Below, in pieces: positions 1-64,000 of a DNA stretch of 64,000 nt (positions are counted from its first letter, which is position 1; each line of letters opens with the position of its first letter). The position numbers and the translations under genes are program-made. A model generated the notes under the pieces. It was not told the DNA's origin and ran no database searches. It was given only the letters and a program-made list of their open reading frames with translations. Origin of the DNA: Nocardia sp. NBC_00565 (GTDB lineage Bacteria > Actinomycetota > Actinomycetes > Mycobacteriales > Mycobacteriaceae); contig NZ_CP107785.1 in the NCBI RefSeq assembly GCF_036345915.1, positions 7,440,001-7,504,000 on the forward strand, written 5' to 3'.

Positions 1-365
1 CGGTGCCCGGCGATATCGGAGGCGACGATCCGGATCCGGGCCCGCTTGCCCACGTCGAGCACCATGGTCGCCCGCACCTCGGTGACGGTGGTCCAGCGCT
101 GCCAGTAACTGGCTGCGAACCGCCCGAAATAGGTGTTGGTGTGTGCGGACGCGCCCTTCTCCAGTCGCAGTTCCAGGCGTTCCCGATGTGCACGGCCCTT
201 GACGACTGCGTACAGTTCGTCGCTCACCTTGGCCGAGGGCCCGGTGAAGATGCCGCGCTGCAGTAACAGCCGATCGGGCGCCCGATGATCGGCACGCAGT
301 GCAGCGGGCGCGGTCGACGGGCGGTCATTCGTTTCGGTAACGGCCTGGGTAGCCGACTGATCCAT
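1..365 (-). CDS. Glycosyltransferase with GlfT2-type N-terminal domain (partial, 3' end outside window)
   Basis: The ATG is at 365 and the frame is open to the window edge, giving about 121 residues. The visible part ends in a beta-rich segment with the core NTYFGRFAASYWQRWT, which matches the FCTYFNALPASYWRRW segment of the GlfT2 gene at 54722-56656 in this window. That segment belongs to the N-terminal beta-sandwich of galactofuranosyltransferases. The catalytic GT2 domain lies outside the window. Together with the GtrA-family gene upstream and the rml genes nearby, a galactan or linker glycosyltransferase (GlfT1-like) is likely. This cannot be confirmed because no catalytic motif is visible. 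Confidence 0.6.
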   Translation of the reverse strand, partial: MDQSATQAVTETNDRPSTAPAALRADHRAPDRLLLQRGIFTGPSAKVSDELYAVVKGRAHRERLELRLEKGASAHTNTYFGRFAASYWQRWTTVTEVRATMVLDVGKRARIRIVASDIAGH

Positions 366-503
366 GAAGTCCTCTAAATCGTTTTTGTTGCCGACGGGAC
401 AAACCTGCCCCAGGACGGGTGTTCGCGGCGCGCCGAGGATATCAATCGGGCTCGTCCACTGCCTGTCCAGGAACCGGGGCGTGACGTCCTATTCATGTTG
501 CTA

Positions 504-992
504 TCAATTAGCCGATTTGCTCGTCGAACCGACGAAGACAAATTTGTCGTAGGCCCAGTAGCGGAACGCAACCGCCACGATCTGGCCGATGAGCGTCCCG
601 GAAATATTGTCCGAGAGCGGCGTCGAGAGGTCGAGCACATAGCGGGAGAAGCCGAGACATCCCAGTTGCAGGCCGATAGCGATCACATTGAAAGCGGCAT
701 ACAACAGGTATTCGCGCCCGGGATTGTCGGTTTTCTTGTGCCCGAAGGTCCACCACTTGTTGCCGAAGTAGGTCACGACGGTGGCGACGGCGATCGCGAT
801 GATCTTGGCGGGCAGCGGCGCGTGGTAGAGCACGCCTTCGCCGCCCCAGAACACCAACAGGTTATAGGTGCCCGCGTCGACCAGGAAGCCGATCGCGCCG
901 ACCACCAGGAACGCCCCGCCGCGCCGCAGTGCGGCGATGATTTTCGCGGTCAGCGGCTCATCCACCGGATTCGCGGAGTCGTCGATCGGCAT
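504..992 (-). CDS. GtrA-family membrane protein (putative lipid-linked sugar flippase)
   Basis: 162 residues from ATG 992; an upstream extension to 1130 is possible but reads as non-conserved sequence. Four hydrophobic segments follow a short hydrophilic N-terminus, with the GtrA signature region GAIGFLVDAGTYNLL and an NKWWTF motif after the second helix. GtrA proteins are thought to flip polyprenyl-phosphate-linked sugars or act as adaptors for their glycosyltransferases. The gene diverges from a GtrB-like glycosyltransferase at 1159, with about 166 bp of shared promoter space. This suggests the two proteins act on one lipid-linked sugar. It is distinct from the second GtrA gene at 16176. 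Confidence 0.85.
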   Translation of the reverse strand: MPIDDSANPVDEPLTAKIIAALRRGGAFLVVGAIGFLVDAGTYNLLVFWGGEGVLYHAPLPAKIIAIAVATVVTYFGNKWWTFGHKKTDNPGREYLLYAAFNVIAIGLQLGCLGFSRYVLDLSTPLSDNISGTLIGQIVAVAFRYWAYDKFVFVGSTSKSAN

Positions 993-1158
993 CGACTCCG
1001 CTGGGCCGGATCGCGCAGAGAATGACACGGGCTGCTCCGGATAAGGCACTCGGCGACGGTACCCCAGTACGCTCGGTGAACCGAGTGAGCACCGAGAAAT
1101 ACCGCCCTGTACCCTCCCGGTGTTCCCCATTCACAGCCGACATCGAGGATTGACCCGG

Positions 1159-2157
1159 GTGGACTCCACCGAGCTCCGAATTGCCGCAGTGGTGCCGTGC
1201 CATAACGAGGAGGCTTCGGTCGCCAAGGTCGTCGCCGACCTCCAGGCCGCCGTGCCGGGAATCGCCGTCTACGTCTACGACAACCTGAGCACCGACGCGA
1301 CCGCCGAGCGGGCCCGCGCGGCCGGGGCGATCGTGCGCCACGAACACTCCAAGGGCAAGGGCAATGTGGTGCGCCGCGCCTTCGCCGATATCGAGGCCGA
1401 TATCTATCTGATGATCGACGGTGACGACACCTATGAGGCGTCGGCCGCACCGCTGATGATCAAGACGCTGCTCGACGGCCCATACGACCATGTGCTCGGT
1501 GTCCGCAAACAGGACGAGGGCGCATCCGCGTACCGCTCGGGCCACGAGACCGGCAACAAGGTGCTCAACGGCGTTGTCGGAAAGGTGTTCGGCGAGAACG
1601 TCGAGGACATGCTCAGCGGATTCCGGGTGTTCTCGCGCCGGTTCGTGAAGAGCTTCCCGGCCGTCTCGCGCGAGTTCGAGATCGAGACCGAACTGACCGT
1701 GCACTCATTGCATCTGCGGGTGCCGCGGACGGCGGTTCCGGTCGGATTCCGCGATCGGCCCGCGGGCAGCGAGAGCAAACTGCGCACCTACCACGACGGA
1801 TTCAAGATCCTGGCGCTGATCATCGGGTTGGCCAGACATGAGCGGCCGGTCGCGTTCTACGGCCTGGTCGGCGCGCTGAGCTGGTTGGTCTCGATCATCC
1901 TGACCATTCCGATCGTGGTCGAGTTCTACAACACGCACGAGGTGCCGCGGTTCCCGACGCTGTTCCTCGGCTTCACGCTGCTGCTACTCGGCAGCCTGGC
2001 GTGGACCGCCGGTCTGATCCTGGATGGCATCCGGCGCTCCCGGCACGAGGCCGCGCGGCTGGTCTACCTACGGTATTCGGCCGTCAGCGCGGACGACTCG
2101 CACGGTGTCGCGCGTGCAGTCGGCGGTGACGCGCGTTCCGGTGGAGCCGAGCGTTGA
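1159..2157 (+). CDS. GT2 polyprenyl-phosphate glycosyltransferase (GtrB/DPM-like)
   Basis: 332 residues from GTG 1159, chosen because a GAGGA ribosome site lies at 1145-1149; ATG 1120 is an alternative start without a visible site. The N-terminal GT-A domain begins IAAVVPCHNEE, with nucleotide-sugar and metal-binding acidic residues in MIDGDDTY (residues 86-92) and a later SGFRVFSRRFVK segment typical of dolichol-phosphate-mannose-synthase-like enzymes. Two C-terminal hydrophobic helices (about residues 235-300) should anchor it. The likely reaction is transfer of a sugar from a nucleotide donor to polyprenyl phosphate. The stop overlaps the next gene's start (TTGA), so the two are probably translationally coupled. 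Confidence 0.8.
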   Translation: MDSTELRIAAVVPCHNEEASVAKVVADLQAAVPGIAVYVYDNLSTDATAERARAAGAIVRHEHSKGKGNVVRRAFADIEADIYLMIDGDDTYEASAAPLMIKTLLDGPYDHVLGVRKQDEGASAYRSGHETGNKVLNGVVGKVFGENVEDMLSGFRVFSRRFVKSFPAVSREFEIETELTVHSLHLRVPRTAVPVGFRDRPAGSESKLRTYHDGFKILALIIGLARHERPVAFYGLVGALSWLVSIILTIPIVVEFYNTHEVPRFPTLFLGFTLLLLGSLAWTAGLILDGIRRSRHEAARLVYLRYSAVSADDSHGVARAVGGDARSGGAER

Positions 2158-3797
2158 CCACTTCGGCGGATCGAACCGCGACCGAATCGACCTCGGAACC
2201 AGCACCGACCGCGGATAGCGATGTCGCCGTTGGGAATTCGACGGCACGGCGCGCGAGCGCGCCCGAATCCGGTGCCACCGATCGGGATACGAGCAGCCCG
2301 GACACCAACGCGCCGGCCGCGAACAACGCGACACGCGATCTCGGACGTCGGATCGTGGCCCGCTTCGGCGCCGCCACAGTCGCCTTCACCATCGTCGTCG
2401 CGGTCTTCGGCGCGCTGTTCGCCTGGATCACCCCGCCGTTCTGGGGCCATGATGAGATCACCCAGTTCGGTCGCGCCTACCAGGTCGCGCACGGCGGCTT
2501 CCTGCCCGAGCGGATCCACGACGATCGCGGGATCTCCTACGGCGGCGATGTGTCCTCCAGCATCACCGTGCTGATGGGCTACGCGCTGCACGATTACACC
2601 ACCAATCCGGAAGAACCGGATCCGATGGTTGCCGATCCCGGCAGCTACGCCCGACTCGAGGGCGCCGGAGTGTCGAAGACCGAGGAACCGGTCTGGTTCA
2701 CCAATACCGCCGCCTACTCGCCGGTGCCGTATACCCCTGCCGCCGTTGGCATTCGGGTCGCGGAACTGTTCGGGCTCAATGTCGGCGCCATGATGCTGCT
2801 GACCCGCCTTGCGGGCCTGGCCGCCTATCTCGCCCTCGTCGGATTCGGCCTCTACGCCCTGCGCGCATATCGGGTGCAGTGGCTGGCGTTCACCGTCGCC
2901 GTGCTGCCGATCGCGGTCTTCCAGGCGGGCACCGTGACCGCCGATACGATGACCAACGCACTGGCCATTCTGGTCTCCGTGTTGTTGGTCAAGGCACTGT
3001 TCCTGGGCGACGGCCTCGGTCGCGTCGAGACCGCGGCGCTGCTGGCCGCGACCGTCGCGCTGCCGGTCAGCAAGCCGACCTACGTGCTACTTGCCATGCT
3101 GGTGGTGCTGGTGCCGACGAACCGGTTCGCCTTCGGCGGCGATGCCGGCTGGAAGCGTTTGCTCCCATGGGGTTTCGCGGCATTGGGTGCGGTGGCCTTC
3201 GCGGTCTGGATGAAGATCGCGGCGCCGACCACCGACGGTATGGGCCTGATGCGCCCACAGCACCAGTGGAATTCGGTGCGGCCGAGCGATCAGCTGCACG
3301 GAATCCTCAGCGACCCGGTGAATTTCGTGAACGTCTTCGGCGAGAGTATCGCGCTGCGCGACGAACGGTGGTTCAGCCAGTTCTTCGGTGAACTCGGCTT
3401 CGCCTATATCGACGTGCCCGCCCTGTCGATGCTGGCCTGCCTGCTCGCGTTCGCGGTGAGCATCGGCATCGCGGACCGGATGAACGCCGCGACCGCCACC
3501 TTCCGGCGCACGCTGATCGTGGCGCTGACCGTGCTCGCGAGCGTAGCGATGATCTATGTGACGCTCTACATGTCGTTCACCCCGGTCGACTACTACATCA
3601 TCGACGGCGTCCAGGGCCGGTACTTCGTGCCGCTGGCGATCGTCGCGCTGGTGGTGCTGCTGCGCTGGATACCGTTGCGGCTCACCGATGTAGCGGGCAA
3701 GACCCCGACCAAGGGTCCCGCGATCACCATCATCGCGGCCACCCTGGTCGCGCTGATCGCGGCGCTGTGGAAGTACTACTCGATCGTCTGGGGCTGA
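2154..3797 (+). CDS. Polytopic membrane protein, DUF2142-like, putative GT-C glycosyltransferase
   Basis: 547 residues from TTG 2154, which overlaps the stop of the GtrB-like gene. About 60 hydrophilic Ser/Thr/Ala-rich residues precede a first helix. A large extracytoplasmic loop begins WGHDEITQFGRAYQ, then comes a series of hydrophobic helices to the C-terminus. The acidic residues just after helix 1 and the overall layout are those of GT-C enzymes and DUF2142 proteins that use polyprenyl-linked sugars. In a Gtr trio this would be the GtrC position, transferring the flipped sugar to an envelope acceptor. The acceptor is unknown. A hairpin terminator follows at 3813-3842. Confidence 0.65.
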   Translation: MTTSADRTATESTSEPAPTADSDVAVGNSTARRASAPESGATDRDTSSPDTNAPAANNATRDLGRRIVARFGAATVAFTIVVAVFGALFAWITPPFWGHDEITQFGRAYQVAHGGFLPERIHDDRGISYGGDVSSSITVLMGYALHDYTTNPEEPDPMVADPGSYARLEGAGVSKTEEPVWFTNTAAYSPVPYTPAAVGIRVAELFGLNVGAMMLLTRLAGLAAYLALVGFGLYALRAYRVQWLAFTVAVLPIAVFQAGTVTADTMTNALAILVSVLLVKALFLGDGLGRVETAALLAATVALPVSKPTYVLLAMLVVLVPTNRFAFGGDAGWKRLLPWGFAALGAVAFAVWMKIAAPTTDGMGLMRPQHQWNSVRPSDQLHGILSDPVNFVNVFGESIALRDERWFSQFFGELGFAYIDVPALSMLACLLAFAVSIGIADRMNAATATFRRTLIVALTVLASVAMIYVTLYMSFTPVDYYIIDGVQGRYFVPLAIVALVVLLRWIPLRLTDVAGKTPTKGPAITIIAATLVALIAALWKYYSIVWG

Positions 3798-3812
3798 CCG
3801 AACCCGCACTGG

Positions 3813-3842
3813 GCCCGGCGAATTCGGACGGATTCGCCGGGC
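3813..3842. terminator. Bidirectional hairpin terminator
   Basis: A perfect 11-bp inverted repeat (3813-3823 with 3832-3842, loop of 8) lies between the convergent 3' ends of the DUF2142-like gene and rmlB. Confidence 0.7.
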
Positions 3843-3848
3843 GTCGAT

Positions 3849-5197
<1,349 letters not shown>

Positions 5198-5905
5198 ATG
5201 CTGATGAGGAAATTCGCCGCGACGTCGGCGCTGCTGATCGCCGCAATGGGCGTCACCGCAGGTACCGTCAACGCGGCTCCGGCGGACTCCGCCGAAGCCC
5301 CGATCAACTTCACCGCCAACGCCACCGACACCCAGTCGATCATCTCGATCGACTCCGGCTCGCTGGTGGTCGAGGACAACGCACTCAAGATCAAGGCGGC
5401 CAACGGCACCACCGTCGCCGGCACCCCGCTCACCTTCCGCGTCGACGACTTCGAATTCCCGATCGCCGCGGATATCGCCGACCACACCGCGACGCTCACC
5501 CCGCAACTCGACATGGCCAAGTCCACCTACAAGCCGGTCGCACTGCCCTACGAGGACAAGGCTCCGTTCAAGACCGAGTACGACCGTGAAGTGGCCGCCT
5601 TCAACCGCATGAAGGACACCATCGCCATGGGCGCCACCATCGGCACCCTGGTCGGCGGCCTCGGCGGCGGCGCTATCGGCTGCGTGCTCGGCGGTATCGC
5701 CGGTGCCACGGTCGCCTCGGCCACCATCGTCGGCCTGTTCGGCGCGTTCATCCCGGCCGCGGCCGTCGGCTGCGTCGCAGGCATCCTCGCCATCGGCGCC
5801 CTCGGCACCCTGCTCGGTCAGATCTTCATCACGGCTCCGGTCGCGATCGGTGCGGCGATCCAGTACTTCACCACCACCACCGCGCCGTTCGCTCCGGCCA
5901 AGTAG
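5198..5905 (+). CDS. Secreted glycine-zipper protein, copy 1
   Basis: 235 residues, function unknown. A signal peptide (basic start, hydrophobic core, cleavage near VNAAPA, about residues 24-28) is followed by a roughly 110-residue hydrophilic domain containing FRVDDFEFPIAADIAD. The C-terminal half is a glycine/alanine-rich double hydrophobic segment (about residues 147-225) with GGLGGGAIGCVLGGIAG, a glycine-zipper pattern suggesting membrane insertion or oligomerisation. The start at 5198 is preferred over ATG 5204 because its GAGG spacing matches that of the paralogue at 6093. The mature part is close to 80% identical to that paralogue by eye. It could be a cell-envelope or pore-like protein; this is inference only. 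Confidence 0.85.
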   Translation: MLMRKFAATSALLIAAMGVTAGTVNAAPADSAEAPINFTANATDTQSIISIDSGSLVVEDNALKIKAANGTTVAGTPLTFRVDDFEFPIAADIADHTATLTPQLDMAKSTYKPVALPYEDKAPFKTEYDREVAAFNRMKDTIAMGATIGTLVGGLGGGAIGCVLGGIAGATVASATIVGLFGAFIPAAAVGCVAGILAIGALGTLLGQIFITAPVAIGAAIQYFTTTTAPFAPAK

Positions 5906-5922
5906 GTCGAACGACGGCTCGA

Positions 5923-5964
5923 CACAACTGAACTCGCACAACTGAACTCGCACAACTGAAAACG
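5923..5964. repeat. 14-bp tandem repeat, three copies
   Basis: CACAACTGAACTCG at 5923-5936 and 5937-5950, then a third copy with two changes at 5951-5964. It lies between the upstream gene's stop and its terminator. Confidence 0.85.
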
Positions 5965-5972
5965 AGCCTGGA

Positions 5973-6004
5973 GCCCCGCCCAGTTACCAATCGGGCGGGG
6001 TTCC
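5973..6004 (+). terminator. Hairpin terminator after copy 1
   Basis: CCCCGCC and GGCGGGG arms around an AT-rich loop, followed by TT, downstream of the first secreted-protein gene. Confidence 0.65.
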
Positions 6005-6092
6005 TGCTGCCCGGCCGAGTTACTGACAGTTTGCGAACTCAGTTTCCGGTCACTACCACCTGCTAAATGCACCTGATAGAGGACCAAAAATC

Positions 6093-6806
6093 ATGCGTAT
6101 CAAGAAGTTTGCCGCCACCTCGGCGCTACTGATCTCCGCCATCGGCGTCACCGCGGGCACCGTCAACGCCGCCCCGGCCGCACCCGCAGCGGACGCCCCC
6201 ATCAACTTCACCGCCCAGACCACCGACACCCAGTCGATCGTCACCACCGACTCCGGCTCGCTGGTCATCGAGGACGGCGCACTGAAGGTCAAGGCCGCCA
6301 ACGGCACCATCGTCGCGGGCACCCCGCTCACCTTCCGCGTCGACGACTTCGAATTCCCGATCGCGGCCGATATCGCCGACCGCACCGCGACGCTCACCCC
6401 GCAACTCGATATGGCGCACGCTGCCTACAAGCCGGTCGCGCTGCCCTACGAGGACAAGGCGCCCTGGAAGACCGAGTACGACCGCGAGCAGGCCGCCTGG
6501 AACCGGTTGACCAGCACCATCAGCATGGGCGCCACCATCGGCACGCTGGTCGGCGGCCTCGGCGGTGGCGCGCTGGGCTGCGTGCTCGGTGGCATCGCCG
6601 GCGCCACCGTCGCCGCCGCCACCATCGTCGGCCTGTTCGGGGCGTTCCTCCCCGCCGCCGCCATCGGCTGCATCGGCGGCATCATCGCCGTCGGCGCGAT
6701 CGGTACCCTGGCGGCCCAGATCTTCGTGACCGCCCCGGTCGCGATCGGCGCCGCTATCCAGTACTTCACCACCATCAACCAGCCGCCGGTCGCACCCGCG
6801 AAGTAA
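6093..6806 (+). CDS. Secreted glycine-zipper protein, copy 2
   Basis: 237 residues and a paralogue of the protein at 5198-5905 along its full length. It shares the signal peptide, the FRVDDFEFPIAADIADRTATL core, and a glycine-zipper C-terminal half ending AIQYFTTINQPPVAPAK. A GAGG ribosome site lies 10 nt before ATG 6093. Two cysteines in the hydrophobic half are kept in both copies (GCVLGG and GCIGG/GCVAG), which could form a disulfide. The copies have separate leaders and terminators, so they are a tandem duplication rather than one operon. Function unknown. Confidence 0.85.
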   Translation: MRIKKFAATSALLISAIGVTAGTVNAAPAAPAADAPINFTAQTTDTQSIVTTDSGSLVIEDGALKVKAANGTIVAGTPLTFRVDDFEFPIAADIADRTATLTPQLDMAHAAYKPVALPYEDKAPWKTEYDREQAAWNRLTSTISMGATIGTLVGGLGGGALGCVLGGIAGATVAAATIVGLFGAFLPAAAIGCIGGIIAVGAIGTLAAQIFVTAPVAIGAAIQYFTTINQPPVAPAK

Positions 6807-6821
6807 CCCGCACCGCACGCC

Positions 6822-6856
6822 ACCCCGCTCGGCCGTTTCGGCCGGGCGGGGTTTTG
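6822..6856 (+). terminator. Hairpin terminator after copy 2
   Basis: CCCCGC...GCGGGG outer arms and CGGCC/GGCCG inner arms, followed by TTTT. Confidence 0.75.
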
Positions 6857-7052
6857 CGCATCAGCGGCCGGATCCATTCGGGCCACCTGCCTACACGAAA
6901 TACCGCAGCAATTCGGCCTGAACAAAGATGAACAAAAGATGAATGTTACTGAACTAAATAGTGAATGCCGACTTATAGCCAATATTCGAATACGCACTGC
7001 GCGAATTCTCCGAGCCGCCAAGGGAATTCACCCGCCTGCGGTTTCAAGCAAA

Positions 7053-7101
7053 GGAACCCCGCCCCTGTCTGCCACGAAAGGCACAGTCCAGGGGCGGGGT
7101 T
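7053..7101 (-). terminator. Hairpin terminator of the alpha/beta hydrolase gene
   Basis: AACCCCGCCCCTG and CAGGGGCGGGGTT form a 13-bp stem 20 nt downstream of the minus-strand stop at 7124. Confidence 0.75.
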
Positions 7102-7123
7102 CGACTCGTCCGGCCGGTACAGG

Positions 7124-8131
7124 TCAAGCCGTCCGAGCCCGCTGTGACTGCTCGAGGCGGGCGCGCACGAACCGGGAGACCCGGGCCAGCGCCATCCTGC
7201 TCTCGGGCAGATTGGGAGCGATCGCCATGAAAGCGTGCACCTGACCGCGCCAGATCTCCAGCGCGTTCGGCACACCGGCCGCCGTCAGCCTGCGGGCCAT
7301 CAGCTCGCAGTCATAGCGCAGCACCTCGTCTTCGGCGGCGATCAGCAGCACCGGCGGCAGACCCGCCAACGCACCGTTGACCGGTGACACCATCGGATCC
7401 AGCCGGCCGTCGACCTCGGCACCGATCCGGACCACCGCCTCCAGCGCGGACAATGGCAGGTAGGGATCACGCGCGACGTTCACGTAGTCCCGCTTGGCCG
7501 CATAATCCAGATCGAGCAGCGGGCTCAGCCCGACCAACCCACCCGGGGACGGCAGCCCGGTCTCGATCGCGCGCAGCGCGGTGGCGAAGGCGAGAAAGCC
7601 ACCGGCCGAATCGCCCGCGAAGATGATCCGGGACGGATCCGCGCCGTGCCGCAGCAGCCAGCGGTAGGCGGTCAGACAGTCCTGGATCGCGTCGGAGATA
7701 TTGCGTCCCGGCAATTGCCGGTAGTCGACGTTCACCACGGGCAACCCGGTGCGCCGGGCCAGGCTGGCCGCGATGGGACGATGGGTGCCGAGACCGCAGA
7801 CGGCGAAGCCGCCACCGTGCATGTACAGCACGGCGCCGTGCCGCAGGGCGCGCGAACCACCGGACGGACGCAGGATCTCCATGCGGAAACCCTTCAGCGC
7901 CACCTGTTCTCGATCGACGCCGCGCGGAGTCGGCCGCAACCACGCCAGTCCATCGATCGCGGCGGCGCCGAAGGGGATGGTGGCCCGGCTGACCGGAAAC
8001 GCGCGCAGCACCGGCCGCACCGCGCTGAGACAGGTCGCCATGAGCAGGCGGGCGGATGCGCTCGGTCCATCCGGATTCATCAACAGACCGGGCTCGCGCA
8101 CATCAAGTTCCGTCACGTCGATCGCCGACAT
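7124..8131 (-). CDS. Alpha/beta hydrolase, hormone-sensitive-lipase family esterase
   Basis: 335 residues. The oxyanion-hole motif MHGGGF and nucleophile elbow GDSAGG identify the HSL/LipH-type family. DEVLRYD supplies the acidic residue and GQVHAF the histidine. It should hydrolyse short acyl esters; no signal peptide is seen. It is divergent from rmlA, with about 220 bp of AT-rich DNA between them that contains the promoters of both. There is no evident link to cell-wall sugars beyond proximity. Confidence 0.9.
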   Translation of the reverse strand: MSAIDVTELDVREPGLLMNPDGPSASARLLMATCLSAVRPVLRAFPVSRATIPFGAAAIDGLAWLRPTPRGVDREQVALKGFRMEILRPSGGSRALRHGAVLYMHGGGFAVCGLGTHRPIAASLARRTGLPVVNVDYRQLPGRNISDAIQDCLTAYRWLLRHGADPSRIIFAGDSAGGFLAFATALRAIETGLPSPGGLVGLSPLLDLDYAAKRDYVNVARDPYLPLSALEAVVRIGAEVDGRLDPMVSPVNGALAGLPPVLLIAAEDEVLRYDCELMARRLTAAGVPNALEIWRGQVHAFMAIAPNLPESRMALARVSRFVRARLEQSQRARTA

Positions 8132-8353
8132 CGCGCACCTACTTCACCACTGGCGCGCCGAGCCCGACCGAACGGCTCTCCAGGCGAGTGTCGACGCTGA
8201 CATCTCACACGTTGATGTTTCACTGCACCATAACGTGACCTATGCAACATTTATTTCCCGCCGCGCCGAGTTACTAAACGTTGGTAATCATTTTGTGGAG
8301 ATGTCGGAACCTCGGCGAAGCCGGGCGCGACGCGCCTGGCAGACTCGGGGACC

Positions 8354-9226
8354 ATGCGCGGAATCATCTTGGCCGGTGGCACCGGATCCCGGTTGCACCC
8401 GATCACGCGCGGGGTGAGCAAGCAGCTGGTCCCGGTCTACGACAAGCCGATGGTCTACTACCCGCTGTCCACTCTCATGTTGGCGGGCATCAGGGACATC
8501 CTGGTCATCACCACTCCGGAGGACGCTGAGGCGTTCGCCCGACTGCTCGGCGACGGTTCGCAATTCGGCATAGCGATCAGCTATGTGGTGCAACCGGAAC
8601 CGGACGGGCTCGCCAAGGCGTTCGTACTCGGCGCCGATCACATCGGCGGCGACAGCGCGGCATTGGTGCTCGGCGACAATATCTTCCATGGACCCGGTCT
8701 CGGCACCAGCCTCGAGCGCTTCGCCGGGATCGACGGCGGCGCGGTCTTCGCGTACTGGGTCTCGGATCCGACCGCCTACGGTGTCGTCGAATTCACCGAT
8801 GGCCGTGCGGTATCGATCGAGGAGAAGCCCAAGACGCCGCGGTCCAACTACGCCATCCCCGGGCTGTACTTCTACGATAACGATGTCGTGGAGATCGCCC
8901 GCGGGCTGCGGCCGTCGGCGCGTGGTGAATACGAGATCACCGATATCAATCGCGCCTACCTGGAACAGGATCGGCTGCGCGTCGATGTGCTGGCTCGTGG
9001 CACCGCCTGGTTGGACACCGGCACCTTCGATTCACTACTGGACGCCGCCAACTACGTTCGCACCATCGAACAGCGGCAGGGCCTGAAAATCGCGGTGCCG
9101 GAAGAGGTCGCGTGGCGGCAGGGCTTCATCGACGACGAACAGCTGTGCACGCTGGCCGAACCGCTGGTTCGCTCCGGCTACGGGAGTTATCTGCTCGATC
9201 TGCTCGAGCGCGGACGGGATTGGTGA
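8354..9226 (+). CDS. rmlA: Glucose-1-phosphate thymidylyltransferase
   Basis: 290 residues, the normal RmlA length. The N-terminal signature [11 protein letters not shown] is followed by [15 protein letters not shown] and LGDNIFHG, all RmlA hallmarks. It joins dTTP and glucose-1-phosphate, the first committed step to dTDP-rhamnose. It is followed two bases after its stop by rmlC, so the pair is an operon. Confidence 0.97.
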
Positions 9227-9228
9227 GG

Positions 9229-9777
9229 ATGGAGATCCGAGAGCTCGCGGTGCCCGGTGCCTGGGTGATCACCCCGCGCCAGTTCCGGGATGAGCGCGGC
9301 ACATTCGTCGAATCGTTCAAGGCCTCGGAGTTCGAGAAGGTGACCGGGCGGCCGTTCGAGCTGCTCCAGGTCAACTGCTCGGTCTCGGCGGCCGGGGTGC
9401 TGCGCGGCATCCACTACACCGAGGATCCGCCGGGTCAGGCGAAGTACGTGACCTGTGTGCGCGGCGCGTTCCTCGATGTCGTCGTGGATCTGCGTCCCGG
9501 ATCGCCGACCTATGGGCGGTGGGACAGTGTGGTGCTCGACGACCTCGACCGGCGGTCGATGTTCCTGTCCGAGGGGCTCGGGCACGCCATCCTGTCGCTG
9601 GAAGACGAGTCGACGGTCACCTACCTGTGCTCACTCGAGTACACGCCCGAATTCGACCGGGATATCGATGCCTTCGATCCGCGGTTGGCGATCGAATGGC
9701 CGAAGATCGGGCGCGACGGCACCGCGCTGACCTACCTGCAGTCGCCCAAAGACGCTGCCGCGCCGCCCTTCTCCTGA
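9229..9777 (+). CDS. rmlC: dTDP-4-dehydrorhamnose 3,5-epimerase
   Basis: 182 residues from ATG 9229; a longer frame from 9112 overlaps rmlA and is not used. RmlC cupin features are FRDERGTFVESF, LRGIHYTEDPPGQAKYV with the catalytic histidine, and a VDLRPGSPTYG strand. It epimerises dTDP-4-keto-6-deoxyglucose at C3 and C5. It is translationally coupled to rmlA (2-nt gap). A 13-bp hairpin terminator at 9783-9830 closes the operon. Confidence 0.96.
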   Translation: MEIRELAVPGAWVITPRQFRDERGTFVESFKASEFEKVTGRPFELLQVNCSVSAAGVLRGIHYTEDPPGQAKYVTCVRGAFLDVVVDLRPGSPTYGRWDSVVLDDLDRRSMFLSEGLGHAILSLEDESTVTYLCSLEYTPEFDRDIDAFDPRLAIEWPKIGRDGTALTYLQSPKDAAAPPFS

Positions 9778-9782
9778 GCAAC

Positions 9783-9830
9783 GCCGAACGTCACCGCGCC
9801 CGATGAGGGAGGGCAGCGGTGACGTTCGGC
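9783..9830. terminator. Hairpin after rmlC
   Basis: GCCGAACGTCACC (9783-9795) pairs with GGTGACGTTCGGC (9818-9830), a perfect 13-bp stem. It may serve both strands. Confidence 0.75.
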
Positions 9831-9852
9831 TTACTGTCGGCCGGAAGGGGAT

Positions 9853-9984
9853 TCAGCCGACCAGCTCCAGCTCCGGCTCCTGCGCCTTGGCGCGCTTGGG
9901 CCAGTAAGCCGTCAGCGCCCCAGAGACGGGCAGACCATCTGATCGGATCGGTCGCCGTGGCGGCCGAAAGAGTTGCTGCAGAAG
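9853..9984 (-). pseudogene. C-terminal remnant of an unidentified gene next to marR
   Basis: A 43-codon open stretch bounded upstream by a TGA, with no ATG, GTG or TTG start. It ends ALTAYWPKRAKAQEPELELVG then stop, and its codons are strongly G/C-ending, as in real genes here. It lies divergent from marR, where MarR targets such as MFS pumps usually sit. It may be the tail left after most of a transporter was deleted. A 65-residue overlapping frame from ATG 9988 is less gene-like. No family can be assigned. Confidence 0.35.
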
Positions 9985-10011
9985 TCATGGGCGGAACATT
10001 ACATGCGTGGT

Positions 10012-10035
10012 CATTAAATGCCAACACATTTAATG
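10012..10035. promoter_or_regulatory. Palindromic operator upstream of marR
   Basis: CATTAAATG (10012-10020) and CATTTAATG (10027-10035) form a perfect 9-bp inverted repeat with a 6-bp spacer, an AT-rich site in GC-rich DNA, 39 bp before the marR start. Length and symmetry fit a MarR dimer, so autorepression is likely. Confidence 0.7.
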
Positions 10036-10073
10036 CGCTTGCATCAGCCCGCGTGGAGCACTAGGATGGGGCC

Positions 10074-10496
10074 ATGTCGAAGCTGTCGACAACAGAATTG
10101 TCGGGGCGCACCGTAGCGCCCACCGGGTTGGTCGCCGAGTGGCGTGAGCTGCTCGACCGCCACGCCGCCGTGAGTTGCGCACTCGAAAAGGCACTGCAGG
10201 GCCAGCACGACATCGGACTCAGCGAGTTCGAGACGTTGGACCGGCTGATCGACGCCGACTGCGGCAACTACCGGATGAGCGACCTCGCCAACGACATCTA
10301 CCTGAGCCAGAGCGCACTCTCGCGCGCGGTGGCGCGCCTCGAGCGCGACGGACTGGTCTCGCGCAGCATGTGCGCCGATGACCGCCGCGCTATTTTCGTC
10401 TGTCTCACCGAGAAGGGCCGCGAGGTCTACGAATCGGCACTGCCGACCCATCGCGACATCCTCACGCGCACCTGGGACAGCGGCCGGCAGTGCTGA
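10074..10496 (+). CDS. MarR-family transcriptional regulator
   Basis: 140 residues. The winged helix-turn-helix spans about residues 45-115: recognition helix YLSQSALSRAVARLERDGLVSR, wing MCADDRRAIFVCLTEKG. Flanking helices would form the dimer interface. It starts 39 bp after a palindromic operator and ends 1 bp before the convergent XRE gene's stop. The divergent partner gene appears to be lost or reduced to the fragment at 9853-9984, so its present target is unclear. Confidence 0.9.
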   Translation: MSKLSTTELSGRTVAPTGLVAEWRELLDRHAAVSCALEKALQGQHDIGLSEFETLDRLIDADCGNYRMSDLANDIYLSQSALSRAVARLERDGLVSRSMCADDRRAIFVCLTEKGREVYESALPTHRDILTRTWDSGRQC

Positions 10497-10497
10497 G

Positions 10498-11370
10498 CTA
10501 GATACTCTCGCGGGCTTCTTCGATACCGGCGCGCCCGTCCACCGCGGCGGCCTTGATACTCGCGAAAGCCTTTCGGTACCGCTCGATTTCGTGTTCCTTG
10601 TCCAGGTACACCGGGCCGGTGAACGCCTCGACGTAGACCACCGGCGGCTCGCGCAGCTCACCTTGCGACTCGGCGAATTCGAGCAGTACGAACCGGCCCG
10701 AATCCATGCCGTCGTGATAGCCGGCGTCCGAGGGCACCAACTGAATTCGCACATTCGGCAGATCACACATGCGCCGCAGGTGGTCGAGTTGCTCGGCGGT
10801 CACCTCGGCGCCGCCGACGCGCCGCCACAGCAGCGCCTCGCTGATCACCACATCCAACTGCAGCGGTGCATCTTTGCGCGTGATCAACGCCTGCCTGGCC
10901 GAGCGCAGCCGCACTCGGCGATCGATCTCGGTCTCGGATTGCTCGGGTCGCGCGGAGCTCAGCAGCGCGCGGGTATAGGCCTCGGTCTGCAACAGTCCGG
11001 GGATCAGCTCGTTTTCATAGGTGGACAGGACGCGGGCGGCTTCCTCCAACCCGATGTACACCTCGAAACCCTCGGCGATCACATCGCTGTACCCGGTCCA
11101 CCAGCCCCTGGCCTTGGTCTCCTTGGCCAGTGCGGTCAACGGTTCGACGAGATCGGTTGGCGCGCCATAGATCTTGCACATGGCCTCGACGTCCAGGCTG
11201 CGCAGCGAGGTCTGTCCGGTTTCGATGCGCCAGATCTTCGCCTCGGACCACTCGAGCTGCTGGGCCGCCATCCGGGTGGTCATCCTGGCTCGATTGCGCA
11301 GATCACGCAGATGCCGGCCGAGCTGCCTGCGCGGCATGGTCGATCCGGTGGTCCCCTGCGGTAAAGCCAT
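10498..11370 (-). CDS. XRE-family regulator with DUF5753 domain
   Basis: 290 residues from ATG 11370, which has a strong GAGGGGGAAG site; the frame extends to 11436 without support. Residues about 15-70 form the helix-turn-helix (RHLRDLRNRARMTTRMAAQQL, SEAKIWRIETGQTSL). Residues about 100-285 form DUF5753, with LIPGLLQTEAYTRALL and LRRMCDLPNVRIQLVP. Such proteins are abundant in Nocardia and Streptomyces and often pair with a small DUF397 partner, which is not seen here. A small inverted repeat, GATACG/CGTATC at 11525-11543, lies upstream and may be an operator. Confidence 0.9.
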   Translation of the reverse strand: MALPQGTTGSTMPRRQLGRHLRDLRNRARMTTRMAAQQLEWSEAKIWRIETGQTSLRSLDVEAMCKIYGAPTDLVEPLTALAKETKARGWWTGYSDVIAEGFEVYIGLEEAARVLSTYENELIPGLLQTEAYTRALLSSARPEQSETEIDRRVRLRSARQALITRKDAPLQLDVVISEALLWRRVGGAEVTAEQLDHLRRMCDLPNVRIQLVPSDAGYHDGMDSGRFVLLEFAESQGELREPPVVYVEAFTGPVYLDKEHEIERYRKAFASIKAAAVDGRAGIEEARESI

Positions 11371-11595
11371 GCTTCCCCCTCGCGCCGTGCGCCGACTCCA
11401 TCCGGTTGACCTCCCGCGTCCGCCGGTCCGACGCATCTCCTACCGGATACCCGAAGTCGCTATCTGGACATCCGAACAGCATTGTTTCACAGCAAAACTG
11501 GCACAGGTCACGCTGGGTGTCCCTGATACGTCAATGGCGTATCGACGCCGAAGAGGGTTCCCGCTGGGGATGATCCGGCAATTAAGCCTAGTTTT

Positions 11596-12213
11596 CTACT
11601 TCCGTGTACCGCGTTTGCGGAAGCGCCAGAACTGCACGGCGCGAACGTCTTCGGAGAGCTGGTTGACCGGCTCCGCGACATCGGCGAGCGCCTGGAACAG
11701 ATCGTCGGCGAGTTCGCTGATGTGCGCGACCCTGGTCGCCAGCTTGGACGCGTTCTCCAGGAATTCGAGCAGCAGGCGCACGACGGCCGCGATGGTCAGG
11801 CCGAGTGGGATCGCGATCACGCCGGTCAGCACGCCGAGGACTGCCGAGACCTGCCACATCAGCACCGTCAGCGCGATCGGGATACCGATCGCGAAGGCCA
11901 GGCCGAGTATGTAGGCCAGCGGCAGCAGTGTGCGAGTCGCCGGGCGGTGGAACTGCACATCGAGCAGACCGCGGGCCGCGTCGATACTCCACCGCCGGAA
12001 CGCCTTCGGGCTCTCGAAGGGCTCGGCCGGTTCCTCGTCGGTGGACGCGGTGCGCGCGAACCGCTTCTCCTTCCAAGCGATCCAGCGTGATTCGGTTTCG
12101 TAGTCGTCCGAATTCGGCACGCCGACGTTCGGCACCCCGGCTCCGTTGGACTCATCGGGCCCACCCGTCGCCGGACCGCCACCGCCCACCGAATCGCTAC
12201 GCGATGCATTCAT
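11596..12213 (-). CDS. Membrane protein, DUF4282-like
   Basis: 205 residues from ATG 12213, preceded by GGAAGGA at suitable spacing. A hydrophilic, Gly/Pro/Asp-rich N-terminus of about 70 residues leads into ARGLLDVQFHRPATRTLLPLAY, two hydrophobic helices (about residues 100-155), and a C-terminal amphipathic stretch with charged residues ending FRKRGTRK. The RGLLDxxF lead plus two helices is the DUF4282 layout. Function unknown. Confidence 0.7.
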   Translation of the reverse strand: MNASRSDSVGGGGPATGGPDESNGAGVPNVGVPNSDDYETESRWIAWKEKRFARTASTDEEPAEPFESPKAFRRWSIDAARGLLDVQFHRPATRTLLPLAYILGLAFAIGIPIALTVLMWQVSAVLGVLTGVIAIPLGLTIAAVVRLLLEFLENASKLATRVAHISELADDLFQALADVAEPVNQLSEDVRAVQFWRFRKRGTRK

Positions 12214-12491
12214 ATTCGCGATCCTTCCCCCAATTCGACCCCCCGCCAATAGGAGCGATCACACCTGCGGACCGCACCGCGAGTAGGGGCCGGCCGACGC
12301 GCGCGGCAGTGCCGAAAGGCACCGGCGTGGCTCGATCCGAGAGGTGTCTCGGTGATAGCCGACACATATCGGGTGAGACGAACCCGACACTCACCAAGAT
12401 CTTTTGTACAACCCGTAACGCGCACCCCACCCCGCCCCGATACCACCCACGTATGCAGGACCCAGATCTTATCGGGGAATGGAGAAAGACA

Positions 12492-12974
12492 GTGCGCACC
12501 ACGTTTCCGACTTCCGCATCGGCGGCAGAGATGACTGCCGCGGCGCAGGACTACATCCAGCGCGGGTGGACGATCGCTGAAACGGCCAACGGGATCTGCC
12601 TGATCACGGACGAGGACCTGTCGGGTATCGAGATCAGCGGTGAGCTGGCCGGTGAAGTTCGCCGGTTCCTGCGCGCGAACGACCTGTCCGGTCCGGTGAT
12701 CGAGATCCCGGGTGCCGAGCGTCGCGAGATCCACCTGGTCACCGGCCTGCGCAAGGCCGCAATGGCGCTCGAGGCGCTGCGCGAGGCCGGCGCCACCGTC
12801 CACACCGGCGGCGAGGGCATCCCGCTGCCGCCCACCACACTGATGGCCGGCTCGGCCTCCTGGGGCGTCGCCCCGGGCGAGGCTCGCTGGATTCCGCCGG
12901 TAGTCGCGATCGGCGCGGCCGTGCGCTCGGCGCTCGCTCGTCGTGGCGCGACCGTCACCACGGTCGCCTGCTGA
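12492..12974 (+). CDS. Conserved hypothetical protein
   Basis: 160 residues from GTG 12492, with a GGAGAAAG site 5-10 nt before it; ATG 12453 is in frame but lacks one. The sequence has alternating strands and helices: AAQDYIQRGWTIAETANGICLIT, then a HLVTGLRKAAMALEAL segment, a GEGIPLPPTTLMAGSASWG loop and an IPPVVAIGAAVRSAL helix. The beginning loosely resembles the fold of primase-polymerase-like N-terminal domains, but no catalytic acidic pair is convincing. No function is assigned. It is followed by a terminator at 13021-13051. Confidence 0.65.
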   Translation: MRTTFPTSASAAEMTAAAQDYIQRGWTIAETANGICLITDEDLSGIEISGELAGEVRRFLRANDLSGPVIEIPGAERREIHLVTGLRKAAMALEALREAGATVHTGGEGIPLPPTTLMAGSASWGVAPGEARWIPPVVAIGAAVRSALARRGATVTTVAC

Positions 12975-13020
12975 GCTCACGCACCAACCCGGGCGGGGTC
13001 GCACTGCCCTGACCGACAGT

Positions 13021-13051
13021 GACCGGTATCCGCTGATCGCGGATACCGGTC
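13021..13051 (+). terminator. Hairpin terminator
   Basis: GACCGGTATCCGC (13021-13033) and GCGGATACCGGTC (13039-13051), a 13-bp perfect stem with a 5-nt loop, followed by a T-rich tract. Confidence 0.85.
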
Positions 13052-13135
13052 ATTCTTGTTTCTTCGTCCGGGTCGACGGGGCGGGTATCGGTCGTTCGCG
13101 TTTCACATTCCGCGCCGACGCGCAATGATGGCTTT

Positions 13136-15319
13136 ATGGCCCAGATCACTGCCGACTCCCGGACGCTGTTGCGGACCTGCCCGCTCTGTGAGGCCGTCTG
13201 CGGACTCGAAATCACCCTCGACTCGAATGACCATGTGACCTCGGTCCGCGGTGATCGGCAGGATCCGTTCAGCAAGGGGTTCATCTGCCCGAAAGGGGCC
13301 AGCTTCGGGCACCTCGACGAGGATCCGGATCGGCTGACCGAACCGATGATTCGAGACCGGGCGACCGATACCTGGCGGACCGCGTCCTGGACCGAGGCCT
13401 TCGAGCTGATTGCCGCGCGTTTCCCGGCGATCGTGGCCGAGCACGGAAATCAGTCCGCGGCACTGTATCTCGGTAACCCGAATGCGCATACCGTGGCGGG
13501 GGCGCTGTATGTTCCGGTGCTGATCCGTGCGCTCGGGACCAAGAATCTGTACTCGGCGAGCACTGCCGACCAGATGCCCAAGCAGGTGGCGAGCGGGCTG
13601 ATGTTCGGCGATCCGCTGACCGTGCCGGTGCCGGATCTGGATCGCACCGACTATCTGCTCATGCTCGGCGCGAACCCGCTGGAGTCGAACGGATCGCTGT
13701 GCACCGCGCCGGATTTCCCGGGTCGGTTGAAGGCGTTGCGCAAGCGTGGCGGCAAGTTCGTGGTGGTCGATCCGCGGGTCACGCGGACCGCCAAGCTCGC
13801 CGACGAACACCTGTTCATTCGGCCGGGTAGCGATGCGTATCTGTTGTTCGGGATCGTGCATACGCTGTTCGAGCATGGGTTGACCGATGTGCGCGTCGAG
13901 GTCGCCGGGCTGGATGACGTGCGCACGGCCGCCGCGGATTTCACACCCGAGGTGGTCGCGGCGCGGACCGGAGTTTCCGCCGAGACCGTGATCCGGATCG
14001 CGCGGGAGTTGGCGGCAGCGCCGACCGCGGCGGTGTACGCGCGCATCGGTACCTGTACGGCCGAATTCGGCACGCTCACGCAGTGGCTGGTCGAGGTCGT
14101 CAATGTGCTGACCGGCAATTTGGACTCCCCCGGCGGCGCGATGTTCGCCGACGCCGCGGCGGGCGGCATCGTGCGCAGCAAGCCGTTCCGCACCGGACGC
14201 TGGGCCAGCCGAGTGCGCGGGTTGCCCGAGGCAATGGGTGAACTGCCGGTGGCCACGCTGGCCGACGAGATCGGCACACCGGGTGAAGGGCAGGTGCGCG
14301 CGCTGGTGACCGTCGCGGGTAACCCGGTGCTGTCCGCGCCGAGCGGTGCCCGGTTGGCTACTGCCTTCGCGCAGCTGGATTTCATGGTCAGCGTGGACCG
14401 GTACCTCAACGAGACCACCCGGCACGCGGACGTGATCCTGCCGCCGCCGCGGCCGGTGCAGTCGCCGCATTACGATTTCGCGTTGCTGCAGTTCGCGGTT
14501 CGCAACTACGCGCGGTACTCGCCGCCGCTGGTGCCGCTCGGGGATCGCCCTTCGGAGCCGGAGATCCTGGCGCGGCTCGGCTCGGCGCTGACCGGGCAGC
14601 CGCATTCGGCGGCCGACGAGCCGCTGGCCGCGGTGGACGAGCTGATCATCGCGGGCATGCTGCACAAGGCAGGCATACCGGAGCGGCGGCCCGAACTGAT
14701 CGGCGCCAACAGCACCGAGCAGCGGATCGATCTGATGTTGCGGCTCGGACCCTACGGCGAATGGAACGGCGGCACGCTGAACCTGCGAGTGCTGCTGGAC
14801 AATCCGCACGGTCTCGATCTCGGTCCGCTGCGGCCTCGGCTGCCGGGCGCATTGCGGACGGCGTCGAAGAAGGTGGAGTTGGCACCGCGGCCGTTGCTGG
14901 ACGATATCGCGCGGATGCGGGCTCGGCTCGCGGACCCGGCACCGGATGTGGTGTTGATCGGTCGGCGTCAGCTGCGCTCCAACAATAGTTGGATGCACAA
15001 TATCCCGACGCTGGTCAGCGGGTCGAATACCTGCACGCTGCAGATCAATCCGGCGGATGTGGCGCGGTTGGGGCTCGGCGATGCCGCGGTGGTGAAGTCT
15101 GCCGCAGGGACGCTGACGGTGCCGCTGGAGCCGACCGACACCATCATGGCGGGGGTGGTGAGTCTGCCGCACGGGTGGGGCCACGGTGACAGCACGCAGA
15201 CCGTGGCTCGGGCGCATGCCGGGGTGAATGCCAATGTGCTGACCGATGATTCGGTGGTCGATGTGCCGTCGGGGAATGCGGTCTTCAATGGCGTTCCGGT
15301 GACTTTGACGCCTGCCTGA
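13136..15319 (+). CDS. Molybdopterin-dependent oxidoreductase (FdhF/NarB type)
   Basis: 727 residues. The N-terminal 4Fe-4S site is CPLCEAVCG followed by the fourth cysteine in GFICPKG (residues about 19-62). The Mo-bisMGD domains follow, with YLLMLGANPLESNGS and VVVDPRVTRTAKLADEHLFIRPGSDAYL, and the C-terminal dinucleotide-binding domain has LRSNNSWMHN and ADVARLGLGDAAVV. It is a cytoplasmic-type enzyme with no Tat signal. Electron-carrier subunits are not next to it and the substrate is unknown. An imperfect hairpin after the stop (about 15332-15368) may terminate it. Confidence 0.88.
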   Translation: MAQITADSRTLLRTCPLCEAVCGLEITLDSNDHVTSVRGDRQDPFSKGFICPKGASFGHLDEDPDRLTEPMIRDRATDTWRTASWTEAFELIAARFPAIVAEHGNQSAALYLGNPNAHTVAGALYVPVLIRALGTKNLYSASTADQMPKQVASGLMFGDPLTVPVPDLDRTDYLLMLGANPLESNGSLCTAPDFPGRLKALRKRGGKFVVVDPRVTRTAKLADEHLFIRPGSDAYLLFGIVHTLFEHGLTDVRVEVAGLDDVRTAAADFTPEVVAARTGVSAETVIRIARELAAAPTAAVYARIGTCTAEFGTLTQWLVEVVNVLTGNLDSPGGAMFADAAAGGIVRSKPFRTGRWASRVRGLPEAMGELPVATLADEIGTPGEGQVRALVTVAGNPVLSAPSGARLATAFAQLDFMVSVDRYLNETTRHADVILPPPRPVQSPHYDFALLQFAVRNYARYSPPLVPLGDRPSEPEILARLGSALTGQPHSAADEPLAAVDELIIAGMLHKAGIPERRPELIGANSTEQRIDLMLRLGPYGEWNGGTLNLRVLLDNPHGLDLGPLRPRLPGALRTASKKVELAPRPLLDDIARMRARLADPAPDVVLIGRRQLRSNNSWMHNIPTLVSGSNTCTLQINPADVARLGLGDAAVVKSAAGTLTVPLEPTDTIMAGVVSLPHGWGHGDSTQTVARAHAGVNANVLTDDSVVDVPSGNAVFNGVPVTLTPA

Positions 15320-15530
15320 GGTCTGGTGGATCCGATCGGCCGTGGCTAAAGATTCCGGCCGGTCGGATTGTAGCTAATTCATGGAAACCCTTGTGGCAAC
15401 CAAATATTCAGTGCATTCTCAACATGGATTTTGCAGCTTCGCCAGACTAAAATGGACGGGATTTCGGTTTAATCGCGGCTCGGCGTCGAGCCTCGCATGC
15501 GTGCGGATTCCAGCTACCAGAGGGGGCGAG

Positions 15531-16157
15531 ATGCCCGGTACGAGTTGTGGCGGTGACGGTGAGCACGAACTACAGGATCGGTACGGTACGCAGGACCGGG
15601 CACAGCGCTTCTACCAGGACCAAGTACTCGATCAACTGAACCGGATGATGATCGAATTCATCGGCCGGATGGATATGGCGTTCATCGCCACCGCGGACAA
15701 ACACGGTGAATGCGACGCCAGCTTCCGGGCCGGGTTGCCCGGTTTCGTACACGTCATCGATGAACGCACTATTGCCTATCCGGAATTCCGCGGCAACGGC
15801 GTGCTGGCCAGTCTCGGCAACATCCTGGAGAACCCGCACGTAGGCATCCTGCTAATCGATTTCGTCCAGGACCTGATCGGATTGCATATCAACGGGTCGG
15901 CCCGGATCGAGGACGATTCGGTGCTGCGCCGGACGGTGACCGACCTGCCCGCGAACTTCAAGGGCCGGGCCGCGCAGCGCTGGGTGGTGGTCGACGTGGA
16001 AGAGGCCTACATCCACTGCCGCAAGCACATCCCGCATCTGGTGCCCGCCGAGCGGGAGCAACGGCAGTGGGGGACGGACAATATGCGGGCGAAGGGCGGG
16101 GACTACTTCGGGGCGAAGGCGGAGCGGGAGTCGGCGGAGGTGTTGGCTCGGCGCTGA
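15531..16157 (+). CDS. PPOX-fold flavin-binding protein (pyridoxamine 5'-phosphate oxidase family)
   Basis: 208 residues from ATG 15531, which has an AGAGGGGGCGAG site; the frame extends to 15381 but is not supported. The split-barrel signature is MAFIATADKHGECDASFRAG, then TIAYPEFRGNGVLASLGNILENPHVGILLIDF and a later VDVEEAYIHCRKHIPHL. Such proteins bind FMN, heme or F420. It converges on the GtrA gene at 16176 with an 18-bp gap. Confidence 0.85.
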   Translation: MPGTSCGGDGEHELQDRYGTQDRAQRFYQDQVLDQLNRMMIEFIGRMDMAFIATADKHGECDASFRAGLPGFVHVIDERTIAYPEFRGNGVLASLGNILENPHVGILLIDFVQDLIGLHINGSARIEDDSVLRRTVTDLPANFKGRAAQRWVVVDVEEAYIHCRKHIPHLVPAEREQRQWGTDNMRAKGGDYFGAKAERESAEVLARR

Positions 16158-16175
16158 TCCCCGGACCGGACCGGG

Positions 16176-16703
16176 TCAGCGGATCTTGAAGATGACCAGG
16201 CGTTGGACCACGAAGTTGATGACGGTGGCCGTGCCCTGGGCGATGACGAAAGCCAGGGGTTGACGCCACCAGTCGCCGGGGAGGGTGGCGTAGAGGACGG
16301 CGTTGATGCCTACCTGGACGGCGAAGGTGACCGCGTACAGGATCACCACGGCGATGAAGCGGGCGCGGCTGGGTGGGGCTTGGAAGGTCCAGCGGCGGTT
16401 GATCAGGTAGGCGGTGGTGGTGCCCGCGATGAAGCTGATCGACTTGGCGACGCTGACCGGCAGACCGATCAGGTTCAGCAGGAAGCTGTAGATCCCGTAG
16501 TCGACGATGGCCGAGAGGCCGCCGGTGAGGGTGAAGCGGACGATCTGGGTTTTCAGGTCGACCTCGGTACTGTTTTCGATTCGGCTCTCCCGGGGCCCTA
16601 CGTGGTTACGCAGGCTACCTCCTTCGGGCCCGTCGCTCGAGCCGGCCGGCTCGTCGACCAGCGGCAGTTCGGCCGGGAGCGGCAGGTGGGGTTCGGCTTG
16701 CAC
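16176..16703 (-). CDS. GtrA-family membrane protein (Rv3789 homologue)
   Basis: 175 residues. About 50 hydrophilic residues precede four helices containing FTLTGGLSAIVDYGIYSFLL and a TAYLINRRWTF motif. Position next to dprE1 matches Rv3789, reported to act in arabinogalactan assembly, possibly by bringing AftA and other enzymes together or by moving decaprenyl-phosphoryl-arabinose. Here it is divergent from dprE1, with about 130 bp between the starts. Confidence 0.88.
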   Translation of the reverse strand: MQAEPHLPLPAELPLVDEPAGSSDGPEGGSLRNHVGPRESRIENSTEVDLKTQIVRFTLTGGLSAIVDYGIYSFLLNLIGLPVSVAKSISFIAGTTTAYLINRRWTFQAPPSRARFIAVVILYAVTFAVQVGINAVLYATLPGDWWRQPLAFVIAQGTATVINFVVQRLVIFKIR

Positions 16704-16834
16704 GCGGACGAGCGTAGCGCCGGTGGCGGGGACGTGCGGATCGCAGCATCGATTGGACGGTTGTCCGGCGGACGGACGGGGATGTCGAGCCTCACATACT
16801 GAGGAGTACGGCGACGCCGACCGGAGATCGGCTC

Positions 16835-18310
16835 ATGCATGTAGCCTCTATCCCGATGTCCACGAAAGCTCCGACCGCCACCACTACCGGTAACTCCGGC
16901 AATGTCGCCGACGGCACCTTCACGCTGCCGACGCGGACCAAGACATTGACCGGGTGGGGTCGCACCGCACCAACATCTTCCGAAGTGCTCTCGACGAGCG
17001 ATCCCGAACTGATCGCCAAGGCCGTCGCCATGGTCGCCGAGGACAACGACTCCAAACCGGCTCATCTGCGTCGCGGCGTCATCGCGCGCGGACTCGGCCG
17101 ATCCTATGGCGATCACGCGCAGAACGCGGGCGGCCTCGTCGTCGATATGACGGCGCTGAACAACATCCACCGGATCGATCGCGATACCCGGATGGTCGAT
17201 GTCGACGGCGGCGTCAGCCTGGATCAGCTCATGAAGGCGGCGCTGCCGTTCGGGCTGTGGGTTCCGGTGCTGCCCGGCACCCGTCAGGTGACGATCGGCG
17301 GCGCCATCGCCTCCGATATCCACGGCAAGAACCACCACAGCGAAGGCAGCTTCGGCAACCACGTGCGCTCGATCGACCTGCTCACCGCCGATGGGCAGGT
17401 GCAGCACATCACGCCGAAGCGCAACGCCAAGCTGTTCTGGGCGACCGTCGGCGGCAACGGACTCACCGGCATCATCCTGCGCGCGACCATCGAAATGGTG
17501 GCCACCGAAAGCGCGTACTTCCTCAACGACGGCGTGAAGACCACGACCCTCGATGAGACCATCGCCGCGCACAGCGACGGCAGCGAGGCGAACTACACCT
17601 ACTCGAGCGCGTGGTTCGACGTGATCAGCCCGCAGCCGAAGCTCGGCCGGGCCACCATCACCCGCGGCCGCCTGGCCAAGGTCGACGAACTCCCGAAGCG
17701 CCTGCGCGACAAGCCGCTGAAGTTCGATGCGCCGCAGCTGATGACGGTGCCGGATATCTTCCCGAACTGGACGATGAACAAGTTCACGCTCAAGTCCATC
17801 GGTGAGGCGTACTACGCCATGGGCGGCAACTACACCGGCAAGGTCCAGAACCTGACGCAGTTCTATCACCCGCTCGACATGATCGCGGAGTGGAACCGCG
17901 GCTATGGATCCAACGGCTTCCTGCAGTACCAGTTCGTGGTCCCGACCGAGGCGGTCGAGGAGTTCAAGCGGATCATCATCGATATCCAGGCCTCGGGGCA
18001 CTACTCCGCGCTGAACGTTTTCAAGCTGTTCGGACCGGGTAATCCGGCACCGCTGAGCTTCCCGATGCCGGGCTGGAACATCTGCGTCGACTTCCCGATC
18101 AAGCCGGGTCTGAACGAGCTGGTGAGCGAGCTGGACCGCCGCGTCATGGAGTTCGGCGGACGGCTGTACACCGCGAAGGATTCGCGCACCACCGCCGAGA
18201 CCTTCCACACGATGTACCCCCGGATCGAAGAGTGGATCAAGATCCGCCGAAGTGTCGATCCCACAGGCGTTTTCATGTCCGATATGGCGAGAAGGCTGGA
18301 GCTCCAGTGA
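16835..18310 (+). CDS. dprE1: Decaprenylphosphoryl-beta-D-ribose 2'-oxidase
   Basis: 491 residues from ATG 16835 (GGAG 8 nt upstream); ATG 16856 is an alternative. An FAD-binding domain of the VAO family contains [17 protein letters not shown] and [14 protein letters not shown]. The C-terminal substrate domain contains [13 protein letters not shown], whose cysteine (residue 417) corresponds to Cys387 of the M. tuberculosis enzyme, the residue modified by benzothiazinones. With DprE2 it converts decaprenyl-phosphoryl-ribose to the 2'-keto form. The stop overlaps the dprE2 start (GTGA), giving translational coupling. Confidence 0.97.
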
Positions 18311-19068
18311 TTAATGCCGTAGGCAATCCGCAGACCATTCTGCTGCTGGGCGGAACCTCGGAGATCGGTTTGGCGATCTGCGCCGAATACCTGCGCAAGG
18401 GTGCGGCCCGCATCATCCTGGCCACACTGCCGGGTGATCCGCTGCGCGAGGACGCGGTATCGCAAATGAAGTCGGCGGGCGCGACCCAGGTCGATGTGAT
18501 CGACTTCGACGCGCTCGATACCGAGAGTCATCCGAAGGTCATCGAGGCGGCCTGGGACGGCGGCGATGTGGATGTCGCGATCGTCGCCTTCGCCCTCGAC
18601 GGCGATCCGGAAGAGCTGTGGCAGAACCAGCGCAAGGCCGTGCAGGTCGCCGGAATCAATTACACCGCGGCGGTTTCCGTCGGCGTGCTGGTCGGCGAGA
18701 AGTTGAAGACGCAGGGCTTCGGGCGGATCATCGCCATGTCCTCGGTCGCCGGTGAGCGGGTACGTCGCTCGAACTTCGTCTACGGGTCGACCAAGGCCGG
18801 CCTGGACGGTTTCTACCTCGGACTCGGCGAGGCGCTGCGCCCGTACGGCCCGCGCGTGCTGGTGATCCGGCCCGGCATGGTGCGGACCAGGTTCTCGGCG
18901 CACGTCAAGGAGGCTCCGCTCACCGTCAATAAGGAAGATATTGCGGCACTGGCGGTTTCGGCCTCGCAGAAGGGTAAGGAGCTGGTCTGGGCGCCCGGCG
19001 CCTTCCGCCTGGTGATGATGATCCTGCGCCATATTCCGCGCCCGATCTTCCGCAGGCTGCCCATCTGA
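18307..19068 (+). CDS. dprE2: Decaprenylphosphoryl-2-keto-ribose reductase
   Basis: 253 residues from GTG 18307, which overlaps the dprE1 stop; the frame continues upstream inside dprE1 but is not used. It has the SDR fold: cofactor motif [12 protein letters not shown], catalytic YGSTKAGLD (Tyr-XXX-Lys), and a preceding serine in MSSVAGERV. It reduces the keto intermediate to decaprenyl-phosphoryl-arabinose, the only arabinose donor for arabinan. A nested hairpin terminator lies just downstream. Confidence 0.96.
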
Positions 19069-19391
19069 TTTCGTCGAGCCGCACCTCGTCGACCGCGCAC
19101 CTTTTGCGCGGCACGGGTGCGGCTCGTCTGTATCCGCGACACGCGGCGCCGTGGACCCGGCGGCGAACTCGCGATAGCGGGTCCGGCAGCACCACGGGTC
19201 ACCGCACCGTTTCGGTGGATACCATCGTCGCGGTTCGACCTTGATCTCAGCGGACCCGGAGACGGAGGCGTAGTGCGCGGGAACGAGCGCCGTCGGACAA
19301 ATCGTCGCAGCGAGCGTGGCCTCGCCGCCGCGCGCCGGTACCGTGGCCGGGCATCGCTGCCAATCCGTCGCATCGTCGAAGGAGCACCCCG
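19069..19391. other. Intergenic region between dprE2 and aftA
   Basis: 323 bp. A terminator lies at 19076-19125. The rest is GC-rich with no convincing gene and presumably holds the aftA promoter. Confidence 0.4.
19076..19125 (+). terminator. Nested hairpin terminator after dprE2
   Basis: Outer stem GAGCCGCACC/GGTGCGGCTC (19076-19085, 19116-19125) and inner stem CCGCGCA/TGCGCGG (19093-19099, 19105-19111). Confidence 0.75.
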
Positions 19392-21551
19392 TTGAGCACA
19401 GTCACGGCAGAACGTGCCGAGCACTCCACACCGGAGCGCGGCCGGGGTGCGCTGTTGATCGGGCATATCGGGTCCGGGGTGGGCGAGGCGGTGCTGGCAG
19501 CTGTGGTCGCGGCGATTGTGGCCGCGGTTGGGCTCCTCGCGTTCTCGATGGTGCAGTGGCCCGCGTTCAACTCCTCGAATGTGACTCGCGCGTTGACTAC
19601 GGTCGGGCAGCTCGGGGCCGCGGTCATTATCGTGGCGGCGATCTGGCTGGTGCGGGCGCGGCGGTGGCCGTGGGTGGCGAAAGCGCTGTCGTGGGTGGGG
19701 ATTTCGACGTTCGTCACGGTTACCTTGGGGATGCCGCTGGCCGCGACCAAGCTGTATCTGTTCGGTGTCTCGGTGGATCAGGAATTTCGCACCGAGTATC
19801 TGACGCGGCTGACCGACAGTGCGGCGCTGCACGATATGACCTACGCCGACCTGCCGCCGTTCTATCCGGCCGGGTGGTTCTGGATCGGCGGGCGCGTGGC
19901 GAATGTGCTCGGCATGGACGGCTGGGAAGCCTTCAAGCCGTACGCGATCGGATCGCTCGCGGTGATCGCGGTGATCGCGCTCGTGTTGTGGTCCAACTTG
20001 ATTCGCGCCGATTGGGCGATCGGGGTCGCCGCGGCGACGACCGCGGTGACGGTGGCCTACGCGTCACCGGAGGCCTACAGCGCCGTCATCGTGCTACTGC
20101 TGCCGCCCGCCCTGGTGCTGGCCTGGGGCGCGCTGTACCGGCCGCTCGAGGTGAGCGTCTGGACCGAACCGGCTGCCGAGCGCGCGCAAGCCGGCGGCGG
20201 GGTGTCCGCCTCCGCGGCGCGTCGTGAAAACGCGATCGATGACCTCCAGCGTGCGGACAGCGCGGCCGGGGGCAGCGCGGCGGGCACCGACCAAGCGACG
20301 GGCGATAGCGACCGCACGGCGGCGACCATCGCACCGAGTGGCGGCAACACGGCCGGGGGTTGGGGGGCGGTGATCGGGGCCGGGCTGTTCCTCGGGATGG
20401 CGGCGTCGTTCTATACGTTGTATTTCGCGGTCGCGGCGTTCGCGGTTGGGCTGATGGGTCTGGTTTCGGCCGGGCTCGCGGTGCGGGCGGCGAATCGTTC
20501 GGGTGGCGCGGGCTCCCGGTGGCGGGCCGCGGTGCCGCCGCTGGTGCGACTGGTTGTCATCGGGGCGATCGCCGGCGTGGTGGCGCTGATCGTGTGGCTG
20601 CCGTTCGTGTTGAAGATGCTCGGCGGGACGATGCCGGGTTCGGGGACGGCGTTCCACTATCTGCCCGAGGGTGGGGCCGAGTTGCCGTTGCCGATGGCGG
20701 AGATCTCGCTGTCGGGGGCGTTCTTCCTGATCGGGACGGCATGGCTGGTGGTGCGGGCCGCGTCGTCGCGGCGGGCGCAGGCACTCGGCATCGGCGTGCT
20801 GGCGATCTATCTGTGGTGCCTGCTGTCGATGGCGGCGACCGCGGCGGGGACGACATTGCTGTCGTTCCGGTTGACGCCCGTGCTCGAGGTGCTGCTGGCC
20901 GCGGCGGGGGCGTTCGGTTTCGTCGAGGGTGCGCGGGCGGTGTACCAGGCGTTCAACGAGCCGGGCCGGTTCCGGCTGGCCGTCGTCGTGGTGGCGATCG
21001 TCGGCGCGCTCGCGTTCACGCAGGACATCCCCCGCGTACTGAAGCCCGAGATCACCACCGCCTACACCGATACCGACGGCAACGGCGAGCGCGCCGACAA
21101 GCGCGCACCTGGTGCGGCGGCGTACTACCGCGAGATCGATGCGGCGCTCACCGCGCAGACCGGTAGGCCGCGGTCGGATACGGTGCTGCTCACCGCCGAC
21201 ACCAGCTTCCTTTCCTTCTATCCCTACTACGGTTTCCAGGCGCTGACCTCGCACTATGCCAACCCGCTCGCCGATTTCGCGGGCCGCGCCGCGACCATCG
21301 AGGCATGGAGCAAACTGGACTCCGCCGAAGCACTGGTCGACGCGCTCGACAAGTGCCCGTGGCGCGCACCGGACGCCTTCCTCTTCCGCAGCAGCGGCGA
21401 CAACTACACACTGCGCCTGGCCAAGGACGTCTACCCCAACGACCCCAATGTGAAGCGCTACACCGTGGCGTTCCCGAAGAAGCTGTTCGCGGACCCGCAC
21501 TTCACCACCACCGACATCGGCCCCTTCACCCTGGTGGTGGTCAACCGCTGA
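19392..21551 (+). CDS. aftA: Galactan 5-O-arabinofuranosyltransferase AftA
   Basis: 719 residues from TTG 19392, supported by AAGGAG 7 nt before it. A polytopic GT-C protein: about ten or more helices, then a C-terminal soluble domain with TVLLTADTSFLSFYPYYGFQALTSHYANPLADF. Position after dprE1-dprE2 and before embC is that of Rv3792. It adds the first arabinose onto galactan from decaprenyl-phosphoryl-arabinose. It is longer than the roughly 640-residue mycobacterial enzyme, partly because of a low-complexity Ala/Gly/Ser/Asp insertion at about residues 258-320. Confidence 0.88.
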   Translation: MSTVTAERAEHSTPERGRGALLIGHIGSGVGEAVLAAVVAAIVAAVGLLAFSMVQWPAFNSSNVTRALTTVGQLGAAVIIVAAIWLVRARRWPWVAKALSWVGISTFVTVTLGMPLAATKLYLFGVSVDQEFRTEYLTRLTDSAALHDMTYADLPPFYPAGWFWIGGRVANVLGMDGWEAFKPYAIGSLAVIAVIALVLWSNLIRADWAIGVAAATTAVTVAYASPEAYSAVIVLLLPPALVLAWGALYRPLEVSVWTEPAAERAQAGGGVSASAARRENAIDDLQRADSAAGGSAAGTDQATGDSDRTAATIAPSGGNTAGGWGAVIGAGLFLGMAASFYTLYFAVAAFAVGLMGLVSAGLAVRAANRSGGAGSRWRAAVPPLVRLVVIGAIAGVVALIVWLPFVLKMLGGTMPGSGTAFHYLPEGGAELPLPMAEISLSGAFFLIGTAWLVVRAASSRRAQALGIGVLAIYLWCLLSMAATAAGTTLLSFRLTPVLEVLLAAAGAFGFVEGARAVYQAFNEPGRFRLAVVVVAIVGALAFTQDIPRVLKPEITTAYTDTDGNGERADKRAPGAAAYYREIDAALTAQTGRPRSDTVLLTADTSFLSFYPYYGFQALTSHYANPLADFAGRAATIEAWSKLDSAEALVDALDKCPWRAPDAFLFRSSGDNYTLRLAKDVYPNDPNVKRYTVAFPKKLFADPHFTTTDIGPFTLVVVNR

Positions 21552-21710
21552 CGTTCCTCGCATATGTGGTGAACGTCGCGCACAGGTTGTACCTTGTGCG
21601 GGCACTCACTCGGTCTGCGCCAACCCGATCGCTATCGGTTGCCAGGGTGCTCACGGGGTGGTTGGGTACGGTGGACGGCTGATCTGATCATCAATAGGGG
21701 AAGTTTCGTT

Positions 21711-23588
21711 TTGCAGGTCGAGGCACGAGAAGCAGTAGGCGTCGTTTCAAGCGGATCAGCACCGGCTGGCGTGTCTCTGGATCAGCTCGCACCGGAAAGA
21801 AAGCGGCGGCGGCCGCGCCTGCGGGTCGACCCCAGCGATCTGGTCGTTTCGGTGGGCTATCTGGCGTTGGCGGTCGCGGTGCTCTCGGGGCAGTGGCGCG
21901 ATACGCAGAGCGGGTACCTGATCAAGAGTGGTCAGGACCAGACGATGTGGGAGTGGTTCTTCGCGGTCACCGCGCATTCGGTGGCGCATCTGGAGAATCC
22001 GCTCGGCACGAATCTGCAGAATTTCCCGGCCGGGGTGAACATGATGGCCAATACCGCCATGTTCGGGGTCGGGGTGCCATTGACGCCGGTCACACTGTTG
22101 TTCGGACCTACCGTCACCTTCGTGCTCGTGCTGACGCTCGGGCTCGCCTCCACCGCCTTCGCTTGGTATTGGCTGTTCTCCCGGGAGTTGGTGGGGTCCC
22201 GGCTGGCCGCCGCGATCGGCGGACTCTTCTGCGGCTTCGCGCCCGCGATGATCTCCCATGCCAACGCGCACCCGAATTTCGTCCTGCTCGTGCTACTTCC
22301 GGTAATCGCCCTGCTGCTGATCCGGATCGCGCGGCGAGTAACAGCTGTCGATGCGGAAAAGGTCAAGCCGCGCAGGCGAGTTCGGGACGCGGTCACGCTC
22401 GGCCTGCTCGTCGCAACGCAGATCGCACTCGGCGAAGAACCACTGCTGATCTTCGCGCTCTCCTTCGGACTGTTCGCCGTCGTGTACTACCTGCACACAC
22501 CGCGCATGGGCTGGCGGGTGCTGCGGGCGCTGGCCCCGACTGTCGCACTGGCGACGGTCATCACGTTGATGCTCACCGAGATTCCGCTGTGGTGGCAGTT
22601 CTTCGGCCCGCAGAGTTACCGCTCGATCGACCACGGGCCGATGGGCAACGATCTGAAGGCGATCGTGCAGTTCCCCTCCGAATCGCTGGGCGGGATATTC
22701 CAGCCGGGACAGTACGTGGCGATCAACGACACCGAGCAGAACGCCTACTTCGGCTGGCCGCTGCTGCTGTTGCTCATCGTCACGGTGGCGCTGCTGTGGC
22801 GCGATCGGGTGGTCCGGGCCGCGGGTGTGGTGATCGCGGTCTTCGGTGTGCTGTCGCTGGGTGCCGAGGCCATGCTCGGCAAGCAGCCCACCGGAATCGA
22901 ATTGCCATGGCAGTGGGCCGAAAAGATCCCGTTGCTCAATACCGTGCTGGAGACCCGGCTCACCATGGCGGCGATCCCGGCCATCGCGGCGGTGCTGGCG
23001 CTGGCGACCCAGCGGGCGGTCACGGCGTGGCGGCAGTCGCCGGTCGATTGGCGGCCGCTGGCGTGGTTCGCGGTACTCGCCCTGGCCGTGGTTCCGCTGG
23101 CCCCGACCGTGCTGCCGGTGATCGAGCGCGCGCCGACGCCGCAGTTCTTCGCCGATGGAACTGTCCGGAAGTACGTGAGCGGCGGCTCGGTCGTCCTGGT
23201 GCCGCCGCCGCGGCCCTTCGAGGCGCAGGCGTTGCGCTGGCAGGCCGACGCGAACTTCGACTTCCCGCTTGCCGGAGGCTATTTCGTCGGCCCGACCGGC
23301 GCCAAGAAGAAGGGCATCTACGGGCCGGACTTCCGCCCGACCACCGCCCTGCTGGTCGGTGCCCAGGACTCCGGCGTCATCCCGCCGATCGACGACGAGA
23401 CGCGGGCGCAAGCGCTGGACGATCTGCGATTCTGGGAGGCCGATGTGGTCGTGCTGCCCGCGACCAAGAACTCCGACGTGCTGCGCACGACCGTGAGTCA
23501 GCTGCTCGGCGTCGCGCCGCGCCAAGTCGATGACGTGTGGCTCTGGGATGTCCGGCCGCTGCGCGAGGACAGCCAACCGCCGCAGTAG
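21711..23588 (+). CDS. Large polytopic membrane protein between aftA and embC, putative GT-C glycosyltransferase
   Basis: 625 residues from TTG 21711, chosen for the AGGGGAAG site 7 nt before it. After an Arg/Lys-rich N-terminus come some twelve hydrophobic helices. A loop reads AHLENPLGTNLQNFPAGVNMMAN, and a soluble C-terminal part of about 130 residues contains ATTALLVGAQDSGVIPPIDDETRAQ-like sequence. The layout is that of GT-C enzymes using polyprenyl donors, but no exact family is recognised. M. tuberculosis has no gene at this place. Its position suggests an additional step in arabinan or a related polymer, which is inference. Confidence 0.7.
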   Translation: MQVEAREAVGVVSSGSAPAGVSLDQLAPERKRRRPRLRVDPSDLVVSVGYLALAVAVLSGQWRDTQSGYLIKSGQDQTMWEWFFAVTAHSVAHLENPLGTNLQNFPAGVNMMANTAMFGVGVPLTPVTLLFGPTVTFVLVLTLGLASTAFAWYWLFSRELVGSRLAAAIGGLFCGFAPAMISHANAHPNFVLLVLLPVIALLLIRIARRVTAVDAEKVKPRRRVRDAVTLGLLVATQIALGEEPLLIFALSFGLFAVVYYLHTPRMGWRVLRALAPTVALATVITLMLTEIPLWWQFFGPQSYRSIDHGPMGNDLKAIVQFPSESLGGIFQPGQYVAINDTEQNAYFGWPLLLLLIVTVALLWRDRVVRAAGVVIAVFGVLSLGAEAMLGKQPTGIELPWQWAEKIPLLNTVLETRLTMAAIPAIAAVLALATQRAVTAWRQSPVDWRPLAWFAVLALAVVPLAPTVLPVIERAPTPQFFADGTVRKYVSGGSVVLVPPPRPFEAQALRWQADANFDFPLAGGYFVGPTGAKKKGIYGPDFRPTTALLVGAQDSGVIPPIDDETRAQALDDLRFWEADVVVLPATKNSDVLRTTVSQLLGVAPRQVDDVWLWDVRPLREDSQPPQ

Positions 23589-23659
23589 CCGCAGTGGCAT
23601 GGGCCGTGGGTCATCTCGGTGGCGGGGATCACCGGCACGGGTGGCTAGCATGGTCCCTC

Positions 23660-26600
23660 GTGCGACCGGACCGAACTTCTGCAGCGTTCACCCGCAACCG
23701 CCTGATCGCCCTCGTCTCCGGACTTCTCGGATTCGTGCTGGCGCTGCTGACACCGTTGCTGCCGGTGAAACAGGACCAGGCCGCGCTCGACTGGCCGCAA
23801 GCGGGCCGCACCAATGTCGAAGCGCCGCTGGTGTCGTATGTGCCGCTGCGACTGGATGCGACGCTGCCGTGCACGGTGATCGGCGCCGCCGGATCGGGCA
23901 CGGTGGTGTCGACCATTCCGGTCGCCTCGGGTCAGGCCAGTGCCAAGGGGCTGATCGTCTCGGTCGCCGATGGCACGCTCTCGGTGCTGCAACGCGATGT
24001 CCCGCTGCTGTCCGCGCCGGTCGCGGAGATCGCCGGATGCGAGTCCGTCACCATCAGCTCCACGGCGGCCGCGACCTCGGTCGAATTCGTCGGCGCGAAG
24101 CGGCAGGACGGCACGCCCTTCCGCAACACCATCACCCGCGATATCCGCCCGCAGATGGTCGGTGTGTTCACCGACCTCGACGCCGCGCAACTCGACGGTG
24201 TGAAACTGCACGCCGATATCGATTCACGCTTCTCCTCGACCCCGTCCGTGCTGAAGCTCGGGGCGATGATCGCGGCGGCGGTCCTCACGATCGTCGCGCT
24301 GATCGCACTGCATCTACTCGACAACGCCGACGGCAGGCGGGCCCGGCGCTTCCTGCCCGCGCACTGGTGGCGATTCACGCTGGCCGATGCGGCCATCCTC
24401 GGCATCCTGGTGCTGTGGCACTTCATCGGGGCGAACACCTCCGACGACGGTTACATCCTGAATATGGCTCGCGCCTCCGAGCATTCGGGGTACATGGCCA
24501 ACTACTACCGGTGGTTCGCGGTGCCCGAGGCGCCGTTCGGCTGGTCCTACGAGGTGCTGGCCTGGATGACCAAGGTCTCCGACGCCAGCCCCTGGATGCG
24601 GCTGCCGACACTGGCCGCCGGGATCGTGTGCTGGCTGGTGATCAGCCGAGAGGTGCTGCCCCGCTTGGGCGCTCGCGTGCGCAGGCACAAGGTGGCGCTG
24701 TGGACGGCCGGGCTGGTCTTCCTCGCGTTCTGGCTGCCCTATGACAACGGACTGCGGCCCGAGCCGCTCATCGCCGCCGGTGCGCTGCTGACCTGGTGCT
24801 CGATCGAGCGGGCCATCGCGACCGGGCGGCTGCTGCCCGCCGCGGTCGGTGTGCTGATCGCGGCGTTCTCGCTGGCGGCCGGTCCGACGGGGCTCATCTG
24901 TGTCGCGGCAATGATCGCCGGCTCGCGACCGGTGCTGCAGATCATCATTCGACGAGCACGCGATGCCGCGGGCACGCTGGCTGGGAATGCGGCCCCCTCC
25001 GCTACCGAGCCGGGGGCGGCGGATGACGAGCCTGCCGACCACAGCACCTCGCGTCTGGCCACCTTCTTCCGGTACGGGGCGCTGCTCGCGCCGGGACTCG
25101 CGGCCGGAACTCTCGTGCTGGTCGTGGTTTTCGCCGATCAGACACTGGCAACGGTCATGGAGGCGACCCGGGTGCGCACGCTGGTCGGGCCGAATGTGGC
25201 CTGGTTCGATGAGCGGACGCGGTGGGATTCGCTGTTGATGCTCTCACCGGACGGTTCGCTGGCGCGGCGCTTCGGTGTGCTGATCATGCTGCTGTGCCTG
25301 CTGGTCTGCGTGCTGCAGGTGCTGCGCAAGGGGCGGATTCCCGGTACCTCGCGTGGGCCGTCGGTGCGGATTCTCGGCATCGTCTTCGCCTCGCTGCTGC
25401 TGATGATGTTCACGCCGACCAAGTGGACCCATCACTTCGGCGTGTACGCCGGACTGGCCGGGTCACTGGCGGCGCTGGCGGCGGTCGCGGTGAGCACCAA
25501 CGGGATTCGCTCGCCGCGTAACCGGGCGCTGTTCGCGGCGGCGGTGCTGTTCCTGCTGGCGATCACCTTCACCGGATCCAACGGCTGGTGGTATGTCTCC
25601 AGTTACGGTGTGCCGTGGTGGGATAAGGCGCCACTGATCGCAGGCAAGGGCCTGTCGACGCTGTTCCTCGGGCTCAGCGGGGTGGCACTGGTGGTGGCGG
25701 TATGGCTGCACTATCGCGAGCCGTACCGCGCGAAGACCGACGCGCAAGGGCGTTTCGAGCGTTACGCCTCGGCACCGTTGACGATCGCGGCCGCACTGCT
25801 CGTGCTGTTCGAGGTCGCCTCGCTGGCCAAGGCGGCGGTCACCCAGTACCCGGCGTACTCCATCGCCAAGTCGAATCTCGAATCGCTGAGCGGCAATACC
25901 TGCGCGCTGGCCAACGAGGTGCTGGTCGAGACCGACACCGCGAACTCACTGCTGCTCCCCTATACCGGCTCCCCCGCCGACGGATTGGCCGCGGAATCGA
26001 AGGGATTCACCCCGAACGGGGTGGCCGCCGACCTCACCGCCGATGCTGAGGAAACCGTGTCGGGCGGCGCGAATTCGATCAACAAGGATTCGAAGAACAA
26101 GACCACCAACACCACCGGTGCAGGCACCGGCGGCGGCACCAGCCAGCAGCCCGGAATCAATGACAGCACAGTGGCATTGCCGTTCGGCCTGGATCCGGCG
26201 CGGACGCCGGTCCAGGGCAGCTACCAGGACAGCGAGCAGCAGCAGGCCAAGCTCACCTCGCAGTGGTACCGGCTCGACCTGACCGACAGCATGCGCCACG
26301 ACCCCGCCTACCAGGTGCTCGCCATCACCGCGGCGGGCCGGATCCGCTCGGTCGACGCCGACGGCGTGGTCACCTACGGGCAGGAACTGCACCTGGAGTA
26401 CGGCGTCCGCGGACCCGACGGCGAGGTGCGGACGCTCGGTTCGGTGGATCCGCTGGATATCGGCCCCGCACCATCCTGGCGCAATCTCCGTGTGCCACTG
26501 GATAAATTGCCCGCCGAGGTCAATGCGGTGCGCCTGGTCGCGGTCGACAACGACATCACTCAGAAGCAGTGGCTGGCCCTCACCCCGCCCCGGCTGCCGC

Positions 26601-26986
26601 ATCTGGCCACCCTGAATTCCGTGGTCGGCGAGAGCGATCCGGTGCTGCTCGACTGGCACGTCGGCCTCGCCTTCCCCTGCCAGCGCCCATTCGACCACCA
26701 TGACGGCGTCGCCGAGGTCCCCGACTGGCGCATCCTGCCCGACCGCGTCGGCTCCGACGCCTCCAACGCCTGGCAGGACGATATCGGCGGCGGCCCCCTC
26801 GGCTGGACCGGCCTGCTCCTGAAATCCCAGACCATCCCCACCTACCTCACCCACGACTGGTCCCGCGACTGGGGCTCGCTCGAAAAGTTCACCTCCTACG
26901 CCCCCACCGCCCATCCCGCAACCATCACCACCACCGTCGAACCCGTCAACGGCTGGACCAAGACCTCCCCCATCCGAGCCCGGTGA
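23660..26986 (+). CDS. embC: Arabinosyltransferase, EmbC-like
   Basis: 1108 residues from GTG 23660. The N-terminal helix and jelly-roll domain (LLPVKQDQAALDWPQ) lead to the catalytic loop GANTSDDGYIL with Asp262 and Asp263, about 13 helices, and a C-terminal carbohydrate-binding domain with VLLDWHVGLAFPCQRPFDHHDG. SPDGSLARRFGVL and KGRIPGTSRGPS resemble EmbC more than EmbA or EmbB. It extends alpha-1,5-arabinan. At the position equivalent to EmbB Met306 (DASPWMRLP) it keeps Met313. It lacks the SGLWSPG tail seen in the other Emb here. The next emb gene is convergent, not downstream. Confidence 0.85.
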   Translation: MRPDRTSAAFTRNRLIALVSGLLGFVLALLTPLLPVKQDQAALDWPQAGRTNVEAPLVSYVPLRLDATLPCTVIGAAGSGTVVSTIPVASGQASAKGLIVSVADGTLSVLQRDVPLLSAPVAEIAGCESVTISSTAAATSVEFVGAKRQDGTPFRNTITRDIRPQMVGVFTDLDAAQLDGVKLHADIDSRFSSTPSVLKLGAMIAAAVLTIVALIALHLLDNADGRRARRFLPAHWWRFTLADAAILGILVLWHFIGANTSDDGYILNMARASEHSGYMANYYRWFAVPEAPFGWSYEVLAWMTKVSDASPWMRLPTLAAGIVCWLVISREVLPRLGARVRRHKVALWTAGLVFLAFWLPYDNGLRPEPLIAAGALLTWCSIERAIATGRLLPAAVGVLIAAFSLAAGPTGLICVAAMIAGSRPVLQIIIRRARDAAGTLAGNAAPSATEPGAADDEPADHSTSRLATFFRYGALLAPGLAAGTLVLVVVFADQTLATVMEATRVRTLVGPNVAWFDERTRWDSLLMLSPDGSLARRFGVLIMLLCLLVCVLQVLRKGRIPGTSRGPSVRILGIVFASLLLMMFTPTKWTHHFGVYAGLAGSLAALAAVAVSTNGIRSPRNRALFAAAVLFLLAITFTGSNGWWYVSSYGVPWWDKAPLIAGKGLSTLFLGLSGVALVVAVWLHYREPYRAKTDAQGRFERYASAPLTIAAALLVLFEVASLAKAAVTQYPAYSIAKSNLESLSGNTCALANEVLVETDTANSLLLPYTGSPADGLAAESKGFTPNGVAADLTADAEETVSGGANSINKDSKNKTTNTTGAGTGGGTSQQPGINDSTVALPFGLDPARTPVQGSYQDSEQQQAKLTSQWYRLDLTDSMRHDPAYQVLAITAAGRIRSVDADGVVTYGQELHLEYGVRGPDGEVRTLGSVDPLDIGPAPSWRNLRVPLDKLPAEVNAVRLVAVDNDITQKQWLALTPPRLPHLATLNSVVGESDPVLLDWHVGLAFPCQRPFDHHDGVAEVPDWRILPDRVGSDASNAWQDDIGGGPLGWTGLLLKSQTIPTYLTHDWSRDWGSLEKFTSYAPTAHPATITTTVEPVNGWTKTSPIRAR

Positions 26987-27127
26987 GAACCCCGAGGTCA
27001 GGAAGGCGACGGAGTTGGGTTTTGTTCGCGTCTCGGGCAGGTTACGACAGTGCACCAGCGTGACCATGTCGTAAATGTTGAAGCTGAAATCCTTCCCAGG
27101 AGGTGGAGGAACCGTAACCTTTTATGC

Positions 27128-27289
27128 ATGACCGCGGCCTTCGATGATATGGATCTGCGCGACCTCGTCGGACTGCTCACCGAAGAAGAACAACGGGAGC
27201 TTCGACCGGCGGTGCTGCGTGTGTTATCCCGCCAACCCTCCCAGGAAATCCTTCGCCGTGAGCTCGGCCTACGCATGACAAAGGTCTGA
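27128..27289 (+). CDS. Small hypothetical protein between convergent emb genes
   Basis: 53 residues from ATG 27128. It is highly charged and probably all helical: DLRDLVGLLTEEEQRELRPAVLRVL and a basic end LRRELGLRMTKV. A very strong AGGAGGTGGAGGA stretch lies at 27098-27110, somewhat far (17 nt) from the start. No signal peptide, membrane segment or known domain. It may be a small regulator or adaptor. The strong ribosome site and even codon use argue for a real gene. Confidence 0.5.
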   Translation: MTAAFDDMDLRDLVGLLTEEEQRELRPAVLRVLSRQPSQEILRRELGLRMTKV

Positions 27290-27412
27290 GCTCACCGCAC
27301 CACCAACCACACCCACACCTGGCCGTCGCAAGGGCGCGAATCGCCCTCGGCGGCCTTTTCGCTGTCGAGAGCACGTCAATGCGTCCTCGACCAGCGACCG
27401 GAAACGACAAAG

Positions 27413-27445
27413 CCCGTCGATCGACAGAACGTCGATCGACGGGCC
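27413..27445. terminator. Strong hairpin terminator between emb genes
   Basis: GCCCGTCGATCGAC and GTCGATCGACGGGC form a 14-bp stem around AGAAC. Read on the minus strand it is followed by TTTG, fitting termination of the embB-like gene. Confidence 0.85.
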
Positions 27446-27464
27446 TGCGTAACAGAGCAGCGGG

Positions 27465-30400
27465 TCAGAACACCCGCAGCTGTCCGGGCGACCAGAGCCC
27501 GGACCTGGTGGCCGTGCTGGTTTCCAGCTTCGCGGGGGTCGCGCTGTAGTACTGGTCGTACCGCTCCAGCGAACCCCAGTCGCGCGCCCAGTCGTTCTTC
27601 ATATACGTCGGGATCGTGCTCGACTTGGACAGCATCTGCGAGAAGCCGAGCAGACCGCCGAACTCCTCGGCCTGCCAGGTATTCGTCGAGCTGATGGCCA
27701 GCGGCCGGTCCGGCAGGATGCGGTAGCCGGGCACCTCGGCGACGCCGTTCTTGTGATCCAGCGGCCGCTGGCACGGGAACTGCAGACCGACCGCCCAGTC
27801 GAGCAGCACCGGCTGCTCGGAGCCGATGAAGGTGTTGAGCGACGCCAATTTCGGCATCCGCGGCGGCGTGAACGCCAGCCACTGATCGCCGATCAGAATC
27901 GGGTCATTGGCGACGATGCGCACCGCATCGGCATCCGGCGCGATCTCGTCGAGCGGGACGCGCAGGTTGCGCCACGACGGGAACGGGCCGATATCGCGCG
28001 GCAGATAGGTGCCGAGCATCTGCACGCTGCCGTCGGGCAGGTGCTTGCCGTAGTCGACGGTCAGCGACTGGCCGTACCTCATGTCGCCGGTGTCGTCGAC
28101 GGACAGGATGCGGCCCGCGGCCGAAATGACAACCAGTGGATGATCATCCGAGCGCGGCGCCAACTGGTACCAGCTGGACACCAGATGCGCGGGCTGCTGC
28201 ACACCGTTCTGGTAGCTGCCCATCACCGGCGTGGTCGCCGGATCGAGACCGAAGGGCAGGGTGGCCCGGCTGCCGTTGACACCGGTGACGCCGAAGCCGC
28301 CGTCGGTGCCCGCGTTCTGTCCGTCCGCGCCGACCGGGCCGACCGACTGCGTGGAGGTGTTACCGGTGCCCGGCTTCACCTCGATGGAGTCGGCGCTCAA
28401 CTTCTCCGGCACGCCATTGGGATCGAAACCGACCGGATCCGCACCGGCCAGCGGATCGCCGTCCTTCGGCGGATTCGCCGGATCGGCGATCGGCGTCAAC
28501 ATGCCGTTGCCCTTGTTCACATCCGATTCCACCAGCACGTCATTGGCGAGACCGCACGAACTACCCTGCAGCGAATCGAAATTCGAACGCGCCAGCGAGT
28601 AGGCCGGGTACTGCGCCGCGGCGCCCTTAACCAGCGAGAACACCTCGAGCAGCACCATCATCGCAGCGACCACGGTCAGCGGGATGGCGGCGAACTTGCG
28701 AATCCGCTTGCCACGCACCGACTTCGCCGACGGCTGCGGTTTGGCGTAGTCCTCGCGCAACGTGGACCAGCCGACCAGGGCCAGTGCGAACCCGAACAGC
28801 ACGAGCATCAGCGTGTTCGACTGGTAGCCATGCAGCGAGATCCGCTTGTCGAACCATGGCACGCCGAAGCTGGACACGTACCAATAGCCGTTGATGCCCG
28901 AGAACGCGATCGCCAGTACGAACAGCAATCCGGCGAGGAATATCGCGCGATTCTTCCTGGCCCGCAAGGCACTTGCCGATACCGCCACCGCCGTCACCGC
29001 GGCCAGCGATCCGGCGATGCCCGCGTACGCGCCGAAGTGGTGGGTCCACTTCGTCGGGTTGAACATCATGAAGAAGATGGTGCCGAAGACAACGCCCATC
29101 AGCCGCCAGGTCGGACCGCTCGCGATGCCGGGCACCAGCCTGCGCCGCAACAGCACCAGCATGGTGGTGAACAGGCACAGCAACATGATCAGGAAGGCGA
29201 ACCGGCGCGACAGCGATCCGTCGACGGTCTCCACGAACAGGTAGTAGTAGCGCAGGTAGTCCTCGTACCAGGCCAGGTTCGGGCCGGTCACCTGACGTAC
29301 CCGGTTGGCCTCTTGGATACCGGCGAAGGTCTGGTCGCTGTAGACCACGATCAGCACCAGCAACCCCGCGGCCGCGATCGGTGCGAGCAGCGGCAGTGTC
29401 GAACCCCATTTACCGGCACCCTGCGCGGCCAAGTGGCGGTGCCTGCGCACCACGATCCGCACCAGCGGCCGAATTCCGGCGAGCAATGCCGCCACACACA
29501 TCAGACCCGTCGGTGCGGCCGCCAAGGTGAACGCGGCCACCAGAATCGCGATCGCCGCCGGCAACAACCGACCGGTCGCGATGGCCCGCTCGATCGACAC
29601 CCAGGTCAGCAGCGCACCCAGTGCGACGATCGGCTCCGAACGCAGACCGTTGTCGAACGGCAGCCAGAACGCCAGGAAGACCAGTCCGCCGGTCCACAGT
29701 GCCACCTTGCTGTTGCGCACACCGCGGCCGAGACGGGGCACCACCTCGCGGCTGATGACCATCCAGCACAGGATCGCGCAGAACAGCGCGGGCAAGCGGA
29801 CCCACGGGCTCGCGGTGGAGATCTCCGAGAAGATCTGGACAACGTAGTAGTACCAGCCGAACGGCGCTTCGGGCACGCCGTACCAGCGGAAGTAGTTGGC
29901 CATATAGCCCGCGTGCGGTGCCACCCGGACCATGCTGAGGATATAGCCGTCGTCGGAGGTGTTGGCGCCGACGAAATGCCACAGCAGCAGCGTGCCGATG
30001 ACCGCGCCGTCCGCCCAGGTCGGCTTCAGCCAGTTGGCGGGCAGGAACCGGCGGTGCCCGCGCCCGTCGCTGCCGTCGAGCTTGGCCAGCGCGCCGAGCG
30101 CGATCAGCGTGCACAGCACCGCCGCGATCATCGCGATCAATTTGACCGGAGTCGGGCTGGAGGAGAACCGCGTATCCACCGTCATGTGGAACGACAGTCC
30201 GGTGGGCACCGCGCCCTTCAGATCGGTGAAGACGCCGACCACCTGCGGCCGCAGATCACCATTCAGCTGCCCCTCGACCGGTACCGCGACCTTCTGCGCC
30301 ACGCCGGGCGCCGCACCCTCGACCGGCCGCTCGACCATCGTGGTCAGGCCGCCGAACGACGCCCTGGTCCGATTGATATCGGAGCTGATGGTGATCGCGC

Positions 30401-30830
30401 CGCATTCGCCCATCCGCGCGCGCTCGGCCGAGGCGACCACGGCATTGCGGTCGATCACGTCCACCGTGGCGTCGGAGACCCGCACGAACATCGCCTCCAG
30501 CGACGCCCGGTCACCCTGCGGCGGCGCGGTGGCCAGCAGCATGCCGCCGTAGCTCGGCAGCTGATCGACCGCGGCGCACGGGATGCTGGCGTCGAGGTCG
30601 ATCGGCACCTGCGACATCAGCGGTGCCTGCACGCTGCCGAGCGTGCCGCCTTGGGGCCAGTTCAGCGTCGCGGTCGTCTGGCTCACCGGTAAGAACGGAG
30701 CCGCCAGCGCGAACAGCGCACCGAGTACGCCAGCGACCAGCGCGACGAGGCGCGCGGTTCGGAAGTCGCTCGGTGCGACTTCTGGCGCGGCGGGCGGTTT
30801 TGTCAAGACAGCAGTAGCGGCGTCGGGCAC
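27465..30830 (-). CDS. embB: Arabinosyltransferase, EmbB-like
   Basis: About 1121 residues from GTG 30830; GTG 30851 is also possible and neither has a clear ribosome site, so the transcript may be leaderless. LPVSQTTATLNWPQGG, catalytic GANTSDDGYIL (Asp293, Asp294), LRYYYLFVETVDGSLSRRF and WRLMGVVFGTIFFMMF match EmbB closely, and the C-terminus ends TRSGLWSPGQLRVF as in EmbB. It forms the branched alpha-1,3/1,5 arabinan. The residue matching EmbB Met306 is Val344 (ASPWVRLP). The gene runs opposite to embC, so the usual emb operon is broken up. Confidence 0.85.
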   Translation of the reverse strand: MPDAATAVLTKPPAAPEVAPSDFRTARLVALVAGVLGALFALAAPFLPVSQTTATLNWPQGGTLGSVQAPLMSQVPIDLDASIPCAAVDQLPSYGGMLLATAPPQGDRASLEAMFVRVSDATVDVIDRNAVVASAERARMGECGAITISSDINRTRASFGGLTTMVERPVEGAAPGVAQKVAVPVEGQLNGDLRPQVVGVFTDLKGAVPTGLSFHMTVDTRFSSSPTPVKLIAMIAAVLCTLIALGALAKLDGSDGRGHRRFLPANWLKPTWADGAVIGTLLLWHFVGANTSDDGYILSMVRVAPHAGYMANYFRWYGVPEAPFGWYYYVVQIFSEISTASPWVRLPALFCAILCWMVISREVVPRLGRGVRNSKVALWTGGLVFLAFWLPFDNGLRSEPIVALGALLTWVSIERAIATGRLLPAAIAILVAAFTLAAAPTGLMCVAALLAGIRPLVRIVVRRHRHLAAQGAGKWGSTLPLLAPIAAAGLLVLIVVYSDQTFAGIQEANRVRQVTGPNLAWYEDYLRYYYLFVETVDGSLSRRFAFLIMLLCLFTTMLVLLRRRLVPGIASGPTWRLMGVVFGTIFFMMFNPTKWTHHFGAYAGIAGSLAAVTAVAVSASALRARKNRAIFLAGLLFVLAIAFSGINGYWYVSSFGVPWFDKRISLHGYQSNTLMLVLFGFALALVGWSTLREDYAKPQPSAKSVRGKRIRKFAAIPLTVVAAMMVLLEVFSLVKGAAAQYPAYSLARSNFDSLQGSSCGLANDVLVESDVNKGNGMLTPIADPANPPKDGDPLAGADPVGFDPNGVPEKLSADSIEVKPGTGNTSTQSVGPVGADGQNAGTDGGFGVTGVNGSRATLPFGLDPATTPVMGSYQNGVQQPAHLVSSWYQLAPRSDDHPLVVISAAGRILSVDDTGDMRYGQSLTVDYGKHLPDGSVQMLGTYLPRDIGPFPSWRNLRVPLDEIAPDADAVRIVANDPILIGDQWLAFTPPRMPKLASLNTFIGSEQPVLLDWAVGLQFPCQRPLDHKNGVAEVPGYRILPDRPLAISSTNTWQAEEFGGLLGFSQMLSKSSTIPTYMKNDWARDWGSLERYDQYYSATPAKLETSTATRSGLWSPGQLRVF

Positions 30831-31075
30831 GGTTCGCAATGCTAGCTGCACGCGTGTCGCCACGGGCGATGGCTGCACACAAGTTGCGCTCCGCTCCCAG
30901 CAACTTCTGAGACGACTCCAAGGTGGGCTGCCCGAACTCCCTGTTGAACGCGGAAAAATGCCGCCGAAACCGGATTCATCGGAGGATGCGCGAAGCGGAG
31001 CGGCTATTGGAATAGGGCAGAAAAGGTGACCCCGAAGTGCTGACCGGTAACGGGCACGATGGAAAGGTGGGGGGT

Positions 31076-31573
31076 ATGACAAAGGTGAATCTCGAAACCA
31101 ACTACGGACCGATCGTGCTCGAGCTCGACGATGCGAAGGCACCGGGCACCGTCGCGAACTTCGTGAATTACGTGAACGCGGGCCACTACAACGGCACCAT
31201 CTTCCACCGCGTCATCCCCAACTTCATGATCCAGGGCGGCGGTTTCACCCCCGACATGCGTCAGAAGGGCACCCAGGCCCCGATCCAGAACGAGGCCAAC
31301 AATGGCCTGAAGAACGACAAGTACACCGTCGCGATGGCGCGCACCAATGATCCGCACTCGGCCACCGCGCAGTTCTTCGTCAACGTCTCCGACAACGGCT
31401 TCCTGAACCACTCCGCGCCGACCCCGCAGGGCTGGGGCTACACGGTCTTCGGCAAGGTCGTCGAGGGCACCGAGGTGGTCGACAAGATCGCCGCGGTGTC
31501 CACCGGCAACAGCGGAGGCCACCAGGACGTGCCGCAGGACGACGTCATCATCGAGTCGGCGACCCTCGCCTGA
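31076..31573 (+). CDS. Cyclophilin-type peptidyl-prolyl cis-trans isomerase
   Basis: 165 residues from ATG 31076, preceded by AAAGGTGGGGG; an in-frame ATG at 31037 is less likely. Cyclophilin core: [13 protein letters not shown] (catalytic arginine), [17 protein letters not shown] and [18 protein letters not shown]. The short, PpiB-like form is cytoplasmic and helps protein folding. It is divergent from the embB-like gene and followed by a hairpin (31590-31628). Confidence 0.95.
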
Positions 31574-31589
31574 CTTCGGCTGCCACGGA

Positions 31590-31628
31590 ACGGAATCGGG
31601 CTGCTCCCTTCGGGGCGCGGCCCGATTC
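31590..31628. terminator. Bidirectional hairpin terminator
   Basis: AATCGGGC and GCCCGATT arms between the convergent ends of the cyclophilin gene and accD4. Confidence 0.65.
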
Positions 31629-31640
31629 TGCCGCTGTTGG

Positions 31641-33200
31641 TCAGAGTGGGAGCAGGTGGTGTTTGCGTGGGTTGCGGATGAGGGATTTGTCGCGCAGCAG
31701 GTGTAGGGCGCGGCGTATTTCCAGGCGGGTGGTCGCCGGTTCGATGACGGCGTCGATGTAGCCGCGCTCGGCGGCGACCCATGGTGTCGCCACCGTCGCG
31801 TTGTAGAAGTCGATCATCTGCTGACGCACGGCGGCACGCTGCTCCTGCGGCGCGGCCTCGATCTGCTTGCGCCCGATCAGACTGACCGCGCTCTCCGCGC
31901 CCATGACCGCGATCCGGGCCGTCGGCCAGGCCAGATTCACGTCCGCGCCGAGCTGTTTGGAGCCCATCACCGCATATCCGCCGCCGTAGGACTTGCGGAT
32001 CACCACGGTCACCTTGGGCACGGTGGCCTCCACGTAGGAGAACAGGAAGCGGCCACCGCGCTTGATGACGCCGATCTTCTCCTGTTCCACCCCGGGTAGG
32101 AATCCCGGTGTGTCCACGACGAATACGAGCGGAATGTCGAACGCGTCGCATAGGCGCACGAAATGCGAGGCCTTATCCGAGGCCCTGGCGTCCAGCGCAC
32201 CGGCGGACACCATCGGCTGATTCGCGACCACGCCGACACTGCGCCCGTCCACCCGCGCGAAGCCGGTGATGACATTGCGCCCGGCCGCCGCGCCGATCTC
32301 ATGGAAATCGCCGTCGTCGAAGATCCGCAACAGGATCTCGTGCATATCGTATCCGGCGTTATCCGAGTCCGGCACAATGGAATTCAGTTCCAAATCCGAG
32401 CTGGTGAGTTCCGGCTCCAGACCCGGATTCACGACCGGCGGCACTTCCTGGCAGCTCGTCGGCAGGAAGCCCAGATAGGCTCGCACCCATTCGAACGCGG
32501 CCTGCTCGTCCTTGGCGATATGGTGGATATTGCCGTACTGCGCTTGGCTATTCGCGCCACCGAGTTCCTCGAGGCTGACATCCTCGCCGGTGACCTCGCG
32601 AATCACATCGGGCCCGGTCACGAACATGTAGGCCTCTTCGGTGGCCACCACCACGTCGGTATTGATCGGCGCGTACACCGCACCGCCCGCACACTTGCCG
32701 AGAATCAGCGACACCTGCGGCACCATGCCCGAAAGCGGTTCGACCTTGAGACCGAGCTGGGCGTACCAGGCCAGCGACGTAACAGCCTCCTGCACGCGCG
32801 CGCCACCGGAATCGTTGATACCCACTACGGGGCAGCCGACTTTCCCGGCGTACTCCATGATGTTGGCGACCTTACGGCCGAACATCTCACCGACCGAACC
32901 GCCGTAGACGGTCTGATCGTGGGAGAACACCGCGACCGGCCGACCCTCGACCAGACCGTGCCCGGTCACCACACCGTCACCGTAAAGCGCCGATGGATCA
33001 CCCGGCTTGCGCACCAGCGCACCGATTTCCACGAAGGTACCCGGATCGAGCAGCATATTTATCCGGTCGCGGGCGCTGGGAATTCCCTTGTTCGCCCGCT
33101 TCTGCACCCCCGCTTCACCCGCCGGTTCCTGCGCTAATTCCAATCTCTTGCGCAGGTCGGCGAGTTTCTCGGCAGTCGTGTTCACTTGGTCTCTCTTCAT
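31641..33200 (-). CDS. accD4: Acyl-CoA carboxylase beta subunit AccD4
   Basis: 519 residues from ATG 33200; GTG 33209 and GTG 33182 are alternatives. The carboxyltransferase domains contain [50 protein letters not shown] and [15 protein letters not shown]. It aligns with mycobacterial AccD4 nearly end to end. It carboxylates the alpha-chain acyl-CoA to give the carboxyacyl extender used by Pks13. It starts 12 nt after the pks13 stop, so accD4 is probably cotranscribed with pks13. Confidence 0.95.
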
Positions 33201-33212
33201 CAGGTGCACCCA

Positions 33213-36200
33213 CTAAGGGGCAATCACAGCAAGCTTCGCGGTGAGGTCGGCTCCGATCTTTCCGATCCGCGGCTCGTCAACGATCTGGAGGTGGTCACCC
33301 GGAATATGAATAACCTCCAGGTTCGGAATGTATTCATCCCAGCCACCATTGGGAAGGCGATGCGCGAAACGCGGCTCCAACTCGATCGCGCCGTCGTGGT
33401 AGCGATCAGCGAGATAGAGCACGACATCACCCTCATAGCGGGCGGGCCGCATCTTCTGCAACGCCCGGTTCTCGATCCACGAGGTGCGCTGATGTTCGAG
33501 CACACCGCCCGGAATCTTGGTCCCGCTGATCTTGACCAGATCGCTGATCATCTTGAACTGATCTTCGTCGTTCGCCAGTGCCAACTCTTCCAACTGTTCC
33601 TGCGGCAGTTCGCCTTCCACGCCGTAGGTCTTCTTGGCGAATGCCTGGTAACGCTGGATACGGCGGATCCGCTCCGCCGGACTGTTGTCCTCCGGCTCGG
33701 TCGGAATGGCCAGGTCGATCAGGCCGACCATCCGCACGTCCGCGCCCTCGGCGCGCAGAATGTGCGCGACCGCCATCGCGAGGACCGCGCCCAGCGACCA
33801 GCCGTACAGCACGTACGGACCGTCACCCTGGATTTTGCGCAGCTGCGGCACGTACTGCTTAGCACGTTCCTCGATCGCACCGTCGGCCCGTTCGATGCCG
33901 TACATCGGAGTGTCAGCGGGCAGTCGCTTCAGCAGCGGCTCGTACACCAGCGTGTTGCCGCCCGCGGGGTGGAATACGAAGACCGGCACCGCATTCGAAC
34001 CCTCGACGCGCGGCCGCAGCGGACGGACGTACCCGTCCACATCGGCACCGCTGTCCTGCAGCACACGCACGATATCGGCGAGCTGCTCGATGGTCTCGCA
34101 GTCGAGCACATCATCGACGGTGACCTCGGCCTTGACCCGCTCAGTGAGTCGGGTCGCCAACTTCTCGGCGACCTCCTCTTCGAGGATCGGCAGGGTATTG
34201 AAGATGCCACCCGCCGACTTGCCCGTCACGATCGCCCAGGTGGCAAAGGTCAACCGCTCGGCGGCATCGCGGGGCGGCACATCGTCCTCGTCGGCACCGG
34301 AGGGCTGCCCACCGAAGATCGCGGTGGCGTCGGCAGCAGCCACGGCCTCGGCCGCGCCGACCGCGGTGGTGTTCTCGGTGTCGAGAGCTCGTTCGATCGC
34401 GGCCTCGTTCGCCTCGACCGCAGCGACCTGCTCCGGCGCGGCCGGAGCTGGTGCGGCAGTGCCTGCGGCGGCACCGGTGATGCCCGCGGCCGTCTCGGCC
34501 GCCGCGACAACAGCCTCGGCCTCCGCCTCCACCGAGGTGTTCTCCGCACCCAGCGAAACCCCTTCGGCGGCAGCCGCATTCGCCACCGCAGCCGCCGGGT
34601 CCTGACCGGCCGCGACAGCCGCGCGCGCGGCCGCGATGAATCCGCCGTCGACCGCGATTTCCGCGCCGGCGGCCTGCTTGTCCGCCATCGCCCGCACCTC
34701 TTCGCGGTGCTCGATGGCGTAGTGCAGCACCTTGGCGACCTCGTTCAGGTTCGCATCACGCACGGCCTGGACCTGCAGCTGCGGAATATCGAATTCGTAT
34801 TCGACCCGGTTCTTGATCCGCATCGCCATCAGCGAGTCGAGACCGAGCTCCATCAGCGGGATCTCCATCGGCAGATCCTCGACCGCGTAACCCATCGACT
34901 CGGCGACGATCAGCGACAGCCGCTCCTCGAGGGTCTGCGTGCCTTCCGGATCCCAACGCTCACCGAAGGTTTCGACGATCTCGATATCCGCACCACCGGT
35001 GGTCGCGACCTCGGTGCTCGAAACGGGCACGGCGACAACGGGTTCGGGCAGCGGCGCACCCGAGGCGACGACCGCCTCGAACAACAGCTGGAAGCTCGCA
35101 CCCGCGCGAGCATGCACCTGCACCGACGCGCCACCGAGGTGCGGCGTCAGCGTGGTGGTCAGGGTTGCGCTGGTCGGCAGCACCGCATGCGGGATCGACG
35201 CACCGATCGAAACATCGCTGAGCACCTGTGCCGCAGCGGTTTTCACCAGCACGGCCAGATCGGTGACGGCCGCGGCCTGCACCTCCCACACATGCCGACC
35301 GTCGGGCAATGCGACATGCGCGCCCGGCACCCGACCGTTACCGCTGCCGGAAATCATGCGCGCCTTCGGCCAGTACTCCTTGCGCAAGAACGTGGTTCGC
35401 GGCACGTCGGCGAACTCGCCGGCGGGCAGCAGCGACGACAGATCGACCCGGTGCCCGTGCACATACAGCTGCGCGAGCGCGGCGATCACGCCCGCCGACT
35501 CGTCTTCCTTGCGCTTGAGCGTCGCGATGAGCTGCGCGTCGTGCAGTCCGGCCGCGAAGGTGGTGCCCAGCACCTGCATCAGCGCAACGGAATTCGGCGC
35601 CAACTCCAGGAAGGTGGTGTGGCCGGAGTCCACCGCGAGCTTCACCGCATTGGTGAAGTACACGCTGTGGCGCATGTTCTTGACCCAGTAGTCCTCGTCG
35701 TGCACCGGATCGCTGCCCGCGCGGTAGAACTGCTCCTTGTTGACCGTCGAGTACAGGCCGACCTTCAGCTTGGTCGGCTCGATACCGGCCAGCTCGGCCG
35801 CCAACTCGCCGAGCAGCGGATCCATCTGCGAGGTGTGGCCCGCGCCGCGGGTCTGCAGCACCCGGGCGAATTTGCCCGCCTCCTCGACCTTCGCCACGAT
35901 CGCCGCGACCTGATCCTGCGGTCCGCCGATCACGGTATTGGTCGGTGCCGCGTACACCGCGCACTCCACGTCCGGGTAATCGACGAGCATCGCCTCGATG
36001 GCCTCGGCGCTGAGCTCGACCAGTGCCATATTGCGCACGTCGTCGTCGCTGATCATCGCCTCGCCCTCGCCCATAAGGCGCGAGCGGGCGCAGATCACGC
36101 GCACCGCGTCCTCGAGCGGCAGACCACCGGCGAGGTAGGCACCGGCCACCTCACCCATCGAATGACCGACCACCGCATCGGGCCGCGCGCCGTGCGCGCG

Positions 36201-38579
36201 CAGCAGCGCGGCCAAGCCGAGCTGGATGGTGAAGATGCCGACCTGCGAGGTACCGACGTTGTAGTCTTGCGCGTCGTCCAGGATCATCTCGCGGATCGAG
36301 TAGCCCGCCTCGTCCTGCACCAGTTCGTCGACCTCGTCGACGGCCCGGCGGAAGATCGAATTCTCCTGGTAGAGCTGCTTGCCCATCTTGCGGTGCTGCG
36401 CGCCGAAACCGGACAGCACCCAGATCGGCCCCTGCGCGGCGGGCGCGTCCGCGGTGAACACACCGGCGCCCGGCTTACCCGTCGCGATGGCACGCAGCCC
36501 GGCGACCGCCTCTTCATGCGTCCTGGCGATGACCACACCGCGCGAACGCCAGTGACTGCGCTTGGCCAGCGACCGCGCGACATCCGCCAGCGCAACCTCG
36601 CGGCCGGCCTCGGACTCCAGCCAGTCGGCGAGCTCGGCGGCGGCACGGCGGCGACGCGAAGGGAGATAACCGGAGACGGCGAGGATCACCGGCAGCGGCT
36701 CGGTCCGATCCTCGGACCATTCGGGCTCGACCACATCGGTCTGCTCAGCGTCCTCGGCGAGAATCTCATCCGCCTCCGCGACCACATCGGTGGTCTCCTC
36801 GTCGAGCTCATCGACGATCGCGGGAGTTTCGACCGGCGCGGCGGACGCGGGCACATACTCCTGCAGCACCACATGCGCATTGGTGCCACCGAAACCGAAT
36901 CCGGAGATACCGACGGTGGCGGTGCCGCTGTAGCGCGGGAATTCGGTCGGCTCATCGACAACCTTCAGATGCGCCTGCTCGAACGGAATGTACGGATTGG
37001 GTCCCGCGAAGTTGATATTCGGCGCGATGACGTTGTGCTGGAACCCCATGACCACCTTGGCCAGGCTGGCCACACCGGCACCGGACTCGAGATGTCCGAA
37101 GTTGGTCTTTGCCGAACCCAGCAGCGCGGGCTTGTCATCGTCGCGGCCGCGGCCGATCACCCGGCCCAGCGCATCGGCTTCGATCGGATCACCGAGCAGC
37201 GTGCCGGTGCCGTGCGCCTCGATGTAGTCGACGGTGGACGGTTTGATGCCCGCGTCCCGGTAAGCCCGGCGCAGCACATCGGCCTGAGCGTCCGGATTCG
37301 GCGCGAGCAGGCCGTTGGAGCGGCCGTCGTTGTTGACCGCGGAGCCCTTGATCACGGCCATGATCCGGTCGCCATCGCGTTCGGCGTCGGCGAGCCGCTT
37401 GAGCACCACCAGACCGGCGCCCTCGGAGCGCACCATGCCGTCGGCATCGGCGGAGAACGCCTTGATATGGCCGTTCTTCGCGACACCGCCGTTCTGATCG
37501 AAGCCGAGGGTGGCCGCCGGGGCCAGAATCATGTTCACGCCACCGGCCAGCGCCAGATCGGCGTCGCCCTCGCGCAGCGCGCGCACCGCCTGATGCACCG
37601 CGACCAGTGTGGACGAGCACGCGGTGTCGACCGTCACCGAGGGACCGCGGAAGTCGTAGAAGTACGAGACCCGATTGGCGATGATGCCGGTCGAGCTACC
37701 CATGATCCCGTAGGCCTGCGCGGATACCGGCACGTTCGGATCGGGTTCGGCGCCGAGCCCGAGCGCGGCGATCAACATGAAGTCGCTGGTGGACGAGCCG
37801 ACGAAGATGCCGACCGGCGCACCCTTGAGCTCGCTGGCCGGAATCCTGGCATGCTCCAGGGCTTCCCAGGTCAGTTCCATCATCAGGCGCTGCTGCGGAT
37901 CGACCCGCTCGACCTCGATCGGCGACATGGCGAAGAACTCCGCGTCGAAGCCCTTGACCACCTCCTGATCGAGGTAGCCGCCCAGGGTGTTGCCCTCGGC
38001 GACGGCCTTGGCCACCTCGGGCTCATCGAGGAATTCCGCCCACCGGCCCTCCGGCAGCTCGCGGATCCCGTCGCCGCGGTTGATCAGGAATTCCCAGGTG
38101 GATTCCGGGGTGTCCCCGGCACCGGGCAGGCGGGTGGACATGCCGACGATCGCGATATCGTGTGCCTCGCCCGGGGTGTACCCGGCGTAGAACGCATCGT
38201 CGGCGGCCTCCTCCGGCGCCTCCGGCTCACCATTGATGACGACCTCGGCCAGCGACGCGATGGTCGGATGCTGATAGACCACCGTCGCGGTCAGCACCAC
38301 ACCGGTCAGCTCTTCGATATCGCCGCCGAGCGCGATGGCATCGCGTGAGGCCAGCCCGAACTCCTCCATCGGCCGGTCCACCGTGATCTGCTCGATCGGT
38401 TGACCGGTCGCGTCGGAGACCCAGCGCCGCAGCCACTCCCGCAATTCCGCGACCGACAAACTGGTCACGTAAGCGGCCGGTTTCGCAGCGGACTGCGAAC
38501 CCTCGGCGGGATCGATCGCGTCCGCCGGAGCGGGCACGATCTCGGTCGTCTGGGTGGGCGTGCCCTCGTTGTCAGCCAT
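33213..38579 (-). CDS. pks13: Mycolic acid condensing polyketide synthase Pks13
   Basis: 1788 residues from ATG 38579 (GAGGA before it). Domains in order: N-terminal ACP (FGLASRD, Ser78), ketosynthase (VDTACSST, Cys321; later EAHGTGT), acyltransferase (GHSMGEV, Ser807), second ACP (GLDSLMAMR, Ser1249), then a long Ala/Glu-rich linker (about residues 1310-1420) and a thioesterase (YGWSLGAVL, Ser1595). It condenses the meromycoloyl-AMP product of FadD32 with the carboxyacyl chain from AccD4, and the thioesterase passes the product to trehalose. The order fadD32-pks13-accD4 is the conserved operon. Slightly longer than the 1733-residue M. tuberculosis protein. Confidence 0.97.
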
Positions 38580-38687
38580 CAATTCCTCAAGCTACCTGTC
38601 TGCGTACCGGGCGCGCCGTGAATTGACGCCTGGCGTGGGAAGGCCCCGCCGGGCGTCGATCAGGCTGAACACGCCCACCCTGGGCAA

Positions 38688-40604
38688 TTACTCTTCCGGT
38701 GCATCGGGGAAGGCCTGCTGGGTGTAACCGCCCCGCAGCGTTCCCTCCAGATAAGCAGTCTTGCAGGCGCGCCGCGCGATCTTTCCGCTGGAGGTCCGTG
38801 GAATCGAACCGGCGGGGACCAAGAGCACGTCGCGCACGGTTACGCCGTGGCGCTGGGATACCGCCGCACGGACCGCGTCGGCGATCGGCAGGGGATCGGC
38901 CTTACCGGCGCCCGGCCCGCGCTCGGCCACGATAACGAGCTGTTCGGAGGCGTCATCGGCGTCGAAGTTCAGTCCCGAATGGCTGCCCTGTTCGAACACC
39001 TCGGCGGGCAGCTGGTTCGCGGGTACCGAGAACGCGGCGACGAAGCCCGGTCGCAGCGCCTTCGAGGCTTCCTGCGCGGAGAACTCGAGATCCTGCGGGT
39101 AGTGATTACGGCCGTCGACGATCACGAGGTCCTTCACCCGCCCCGTGATGTACAACTCGCCTTCGAAGTACACGCCGTAGTCGCCGGTGCGCATCCAGTT
39201 CGCATCGGCCGGGGTGTCCTCGGCGTGGCTGCCCTCGCCCAGGCGATGGGCGACCTTGTTGCGGAAGGTCGCGGAGGTCTCGTCCGGACGACCCCAGTAG
39301 CCGATGCCCATATTGTTGCCGTGCAGCCAGATCTCACCGACCTGGCCGTCGGCCAGCTCATGCCCGCCGCCGTCGGAATCGACGGTCTCCGGATCCACGA
39401 TGGCAGCCCACTGCGACAGTGCGACATAGCCGCAGGAGACCTGCGCGATGGCGTTCTCGGTGCCCTGCTCGACCTTGATCATGCGACCCGCGTTGAGCTC
39501 GTTGCGGTCGACATAGACGACCTTGGCCTCGTCCTCGGCCTTGGTCGCGGAGACGAACAGCGTCGCCTCGGCCATGCCGTAGCAGGGCTTGATCGCGGTC
39601 TTGGGCAGGCCGTAGGGCGCGAACGCGTCGTTGAACTTCTTCATCGACGAGGTGGTCACCGGCTCGGAACCATTGATCAGGCCGATGACATTCGACAGAT
39701 CCAGCGACTCGCCCGGCTTCGGCAGACCGCGCGCCGCGGCGTGCTCGAATGCGAAGTTCGGTGCCGCGGCGAAGGTACCGGCACCGTCGGACTGCGCCGC
39801 CAGCTCCTTGATCCAGCGGTAGGGCCGCCGCACGAACGCACTGGGCGACATGATCGTGATGAACTTGCCGCCGACCGCGGGCAGGATCACCGTGAGCAGG
39901 CCCATATCGTGGAACAGCGGCAGCCAGGTGACACCGCGCGAGTTCCAGTCCAGGTTGATCGCGTCGACCATCTGCAGCAGGTTGGTGCCGACCGCGCGGT
40001 GGGTGATCTCGACACCGGCCGGGACACGCGTCGAGCCCGAGGTGTACTGCAGGTAGGCGATGTCATCGATGGCGATATCCGGGCGCACCCAGGTCTCGCC
40101 GACGCTGTCGGGAATGGCGTCGACGGCGATGATGCGCGGGCGTTGCGCGGCGGGCAGCGAGCGGAAGAACTGACGCACCCCGGCCGCCGAGGAGCTGGCG
40201 GTCAGGATCGCGGCGGGCTCGCAGTCGCCGAGCACCGCGTGCAGCCGATCGGTGTGACCCGGCTCGTCGGGGTCGAACAGCGGCACCGAGATGGTGCCCG
40301 CGTAGATGGCGGCGAAGAAGGAGATCACGTAATCCAGGCCCTGCGGGGCGAGGATCGCGACCCGGTCGCCCGGATTGGTCACCTGCTGCAGTCGAGCGGC
40401 CACCGCGCGCAGCCGAATGCCGAACTCACGCCACGTGAGCTCCTGTGCCTCACCATCCCGCTCACGCGAGTAATCGATGTAGCGGTACGCGAGGGTGTTC
40501 GCGTCGTTGCGGGTGTGCTTCTCGACGTGGTCTACCAGGGTGTGATCGTCGGGAATACGGATGTTCCCGGTCTCATCCAGGTAATCGTCGAAAGTCTCTT
40601 CCAT
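38688..40604 (-). CDS. fadD32: Long-chain fatty acyl-AMP ligase FadD32
   Basis: 638 residues from ATG 40604, with GAGGAGATGAAGGA before it; the frame runs on to 40646. FAAL adenylation motifs: [31 protein letters not shown] [22 protein letters not shown], and the C-terminal hinge [19 protein letters not shown] with the catalytic lysine in [11 protein letters not shown]. It activates the meromycolic chain as acyl-AMP and loads it on the N-terminal ACP of Pks13. 108 bp separate it from pks13. The upstream region 40605-40796 should contain the operon promoter. Confidence 0.96.
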
Positions 40605-40796
40605 TCCTTCATCTCCTCCGAGGCACACGCAGCAAGACGGCGACATCGCCGCTGTTACCTGTGAGGCCCCGACTCGCTATCGCCCGCGGGTGCTCTACAT
40701 GCGAGAGCCAGCCTGCAGATTTTATTGCGGTCTGCGCGGTAGACCGCTATTGGCTAGATGTACTCAAACCAGAGTCATGTTACAGAGAAGACCGGG

Positions 40797-41837
40797 TCAC
40801 TCATCCCGCAGCAGCGGAATAATCGGCGCGAACGCGTCCATCTGGGTCGGGAACACACCGACATAGGACATCGATGTGAGTTGCCGCACCTGACGGATCT
40901 GTTCGGCGATCTCCTCGAATGTGCCGATCGCCACATACGGCGAGGCAAGGATGTCCTCGACCGACAGCTTGACGTCCACCTCGAGGTCCGGGTGCAGACC
41001 GCGTTCGATCGCGGACAGCGCCATCTCGGCGGTCTTCTCTCGATCGTCGGTGATGACGATCGCGGTGATGGCCCAGTTCAGTTCGATATCGGCGAAACGA
41101 TCACCAGCCGCTTCCTTGATCAGGTTCACCTTCTCGATGGTCTTGTCCAAGGTGATGCCGGAGAGCAGACCCTTGCCGTTCTTGGTGGTGACCGGAACGA
41201 CCGAGACAATATCGGCGTGCTTAGCGGCCAGGCGCAGCATCTTCGGTCCGCCGCCGCCGGTACAGATCGGCGGGCGCGGGCCCTGCCGCGGTCGTGGCGT
41301 GCCCTTGACGCCGTGCACCTGGTAGTACTTGCCCTCGAAGGTGCACTCCTGGCCACGCAGCAGCACATCCAGGATGGTCAGCGTCTCGTCCAGCTTCGCC
41401 AGCCGGACGCCGGGCGCCTCGTACGGCAGGCCGGCGGCGGCGAATTCGTCCTGCTTCCAGCCCGCGCCGACGCCGACCTCGAGGCGGCCCTTCGACAGCA
41501 CGTCGATGGTCGCGAGATCCTTGGCCAGCACGACCGGGTGCCGGAAACCATTCGCCAGCACCGACGTTCCCAGCCGGATCCGCTCGGTGGCCTGGGTCAG
41601 CGCGCCGAGCGCGGCGATCGGGCCGATCTGGTCACCCAGGTGGTCGGGCACGACGAAGGTGTCGAAACCGTATTCCTCCGCGGTCTGCGCGGTCCGGACG
41701 AACTTTCTGGCACCGCCTTCTTGCTTATTTCCCTCGCCCGCTGCCGCGAAGCGGAAAGGCCGAAGAGGAGTACCCAGCGCGGTCACCTCAGCATCCGCTT
41801 CACGGCTCGCCGTGGTGGCCGGTGCGGCTTCTGTCAT
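40797..41837 (-). CDS. LLM-class F420-dependent oxidoreductase
   Basis: 346 residues from ATG 41837, with AGGAG upstream; the frame extends to 41897. A luciferase-like TIM barrel: EEYGFDTFVVPDHL, TERIRLGTSVLANGFRHPVVLAKDLATIDVLSKGRLEVGVGAGW, and a PPICTGGGGPKMLRLAAKHAD loop. Members bind F420 or FMN and act on small molecules or lipids. In M. tuberculosis no such gene lies between fadD32 and Rv3802c, so this is an insertion in the conserved block. Its substrate is unknown. Confidence 0.88.
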   Translation of the reverse strand: MTEAAPATTASREADAEVTALGTPLRPFRFAAAGEGNKQEGGARKFVRTAQTAEEYGFDTFVVPDHLGDQIGPIAALGALTQATERIRLGTSVLANGFRHPVVLAKDLATIDVLSKGRLEVGVGAGWKQDEFAAAGLPYEAPGVRLAKLDETLTILDVLLRGQECTFEGKYYQVHGVKGTPRPRQGPRPPICTGGGGPKMLRLAAKHADIVSVVPVTTKNGKGLLSGITLDKTIEKVNLIKEAAGDRFADIELNWAITAIVITDDREKTAEMALSAIERGLHPDLEVDVKLSVEDILASPYVAIGTFEEIAEQIRQVRQLTSMSYVGVFPTQMDAFAPIIPLLRDE

Positions 41838-41886
41838 GAACTCATGCTCCTGGCTGTAAGGAAATGTGGGCGCAACGCGGACCCAC

Positions 41887-41914
41887 ACCGTGCCCACACT
41901 GTTGGGGGCACGGT
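41887..41914 (-). terminator. Hairpin downstream of the Rv3802c homologue
   Basis: ACCGTGCCC (41887-41895) and GGGCACGGT (41906-41914), a perfect 9-bp stem 114 nt after the upstream stop. It could alternatively be a leader element of the oxidoreductase gene. Confidence 0.5.
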
Positions 41915-42027
41915 CGCCCGCGTCGCGATCATCAGGCGCACTTTACAGCGTGCGACGGAACTCCAGTGTGGTTGTCTCAGCACCACACGCTCGAACACAG
42001 GTCGAGAGGTGCGATTGCTGTGTGATC

Positions 42028-43020
42028 TCACGAATGCGCCGGATGGGGCGCCCCGTCGATCAATCCATCGGCCCAGTTCACGGTCCACTGCGTCGCGGTC
42101 GTGCCATCGCCGTCGACCACGTACCCGTTGTACAGACTGTGCACCGGGTTGCCCACCGCGCGCATCAGGGTCAGCACGCTGCCCATGATGTTCAGGGGGC
42201 TCAACGCATCTCGCGGCGAATCGCAGATCATGTCGCCGGGGGCGCAGATGGTGTAGGTGCGGTCGGCAAGTGAGCCGAAGCCACCCGAGCGCGGACCGGT
42301 CATCGTGATACCCGGCACCTTCAGCCCGTTGAGCGCAACCTCGGCGCCGACACCCGTCGGCGCCGTGCCGATCTGGCCGGCCTGGCCCGGCCCGTTCTCA
42401 CCGGTCCGGCGGCCGTCGGCGATAAGCATCACACCGAGCACCTTGTCCGCGGGTACCGGGCCCTTGTCCGCGCCGATCTGGTTGGCGATATCGCCCGCGA
42501 TCACCGCACCCTGGGAGAACCCGGCGAGCACATAGCTGGTCAGCGGGCATTCGCGATACCGATTCGCCATCATGTCGACGGTGCGCTGCCAACCCTCCGA
42601 GCGGCTGTTGTTGTACGACTGCTGGCCATCCGGCGGGATTGCGATCGGATTGGAGAACTGCGCGACATACGGGGTGGTGTAGACGTCCAGCCGCCCCTGC
42701 GCGAACTGCTGCGACACCGGCCCGGAGACATTGAGCATCAACGAGATCGGATTGGCCGTCGGATTGTGCGGATCGTCGTTGCTGTTCGACTCCCAGGTGC
42801 CGGGCACCGAGATCATCTGCACATCCGGGCACGAGGCCGGTTGCGAGGTCGGCGGTGTCGGCGGCGGTTTGGGCCCCGGCTTCGGCGGGCGCAGCCGACC
42901 GGCGAGCACGAACCACAGCAGCACCGCGATGACGACGACGAACACCGCCAGCGCGATGAACAGCAGACACCCCGCCGGTTTTCGGGACCGGCGCGAGGTC
43001 GCACCGCTACGCGCACTCAC
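42028..43020 (-). CDS. Cutinase-like lipase/thioesterase, Rv3802c (Culp6) homologue
   Basis: 330 residues from GTG 43020, which overlaps the DUF732 gene's stop (GTGA). One N-terminal transmembrane anchor (about residues 17-41) is followed by a Pro-rich linker and a cutinase domain with GFSQGAVIAGDIA (nucleophile serine) and a C-terminal CAPGDMICDSPRD with paired cysteines and the acidic residue. The histidine is in VHSLYNG. Rv3802c is an essential envelope lipase with phospholipase and thioesterase activity, linked to mycolate metabolism. Its place next to fadD32-pks13 supports the same role here. Confidence 0.92.
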   Translation of the reverse strand: MSARSGATSRRSRKPAGCLLFIALAVFVVVIAVLLWFVLAGRLRPPKPGPKPPPTPPTSQPASCPDVQMISVPGTWESNSNDDPHNPTANPISLMLNVSGPVSQQFAQGRLDVYTTPYVAQFSNPIAIPPDGQQSYNNSRSEGWQRTVDMMANRYRECPLTSYVLAGFSQGAVIAGDIANQIGADKGPVPADKVLGVMLIADGRRTGENGPGQAGQIGTAPTGVGAEVALNGLKVPGITMTGPRSGGFGSLADRTYTICAPGDMICDSPRDALSPLNIMGSVLTLMRAVGNPVHSLYNGYVVDGDGTTATQWTVNWADGLIDGAPHPAHS

Positions 43021-43544
43021 TGGCAGTACGTCGCCTTAGCCGTGTCGATGTAGATCCTTCCGGCCTGTTCCACCGGCATCTTCGCCGGATCGAAGGACGG
43101 GTCCGACCCGGCCATCGCGGTCACGAAGGTCATCAGATCCGCATCGGAGGCATTCGCCGCGACACCCTGACAGACGTAAGTGCCGATGCTCAGCGCGATA
43201 TCCGGCGAGGACGGGGTGATGCCCGCGGCCTTCAGCGCGTCCAGGAACTTCTTGTCCTTGTCGGTGAGCTTCGAGGTGTCCTCGGGCGGCACGACATTGG
43301 TCGGGACGGGCTGCGGGCGCTCGGGCGTCGCCGTATCCGTCGATGTCTGCGCGGGCTCGGGCGCCTGCGACTGTCCGGTCGCACCGGCGCTGGTCGCGGC
43401 GGTGGTCGGCGACGTCGCCGTCGTGCTGTGGCTCAGCGTCGGTGTGCTCGACGCGGTCGAATCGTTGTCGCCACAGGCAGCGAGCAAGCCGGTAGCGGCG
43501 ATCCCCACGACTACGCCGATAACCTTTCCACGGGTCCGATGCAT
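43017..43544 (-). CDS. DUF732 lipoprotein
   Basis: 175 residues. A lipoprotein signal ends LLAAC (lipobox, Cys about residue 24), followed by a Ser/Thr/Ala/Pro-rich linker (about residues 27-90). The DUF732 domain is KKFLDALKAAGITPSSPDIALSIGTYVCQG, with a second cysteine at the end (TYCQ) that can pair with VCQG. It is cotranscribed and overlapping with the cutinase-like gene, which suggests they work together at the envelope. Function of DUF732 is unknown. Confidence 0.88.
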   Translation of the reverse strand: MHRTRGKVIGVVVGIAATGLLAACGDNDSTASSTPTLSHSTTATSPTTAATSAGATGQSQAPEPAQTSTDTATPERPQPVPTNVVPPEDTSKLTDKDKKFLDALKAAGITPSSPDIALSIGTYVCQGVAANASDADLMTFVTAMAGSDPSFDPAKMPVEQAGRIYIDTAKATYCQ

Positions 43545-43610
43545 GAATTCGTGTCCTCGATCTGTTCGCTAAGGGGTCGGGTCGCTGCCCAGGGTAGAGG
43601 AAACCCATCG

Positions 43611-43717
43611 CTAGCGACTGCTTGCAGGTCACTCGAAAGGATCAGCGGCGACTGCTTGCAGGTCGCTCGAAAGGATCAGCGGCGACTTCTCGCAGGTCCC
43701 TCGAAACGGTCAGCGGG
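43611..43717 (+). repeat. Triple hairpin repeat array, left flank of mycolyltransferase block
   Basis: Three head-to-tail units of 34 nt starting at 43616, 43650 and 43684, consensus GACTGCTTGCAGGTC then RCTCGAAAGG. The third is the most diverged. Each unit can fold with arms GYGAC/GTCRC. The same array, inverted, lies at 51085-51190. Confidence 0.85.
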
Positions 43718-43749
43718 GTGCGATCGGCCGGAAAACAGACCGGTTGGAA

Positions 43750-45627
43750 TTAGATTCCGTGAATTTCGGGTTTGCCGCCGCGCACGGTGATGAATCCGGT
43801 CTGGAAATTCTGCTGAGTGCCACCGGGAACAGCGAACTCGTCACTGGTCGGATAGCCGAGCCTGCCGTTCTCATAGCCGACCGCCGACCACATATCCATG
43901 ATCGGGCCCGAACGCACCGCCCAGGCGCCCGAGAGCGGACTCCAGTAGATATTTCCGCCCTCGAACTTGCTGTAGCGGCCGAAGTCCTTCAGCGGGGTCT
44001 CGTCGGCGACCGGGAAACCGAGCGGACTGTCCTCGTAACCCATTTGGGCGTACTTACCCAGGATCATCCCCTGTACCAGGTGCACACCGGTCTTCGCGCT
44101 GTAGTAGAACGGGCCGTTCTCGAAGGACTGCACCGCGCCGTCCCGGCTCGGGGTCTTGACCTCCGGCGCCGTGGGATAGCCGCCCGGTCCGCGCTCGAAG
44201 CCCTGCCTGCCCCATTCGTCGAGGATCGCGCCGCGCACCACCTGGGCGCCGGTCCGCGGGGTCCAATAGAGCACGCCGTCCTGGAAGGCCTGCATGCGGC
44301 CGCGGCCGTCCGGCAGCCCGAACTCGTCGTCGGTCGGCATGCCGAGCGGACCGCCCGGTCCCAGCGCCGCCTGATAGCCGCCGCCGATCATGCCGGCGAC
44401 CGCGTGCGCACCGCCCGTCGGCGCGTAGAAGACCCGACCGCCCTTGAAGTCCTGCGCGGTACCGCCGCTCACCTGGTACTCGCCGGTGAGGCAGTCACCG
44501 AGCCAGCTGGTGCCGCCGGCCAGCGCGCCGATCGCGGCGCCGGCCTGGCAGGCCGGTTTGTTCGGATCGACGCCGAGCGCGGCAGCGGCCTGCGGCCAGG
44601 ACTGACGCATTTCGAAATCCCAGTACGGCCACGAATGGGTGCCGGAGGGACGGTAATTCACCTGGGCCGGGATCGATAGCTCGGCAAGTTTGGCCACGAA
44701 ATTCTGGGAGGTCAGCCGGGACAGGACCTCCAGCCCCATGCCCGTGTAGTTCGTGCTGACCCCGGGAATTCCGCTGGCCTGGTCGAACGGCCCGGTCGAG
44801 CCGCTGCCGCTGGAGATGTAGAGGCTGATGCCCTTCAGCTTGTCCGCCAGTCCGTAGGGGTCGTGACCTTCCCATTCGGGGCCGTTCGGCGGACCCCACA
44901 TGGCGGCCGCGTCGAAGCCGCCCGCATCGCGCATGGCGAACTGGATCGCCTGCGGCATGCCGAGCGTGGTCGTGGTCAGCACACCGGAGTACGAGGCGGC
45001 GTACTTGACGAAGTTCGGGTTACGCCCGGCCAGGAACATCGCGGCCGTACCGCCCATCGAAATGCCTTCCATGCCACGGACAACCGTGGTCCGCCACTGG
45101 CTCTCCAGCAGCGGCGGCAGTTCCTTGGTCAGGAAGGTTTCCCACTTGTAGTTGTGACCGTTGTTCGGCTGCAGCCAGTCCGAATAGAAGCTGGCCTGGC
45201 CGCCGACCGGCAACACCACGGTGACGTTCTTGTCGGCGAAGAAATCCACCGCACCCGCCTGGTGGGTCCAGCCGTTCTCGTCATCGGTGGCGCGCAGACC
45301 ATCGAGCATGTACAGCGCCGGAAACTTCGCGTCGGGCCGGATATTCCAATCCCTGGCGAGCAACAGCTGCACCTGGATGGGCGCGGCCATCGAGGGCGAG
45401 TTGATCCACAGCGCAACGCGCCGATCGCCGAGCCACACCACCCGCTGCAGTGTCACCCCCGCGGCCGGTGCCGCGGCGGGCTCTGCGTTTACGGGGGCGG
45501 TAATCGGGGAAACACCGGAGGCGAGCGGAATCACGACGGCGGTAGCTAGCAGCGCCAAACGACCGCGGGCCACATATCCGTTGCGCCGCCCGCGCCTTCC
45601 CCATCTGCCGAATGCAACTCGTGCCAC
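43750..45627 (-). CDS. Mycolyltransferase with C-terminal LGFP repeats
   Basis: 625 residues from GTG 45627 (GGAAG before it). Signal peptide of about 48 residues. The Ag85-type domain has YMLDGLRATDDENGW, nucleophile GISMGG (Ser190), Glu300 in GMGLEVLS and His331 in GTHSWPYW. From about residue 370 it carries four or five LGFP repeats, marked by LGMPTDDE, GGYPTAPE, LGFPVADE and LGYPTSDE, thought to anchor to the cell wall. The layout matches corynebacterial PS1/MytA. It transfers mycolates to trehalose or arabinogalactan. The mycolyltransferase genes here all point the same way. Confidence 0.93.
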   Translation of the reverse strand: MARVAFGRWGRRGRRNGYVARGRLALLATAVVIPLASGVSPITAPVNAEPAAAPAAGVTLQRVVWLGDRRVALWINSPSMAAPIQVQLLLARDWNIRPDAKFPALYMLDGLRATDDENGWTHQAGAVDFFADKNVTVVLPVGGQASFYSDWLQPNNGHNYKWETFLTKELPPLLESQWRTTVVRGMEGISMGGTAAMFLAGRNPNFVKYAASYSGVLTTTTLGMPQAIQFAMRDAGGFDAAAMWGPPNGPEWEGHDPYGLADKLKGISLYISSGSGSTGPFDQASGIPGVSTNYTGMGLEVLSRLTSQNFVAKLAELSIPAQVNYRPSGTHSWPYWDFEMRQSWPQAAAALGVDPNKPACQAGAAIGALAGGTSWLGDCLTGEYQVSGGTAQDFKGGRVFYAPTGGAHAVAGMIGGGYQAALGPGGPLGMPTDDEFGLPDGRGRMQAFQDGVLYWTPRTGAQVVRGAILDEWGRQGFERGPGGYPTAPEVKTPSRDGAVQSFENGPFYYSAKTGVHLVQGMILGKYAQMGYEDSPLGFPVADETPLKDFGRYSKFEGGNIYWSPLSGAWAVRSGPIMDMWSAVGYENGRLGYPTSDEFAVPGGTQQNFQTGFITVRGGKPEIHGI

Positions 45628-45747
45628 AAGAGCTTCCTACCCCCGTTCACCTGTGGTTCCGGGTAGGACACGCGGGTAGCGAACCGCGCTGTCTGATTTG
45701 TCGACCTCGAAAAAGCCCAGGCAGCGTCACTTTCGGCGCGAAAAGAC

Positions 45748-45790
45748 GAACGGCGCCGCCGCTTCCCGAAGGAAACAGACGGCGCCGTTC
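45748..45790 (-). terminator. Hairpin terminator
   Basis: GAACGGCGCC (45748-45757) and GGCGCCGTTC (45781-45790); read on the minus strand it is followed by GTCTTTTCG. It lies 19 nt after the stop at 45809. Confidence 0.8.
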
Positions 45791-45808
45791 GGCGTCTGTA
45801 CCGCTAGA

Positions 45809-46846
45809 TCACCAACCGCCGGTGGCGTCGAGGATCTGGTTGCGGGAGTTGAACAGCTCGCCCTCCCAGTACTTCCAGGAGTGGGTGCCGCTGGCCGGGA
45901 AGTCGAACCGGGCCGGGATGCCGAGCGAGGCGAGGCGAGACTGGAAAGCCCGGGTGTTGACCAGCGAGAGTGCCTCGAGCGCCATCGCGGTACCGGTGTT
46001 GAAGACGCCGACCGCCGAGTTCGGCTGATCGAACTGCCCGGGCAGACCGCTGGACGCCGAGATGTACATCGGCAGACCCCGCAACTGCGGCGCGAAGACG
46101 AACGGGTCCATCCGCAGCCACTGCGAGCTCCACGGCGCGGCCATCGAGTCGACGTTATAGCGGCCCGCGTCCAGCATCGCAACGCGGATCGCCTCACGCA
46201 TACCCGGCGCGGAGATGTTCAGGTAGCCGGAGTAGGAGGCGGCGAACTTGAACTGGTCCCGGTGGTATGCCGCCATCGCCAGGGCGGCGGAGCCACCCAT
46301 CGACAGACCCACGATCGCGTTGTTGGTGCGCGATACGCCATAGCCCGCGAGGAAGTCCGGCAGCTCCTTGGACAGGAAGGTTTCCCACTTGTAGGTGGTC
46401 TTCTGGCCATTGGTGTTGCTCGGGCTGTACCAGTCTGCGTAGAAGCTCGACTGGCCGCCGACCGGCATGATCAGCGAGATGTTGTCGTTCCCGAACTGCT
46501 GGAGGGCATTCGTCTCGAACGACCACGCATTGCGGTCGTCACGCGCACGCAGGCCGTCGAGCAGGTAAAGCGCCGCGTCGCCGCCGCGCGCTGCCCACTG
46601 CACCTGGACCTTGATCGGGCCCATCACCGACGGGACCATCAGATCCTCGAAGCCGCCCGACGGCGTCCGCAATGCGGGGCCGTGCATCGGCGCGGCCATT
46701 GCGACGGTCGGGCCCGTCACACCTGCGGCAATCGGCAGCGCTAGTGCAGCGGCTCCGACACCCAGAATTCGATTACGCCAACCACGAGGAGTACCTCGCC
46801 GTCCCGACTTGGTTCTCTTCGGCGCGGCCGCCCTGCCGAAACGCAT
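45809..46846 (-). CDS. Mycolyltransferase (antigen 85 family)
   Basis: 345 residues from ATG 46846; the frame runs on to 46957. Twin-arginine-free signal peptide ending near VAMAAP. Ag85 fold: LYLLDGLRARDDRNAW, IMPVGGQSSFYADW, nucleophile GLSMGG (Ser182), Glu in AMALEALS and His in GTHSWKYW. Standard length. It moves mycolic acid between trehalose monomycolate and arabinogalactan or a second trehalose. It is the simplest and most Ag85-like member of the block, without the Ser/Gly insertion of its upstream paralogues. Confidence 0.93.
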   Translation of the reverse strand: MRFGRAAAPKRTKSGRRGTPRGWRNRILGVGAAALALPIAAGVTGPTVAMAAPMHGPALRTPSGGFEDLMVPSVMGPIKVQVQWAARGGDAALYLLDGLRARDDRNAWSFETNALQQFGNDNISLIMPVGGQSSFYADWYSPSNTNGQKTTYKWETFLSKELPDFLAGYGVSRTNNAIVGLSMGGSAALAMAAYHRDQFKFAASYSGYLNISAPGMREAIRVAMLDAGRYNVDSMAAPWSSQWLRMDPFVFAPQLRGLPMYISASSGLPGQFDQPNSAVGVFNTGTAMALEALSLVNTRAFQSRLASLGIPARFDFPASGTHSWKYWEGELFNSRNQILDATGGW

Positions 46847-47180
46847 GAATCCTGCTCTCTTTCTGCTGTTGTGGTGCCGCCCGTAGCCCTTGGAGGGCCG
46901 GGCAACACCCGTGCTGCCAACGAGACGCGCGTCGCGTGTGATCCCGGTACCCGACATTCCGGCACAAGAGACGGCGCTACAACGATCTGGTCACACTTGC
47001 GCTCGCTGGAGGTTATTCGACGTGCGAAGTCTTAGCAAGACCGGGGGTATTCGAGTGGCCGAATTCCGCCCGTTCACAAGCTGTGATCGTGCGGTGACCT
47101 TAGCGCGTTCGACCGGAGATGTCGTGCCGGAACGGGAATTTCGGACGGAATTAGGGATCCGTTAGGGAGACCGGATTCGA
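46847..47180. other. Intergenic region
   Basis: 334 bp between a functional mycolyltransferase gene and the pseudogene copy. No gene or clear terminator seen; presumably the promoter of the 45809 gene. Confidence 0.35.
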
Positions 47181-47932
47181 TCACCCTAGGTTCGCGCTCA
47201 GATCCGGCAGCATCTTGAACACTTGGTCGGTCCAGTAGGGCCAGTTGTGCGTGCCGACCGCCGGGCAGTCGAAGACCGCGTTGGTCGAGGCGAGCGAGTC
47301 CAGCAGCGCCAGTCGCAGCCCCTCGCGCATACCGGGCGCGGAGATATTCAGATAGCCCGAATACGAACCGGCATACCGGAATTGATCTGGGTGGTAGGCG
47401 GCCAGCGCCAGTGCCGCGCTGCCGCCCATGGACAGTCCGAACACACCGTTGCCGTACGGGTTGAAGCCGAGCCGGTCGCGCAGCGCCCACCGCAGGTTCT
47501 GGGTCAGGAACGTCTCCCAGGTGTAGGCGCGCTGCTGACCGTTGGTGTTGCTCGGCGCGATCCAGTCCGAATAGAAACTGGACTGACCGCCCACCGGCAT
47601 GACCACGTTGATATTCCACCGCGGCAGCACCTGGGAGATCTCGGTGTCGATCTCCCAGCCGCTGAGGTCGTTGCGGGCACGCAGGCCGTCCAGTGCGCAC
47701 ACGATGCGACGGGTGTTGCCGTCGGCGGCGCGGAAGATGCGGGTCTTGGTCGGGCCCATGCTGGAGTCGACCCAGAAGTCGGATCCGGCCGGGTTGAAGG
47801 CGGCCGCGGCGGGCGCGGTGAGACCGACGGCCGCGACGGCGTCAACGCGAGGGCCACTCCGGTCACCGACCGCCGCAACCACCCACCGCCACGCGCCTCG
47901 GCAACCATTCCGCTTACTCCATCAGATCGCAT
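47181..47932 (-). pseudogene. Degraded mycolyltransferase
   Basis: The region aligns with the 48340 and 49719 paralogues, but two lesions are seen. First, the signal-peptide start (ATG 47932; MRSDGVSG then WLRRSVTGVALALT) and the body (AVAAVGLTAPAAAAFNPAG) are in different frames, breaking at about 47840-47865. Second, about 80 residues are missing in frame after LLDSLAST, including the segment with the catalytic glutamate. The nucleophile GLSMGG and GTHNWPYW histidine remain. An alternative GTG start at 47882 would give a protein with a weak signal and no glutamate. A base-calling error could explain the frameshift but not the deletion. Confidence 0.8.
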
Positions 47933-48339
47933 CGATTCGCCCATGCGAACACCGTTGATCGCCACTGTCGCGCATGCGGCTCGACAGTCGACACCGACGC
48001 TTCCCGCGCACCGAAGTTCTCGGCGTTACCGCTCTTCTATGGGCAAATATTCAAACGACCCGAGCAAAGAGCCGCCGCGATACCGGATCGTGATGGAGTC
48101 CAGAGAATTATCGGTGCGGACTCCAACTACGGACCTCCACCAAGCAGGCCACACTGAAATTCTTTTCGTCAGCAATCATCCAGCCACAAGCGGACAAAAT
48201 ACATCAACACGGACAAAAGAAACGAAACCGCCTGGTGTGCAGACACCAGGCGGCTTGTTCACCACCTACTCGCCCACGGGGAGCGGGTCTTACGAGCGAC
48301 GTTCGCGGCACCGCAGGCGCTGCAAATTGGACACAGCAC
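47933..48339. other. Intergenic region with terminator
   Basis: 407 bp without a convincing gene. It contains the terminator of the 48340 gene (48229-48254) and an AT-richer stretch at about 48030-48210 that may have held the promoter of the now-broken copy. Confidence 0.4.
48229..48254 (-). terminator. Hairpin terminator
   Basis: CCGCCTGGTGT and ACACCAGGCGG, an 11-bp perfect stem around GCAG, followed on the minus strand by TTTCGTTTC. Confidence 0.85.
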
Positions 48340-49419
48340 TCAACCGATGTTGGCGGAGAGGTCCGGAAGCATGCGGCTGAACTCGTCCTGCCAGTTGTTC
48401 CAGGCGTGGATGCCAAAGGTCGGGAAATCGTAGACGGCATTGCCACCGCCCAGCGTCGCCATGCGCACCTGGAAGGCCCGGGTGTTGGCCAGCGCCAACG
48501 TCTCCAGGGCCATGCCGTTGAGCGTGTTGAAGCTCGGACCGTCCTGGGAGGTCGGCAATCCGCTCGCGGCGGCGATCCACAGCCTGGTGCCGTTCTGCGC
48601 CAGGTTGGGCGCGAAGACGAACGGATCCATCCGCAGCCACTGCGGGCCCCACGGCGGCGCCATCGAGTCCACGTTGTAGCCGCCCGCGTCCATCATCGCC
48701 ACCCTGATCGCCTCACGCATACCCGGCGCGGAGTTGTTCAGGAAGCCGGAGTACGAACCCGCGAATCTGAACTGGTCGGGGTGATACGCGGCCAGCGTGA
48801 GTGCGGCGCTGCCGCCCATGGACAGCCCGAAGACGCCGTTGCCGTATGGGTTGAAGCCGAGCCGGTCGCGCAGCGCCCAGCGCAGGTTCTGGGTCAGGAA
48901 CGTCTCCCACTGATACCGGTAGCTCTTACCCGGGCCGCCCGAGAGCGCGTTCATCGCGCCGGAGCCGGAATTCGAGCCGCTGCCCGCCGGGATGCCGAGA
49001 AACTCACTGGTCGCGTTCCAGTCGGCATAGAAGCTCGACATGCCACCGACCGGCATGACGACGTTGATATTCCAGCTCGCCATCTGCTCGGCGACGTTGG
49101 TCTCGATCTCCCAACCGCTCAACGTCTCCGGTGCCCGCAGGCCGTCGAGCGCGTACACGACGCGGTTGGTATTGCCGTCCGCGGCACGCAACACTCGGGT
49201 CTTGATCGGGCCCATGCCGGAATCGACCCAGAAGTCGAACATCGCGGGGTTGAAGCCCGCCGCTGCGGTCGCGCCGCTGCCCGCGATCGAGATTCCGAGC
49301 GGTAACAGCATGGCCGTCGCCACTGCGAGCACACACTTCTTCGCCCACGAACCAGAGGTTGCCCTGTTCGAAGACCTGCATGAGCTTGCGGGCCTACGTT
49401 TCCAGCGCGCACTTCGCAT
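48340..49419 (-). CDS. Mycolyltransferase with Ser/Gly-rich insertion
   Basis: 359 residues from ATG 49419; the frame continues to 49554. Signal peptide ends near ATAAAGF. Ag85 features: VVYALDGLRAPETLSGW, nucleophile GLSMGG (Ser200), Glu in GMALETLALANTRAF, His in GIHAWNNW. Between the ADW motif and WETFLT it carries an extra Ser/Gly/Ala-rich loop (about residues 139-167) that is absent from the 45809 protein and much shorter in the pseudogene. Ends DLSANIG, as in two neighbours, so these are recent duplicates. Confidence 0.92.
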   Translation of the reverse strand: MRSARWKRRPASSCRSSNRATSGSWAKKCVLAVATAMLLPLGISIAGSGATAAAGFNPAMFDFWVDSGMGPIKTRVLRAADGNTNRVVYALDGLRAPETLSGWEIETNVAEQMASWNINVVMPVGGMSSFYADWNATSEFLGIPAGSGSNSGSGAMNALSGGPGKSYRYQWETFLTQNLRWALRDRLGFNPYGNGVFGLSMGGSAALTLAAYHPDQFRFAGSYSGFLNNSAPGMREAIRVAMMDAGGYNVDSMAPPWGPQWLRMDPFVFAPNLAQNGTRLWIAAASGLPTSQDGPSFNTLNGMALETLALANTRAFQVRMATLGGGNAVYDFPTFGIHAWNNWQDEFSRMLPDLSANIG

Positions 49420-49670
49420 TCGACTCGACCTTTCATCCAGGCGGCCAGCCAGCGAATATACGGCAACTTCAACTGACCCCTCATCGGGCATAAACGCGGA
49501 CCGACCTACGCAAAACGGACGTTTCCACCTGTATGCATGCTGTCCGTACATCAATCGCTAACGAACGCTTCCATGTTGCTGGAAAGCGATCCACCCCACA
49601 ACTATCGAAGGCATCCCGCAGCTGATTCGTTGTCAACCAGGGTTGCGGACTTGAAGTCGGCAAACGAAAA

Positions 49671-49702
49671 ACCGCCCGATGTGCGAACACACCGGGCGGT
49701 TT
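49671..49702 (-). terminator. Hairpin terminator
   Basis: AAACCGCCCGATGTG and CACACCGGGCGGTTTT pair around CGAA; read on the minus strand the stem ends in TTTTTCG. It lies 17 nt after the stop at 49719. Confidence 0.85.
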
Positions 49703-49718
49703 TCGGAGGCTGGCTATA

Positions 49719-50804
49719 TCAACCGATATTGGCGGAGAGGTCGGGGATCATCCGGTAGACCTCGGACTCCCAGTTGTGCCAGTTGTGGATGCCGACCGAC
49801 GGGAAGCTGTAGGTGACATTCTGGGCACCCAGCGTCGCCATCCGGACCTGGAAGGCACGGGTGTTGACCAATGCGAGCGCCTCGAGCGGTGTGCCCTGGA
49901 TGATGTCCAGCGGCGCGGAGGCGTCGGCCGGGCCGGGCAGCGCGCTACCGGCGGCGACCCAGAGCCTGGTGTTGTTCTGGATCAGTCGCGGCGCGAAGAC
50001 GAACGGATCCATCCGCAGCCACTGTGGGCCCCACGGCGGCGCCATCGCGTCGATGTTGTAGCCGCCGGCGCTGATCATGGCCACGCGCAGCGCCTCGCGC
50101 ATGCCCGGCGCGGAGACGTTCAGGTAGCCGGAGTACGAACCGGCATAGACGAACTGGTCCGGGTGGTAGGCCGACAGCGTCAGCGCGGCGCTGCCGCCCA
50201 TGGACAGGCCGAAGACGCCGTTGCGGGTCGGGCTGAAGCCCAGGCGGTCACGCAGTGCGTTGCGCAGGTCGCTGGTGAGGAAGGTCTCCCACTTGTAGGT
50301 GTTCGACTTGCCGAGCGTTTCGTTCCAGCCGGAGGAGCCCGTCATCGCGGAACCGGAGGAGGAACCGTTGGCCGAACCCGAGGATCCGGTGCTCATGCCG
50401 AGGAAGTTGCCCGGCGCGTTCCAGTCCGCGTAGAAGCTGGACGGGCCGCCGACCGGCATGACGACGTTGATGTTCCACTTGGTGAGCTCACGGGCGACCT
50501 CGGTCTCGGCCTCCCAGCCGTTGAGGTCACCGCGGGCCCGCATGCCGTCCAGCGCGTACACCACGCGCCCGGTATTGCCGTCCGCGGCGCGGAAGATCCG
50601 CGACTTGATCGGCCCCATGCTGGAGTCCACCCAGAAATCGAAGGCGTCCGGATTGAACGCCGCCGACGCGGAACCCGCCGGACCTGCTACTGACACCCCG
50701 AGCGGCAGCAAGATAGCCAGGGACATCAGCACCGACCGCTTGAACCACGAACCGGCTCTTTGGGTTCTCAAACGTCCAACCTGCGTCCCGATCACGCCTC
50801 GCAT
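49719..50804 (-). CDS. Mycolyltransferase with longer Ser/Gly-rich insertion
   Basis: 361 residues from ATG 50804 (AAAGG before it). Signal peptide ends near GSASAAF. Ag85 features: VVYALDGMRARGDLNGW, nucleophile GLSMGG (Ser201), Glu in GTPLEALALVNTRAF, His in GIHNWHNW. A low-complexity loop of about 37 residues (131-167), mostly Ser and Gly, sits at the same place as in the 48340 paralogue. It is the first gene of the block after aftB and the usual position of fbpA. No fbpA/B/C name can be assigned because the paralogues duplicated within this lineage. Confidence 0.92.
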   Translation of the reverse strand: MRGVIGTQVGRLRTQRAGSWFKRSVLMSLAILLPLGVSVAGPAGSASAAFNPDAFDFWVDSSMGPIKSRIFRAADGNTGRVVYALDGMRARGDLNGWEAETEVARELTKWNINVVMPVGGPSSFYADWNAPGNFLGMSTGSSGSANGSSSGSAMTGSSGWNETLGKSNTYKWETFLTSDLRNALRDRLGFSPTRNGVFGLSMGGSAALTLSAYHPDQFVYAGSYSGYLNVSAPGMREALRVAMISAGGYNIDAMAPPWGPQWLRMDPFVFAPRLIQNNTRLWVAAGSALPGPADASAPLDIIQGTPLEALALVNTRAFQVRMATLGAQNVTYSFPSVGIHNWHNWESEVYRMIPDLSANIG

Positions 50805-51189
50805 CTAGTTTTCGGCCTTTCGTTAAGCGGTGCGTTACTCGACCGCGTCTCTACGTTGACCACTGGGGCTCGCCCATGTCGAATCGGACACCCCAACGGG
50901 CGTACTCACGTACCCTATCGCGTCATCGATGCGCTGGCGTTATCAAAAAGAGATAAAGCGATCTGCGACACGTTTAACGCTGCAGGTCAATGAAACAACT
51001 GGGCCCATGGAGGTCCATGGGCCCAGTGTGACTGGAGATGCCGTTTCAAGCGAATCGAGATAGTCGCTGAACGACAATTTCTCCCTAGCTGACCCTTTCG
51101 AGCGACCTGCAAGCAGTCGCTAGCTGACCCTTTCGAGCGACCTGCAAGCAGTCACTAGCCGACCCTTTCGAGCGACCTGCAAGCAGTCA
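50805..51189. other. Intergenic region: terminator plus repeat array
   Basis: 385 bp between the mycolyltransferase start and the aftB stop. It holds a probable promoter for the 49719 gene (about 50810-50990), the aftB terminator (50998-51027) and the triple hairpin repeat. Confidence 0.5.
50998..51027 (-). terminator. Hairpin terminator of the glf-aftB operon
   Basis: ACTGGGCCCATGG (50998-51010) and CCATGGGCCCAGT (51015-51027), a perfect 13-bp stem with a 4-nt loop, followed on the minus strand by TGTTTC. Confidence 0.85.
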
Positions 51190-51190
51190 C
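51085..51190 (-). repeat. Triple hairpin repeat array, right flank of mycolyltransferase block
   Basis: Three units of 35 nt (cores at 51093-51118, 51128-51153, 51163-51188), identical in their 25-nt core to each other apart from single changes. They match the array at 43611-43717 in opposite orientation. The arms AGCGAC/GTCGCT form a stem. The last unit abuts the aftB stop codon. Confidence 0.88.
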
Positions 51191-53187
51191 TAGCGTTGCG
51201 GCTGCGGATACGGATCCACGAGCCCGCACCGCTCGATCTCGTACCGCGGCACCCGATCGATCCGGTACTTCGCGAACCGCAGCGCATTGCGCAGGTTGTG
51301 TTCGAAGCGGTCCCAGGTTAGCGGGTCCCGGTAGGAGATCATCAGTGCCTCGGTATCCGGGCATTTCGTGGCGGCGCGGGCCTGGGTTACCCACTTCTCG
51401 TCCATGTACCAGGGCATCCACGGATGCTGGTCGACCATGCCGGTATCCACCACGACCCAGTCCGGATACAGGCTCTTGTCGTGCCCGATCCGGCCGTCGG
51501 TGAGCCGGTCGGTGTGCGCGGCCAGCGGATAGGCCAGGCCCATCTGGTCGATGACGCGCACGTCCAGCGGAACGTTCATGCTGGTCATGCCGAGGTTCAG
51601 GAAGTAGACGGTATGTCCGGCGCCACCGTCGGGAATCGGCTGCGGCGGGGGCGCGATGTACCAGAACATGAACGACGGCGCGTTCAGCAGCAGCCCGCCA
51701 TTGGGGGTCTCGGCGATGTTGTTCACCATGGCCCGGATGCGCGGGTAGTCCAGGTAGTCCTCGGCCAGGATCGGGTGGTCGTGGCCGGTGTTGAGGACGT
51801 AGTAGACGCGCTCGTCGACGATGCCGGACGAGCTGATCTTGGTGCCGGTCTTGATGGCCGTCGTATTGGCGGCGAACAGCGCCCAGCCCGCGGTGCCGAC
51901 CAATGCGAGCAGGAGTACCGCGAAGGACCAATCCCGCGCCGTCACCGCGCGCAGGCCGCCTTGGCGGTTGACAGCGGCAAGCGGCAGCCGGATCGGCACC
52001 ACGGCGACCGGCAGCAGCAGGCAGAACAGCTGCGGCAGCAGCATCCGGCCGTGCATGAAGTCGCCGCCGACGCGCAGCGCATAGACCGTGAGGACGACTC
52101 CGCTGCCGAGCATGAGCGCGACCACCGCACTCGGCGAACGCAGCCATTCGCGCCCCCGGCGCACCGTCCAGCGCGACTGTCCGTCGGTGGCGGTGTGCGC
52201 ACCGGCGGTGGCCTTCGCGGCCCGCGACGAGCGAGCCGCGATGACACCGGCGACCAGCAGCACCAGCAGCGGCACCCAGAGGTAGTACGGACCGACCAGG
52301 TCCCAGAGGTATTTGAAGCCCTGCCCCCACTTGGCCCCGCCCGCGTCCTTGGCGACCGCGGTATTCGGGTAGGGCAGGCCGTAGTAGCCCATCCGCCAGA
52401 CCTGGTAGCACATCGGCACCAGCCCGGCGACGGCAACGATCAAGCCGCGCAACACGATCGGGCGCAGCCGGGACTCCGGCAGCGGAGCCAGGAAGATCAT
52501 CATCAGCGCCAGCGCGCCGACCAGGGTCATCTCCGGGCGGATCAGCGGTGCGAGGCCGGCGAGGAATACCAGACCGAACAGCGCGGGCAGCTTCACCCGC
52601 TCGGCCTGACTCCAGCGGATCAGCTGCCACCACAGCAGGCCGAGCCAGCAGATGACCAGACCGCTCTCCAGACCGGAGGTGGCGTAGTCGCGGGCGGGCG
52701 GCAGCGCGATGTAGACGAACACACCCGCGGGCAGCAGCAGCGATGACCTGGTCCCGCCCCACAGGCGCGCCGTGCCGATCATGGCGAAGACGATCGCCAG
52801 CATCGAGACGGTCAGCGCGACACCGAGTACGACGTACTCGAGCCGGGCCTGGGTGAGCCAGCTGAAGAACCACACCAGGTAGGTCCAGGCCGTACTGGTG
52901 TTGGTCTCGACGCGCTCACCCTCGTTGAAGACCGGCCCGTTGCCCGCCAGCAGGTTCCGCACCGTGCGCAGCACGATGAGGCCGTCGTCGGCGATCCAGC
53001 GTCGCTGCCAGGCGCCGACCGTGAAGAGCACCACCGTGAGCGCGATCCCACCGACGAAGGTGGCTCGGGATAGCCTCGCGAACCGCGAGAGCGAGCCGGC
53101 CCGCGCATCGGCGGGCCGCTCGTTCTCGTCTTCTGTTCGCTCCAATCCCGCTACCAACATCTCGTCAGGTGAGATAGACAGCGACAC
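51190..53187 (-). CDS. aftB: Terminal beta-1,2-arabinofuranosyltransferase AftB
   Basis: 665 residues from GTG 53187 (GGAGCGGTAG before it); ATG 53160 is an alternative that avoids the 23-nt overlap with ubiA. GT-C protein: after the first helix comes RRWIADDGLIVLRTVRNLLAG, with the catalytic Asp67-Asp68, then NTSTAWTYL, about nine helices and a C-terminal periplasmic domain. It adds the terminal beta-1,2-arabinose to which mycolates are attached, so its position beside the mycolyltransferase block is logical. Last gene of the coupled operon. Confidence 0.93.
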   Translation of the reverse strand: MSLSISPDEMLVAGLERTEDENERPADARAGSLSRFARLSRATFVGGIALTVVLFTVGAWQRRWIADDGLIVLRTVRNLLAGNGPVFNEGERVETNTSTAWTYLVWFFSWLTQARLEYVVLGVALTVSMLAIVFAMIGTARLWGGTRSSLLLPAGVFVYIALPPARDYATSGLESGLVICWLGLLWWQLIRWSQAERVKLPALFGLVFLAGLAPLIRPEMTLVGALALMMIFLAPLPESRLRPIVLRGLIVAVAGLVPMCYQVWRMGYYGLPYPNTAVAKDAGGAKWGQGFKYLWDLVGPYYLWVPLLVLLVAGVIAARSSRAAKATAGAHTATDGQSRWTVRRGREWLRSPSAVVALMLGSGVVLTVYALRVGGDFMHGRMLLPQLFCLLLPVAVVPIRLPLAAVNRQGGLRAVTARDWSFAVLLLALVGTAGWALFAANTTAIKTGTKISSSGIVDERVYYVLNTGHDHPILAEDYLDYPRIRAMVNNIAETPNGGLLLNAPSFMFWYIAPPPQPIPDGGAGHTVYFLNLGMTSMNVPLDVRVIDQMGLAYPLAAHTDRLTDGRIGHDKSLYPDWVVVDTGMVDQHPWMPWYMDEKWVTQARAATKCPDTEALMISYRDPLTWDRFEHNLRNALRFAKYRIDRVPRYEIERCGLVDPYPQPQR

Positions 53188-54097
53188 CTACCGCTCCGAT
53201 CCAGGCGATTGCGAGGAACTGGAGGATGCGATCCCCCAGCGCGATCTCTTCGGGTTCACCGGCCTCGCCGCCATCGACGTCGACCGCGTAACGCAGGATT
53301 GCGATGGTAAACGGAATCATCGAGATTGCGAACCAATTGGTGTGCTTCAAGTTGTCCTGCTGGAACGCCCACAGGCCGTAGAAGACCACCACCGCCGTCG
53401 CGGCGAGGGTCCAGATGAAGCGCAGATAGGTCGGCGTGTAGTACTCGAGCGACTTGCGGATCTTGGCGCCGGTGCTCAACGCGATCTGCAGTTCCGCGTA
53501 CCGCTTGCCCGCGGCCATGAACAGCGAGCCGAACGCCATGATCAGCAGGAACCATTGCGACAGTTCGATATTCGCGGCGGCGCCACCGGCAACGGCGCGC
53601 AGCAGGAAGCCCGAGGACACGATGCAGATGTCCAGCACCGCCTGGTGCTTGAGGCCGAAGCAGTAGGCCAGCTGGATGCCGATGTAGACCGCCATCACCA
53701 CGGCCAGATGCCACGAGGCGAGGAACGATCCGGCGATCGATCCGACCAGCAGCACCACCGAGAGCAGGTAGGCCAGATTCACCGGGACGATGCCCGCAGC
53801 GATCGGGCGGAACCGCTTGGTCGGGTGCGCCCGGTCGGCCTCCACATCGAGCGCGTCGTTGACCAGGTAGATGCCCGAGGCCGCCATGCAGAAGACCACG
53901 AACGCGAGACCGACATGACCGAGCACGGTCAGATCGGTGGCCGTATCCGGACCCGCCGCCAAGGGCGCGGCGAGCACCAGCACGTTCTTGACCCACTGGC
54001 GCGGCCGGACCGCCTTGAACAGTCCACCGGCCAACGTCTTGGGTGGACCCTTGACGACTGCTTCGGCTAGGTCGGTGCTGGTCGGCTCTTCACTCAT
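53165..54097 (-). CDS. ubiA: Decaprenyl-phosphate phosphoribosyltransferase
   Basis: 310 residues from ATG 54097; the frame runs on to 54157. UbiA-fold membrane enzyme: RPRQWVKNVLVLAAP, first Asp-rich motif NDALDVEADRAHPTKRFRP, GLKHQAVLDIC, KWxL-like QWFLLIMAFGSLFMAAGKRYAE and second motif region YAVDVDGGEAGEPEE. It joins phosphoribosyl pyrophosphate to decaprenyl phosphate, the first step toward decaprenyl-phosphoryl-arabinose. Starts 1 nt after the PAP2 gene's stop. Homologous to Rv3806c. Confidence 0.96.
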   Translation of the reverse strand: MSEEPTSTDLAEAVVKGPPKTLAGGLFKAVRPRQWVKNVLVLAAPLAAGPDTATDLTVLGHVGLAFVVFCMAASGIYLVNDALDVEADRAHPTKRFRPIAAGIVPVNLAYLLSVVLLVGSIAGSFLASWHLAVVMAVYIGIQLAYCFGLKHQAVLDICIVSSGFLLRAVAGGAAANIELSQWFLLIMAFGSLFMAAGKRYAELQIALSTGAKIRKSLEYYTPTYLRFIWTLAATAVVVFYGLWAFQQDNLKHTNWFAISMIPFTIAILRYAVDVDGGEAGEPEEIALGDRILQFLAIAWIGAVGVAVYLT

Positions 54098-54098
54098 G

Positions 54099-54721
54099 TC
54101 AACCAAGGTCTTTTCTTCTGCGGTCACTATCGAGTCTCTTTTCGGCGGCAAGCACAACAGCGGCGGACGCGGCGCCGAGCGCGGATCCGGCGAGCACGTC
54201 GGAGGGATAGTGCACCCCGAGAACCACTCGGGAGAGCAACATCGGTGGGACGAGCACCGCAGGCAAGGGTAGCCCGGTCAATCTGCCGAGCAACACGGCC
54301 GCCGCCGTGGTGGAGGTGGCGTGTGAGGACGGGAAGCTCAGCTTGCTCGGCGTCGAGACGTTGACCTGCACCGATGGATCGTTCGGGCGAGGTCGCCGGA
54401 CGATGCGCTTGATGACGATCGATGCCGCGTGCGCGCCGACCGCGCCGACCGCGACACCGGCCCACTGTCTGCGCCGCGGTTTGTCGACCAGCCAGCCCGC
54501 CGCGGCGATGCCGATCCAGCCGAGCGCATGCTCACCGAAGTGCGACATGCCGCGCGCCGCCTTGATCACCTCCGGCTTGGCGCCGATGCTCGCCTGGACG
54601 GCGTTGATGATCTTGACCTCGGGCGGCTGCGACGCCGATGGCACCGCGGACACCGGGCCACCGTGGCCGTTCGCACTCGGTGCGTGCACCGCGGTGTTGT
54701 CGTCCGCGGGGGCTTCCAGAC

Positions 54722-54725
<4 letters not shown>
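54099..54725 (-). CDS. PAP2-family phosphatase (Rv3807c homologue)
   Basis: 208 residues from GTG 54725, overlapping the glfT2 stop (GTGA). The three PAP2 motifs are visible: KRIVRRPRP, PSSHA and SRVVLGVHYPSD, with transmembrane segments around them. It is proposed to remove the 5-phosphate from decaprenyl-phosphoryl-5-phosphoribose made by UbiA. Its place directly before ubiA in a coupled operon supports that. Confidence 0.93.
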
Positions 54726-58233
<3,508 letters not shown>

Positions 58234-58956
58234 TCATTCGGGGAAACCGACATCCGACTCGACGGTGTCGCGGGCCGTATACATGCGCCAATAGTGGTCG
58301 CCCAGTTCGCCATTGGTCATGCGGGCGATCTCCAGGCCGGCCGGGATGAGTTCGGGGTGCTCGTCGACGATGCGCTCGGCCTGGCTATTGCCGATCAGGA
58401 CGCCGATGTTGAGCAGGCCCACATAGACGCCGGTGCCCTGGAGTTCGATGGCGAGTTGGCGGACGTAGTTGCGTTGGGCGCCGAGGGCGACACCGACGTT
58501 GGCAAGGTACGGCAGCGGGTTCTTGTCGGAGACCCCCGAGGAGAACAGCAGCGCTCCTTCGCCACGCTCGACCATTGCGGGCGCGAGGGCGCGGGTCATC
58601 GAGATCGGTGAGTAGACCTTCACCTCCAGCGGCTTTCGGAGTGTGTCGATATCGACGTCGAGAGTCGACGGGATCCGATCGGTCATATCCATGGCCGCGC
58701 CGTGCATGGCGACGTCGATGTGGCCGAACTTGTTCGTGATGTCCTCGACCGCACTGCGCAGCTGTTTCTCGTCGGTGAGATCCGCCGGGAAGGCGGCGGC
58801 CTCGATGCCTTCGGCGGCCAGGTCATCGACATGCTGACGCGCCTTATCCGGATTCCGGCCGATGACCGCCACCCGGAACCCTTCTCGCCCGAACCGCCGC
58901 CCGGTCCCCATGCCGAGCCCCGGCCCGAATCCGAATATCGCGATCGTCTTGGTCAT
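58234..58956 (-). CDS. Short-chain dehydrogenase/reductase
   Basis: 240 residues from ATG 58956 (GGGGCGGGC before it); ATG 58980 is possible. The cofactor motif is atypical: FGFGPGLGMGTGRRFG instead of TGXXXGIG. The expected catalytic Tyr-XXX-Lys is not seen: after the serine (LFSSGVSDKNP) the region reads ANVGVALGAQRNYVRQL, with no tyrosine four before a lysine. It may therefore be a non-classical or inactive SDR. It is divergent from a TetR gene and shares two operator-like repeats with it, so it is probably its regulatory target. Confidence 0.82.
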   Translation of the reverse strand: MTKTIAIFGFGPGLGMGTGRRFGREGFRVAVIGRNPDKARQHVDDLAAEGIEAAAFPADLTDEKQLRSAVEDITNKFGHIDVAMHGAAMDMTDRIPSTLDVDIDTLRKPLEVKVYSPISMTRALAPAMVERGEGALLFSSGVSDKNPLPYLANVGVALGAQRNYVRQLAIELQGTGVYVGLLNIGVLIGNSQAERIVDEHPELIPAGLEIARMTNGELGDHYWRMYTARDTVESDVGFPE

Positions 58957-58971
58957 GCCCGCCCCACTAAG

Positions 58972-58987
58972 TTGAGCCATAGTTCAA
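58972..58987. promoter_or_regulatory. TetR operator candidate 1
   Basis: TTGAGCCATAGTTCAA, an imperfect palindrome just upstream of the SDR start. It is nearly the reverse complement of the site at 59012-59027. Confidence 0.6.
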
Positions 58988-59011
58988 GTTAGCTCCGACA
59001 GTAGCATTAAG

Positions 59012-59027
59012 TTGAACCTATGCTCAA
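59012..59027. promoter_or_regulatory. TetR operator candidate 2
   Basis: TTGAACCTATGCTCAA, 40 bp (about four helical turns) from the first copy and 35 bp before the tetR start. Confidence 0.6.
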
Positions 59028-59061
59028 GATAAATTCACCCCCGAATTTGTAGGATCGGCGA

Positions 59062-59688
59062 ATGCCCGTGGACAAGCCGCTACGCAGCGACGCCCAACGC
59101 AACCGGGACGCGCTCGTATCCGCCGCCCGCGAGGTCTTCGAGGAACGCGGACTCGACGCGCCCCTCAAGGAGATCGCCGCCCGCGCGGGCGTCGCCATCG
59201 GCACCCTCTACAACCGCTTCCCCACCCGCGACGACCTCATCGCCGCCGCCGTAGAGGACCGCATCGAAAACGGCGCCCGCATCGCGCAGGAAGCGCTCGA
59301 CATCGCAGACCCCTGGGACGCTTTCGTCTACCTGGTCGAAAAGGTCTGCGAACTCCAGGCCGCCGACCGCCTACTCAGCGACCTCGCACTGCGCGGCGCC
59401 CCCAGCCCCGCGATCGCCCGCGCCCAGGAATACGGCCACGGCCTCATGCGCCGAATCACCACCCGCGCCCAAGAATCCGGCGCGCTGCGCCCCGACTGGG
59501 TCCTCGAAGACATCGCCTTCATCACCTGGTCACACACCCGCATCATCGAAGCCACCGCCAAGATCGCCCCCGACGCCTGGCGCCGCCACCTGGCCCTCGT
59601 CCTCGACGGCCTCCGAGCCACCGCCGCCCACCCCCTACCAGTCCCCCCGATCACCGAAGACCAACTGATGCAAGCACTTCGAGGCTGA
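59062..59688 (+). CDS. TetR-family transcriptional regulator
   Basis: 208 residues. N-terminal helix-turn-helix: ALVSAAREVFEERGLDAPLKEIAARAGVAIGTLYNRFPTRDDLI-type sequence at about residues 16-60, very typical of the SbtR-like branch. The rest is the all-helical ligand domain. It likely represses itself and the divergent SDR gene through the two 16-bp sites between them. Confidence 0.93.
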   Translation: MPVDKPLRSDAQRNRDALVSAAREVFEERGLDAPLKEIAARAGVAIGTLYNRFPTRDDLIAAAVEDRIENGARIAQEALDIADPWDAFVYLVEKVCELQAADRLLSDLALRGAPSPAIARAQEYGHGLMRRITTRAQESGALRPDWVLEDIAFITWSHTRIIEATAKIAPDAWRRHLALVLDGLRATAAHPLPVPPITEDQLMQALRG

Positions 59689-59837
59689 TCACACCCGGCA
59701 TGCGATAAGCCCGCCAACAGCTGCAGCCCTCGCCAACAGCTGCAGCCCGTATACGGCGTGCAGCCTTCGACAAGGCGCGCAACTAGCTTCAGCCGCGATT
59801 GCCGCCTAGCGAGGCTGAGACGAGCTGTGGACCAAGG

Positions 59838-60566
59838 TCACTGGTACGGATAGGTCGGTTGACCGGTAGGAGGCTGCTGCGGGTACGGGTACTGCCCGGC
59901 CTGAAAGGTGGGCTGCTGGTAGGGATCCGGCGGCTGCTGGCCGTAAGGTGCAGCGGACGGTTGACCGTAGGGCGCGGATTGCGCATACGGCGCGGCGAAT
60001 GGCTGCGCCGACTGCCCGTACGGCGCAGGTTGGGTGGGCTGCCCGTAGGGCAACGGTGCAGGCGAACCATATGGCGGCGGGGCAGGCTGACCATACGGCG
60101 ACAAGGATTGGGACGCAGATCGGCGAGCGGCGATCCAGCGACCGGTCGGGCCGACCGCAGCAAGCGACATCGTGGCGATCATAAGGACGATACCCACTGC
60201 TGACGTCGGGCTGAACACCCCGAACAGCGCCACCCCGATCACCATGTTGACCAGCGCCAGACTGCAGCCGAGGATCACCATGACCCGCCCTGCGGTCAAT
60301 CGGCACAGCAGCAGAACACCGCCCAGAATCAGCAGGAAAGCAATGAATCCGGCTGCGATCGCAGCGAATTGCACCTTGCCGGGGGTAACGTCGAGAACCT
60401 TCGCATCGACCGCGGCGACCGCCGCTGCCCCGAGCACGTTCAAACCCCCGATCACTAAGGCGAGTATCCCCGCGGTAATCGCGGTCCCGCCCCCGGCAGG
60501 CGGCTGGTAACCAAGCGGCGGCTGGCCGTTACTCGGATATCCCGGTTGACCGTACGGGTACCCCAT
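59838..60566 (-). CDS. Membrane protein with Pro/Tyr/Gln-rich tail
   Basis: 242 residues from ATG 60566 (GGGAGGGAG before it). A short Gly/Pro/Tyr-rich N-terminus (GYPYGQPGYP) is followed by four hydrophobic helices (about residues 28-140), the marker TGRWIAARRS, then a tail of about 90 residues built from PYGQ-type repeats. Such tails are common in actinobacterial membrane proteins of unknown role and may be disordered. A decayed paralogue lies at 61236-61411. Confidence 0.75.
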   Translation of the reverse strand: MGYPYGQPGYPSNGQPPLGYQPPAGGGTAITAGILALVIGGLNVLGAAAVAAVDAKVLDVTPGKVQFAAIAAGFIAFLLILGGVLLLCRLTAGRVMVILGCSLALVNMVIGVALFGVFSPTSAVGIVLMIATMSLAAVGPTGRWIAARRSASQSLSPYGQPAPPPYGSPAPLPYGQPTQPAPYGQSAQPFAAPYAQSAPYGQPSAAPYGQQPPDPYQQPTFQAGQYPYPQQPPTGQPTYPYQ

Positions 60567-60635
60567 CAAGATCTCCCTCCCACTTCGATCGCGAAACTGT
60601 ACCGCGCCGTGGGTGTTTCGCTCGACCGGTGGCGA

Positions 60636-61175
60636 TCAGTGGGTGAGGGCTCGGTGGGTCGGGCGGGCGGCGGTCCAGTGGGCGGCGTATTTGGTGGCGG
60701 CCAAGGCGAAGGTGGTGAGGGGGAGGGCAAGGTCTAGTGCGGTGCGGAGCAGGTTTTCCTGGATGAGGGCGGTCAGTTGGCCGACGAAGCCGAAGAGCGG
60801 GGAGGTCCAGAGGGGGTGGGCGGTGGTGGACCACCAGAAGATGCCGAGACCGAATTCGTAGTCGGTGAGCGAACAGGCCAGGCCGACAAGGCCGGTCACG
60901 ATCGAGACGCCTGTCGCGACGAGCAGCATGTATCGACCGGTCTCGTCCCGACGCCAGAGTTGAATACCGCCGAAGATCAGCGCGCAGGCCATCAGGGCCG
61001 CACCGAGAGTGGTGAAGATGACGAGCGAATTGTCGAAGCGGCCGCGGTCGCCGCTGAAATCGATCAGCAGATAGGTGCCGCCGATCAGATCGGTCAGCCC
61101 GCCGAGTACCGCCAGCACCGCGGCGGTCTGCGCGACCGCACCGCTCGGTGCCCGATCCCCACTTTTGTACAGCAT
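60636..61175 (-). CDS. Hypothetical four-helix membrane protein
   Basis: 179 residues from ATG 61175 (GGGGAGGAG before it). Four hydrophobic segments with DFSGDRGRFDNSLVIFTTLGAALM and LWRRDETGRYMLLVATGVSIVTG. The ETGRYMLLV segment recalls a weakly similar ETGR-type signature in neighbours. No known domain. It lies between two members of the TGRW family on the same strand, so a loose operon is possible. Confidence 0.7.
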   Translation of the reverse strand: MLYKSGDRAPSGAVAQTAAVLAVLGGLTDLIGGTYLLIDFSGDRGRFDNSLVIFTTLGAALMACALIFGGIQLWRRDETGRYMLLVATGVSIVTGLVGLACSLTDYEFGLGIFWWSTTAHPLWTSPLFGFVGQLTALIQENLLRTALDLALPLTTFALAATKYAAHWTAARPTHRALTH

Positions 61176-61235
61176 CGTCGACGCTCCTCCCCGATGGTTG
61201 CGGACCAGTCCGATCCTACGGCCGCCGGGCTCGGC

Positions 61236-61411
61236 TCAGTAGCGTCGCGGCTTCGCCGCAATCCAACGGCCGGTGGACGGTACGGCGGCGAGAACGAGCG
61301 TGGCCAGTGGCGCAAGCGCGATCATCAGCGCGAACGCCATCAGATCCAATTTATCCCTGACGTGTACGACCTGCGCGATGGCGAAGATCAGACTGAGTGC
61401 GGATAACTCAT
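61236..61411 (-). pseudogene. Remnant of a TGRW/PYGQ-type membrane protein gene
   Basis: The 5' end resembles that of the 59838 gene: GTGGGAGGGGAATCTCG then ATG (61411) reading MSYPHSV before a stop. The 3' end, in another frame, gives a hydrophobic helix and STGRWIAAKPRRY, close to TGRWIAARRS of that gene. A start with its ribosome site and the gene's end thus survive with the middle deleted. An 82-codon open frame from 61484 spans the join but begins before this site and is probably not the native product. Confidence 0.5.
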
Positions 61412-61542
61412 CGAGATTCCCCTCCCACATCGCGAACCCTACCGCCCCACAAGCGATTCGGCTGCCCATCGAACGGGACATCACGGTGCGCCCACTCGAC
61501 GTTTACCCCGCTCGCAGGCGTCGGTATGGGGATAGTACGAGT

Positions 61543-61573
61543 AGGGCGTCCGCATGTGATATGCGGACACCCT
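61543..61573 (-). terminator. Hairpin terminator of the MerR gene
   Basis: AGGGCGTCCGCAT (61543-61555) and ATGCGGACACCCT (61561-61573) pair at 12 of 13 positions, 30 nt after the stop at 61603. Confidence 0.7.
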
Positions 61574-61602
61574 GATCCTCCTGTGACACGGGAGCTTTCG
61601 CG

Positions 61603-62364
61603 CTACCGCAGGTTGGCCTCGGCATACGCGTTCATCGCGGCACGCACGAATTCGGTTGTGCCCGCACCGTGCTTGTCGTAGTTGGCCGCGAAACGCGGGT
61701 CCGCGACGTACATCTCGCCGAGTCCGGTGAAGTACTCGAAGGACGGGCGGCGCTGGGAACCAGCACCGACATAGTTGTAGTGTCGCGCGACGATGGCCTG
61801 GACCTCGTCACTGTCGGGGGCGAGCCCGGTCGCGAAGGCCCGGCCGTAGTCGGCGGCGATATCCAGATGGGCCTGGAAGTGCGCCTGCTGCTCGGCCGCA
61901 CTCAGCGAGCGCCACCAGCGGTCGCCGCTTTCGTAGGCGTCCTTGCCCCAGCGTTCGATCACCTCATCCTTGTACCGAGTGTGGTCGAAACCGTCGAAAA
62001 CCTCTGCTGCCATGAGTTGTTCACCTCGTTCCGTCTTGTGCAGCGTGGTGGTCACCGATTCGATCTGGCGCCGGATCCGATCCTGTTCCTGCTGAAGCAG
62101 TTCTAGGTGCGTGCGCAGCGCGGCTGTGGTGTCCTGCTCGCCGGCGAGGACTTCGGCGATGACCGGAAGGCCGAGGCCGAGCTCACGGAGCAGCAGGATG
62201 CGTTGCAGCCGAACCAGGGAGTCCTGGTCGTAGAAGCGGTAGCCGTTGGCGCCGATCCGGCTCGGCGGCAGCAGCCCGAACTGCCCATAGTGGCGCAGGG
62301 TCCGGCTGGTGGTACCGGCCGCCTTGGCCAGATCCTGGATGGACCATTCGGTGCCCGATGTCAT
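61603..62364 (-). CDS. MerR-family regulator with TipAS-type ligand domain
   Basis: 253 residues. MerR DNA-binding domain at residues 6-75 (WSIQDLAKAAGTTSRTLRHYGQFGLLPPSRIGANGYRFYD in pieces), a coiled dimerisation helix (LLQQEQDRIRRQIESVTTTL), then a TipAS-like domain with YKDEVIERWGKDAYESGDRWW and a C-terminal FEYFTGLGEMYVADPRFAANYD. TipAL-type proteins sense hydrophobic antibiotics such as thiopeptides. A spaced palindrome lies 45 bp upstream. Confidence 0.93.
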   Translation of the reverse strand: MTSGTEWSIQDLAKAAGTTSRTLRHYGQFGLLPPSRIGANGYRFYDQDSLVRLQRILLLRELGLGLPVIAEVLAGEQDTTAALRTHLELLQQEQDRIRRQIESVTTTLHKTERGEQLMAAEVFDGFDHTRYKDEVIERWGKDAYESGDRWWRSLSAAEQQAHFQAHLDIAADYGRAFATGLAPDSDEVQAIVARHYNYVGAGSQRRPSFEYFTGLGEMYVADPRFAANYDKHGAGTTEFVRAAMNAYAEANLR

Positions 62365-62408
62365 GACCTGTTCTCCCTTCTTTCTCGTCGGTACAACCAG
62401 CTTGCAAG

Positions 62409-62423
62409 TTGACGCTACGTCAA
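62409..62423. promoter_or_regulatory. MerR-type palindromic operator
   Basis: TTGACG-CTA-CGTCAA, a 6-bp perfect dyad. On the minus strand the region reads TTGACC then the dyad, as in MerR promoters where the regulator sits between the -35 and -10 boxes. 45 bp upstream of the MerR start. Confidence 0.6.
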
Positions 62424-62450
62424 GGTCAACCCCTTTCGACGTGGACTTTT

Positions 62451-62581
62451 CTAGCGTGCCTCAGCAACCACCGGCACCGCTTCCGGCACCACCGCGGCAG
62501 GTGTGACCCGCGGCCGGCCGACCATCTGGCCGAGCAGGGTGCCGCCGAGTGCGATGACGAGTCCGAGCACCTGCAGCAGGC
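62451..62581 (-). pseudogene. C-terminal fragment of a probable MFS transporter
   Basis: The last roughly 43 codons read LLQVLGLVIALGGTLLGQMVGRPRVTP and then a short hydrophilic end before TAG. This is one hydrophobic helix with a cytoplasmic tail, like the end of a drug-efflux transporter. There is no start codon nearby in frame with sensible sequence; upstream of 62581 the frame enters the antisense of the MarR fragment. Confidence 0.55.
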
Positions 62582-62725
62582 CGCACCCTGATCGACGAGC
62601 TGCTGCCGTTGCACATGGCGAACGAGCAGCGCCTGCTCGCCTCGCTGGGTCAGCAGGATCGCGGCGAGCTGGCAGACCTGCTCCGGACCCTGGCCGAGTC
62701 CCTCGGCGATACCGCGTCATCCTGA
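62582..62725 (+). pseudogene. C-terminal fragment of a MarR-family regulator
   Basis: Forty-seven codons to TGA 62723-62725: TLIDELLPLHMANEQRLLASL followed by GELADLLRTLAESLG, the last dimerisation helices of MarR proteins. The DNA-binding domain is missing. It begins exactly where the opposite-strand transporter fragment begins, so a single deletion probably removed the 5' parts of both divergent genes. Confidence 0.65.
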
Positions 62726-62800
62726 TCGACAGGCCCACCGGAGCAGATCCCGGAACCCCGCAGCGGCAGCTGAGTCGGGGGCGACATCAGCGGCCTGCGA

Positions 62801-64000
62801 CTAGAACTCTTCGTCGGCCGACAGGCCATCGCTTGTCGGCCCGCCGGAGCGGATTGCGGGACTCGGCGGAGGCGGCGGGGTCGGGGTCGACGCGGTTTTC
62901 GGCGCGACCGTGTTCCCGGGCGAGGCCGCGGTCTCCGGCGCGAGGGTAATGCCGTGCGCGACGGAACCTGCTGGCGACACGGCACTTTCGGGATCGAGCA
63001 CACCGCCAGGCAGCGTGCCCGCAGGCGCGAAATTGCCTGCGCCCGCTGGCAAGACATTGCCTCCCGGCGGCACCGCGCCCTCTGGCAAGACGTTGGGCAC
63101 GGCACCCCCGTTACTGCCCGGCGGCACCGCGCTCGCGGGCGGCACCGAACTGCCCGGCTTGTGCTCCTGCGGGGCCGTCCCGTGCGGATCCGGCACCAAC
63201 TGCATCAGCGTCGTGAAGTCGACGACCTGGGCACCGAGCGTCGGTGTCGCGATGATGACGCCGTTGGTGAAAAGCCGGTAGGTGCCCGCGTTCTGGGGCA
63301 GCGCCATCTCCGGGCCGAGCGGCTGACCGACCGTGCTGTTCGCGCCGCCGAGCCGGCGGTATTCGACCTCGATCGGCGATTCGGCGACGAGGGTCTGCCT
63401 GCGCGGGTCCACGGGGGTGCCCGCACCGACCACCGGTATGCCGAGTTCGGCGGGTGTCGGCCCGACATCGAAGGCGTAGATGTCGGCGGGCTGCCCACCG
63501 TCGGGCGCGGCGGAGTACTCCGAACGCAGAATTCGCCCGTCCCGCAACAGCACTGTCCCCGCAGTCGCCGTGATGGCGCCGGCCACGCGCGGATCCTCTT
63601 TGGCGGTACCGGGATACGCCTGGCAGTCGGTGTTGTCACAGGTCTGCGCATACGGGTAGCGATGCTCGGCCAGCGCATAGGAACGCGACGCGATCGCCTG
63701 TGCGCGAAGGGCTTCCGTTGCCCCCCTGTCCGCCCAGTTGGCCTGCACCTCGGCCGGGACCACACCGAGCAGATAGTCCTCCACATCGACGCGATTGACG
63801 GTGCGCGCGTCGGCGCCTTCCATCGCCACGCCGAGCGCGCCGCGATACGCCGAACCGCCGCACAGGGTCAGATGTTCGGCGGCGGGGCGGTTGGGCCGCG
63901 GGTTGATCGGATAGATCCACGGGTCGGAAGTGGCGGTCTGCCACAGCACCTCGCCGTCACAGCCGACCGTCACGACCACATTCGCGCCGCCATCGGGTAG
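62801..64000 (-). CDS. SpoIID/LytB-domain protein with LGFP-like repeat and Pro/Gly-rich tail (5' end outside window)
   Basis: About 400 residues visible; the frame stays open at the window edge, so ATG-like starts inside are not used. SpoIID domain: VNRVDVEDYLLGVVPAEVQANW, LRAQAIASRSYALAEH, SEYSAAPDGGQPADI, with cysteines in CDNTDCQAYPG. One LGFP-like repeat follows (GQPLGPEMALP to LFTNGVIIATP), then about 130 residues rich in Pro, Gly and Ala, low complexity and probably disordered. SpoIID enzymes are peptidoglycan lytic transglycosylases acting outside the cell. The LGFP repeat suggests wall binding, as in the mycolyltransferase at 43750. Confidence 0.85.
   Translation of the reverse strand, partial: LPDGGANVVVTVGCDGEVLWQTATSDPWIYPINPRPNRPAAEHLTLCGGSAYRGALGVAMEGADARTVNRVDVEDYLLGVVPAEVQANWADRGATEALRAQAIASRSYALAEHRYPYAQTCDNTDCQAYPGTAKEDPRVAGAITATAGTVLLRDGRILRSEYSAAPDGGQPADIYAFDVGPTPAELGIPVVGAGTPVDPRRQTLVAESPIEVEYRRLGGANSTVGQPLGPEMALPQNAGTYRLFTNGVIIATPTLGAQVVDFTTLMQLVPDPHGTAPQEHKPGSSVPPASAVPPGSNGGAVPNVLPEGAVPPGGNVLPAGAGNFAPAGTLPGGVLDPESAVSPAGSVAHGITLAPETAASPGNTVAPKTASTPTPPPPPSPAIRSGGPTSDGLSADEEF

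Follow-up and report, generated by a model that had tools for sequence, protein, structure and literature searches.

The two arrays of short repeats that flank a block of mycolyltransferase genes in the window, a 64-kb stretch of Nocardia DNA, are probably two independent insertions of a mobile, non-coding micro-element of about 33–38 nt, a reading drawn from sequence comparison. The element is an imperfect palindrome with the consensus CCGCTAGCGACTGCTTGCAGGTCGCTCGAAANRRYCNGC, and about 26 positions are nearly invariant across 325 copies, which were chosen by similarity. It forms arrays of 1–11 head-to-tail units with periods of 33–38 nt, a single period being found in 53 of 57 arrays. Its 21-nt core occurs 234 times in the 9.7-Mb Nocardia genome, against no occurrence of a reversed-pattern control, and the window holds seven copies at up to three mismatches, against none in 100 dinucleotide shuffles. 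When copies were split by replication strand in the two genome halves, with the start of the record assumed to be the origin, the counts were 27 versus 26 and 11 versus 13.

Among 150 genomes of the genus, 45 had a match at up to two mismatches, with copy numbers from 196 down to 1. Beyond the genus, 12 and 15 copies were found in two genomes of genus g22, which we take to be Rhodococcus oryzae and R. maanshanensis, both of which carry the exact core. In Saccharothrix deserti (L168) the exact core was matched once, which may be due to chance, as by our own estimate about 0.2 matches are expected for a 21-mer in 257 Gb. A search for plasmid and phage carriers with the 106-nt array gave no match at blastn sensitivity. 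A literature search, mostly of titles and the openings of abstracts, yielded no recognised description of the repeat, and queries with the element's letters or peptides returned only papers on other subjects.

The features of the window are collected in Table 1. As the original prediction had it, three units on the plus strand and three on the minus strand bracket the block, and a single copy stands before an rmlB-like gene, about 20–24 nt upstream of its start (4856, minus strand). Array 1 lies in the spacer between an LGFP-type esterase/mycolyltransferase gene (stop at 43750, minus strand) and a DUF732 gene (start at 43544, minus strand), and is oriented opposite to the transcription of both. 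Array 2 lies immediately 3′ of the gene that, on the transcribed strand, comes before the block.

Table 1. Repeat copies and neighbouring genes in the window.
Feature	Position	Strand	Remarks
NAD-dependent epimerase/dehydratase gene	3849-4856	-	domain match, consistent with rmlB
Single unit	4876..4915	+	core match 4883-4905; divergent spacer
Array 1	43608..43716	+	copies at 43616, 43650 and 43684; three head-to-tail units, period 34
Five-ORF PF00756 block	43750..50804	-	domain matches
PF00756 Esterase ORF 1	43750-45573	-	with LGFP repeats
PF00756 Esterase ORF 2	45809-46957	-	
PF00756 Esterase ORF 3	47181-47882	-	partial
PF00756 Esterase ORF 4	48340-49554	-	
PF00756 Esterase ORF 5	49719-50804	-	
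Extra ~43 nt adjoining array 2	51042..51084	-	not recognisable as element sequence; also missing in G013, G092, G141 and G142
Array 2	51085..51195	-	copies at 51096, 51131 and 51166; three head-to-tail units, period 35
Element-supplied TAG stop	51190..51192	-	gene 51190-53187

Evidence for movement comes from orthologous sites with and without the element. At the array 1 site G013 has 6 nt instead, no array is present in G142, G092, G141 or G031, and the net insert relative to loci L227, L232 and L233 is 103 nt. The array 2 site is empty in G013, G092, G141 and G142, while the single unit is common to G142 and missing from G013, G092 and G141. Altogether 24 filled/empty pairs were compared, after overlapping loci from the genome of the window, arrays no more than 300 or 400 nt away from a locus end and identical contexts had been dropped, and 19 of them, representing 14 sites, showed a net insert of at least 29 nt. 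The other five gave net lengths of −4 to 5, perhaps reflecting degenerate copies beyond three mismatches at the ‘empty’ side. Multi-copy inserts came close to whole numbers of units: three copies accounted for 108 nt (3 × 36) at two loci and for 103 nt (about 3 × 34) at another, and four copies for 145 nt (about 4 × 36). Some boundaries were unclean: array 2 has the 43 extra nucleotides, other sites show small target replacements, and net inserts of 29 and 42 nt each occurred once. Read by eye, the L106/L107 junction has no target duplication and L191/L074 a possible GC, the other junctions being ambiguous.

Copies also occur within genes, as called by our own simple caller and not taken from annotation. 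With the same exclusions and a 45-nt margin, 19 of 188 arrays lay inside called genes, ten arrays from the genome of the window among them; with no margin, the figure was 15 of 77 arrays from that genome, a set built from the loci around roughly the first 100 of the 234 copies, with place 151363 left out. The net in-gene lengths were multiples of three at all six loci compared (36, 108, 39, 63, 72 and 36 nt), and in-frame copies add peptides such as VVSSDLQAVASG. The TAG of the element also serves as the stop codon in 6 of 23 upstream-stop flanks of the 77-array set. In the window the gene that precedes the block ends CAA CGC TAG, with the frame read by eye, where its orthologues, likewise by eye, end CAA AGG TGA (G142, G013), CAA AGG TAA (G092) or CAA AGA TAA (G141).

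We consider it unlikely that the repeat is a REP mobilised by a transposase of the Y1 kind (RAYT or IS200-type) that recognises a hairpin with a GTAG-like tag. The size, the palindrome, the stops at the 5′-edge TAG and the intragenic copies are all REP-like, and some REP clusters are likewise described as reiterated in tandem in the main text of PMC3733652. Y1 matches were present in all three genomes with more than 100 copies and in 8 of 11 with at least 10, versus 20 of 137 others (p = 7e-5), a comparison in which the threshold was set afterwards, the genomes are related and several matches are fragments. However, Y1 showed no association with the presence of any copy (10 of 45 versus 18 of 103 genomes, p = 0.50), and was unmatched in G013 (22 copies), G109 (15), G060 (11), G170 and G211. 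None of eight Y1 loci of 3.2–3.4 kb each contained the element at up to five mismatches, their best matches of 20–22 positions falling alongside the 19–24 obtained in 20 shuffles of one locus. The tag and arrangement also argue against this reading: GTAG is present in just 101 of 325 copies (CTAG in 120 of 325), the AG of the tag falls within the stem, CGTC is not part of the consensus, and among neighbours within 150 nt we counted 119 distinct pairs in the same orientation and none opposed. IS110, tried as an alternative mobiliser, was found in 11 of 11 high-copy genomes and 99 of 137 others (p = 0.066) and is uninformative because it is common everywhere. A profile search of the loci from the window's genome for an autonomous parent gave 23 extra matches, mostly short or degenerate, and these 0.78 Mb held neither a parent element nor split ends around a transposase. 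No candidate mobilising enzyme emerged from the Y1 and IS110 comparisons across the genus genomes.

A functional site under selection near promoters, whether an operator or an mRNA hairpin, seems improbable on present evidence. Of the 60 carrying spacers, 38 are unidirectional, 21 divergent and one convergent, where 9.0 convergent would be expected by length (p = 0.0015), and this avoidance, which exceeds what the survival of harmless insertions alone explains, speaks for a regulatory role, as do the near-invariant positions of the similarity-selected copies. Covariation points the same way at one stem pair, which is T-A in seven of 210 arrays, T-G in ten and broken in nine. The original prediction had seen paired, compensatory changes in the stem bases. 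Among the seven window copies, the 5-bp stem is fully Watson–Crick in three (GTGAC/GTCAC at 4883, GCGAC/GTCGC at 43650 and 51096), and here the paired changes hold; a T-G pair occurs in two (GTGAC/GTCGC), and in two more, which had been passed over, the stem is broken (GCGAC/GTCAC at 43616, GCGAC/GTCCC at 43684). The compensatory pattern is weak: a signal is seen at that one pair over the 210 arrays, and neither four single-unit DNA folds (z = 0.77, 0.80, −0.51 and 0.48) nor an RNA fold of one array (z = −0.54) rose above shuffles. At gathering cut-offs the window had no Rfam match, and three matches in six loci all belonged to other families. Evidence for structure in the element is weak. Of the proposed ‘transposing hairpin’, the movement is borne out by the 234 dispersed copies, the orthologous empty sites and the in-frame copies in genes. 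Against a regulatory site, moreover, many sites are lineage-specific, the orientation in unidirectional spacers is unbiased (22 versus 18, p = 0.64), and 15 of 77 arrays lie within predicted genes. Strong conservation of the core in two genera could still reflect selection for a host-protein site.

That these are old repeats, lost independently in relatives and changed by tandem slippage only, with no recent mobility, is very improbable. Copy number does vary at shared sites, with array size differing at ten orthologous loci (for example 4 versus 1, 3 versus 1, and 3 versus 2 versus 1). However, one and the same short empty site is common to several relatives, from which gain rather than loss is read as the probable direction; the insert in P0001, a dehydratase-like protein, is missing from 11 of 11 orthologues; and 105 of the 150 genus genomes have no copy at up to two mismatches.

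The block between the arrays does contain five mycolyltransferase loci, in that five ORFs, one of them partial, matched PF00756 (Esterase), which we take to be the domain of mycolyltransferases. It is hardly credible that the arrays mark the ends of a unit, mobile or invertible, to which this block belongs: although they lie in opposite orientation 7.4 kb apart, ORFs 1, 2, 4 and 5 keep their order, their strand and both outer genes in 12 of 12 relatives, in none of which is the element (up to three mismatches) found inside the block or at either edge of it, and each array has a separate empty site. A gene or piece of one occupies the third position in six of the 12. The suggestion that inverted flanks could allow the block to be inverted, amplified or transferred is not supported by these comparisons, and its transfer form is already contradicted. 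Hundreds of scattered copies, which the original prediction held would make the flanking fortuitous, do exist, though the 234 are unevenly spread. The repeats are real but not part of the mycolyltransferase block, and that they bracket it in inverted orientation is most plausibly a coincidence.

Considering the mobile micro-element again, the filled and empty sites indicate that about one unit, or a whole multiple of it, is inserted with no obvious long target duplication into intergenic spaces, at gene ends or, in frame, within genes. Copy-number differences between orthologous loci point to subsequent change in arrays of 1–11 head-to-tail units, nearly always with one period per array. Because joints differ between arrays, a dimer may arise once another copy inserts next to an existing one, and because the units and joints of any one array resemble each other, the array may then grow or shrink through slippage or unequal recombination. 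Insertions would persist where harm is small, which would account for the excess outside genes, the TAG stops and the in-gene lengths divisible by three. Such a system would provide an actinobacterial case of a mobile palindrome with many filled/empty pairs, through which element length, target and mobiliser become testable. The in-frame copies suggest how proteins with no relation to one another can acquire an identical peptide from a tiny sequence, and the arrays, which vary by species, may serve as typing markers.

Mobile palindromes of 20–40 nt are best described in Proteobacteria. The mycobacterial MIRU/VNTR loci are intergenic head-to-tail arrays of variable copy number, with longer units in the case of MIRU; compared by description, the Nocardia arrays are similarly intergenic, head-to-tail and variable. 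Like a MITE, the element is short and non-coding with filled and empty sites, but the 0.78 Mb of loci read from its own genome showed no parent insertion sequence that has the same ends, and the clearest junction lacks a target duplication. The Rickettsia palindromic elements (RPEs), in the account given in the review PMC10969869, are dispersed palindromes of about 150 nt that lie in frame in unrelated proteins and encode a conserved peptide. The Nocardia element shares in-frame insertion (six of six loci, and P0001), but has a unit of about 36 nt, an actinobacterial host and tandem arrays. REPs, as set out in the main text of PMC3733652, are dispersed, high-copy palindromes of 20–40 nt whose TAG ends often supply stops, and some lie within ORFs; two R. 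conorii elements, RPE-4 and RPE-6, are classed with the intragenic CGTC/GTAG REPs. At one end most REPs carry an unpaired tag, GTAG or CGTC, those in the genomes shown favour unidirectional and convergent spacers, 3′ of genes, and in many families, though not all, neighbouring units are oppositely oriented (PMC3733652). That main text does not mention Nocardia, Rhodococcus, Actinobact or Mycobacter. The Nocardia element resembles REPs as a 33–38-nt palindrome in 234 copies, with a TAG that supplies stops and copies inside genes. It differs in having GTAG in only 31% of copies with the AG in the stem, exclusively head-to-tail neighbours (119 versus 0), avoidance of convergent spacers (1 of 60) and no consistently co-occurring Y1 transposase. 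We would tentatively raise the possibility, itself rather doubtful, of a separate class of mobile palindrome that lands as single units of about 36 nt, with a fixed unpaired side (TTTCGAG, other strand) in place of GTAG/CGTC, head-to-tail arrangement only and a non-Y1 enzyme. As the unit can equal 12 codons, such a class would repeatedly seed the same 12-residue peptide in actinobacterial proteins that are otherwise unrelated, the products of giant synthetase-like genes among them.

The seven copies of the element originally predicted in the window were all recovered in place, as two triple arrays and one single copy, and 100 shuffles of the window gave none. The five ORFs that separate the arrays carry the esterase domain PF00756, known from mycolyltransferases. 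The original prediction also proposed that the inverted arrays, as flanks, could allow inversion, amplification or transfer of this block. At the array 2 site, four other genomes (G013, G092, G141 and G142) have about 9 nt versus 154 nt in the window, where the adjoining gene ends CAA CGC TAG, the TAG coming from the element; orthologues end CAA AGG TGA (G142, G013), CAA AGG TAA (G092) or CAA AGA TAA (G141). The array 1 site measures 6 nt in G013 versus 109 nt in the window, and this array is also absent from G142, G092, G141 and G031; the single copy is common to the window and G142 and absent from G013, G092 and G141. In 12 of 12 relatives fetched, block genes 1, 2, 4 and 5 share one order and one strand and are flanked by the same pair of genes, with no element (up to three mismatches) inside the block or at its edges; the elements in these loci lie kilobases outside it. 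Given the empty sites and this constant order, the bracketing is best read as coincidence and the two arrays, judged by sequence, as insertions without relation to the block. At the third position, six of the 12 relatives have a gene or gene piece and six show no gene; in the window this partial ORF, among overlapping short frames, looks like a degraded copy.

Features of the window and of the chromosome (G000:C1)
Feature	Sequence	Position	Strand	Remark
Single copy	window	4876..4915	+	before rmlB-like gene
Array 1	window	43608..43716	+	three units, period 34
Mycolyltransferase-like block	window	43750..50804	-	five ORFs
Third block ORF with overlapping short frames	window	47074..47965	-	partial ORF of 233 aa (47181..47882), matching positions 24-154 of the 251-position Esterase model
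Segment adjoining array 2	window	51042..51084		~43 nt, unlike element; missing in four relatives
Array 2	window	51085..51195	-	three units, period 35
Second repeat, core	G000	737273..737307		35 nt
Second repeat, core	G000	7126635..7126669		35 nt

Insertion is seen more generally in an all-against-all comparison of fetched loci, which yielded 24 filled/empty pairs. The net insert was at least 29 nt in 19 of these, at 14 sites (the remaining pairs, -4 to 5). Most single-unit inserts measured 33–39 nt, with others of 29 and 42 nt; inserts of three units measured 103–108 nt and the one of four units 145 nt, with no consistent target duplication at the junctions viewed and a few target bases replaced at some. 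In two different Nocardia genomes (loci L192 and L183 versus L054) the element directly follows one and the same sequence, a putative tRNA 3′ end.

The consensus of 325 distinct copies, picked by similarity to the 21-nt core, is CCGCTAGCGACTGCTTGCAGGTCGCTCGAAANRRYCNGC; about 26 positions are conserved, including CTCGAAA, mostly outside the palindrome. A single period, within 33–38 nt, runs throughout 53 of 57 multi-copy arrays, and all 119 distinct neighbouring pairs up to 150 nt apart share one orientation. Unit number varies between species at 10 orthologous loci. Since joints between units are mostly alike within an array and differ between arrays, the sequences suggest that arrays start from a dimer that varies from case to case and then grow by whole units. 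The 5-bp stem is entirely Watson–Crick in 261/325 copies (292 with T-G allowed). Of the compensatory stem changes first proposed as a sign of a folded element or a transposing hairpin, a small signal is seen at one pair, C2-G18: among 210 arrays it is T-A in 7 and T-G in 10, and 9 have it broken. Four single units and one array folded no better than shuffles.

The own 9.71-Mb chromosome holds 106 forward and 128 reverse core matches (up to three mismatches) and none to a reversed-pattern control. Among 77 arrays sampled from places among the core matches listed, 53 fell in the second half (4.9–9.7 Mb) and 24 in the first. At up to two mismatches, 45 of 150 genomes searched in the genus had a match (196 in the own genome; 142, 136, 43 and 22 in the four relatives next in number; 1–17 in the others). 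Nine of 301 genomes in a family sample matched, three outside the genus: two congeners, with 12 and 15 copies, and a third genome whose one match was weak. The exact core occurred in 116 stretches of an 84,980-species collection, from which the own genome was possibly left out; record titles assign 103 of them to Nocardia, 12 to Rhodococcus (R. maanshanensis and R. oryzae) and one, possibly a chance match, to Saccharothrix. The 106-nt array gave no match in plasmid and phage collections at blastn sensitivity.

Our own gene caller assigned 84% of the window to coding sequence. By its calls, 62 of the 77 own-loci arrays were intergenic and 15 lay inside ORFs, the latter far fewer than expected under random placement. 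Of 60 array-bearing spacers, 38 were co-oriented, 21 divergent and one convergent (9.0 convergent expected by length, p 0.0015); array orientation in co-oriented spacers was even (22 versus 18). The element's own TAG is the stop codon of 6 of 23 upstream genes. Across all loci, 19 of 188 arrays lay inside called genes (45-nt margin). Ten of these, including the Saccharothrix one, encode a variant of VVSSDLQAVASG, the rest using other frames, and net in-gene lengths at six loci (36, 108, 39, 63, 72 and 36) are all multiples of three. The clearest in-frame case is P0001, comprising a FAS1-like dehydratase region and a ChsH2-type OB fold, with the insert in the linker in the own genome; orthologues are 12 residues shorter there in 8/11 and 10–11 shorter in 3/11, and none has the peptide. 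Two open frames, 5333 and 3631 residues long, likewise contain copies; their length suggests peptide or polyketide synthetases.

Y1 transposases are thought to move REPs and were therefore tested as candidate mobiliser. They matched in 28 of 148 genus genomes: 8/11 with at least 10 copies, including all three with more than 100, versus 20/137 others, a threshold chosen afterwards, among related genomes and with several matches being fragments. There was no association with presence of any copy (10/45 versus 18/103, p 0.50), no Y1 match in three copy-bearing Nocardia or in genomes G170 and G211, and no element in eight fetched Y1 loci.

A second dispersed palindromic repeat, with core GYCGAAGCGCATGCGNCGNAGNCGCGAGTCTCGRC, was met at the tabulated positions among others (loci L058, L066, L069 and L106), several copies adjoining the ~36-nt element. 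It gave 5–57 matches per genome in 10/10 Nocardia genomes searched (control 0), no Rfam match in six loci and no copy in the window. Its stems vary in pairs: GCGAC-GAA-GTCGC and GCGCC-GCA-GGCGC; GTCGA/TCGAC, GCCGA/TCGGC, GGCGA/TCGCC and ATCGA/TCGAT.

Literature searches found no published description of the element. In the part of the REP literature consulted, TAG ends serve as stops, some REPs are intragenic, many families have units in opposite orientation, some clusters are repeated in tandem, and unidirectional and convergent spacers are preferred (PMC3733652); Rickettsia palindromic elements are described in a review of prokaryotic MITEs (PMC10969869). Although several usual features of both are absent from it, the element, as far as these excerpts go, works like REPs and the Rickettsia palindromic elements.
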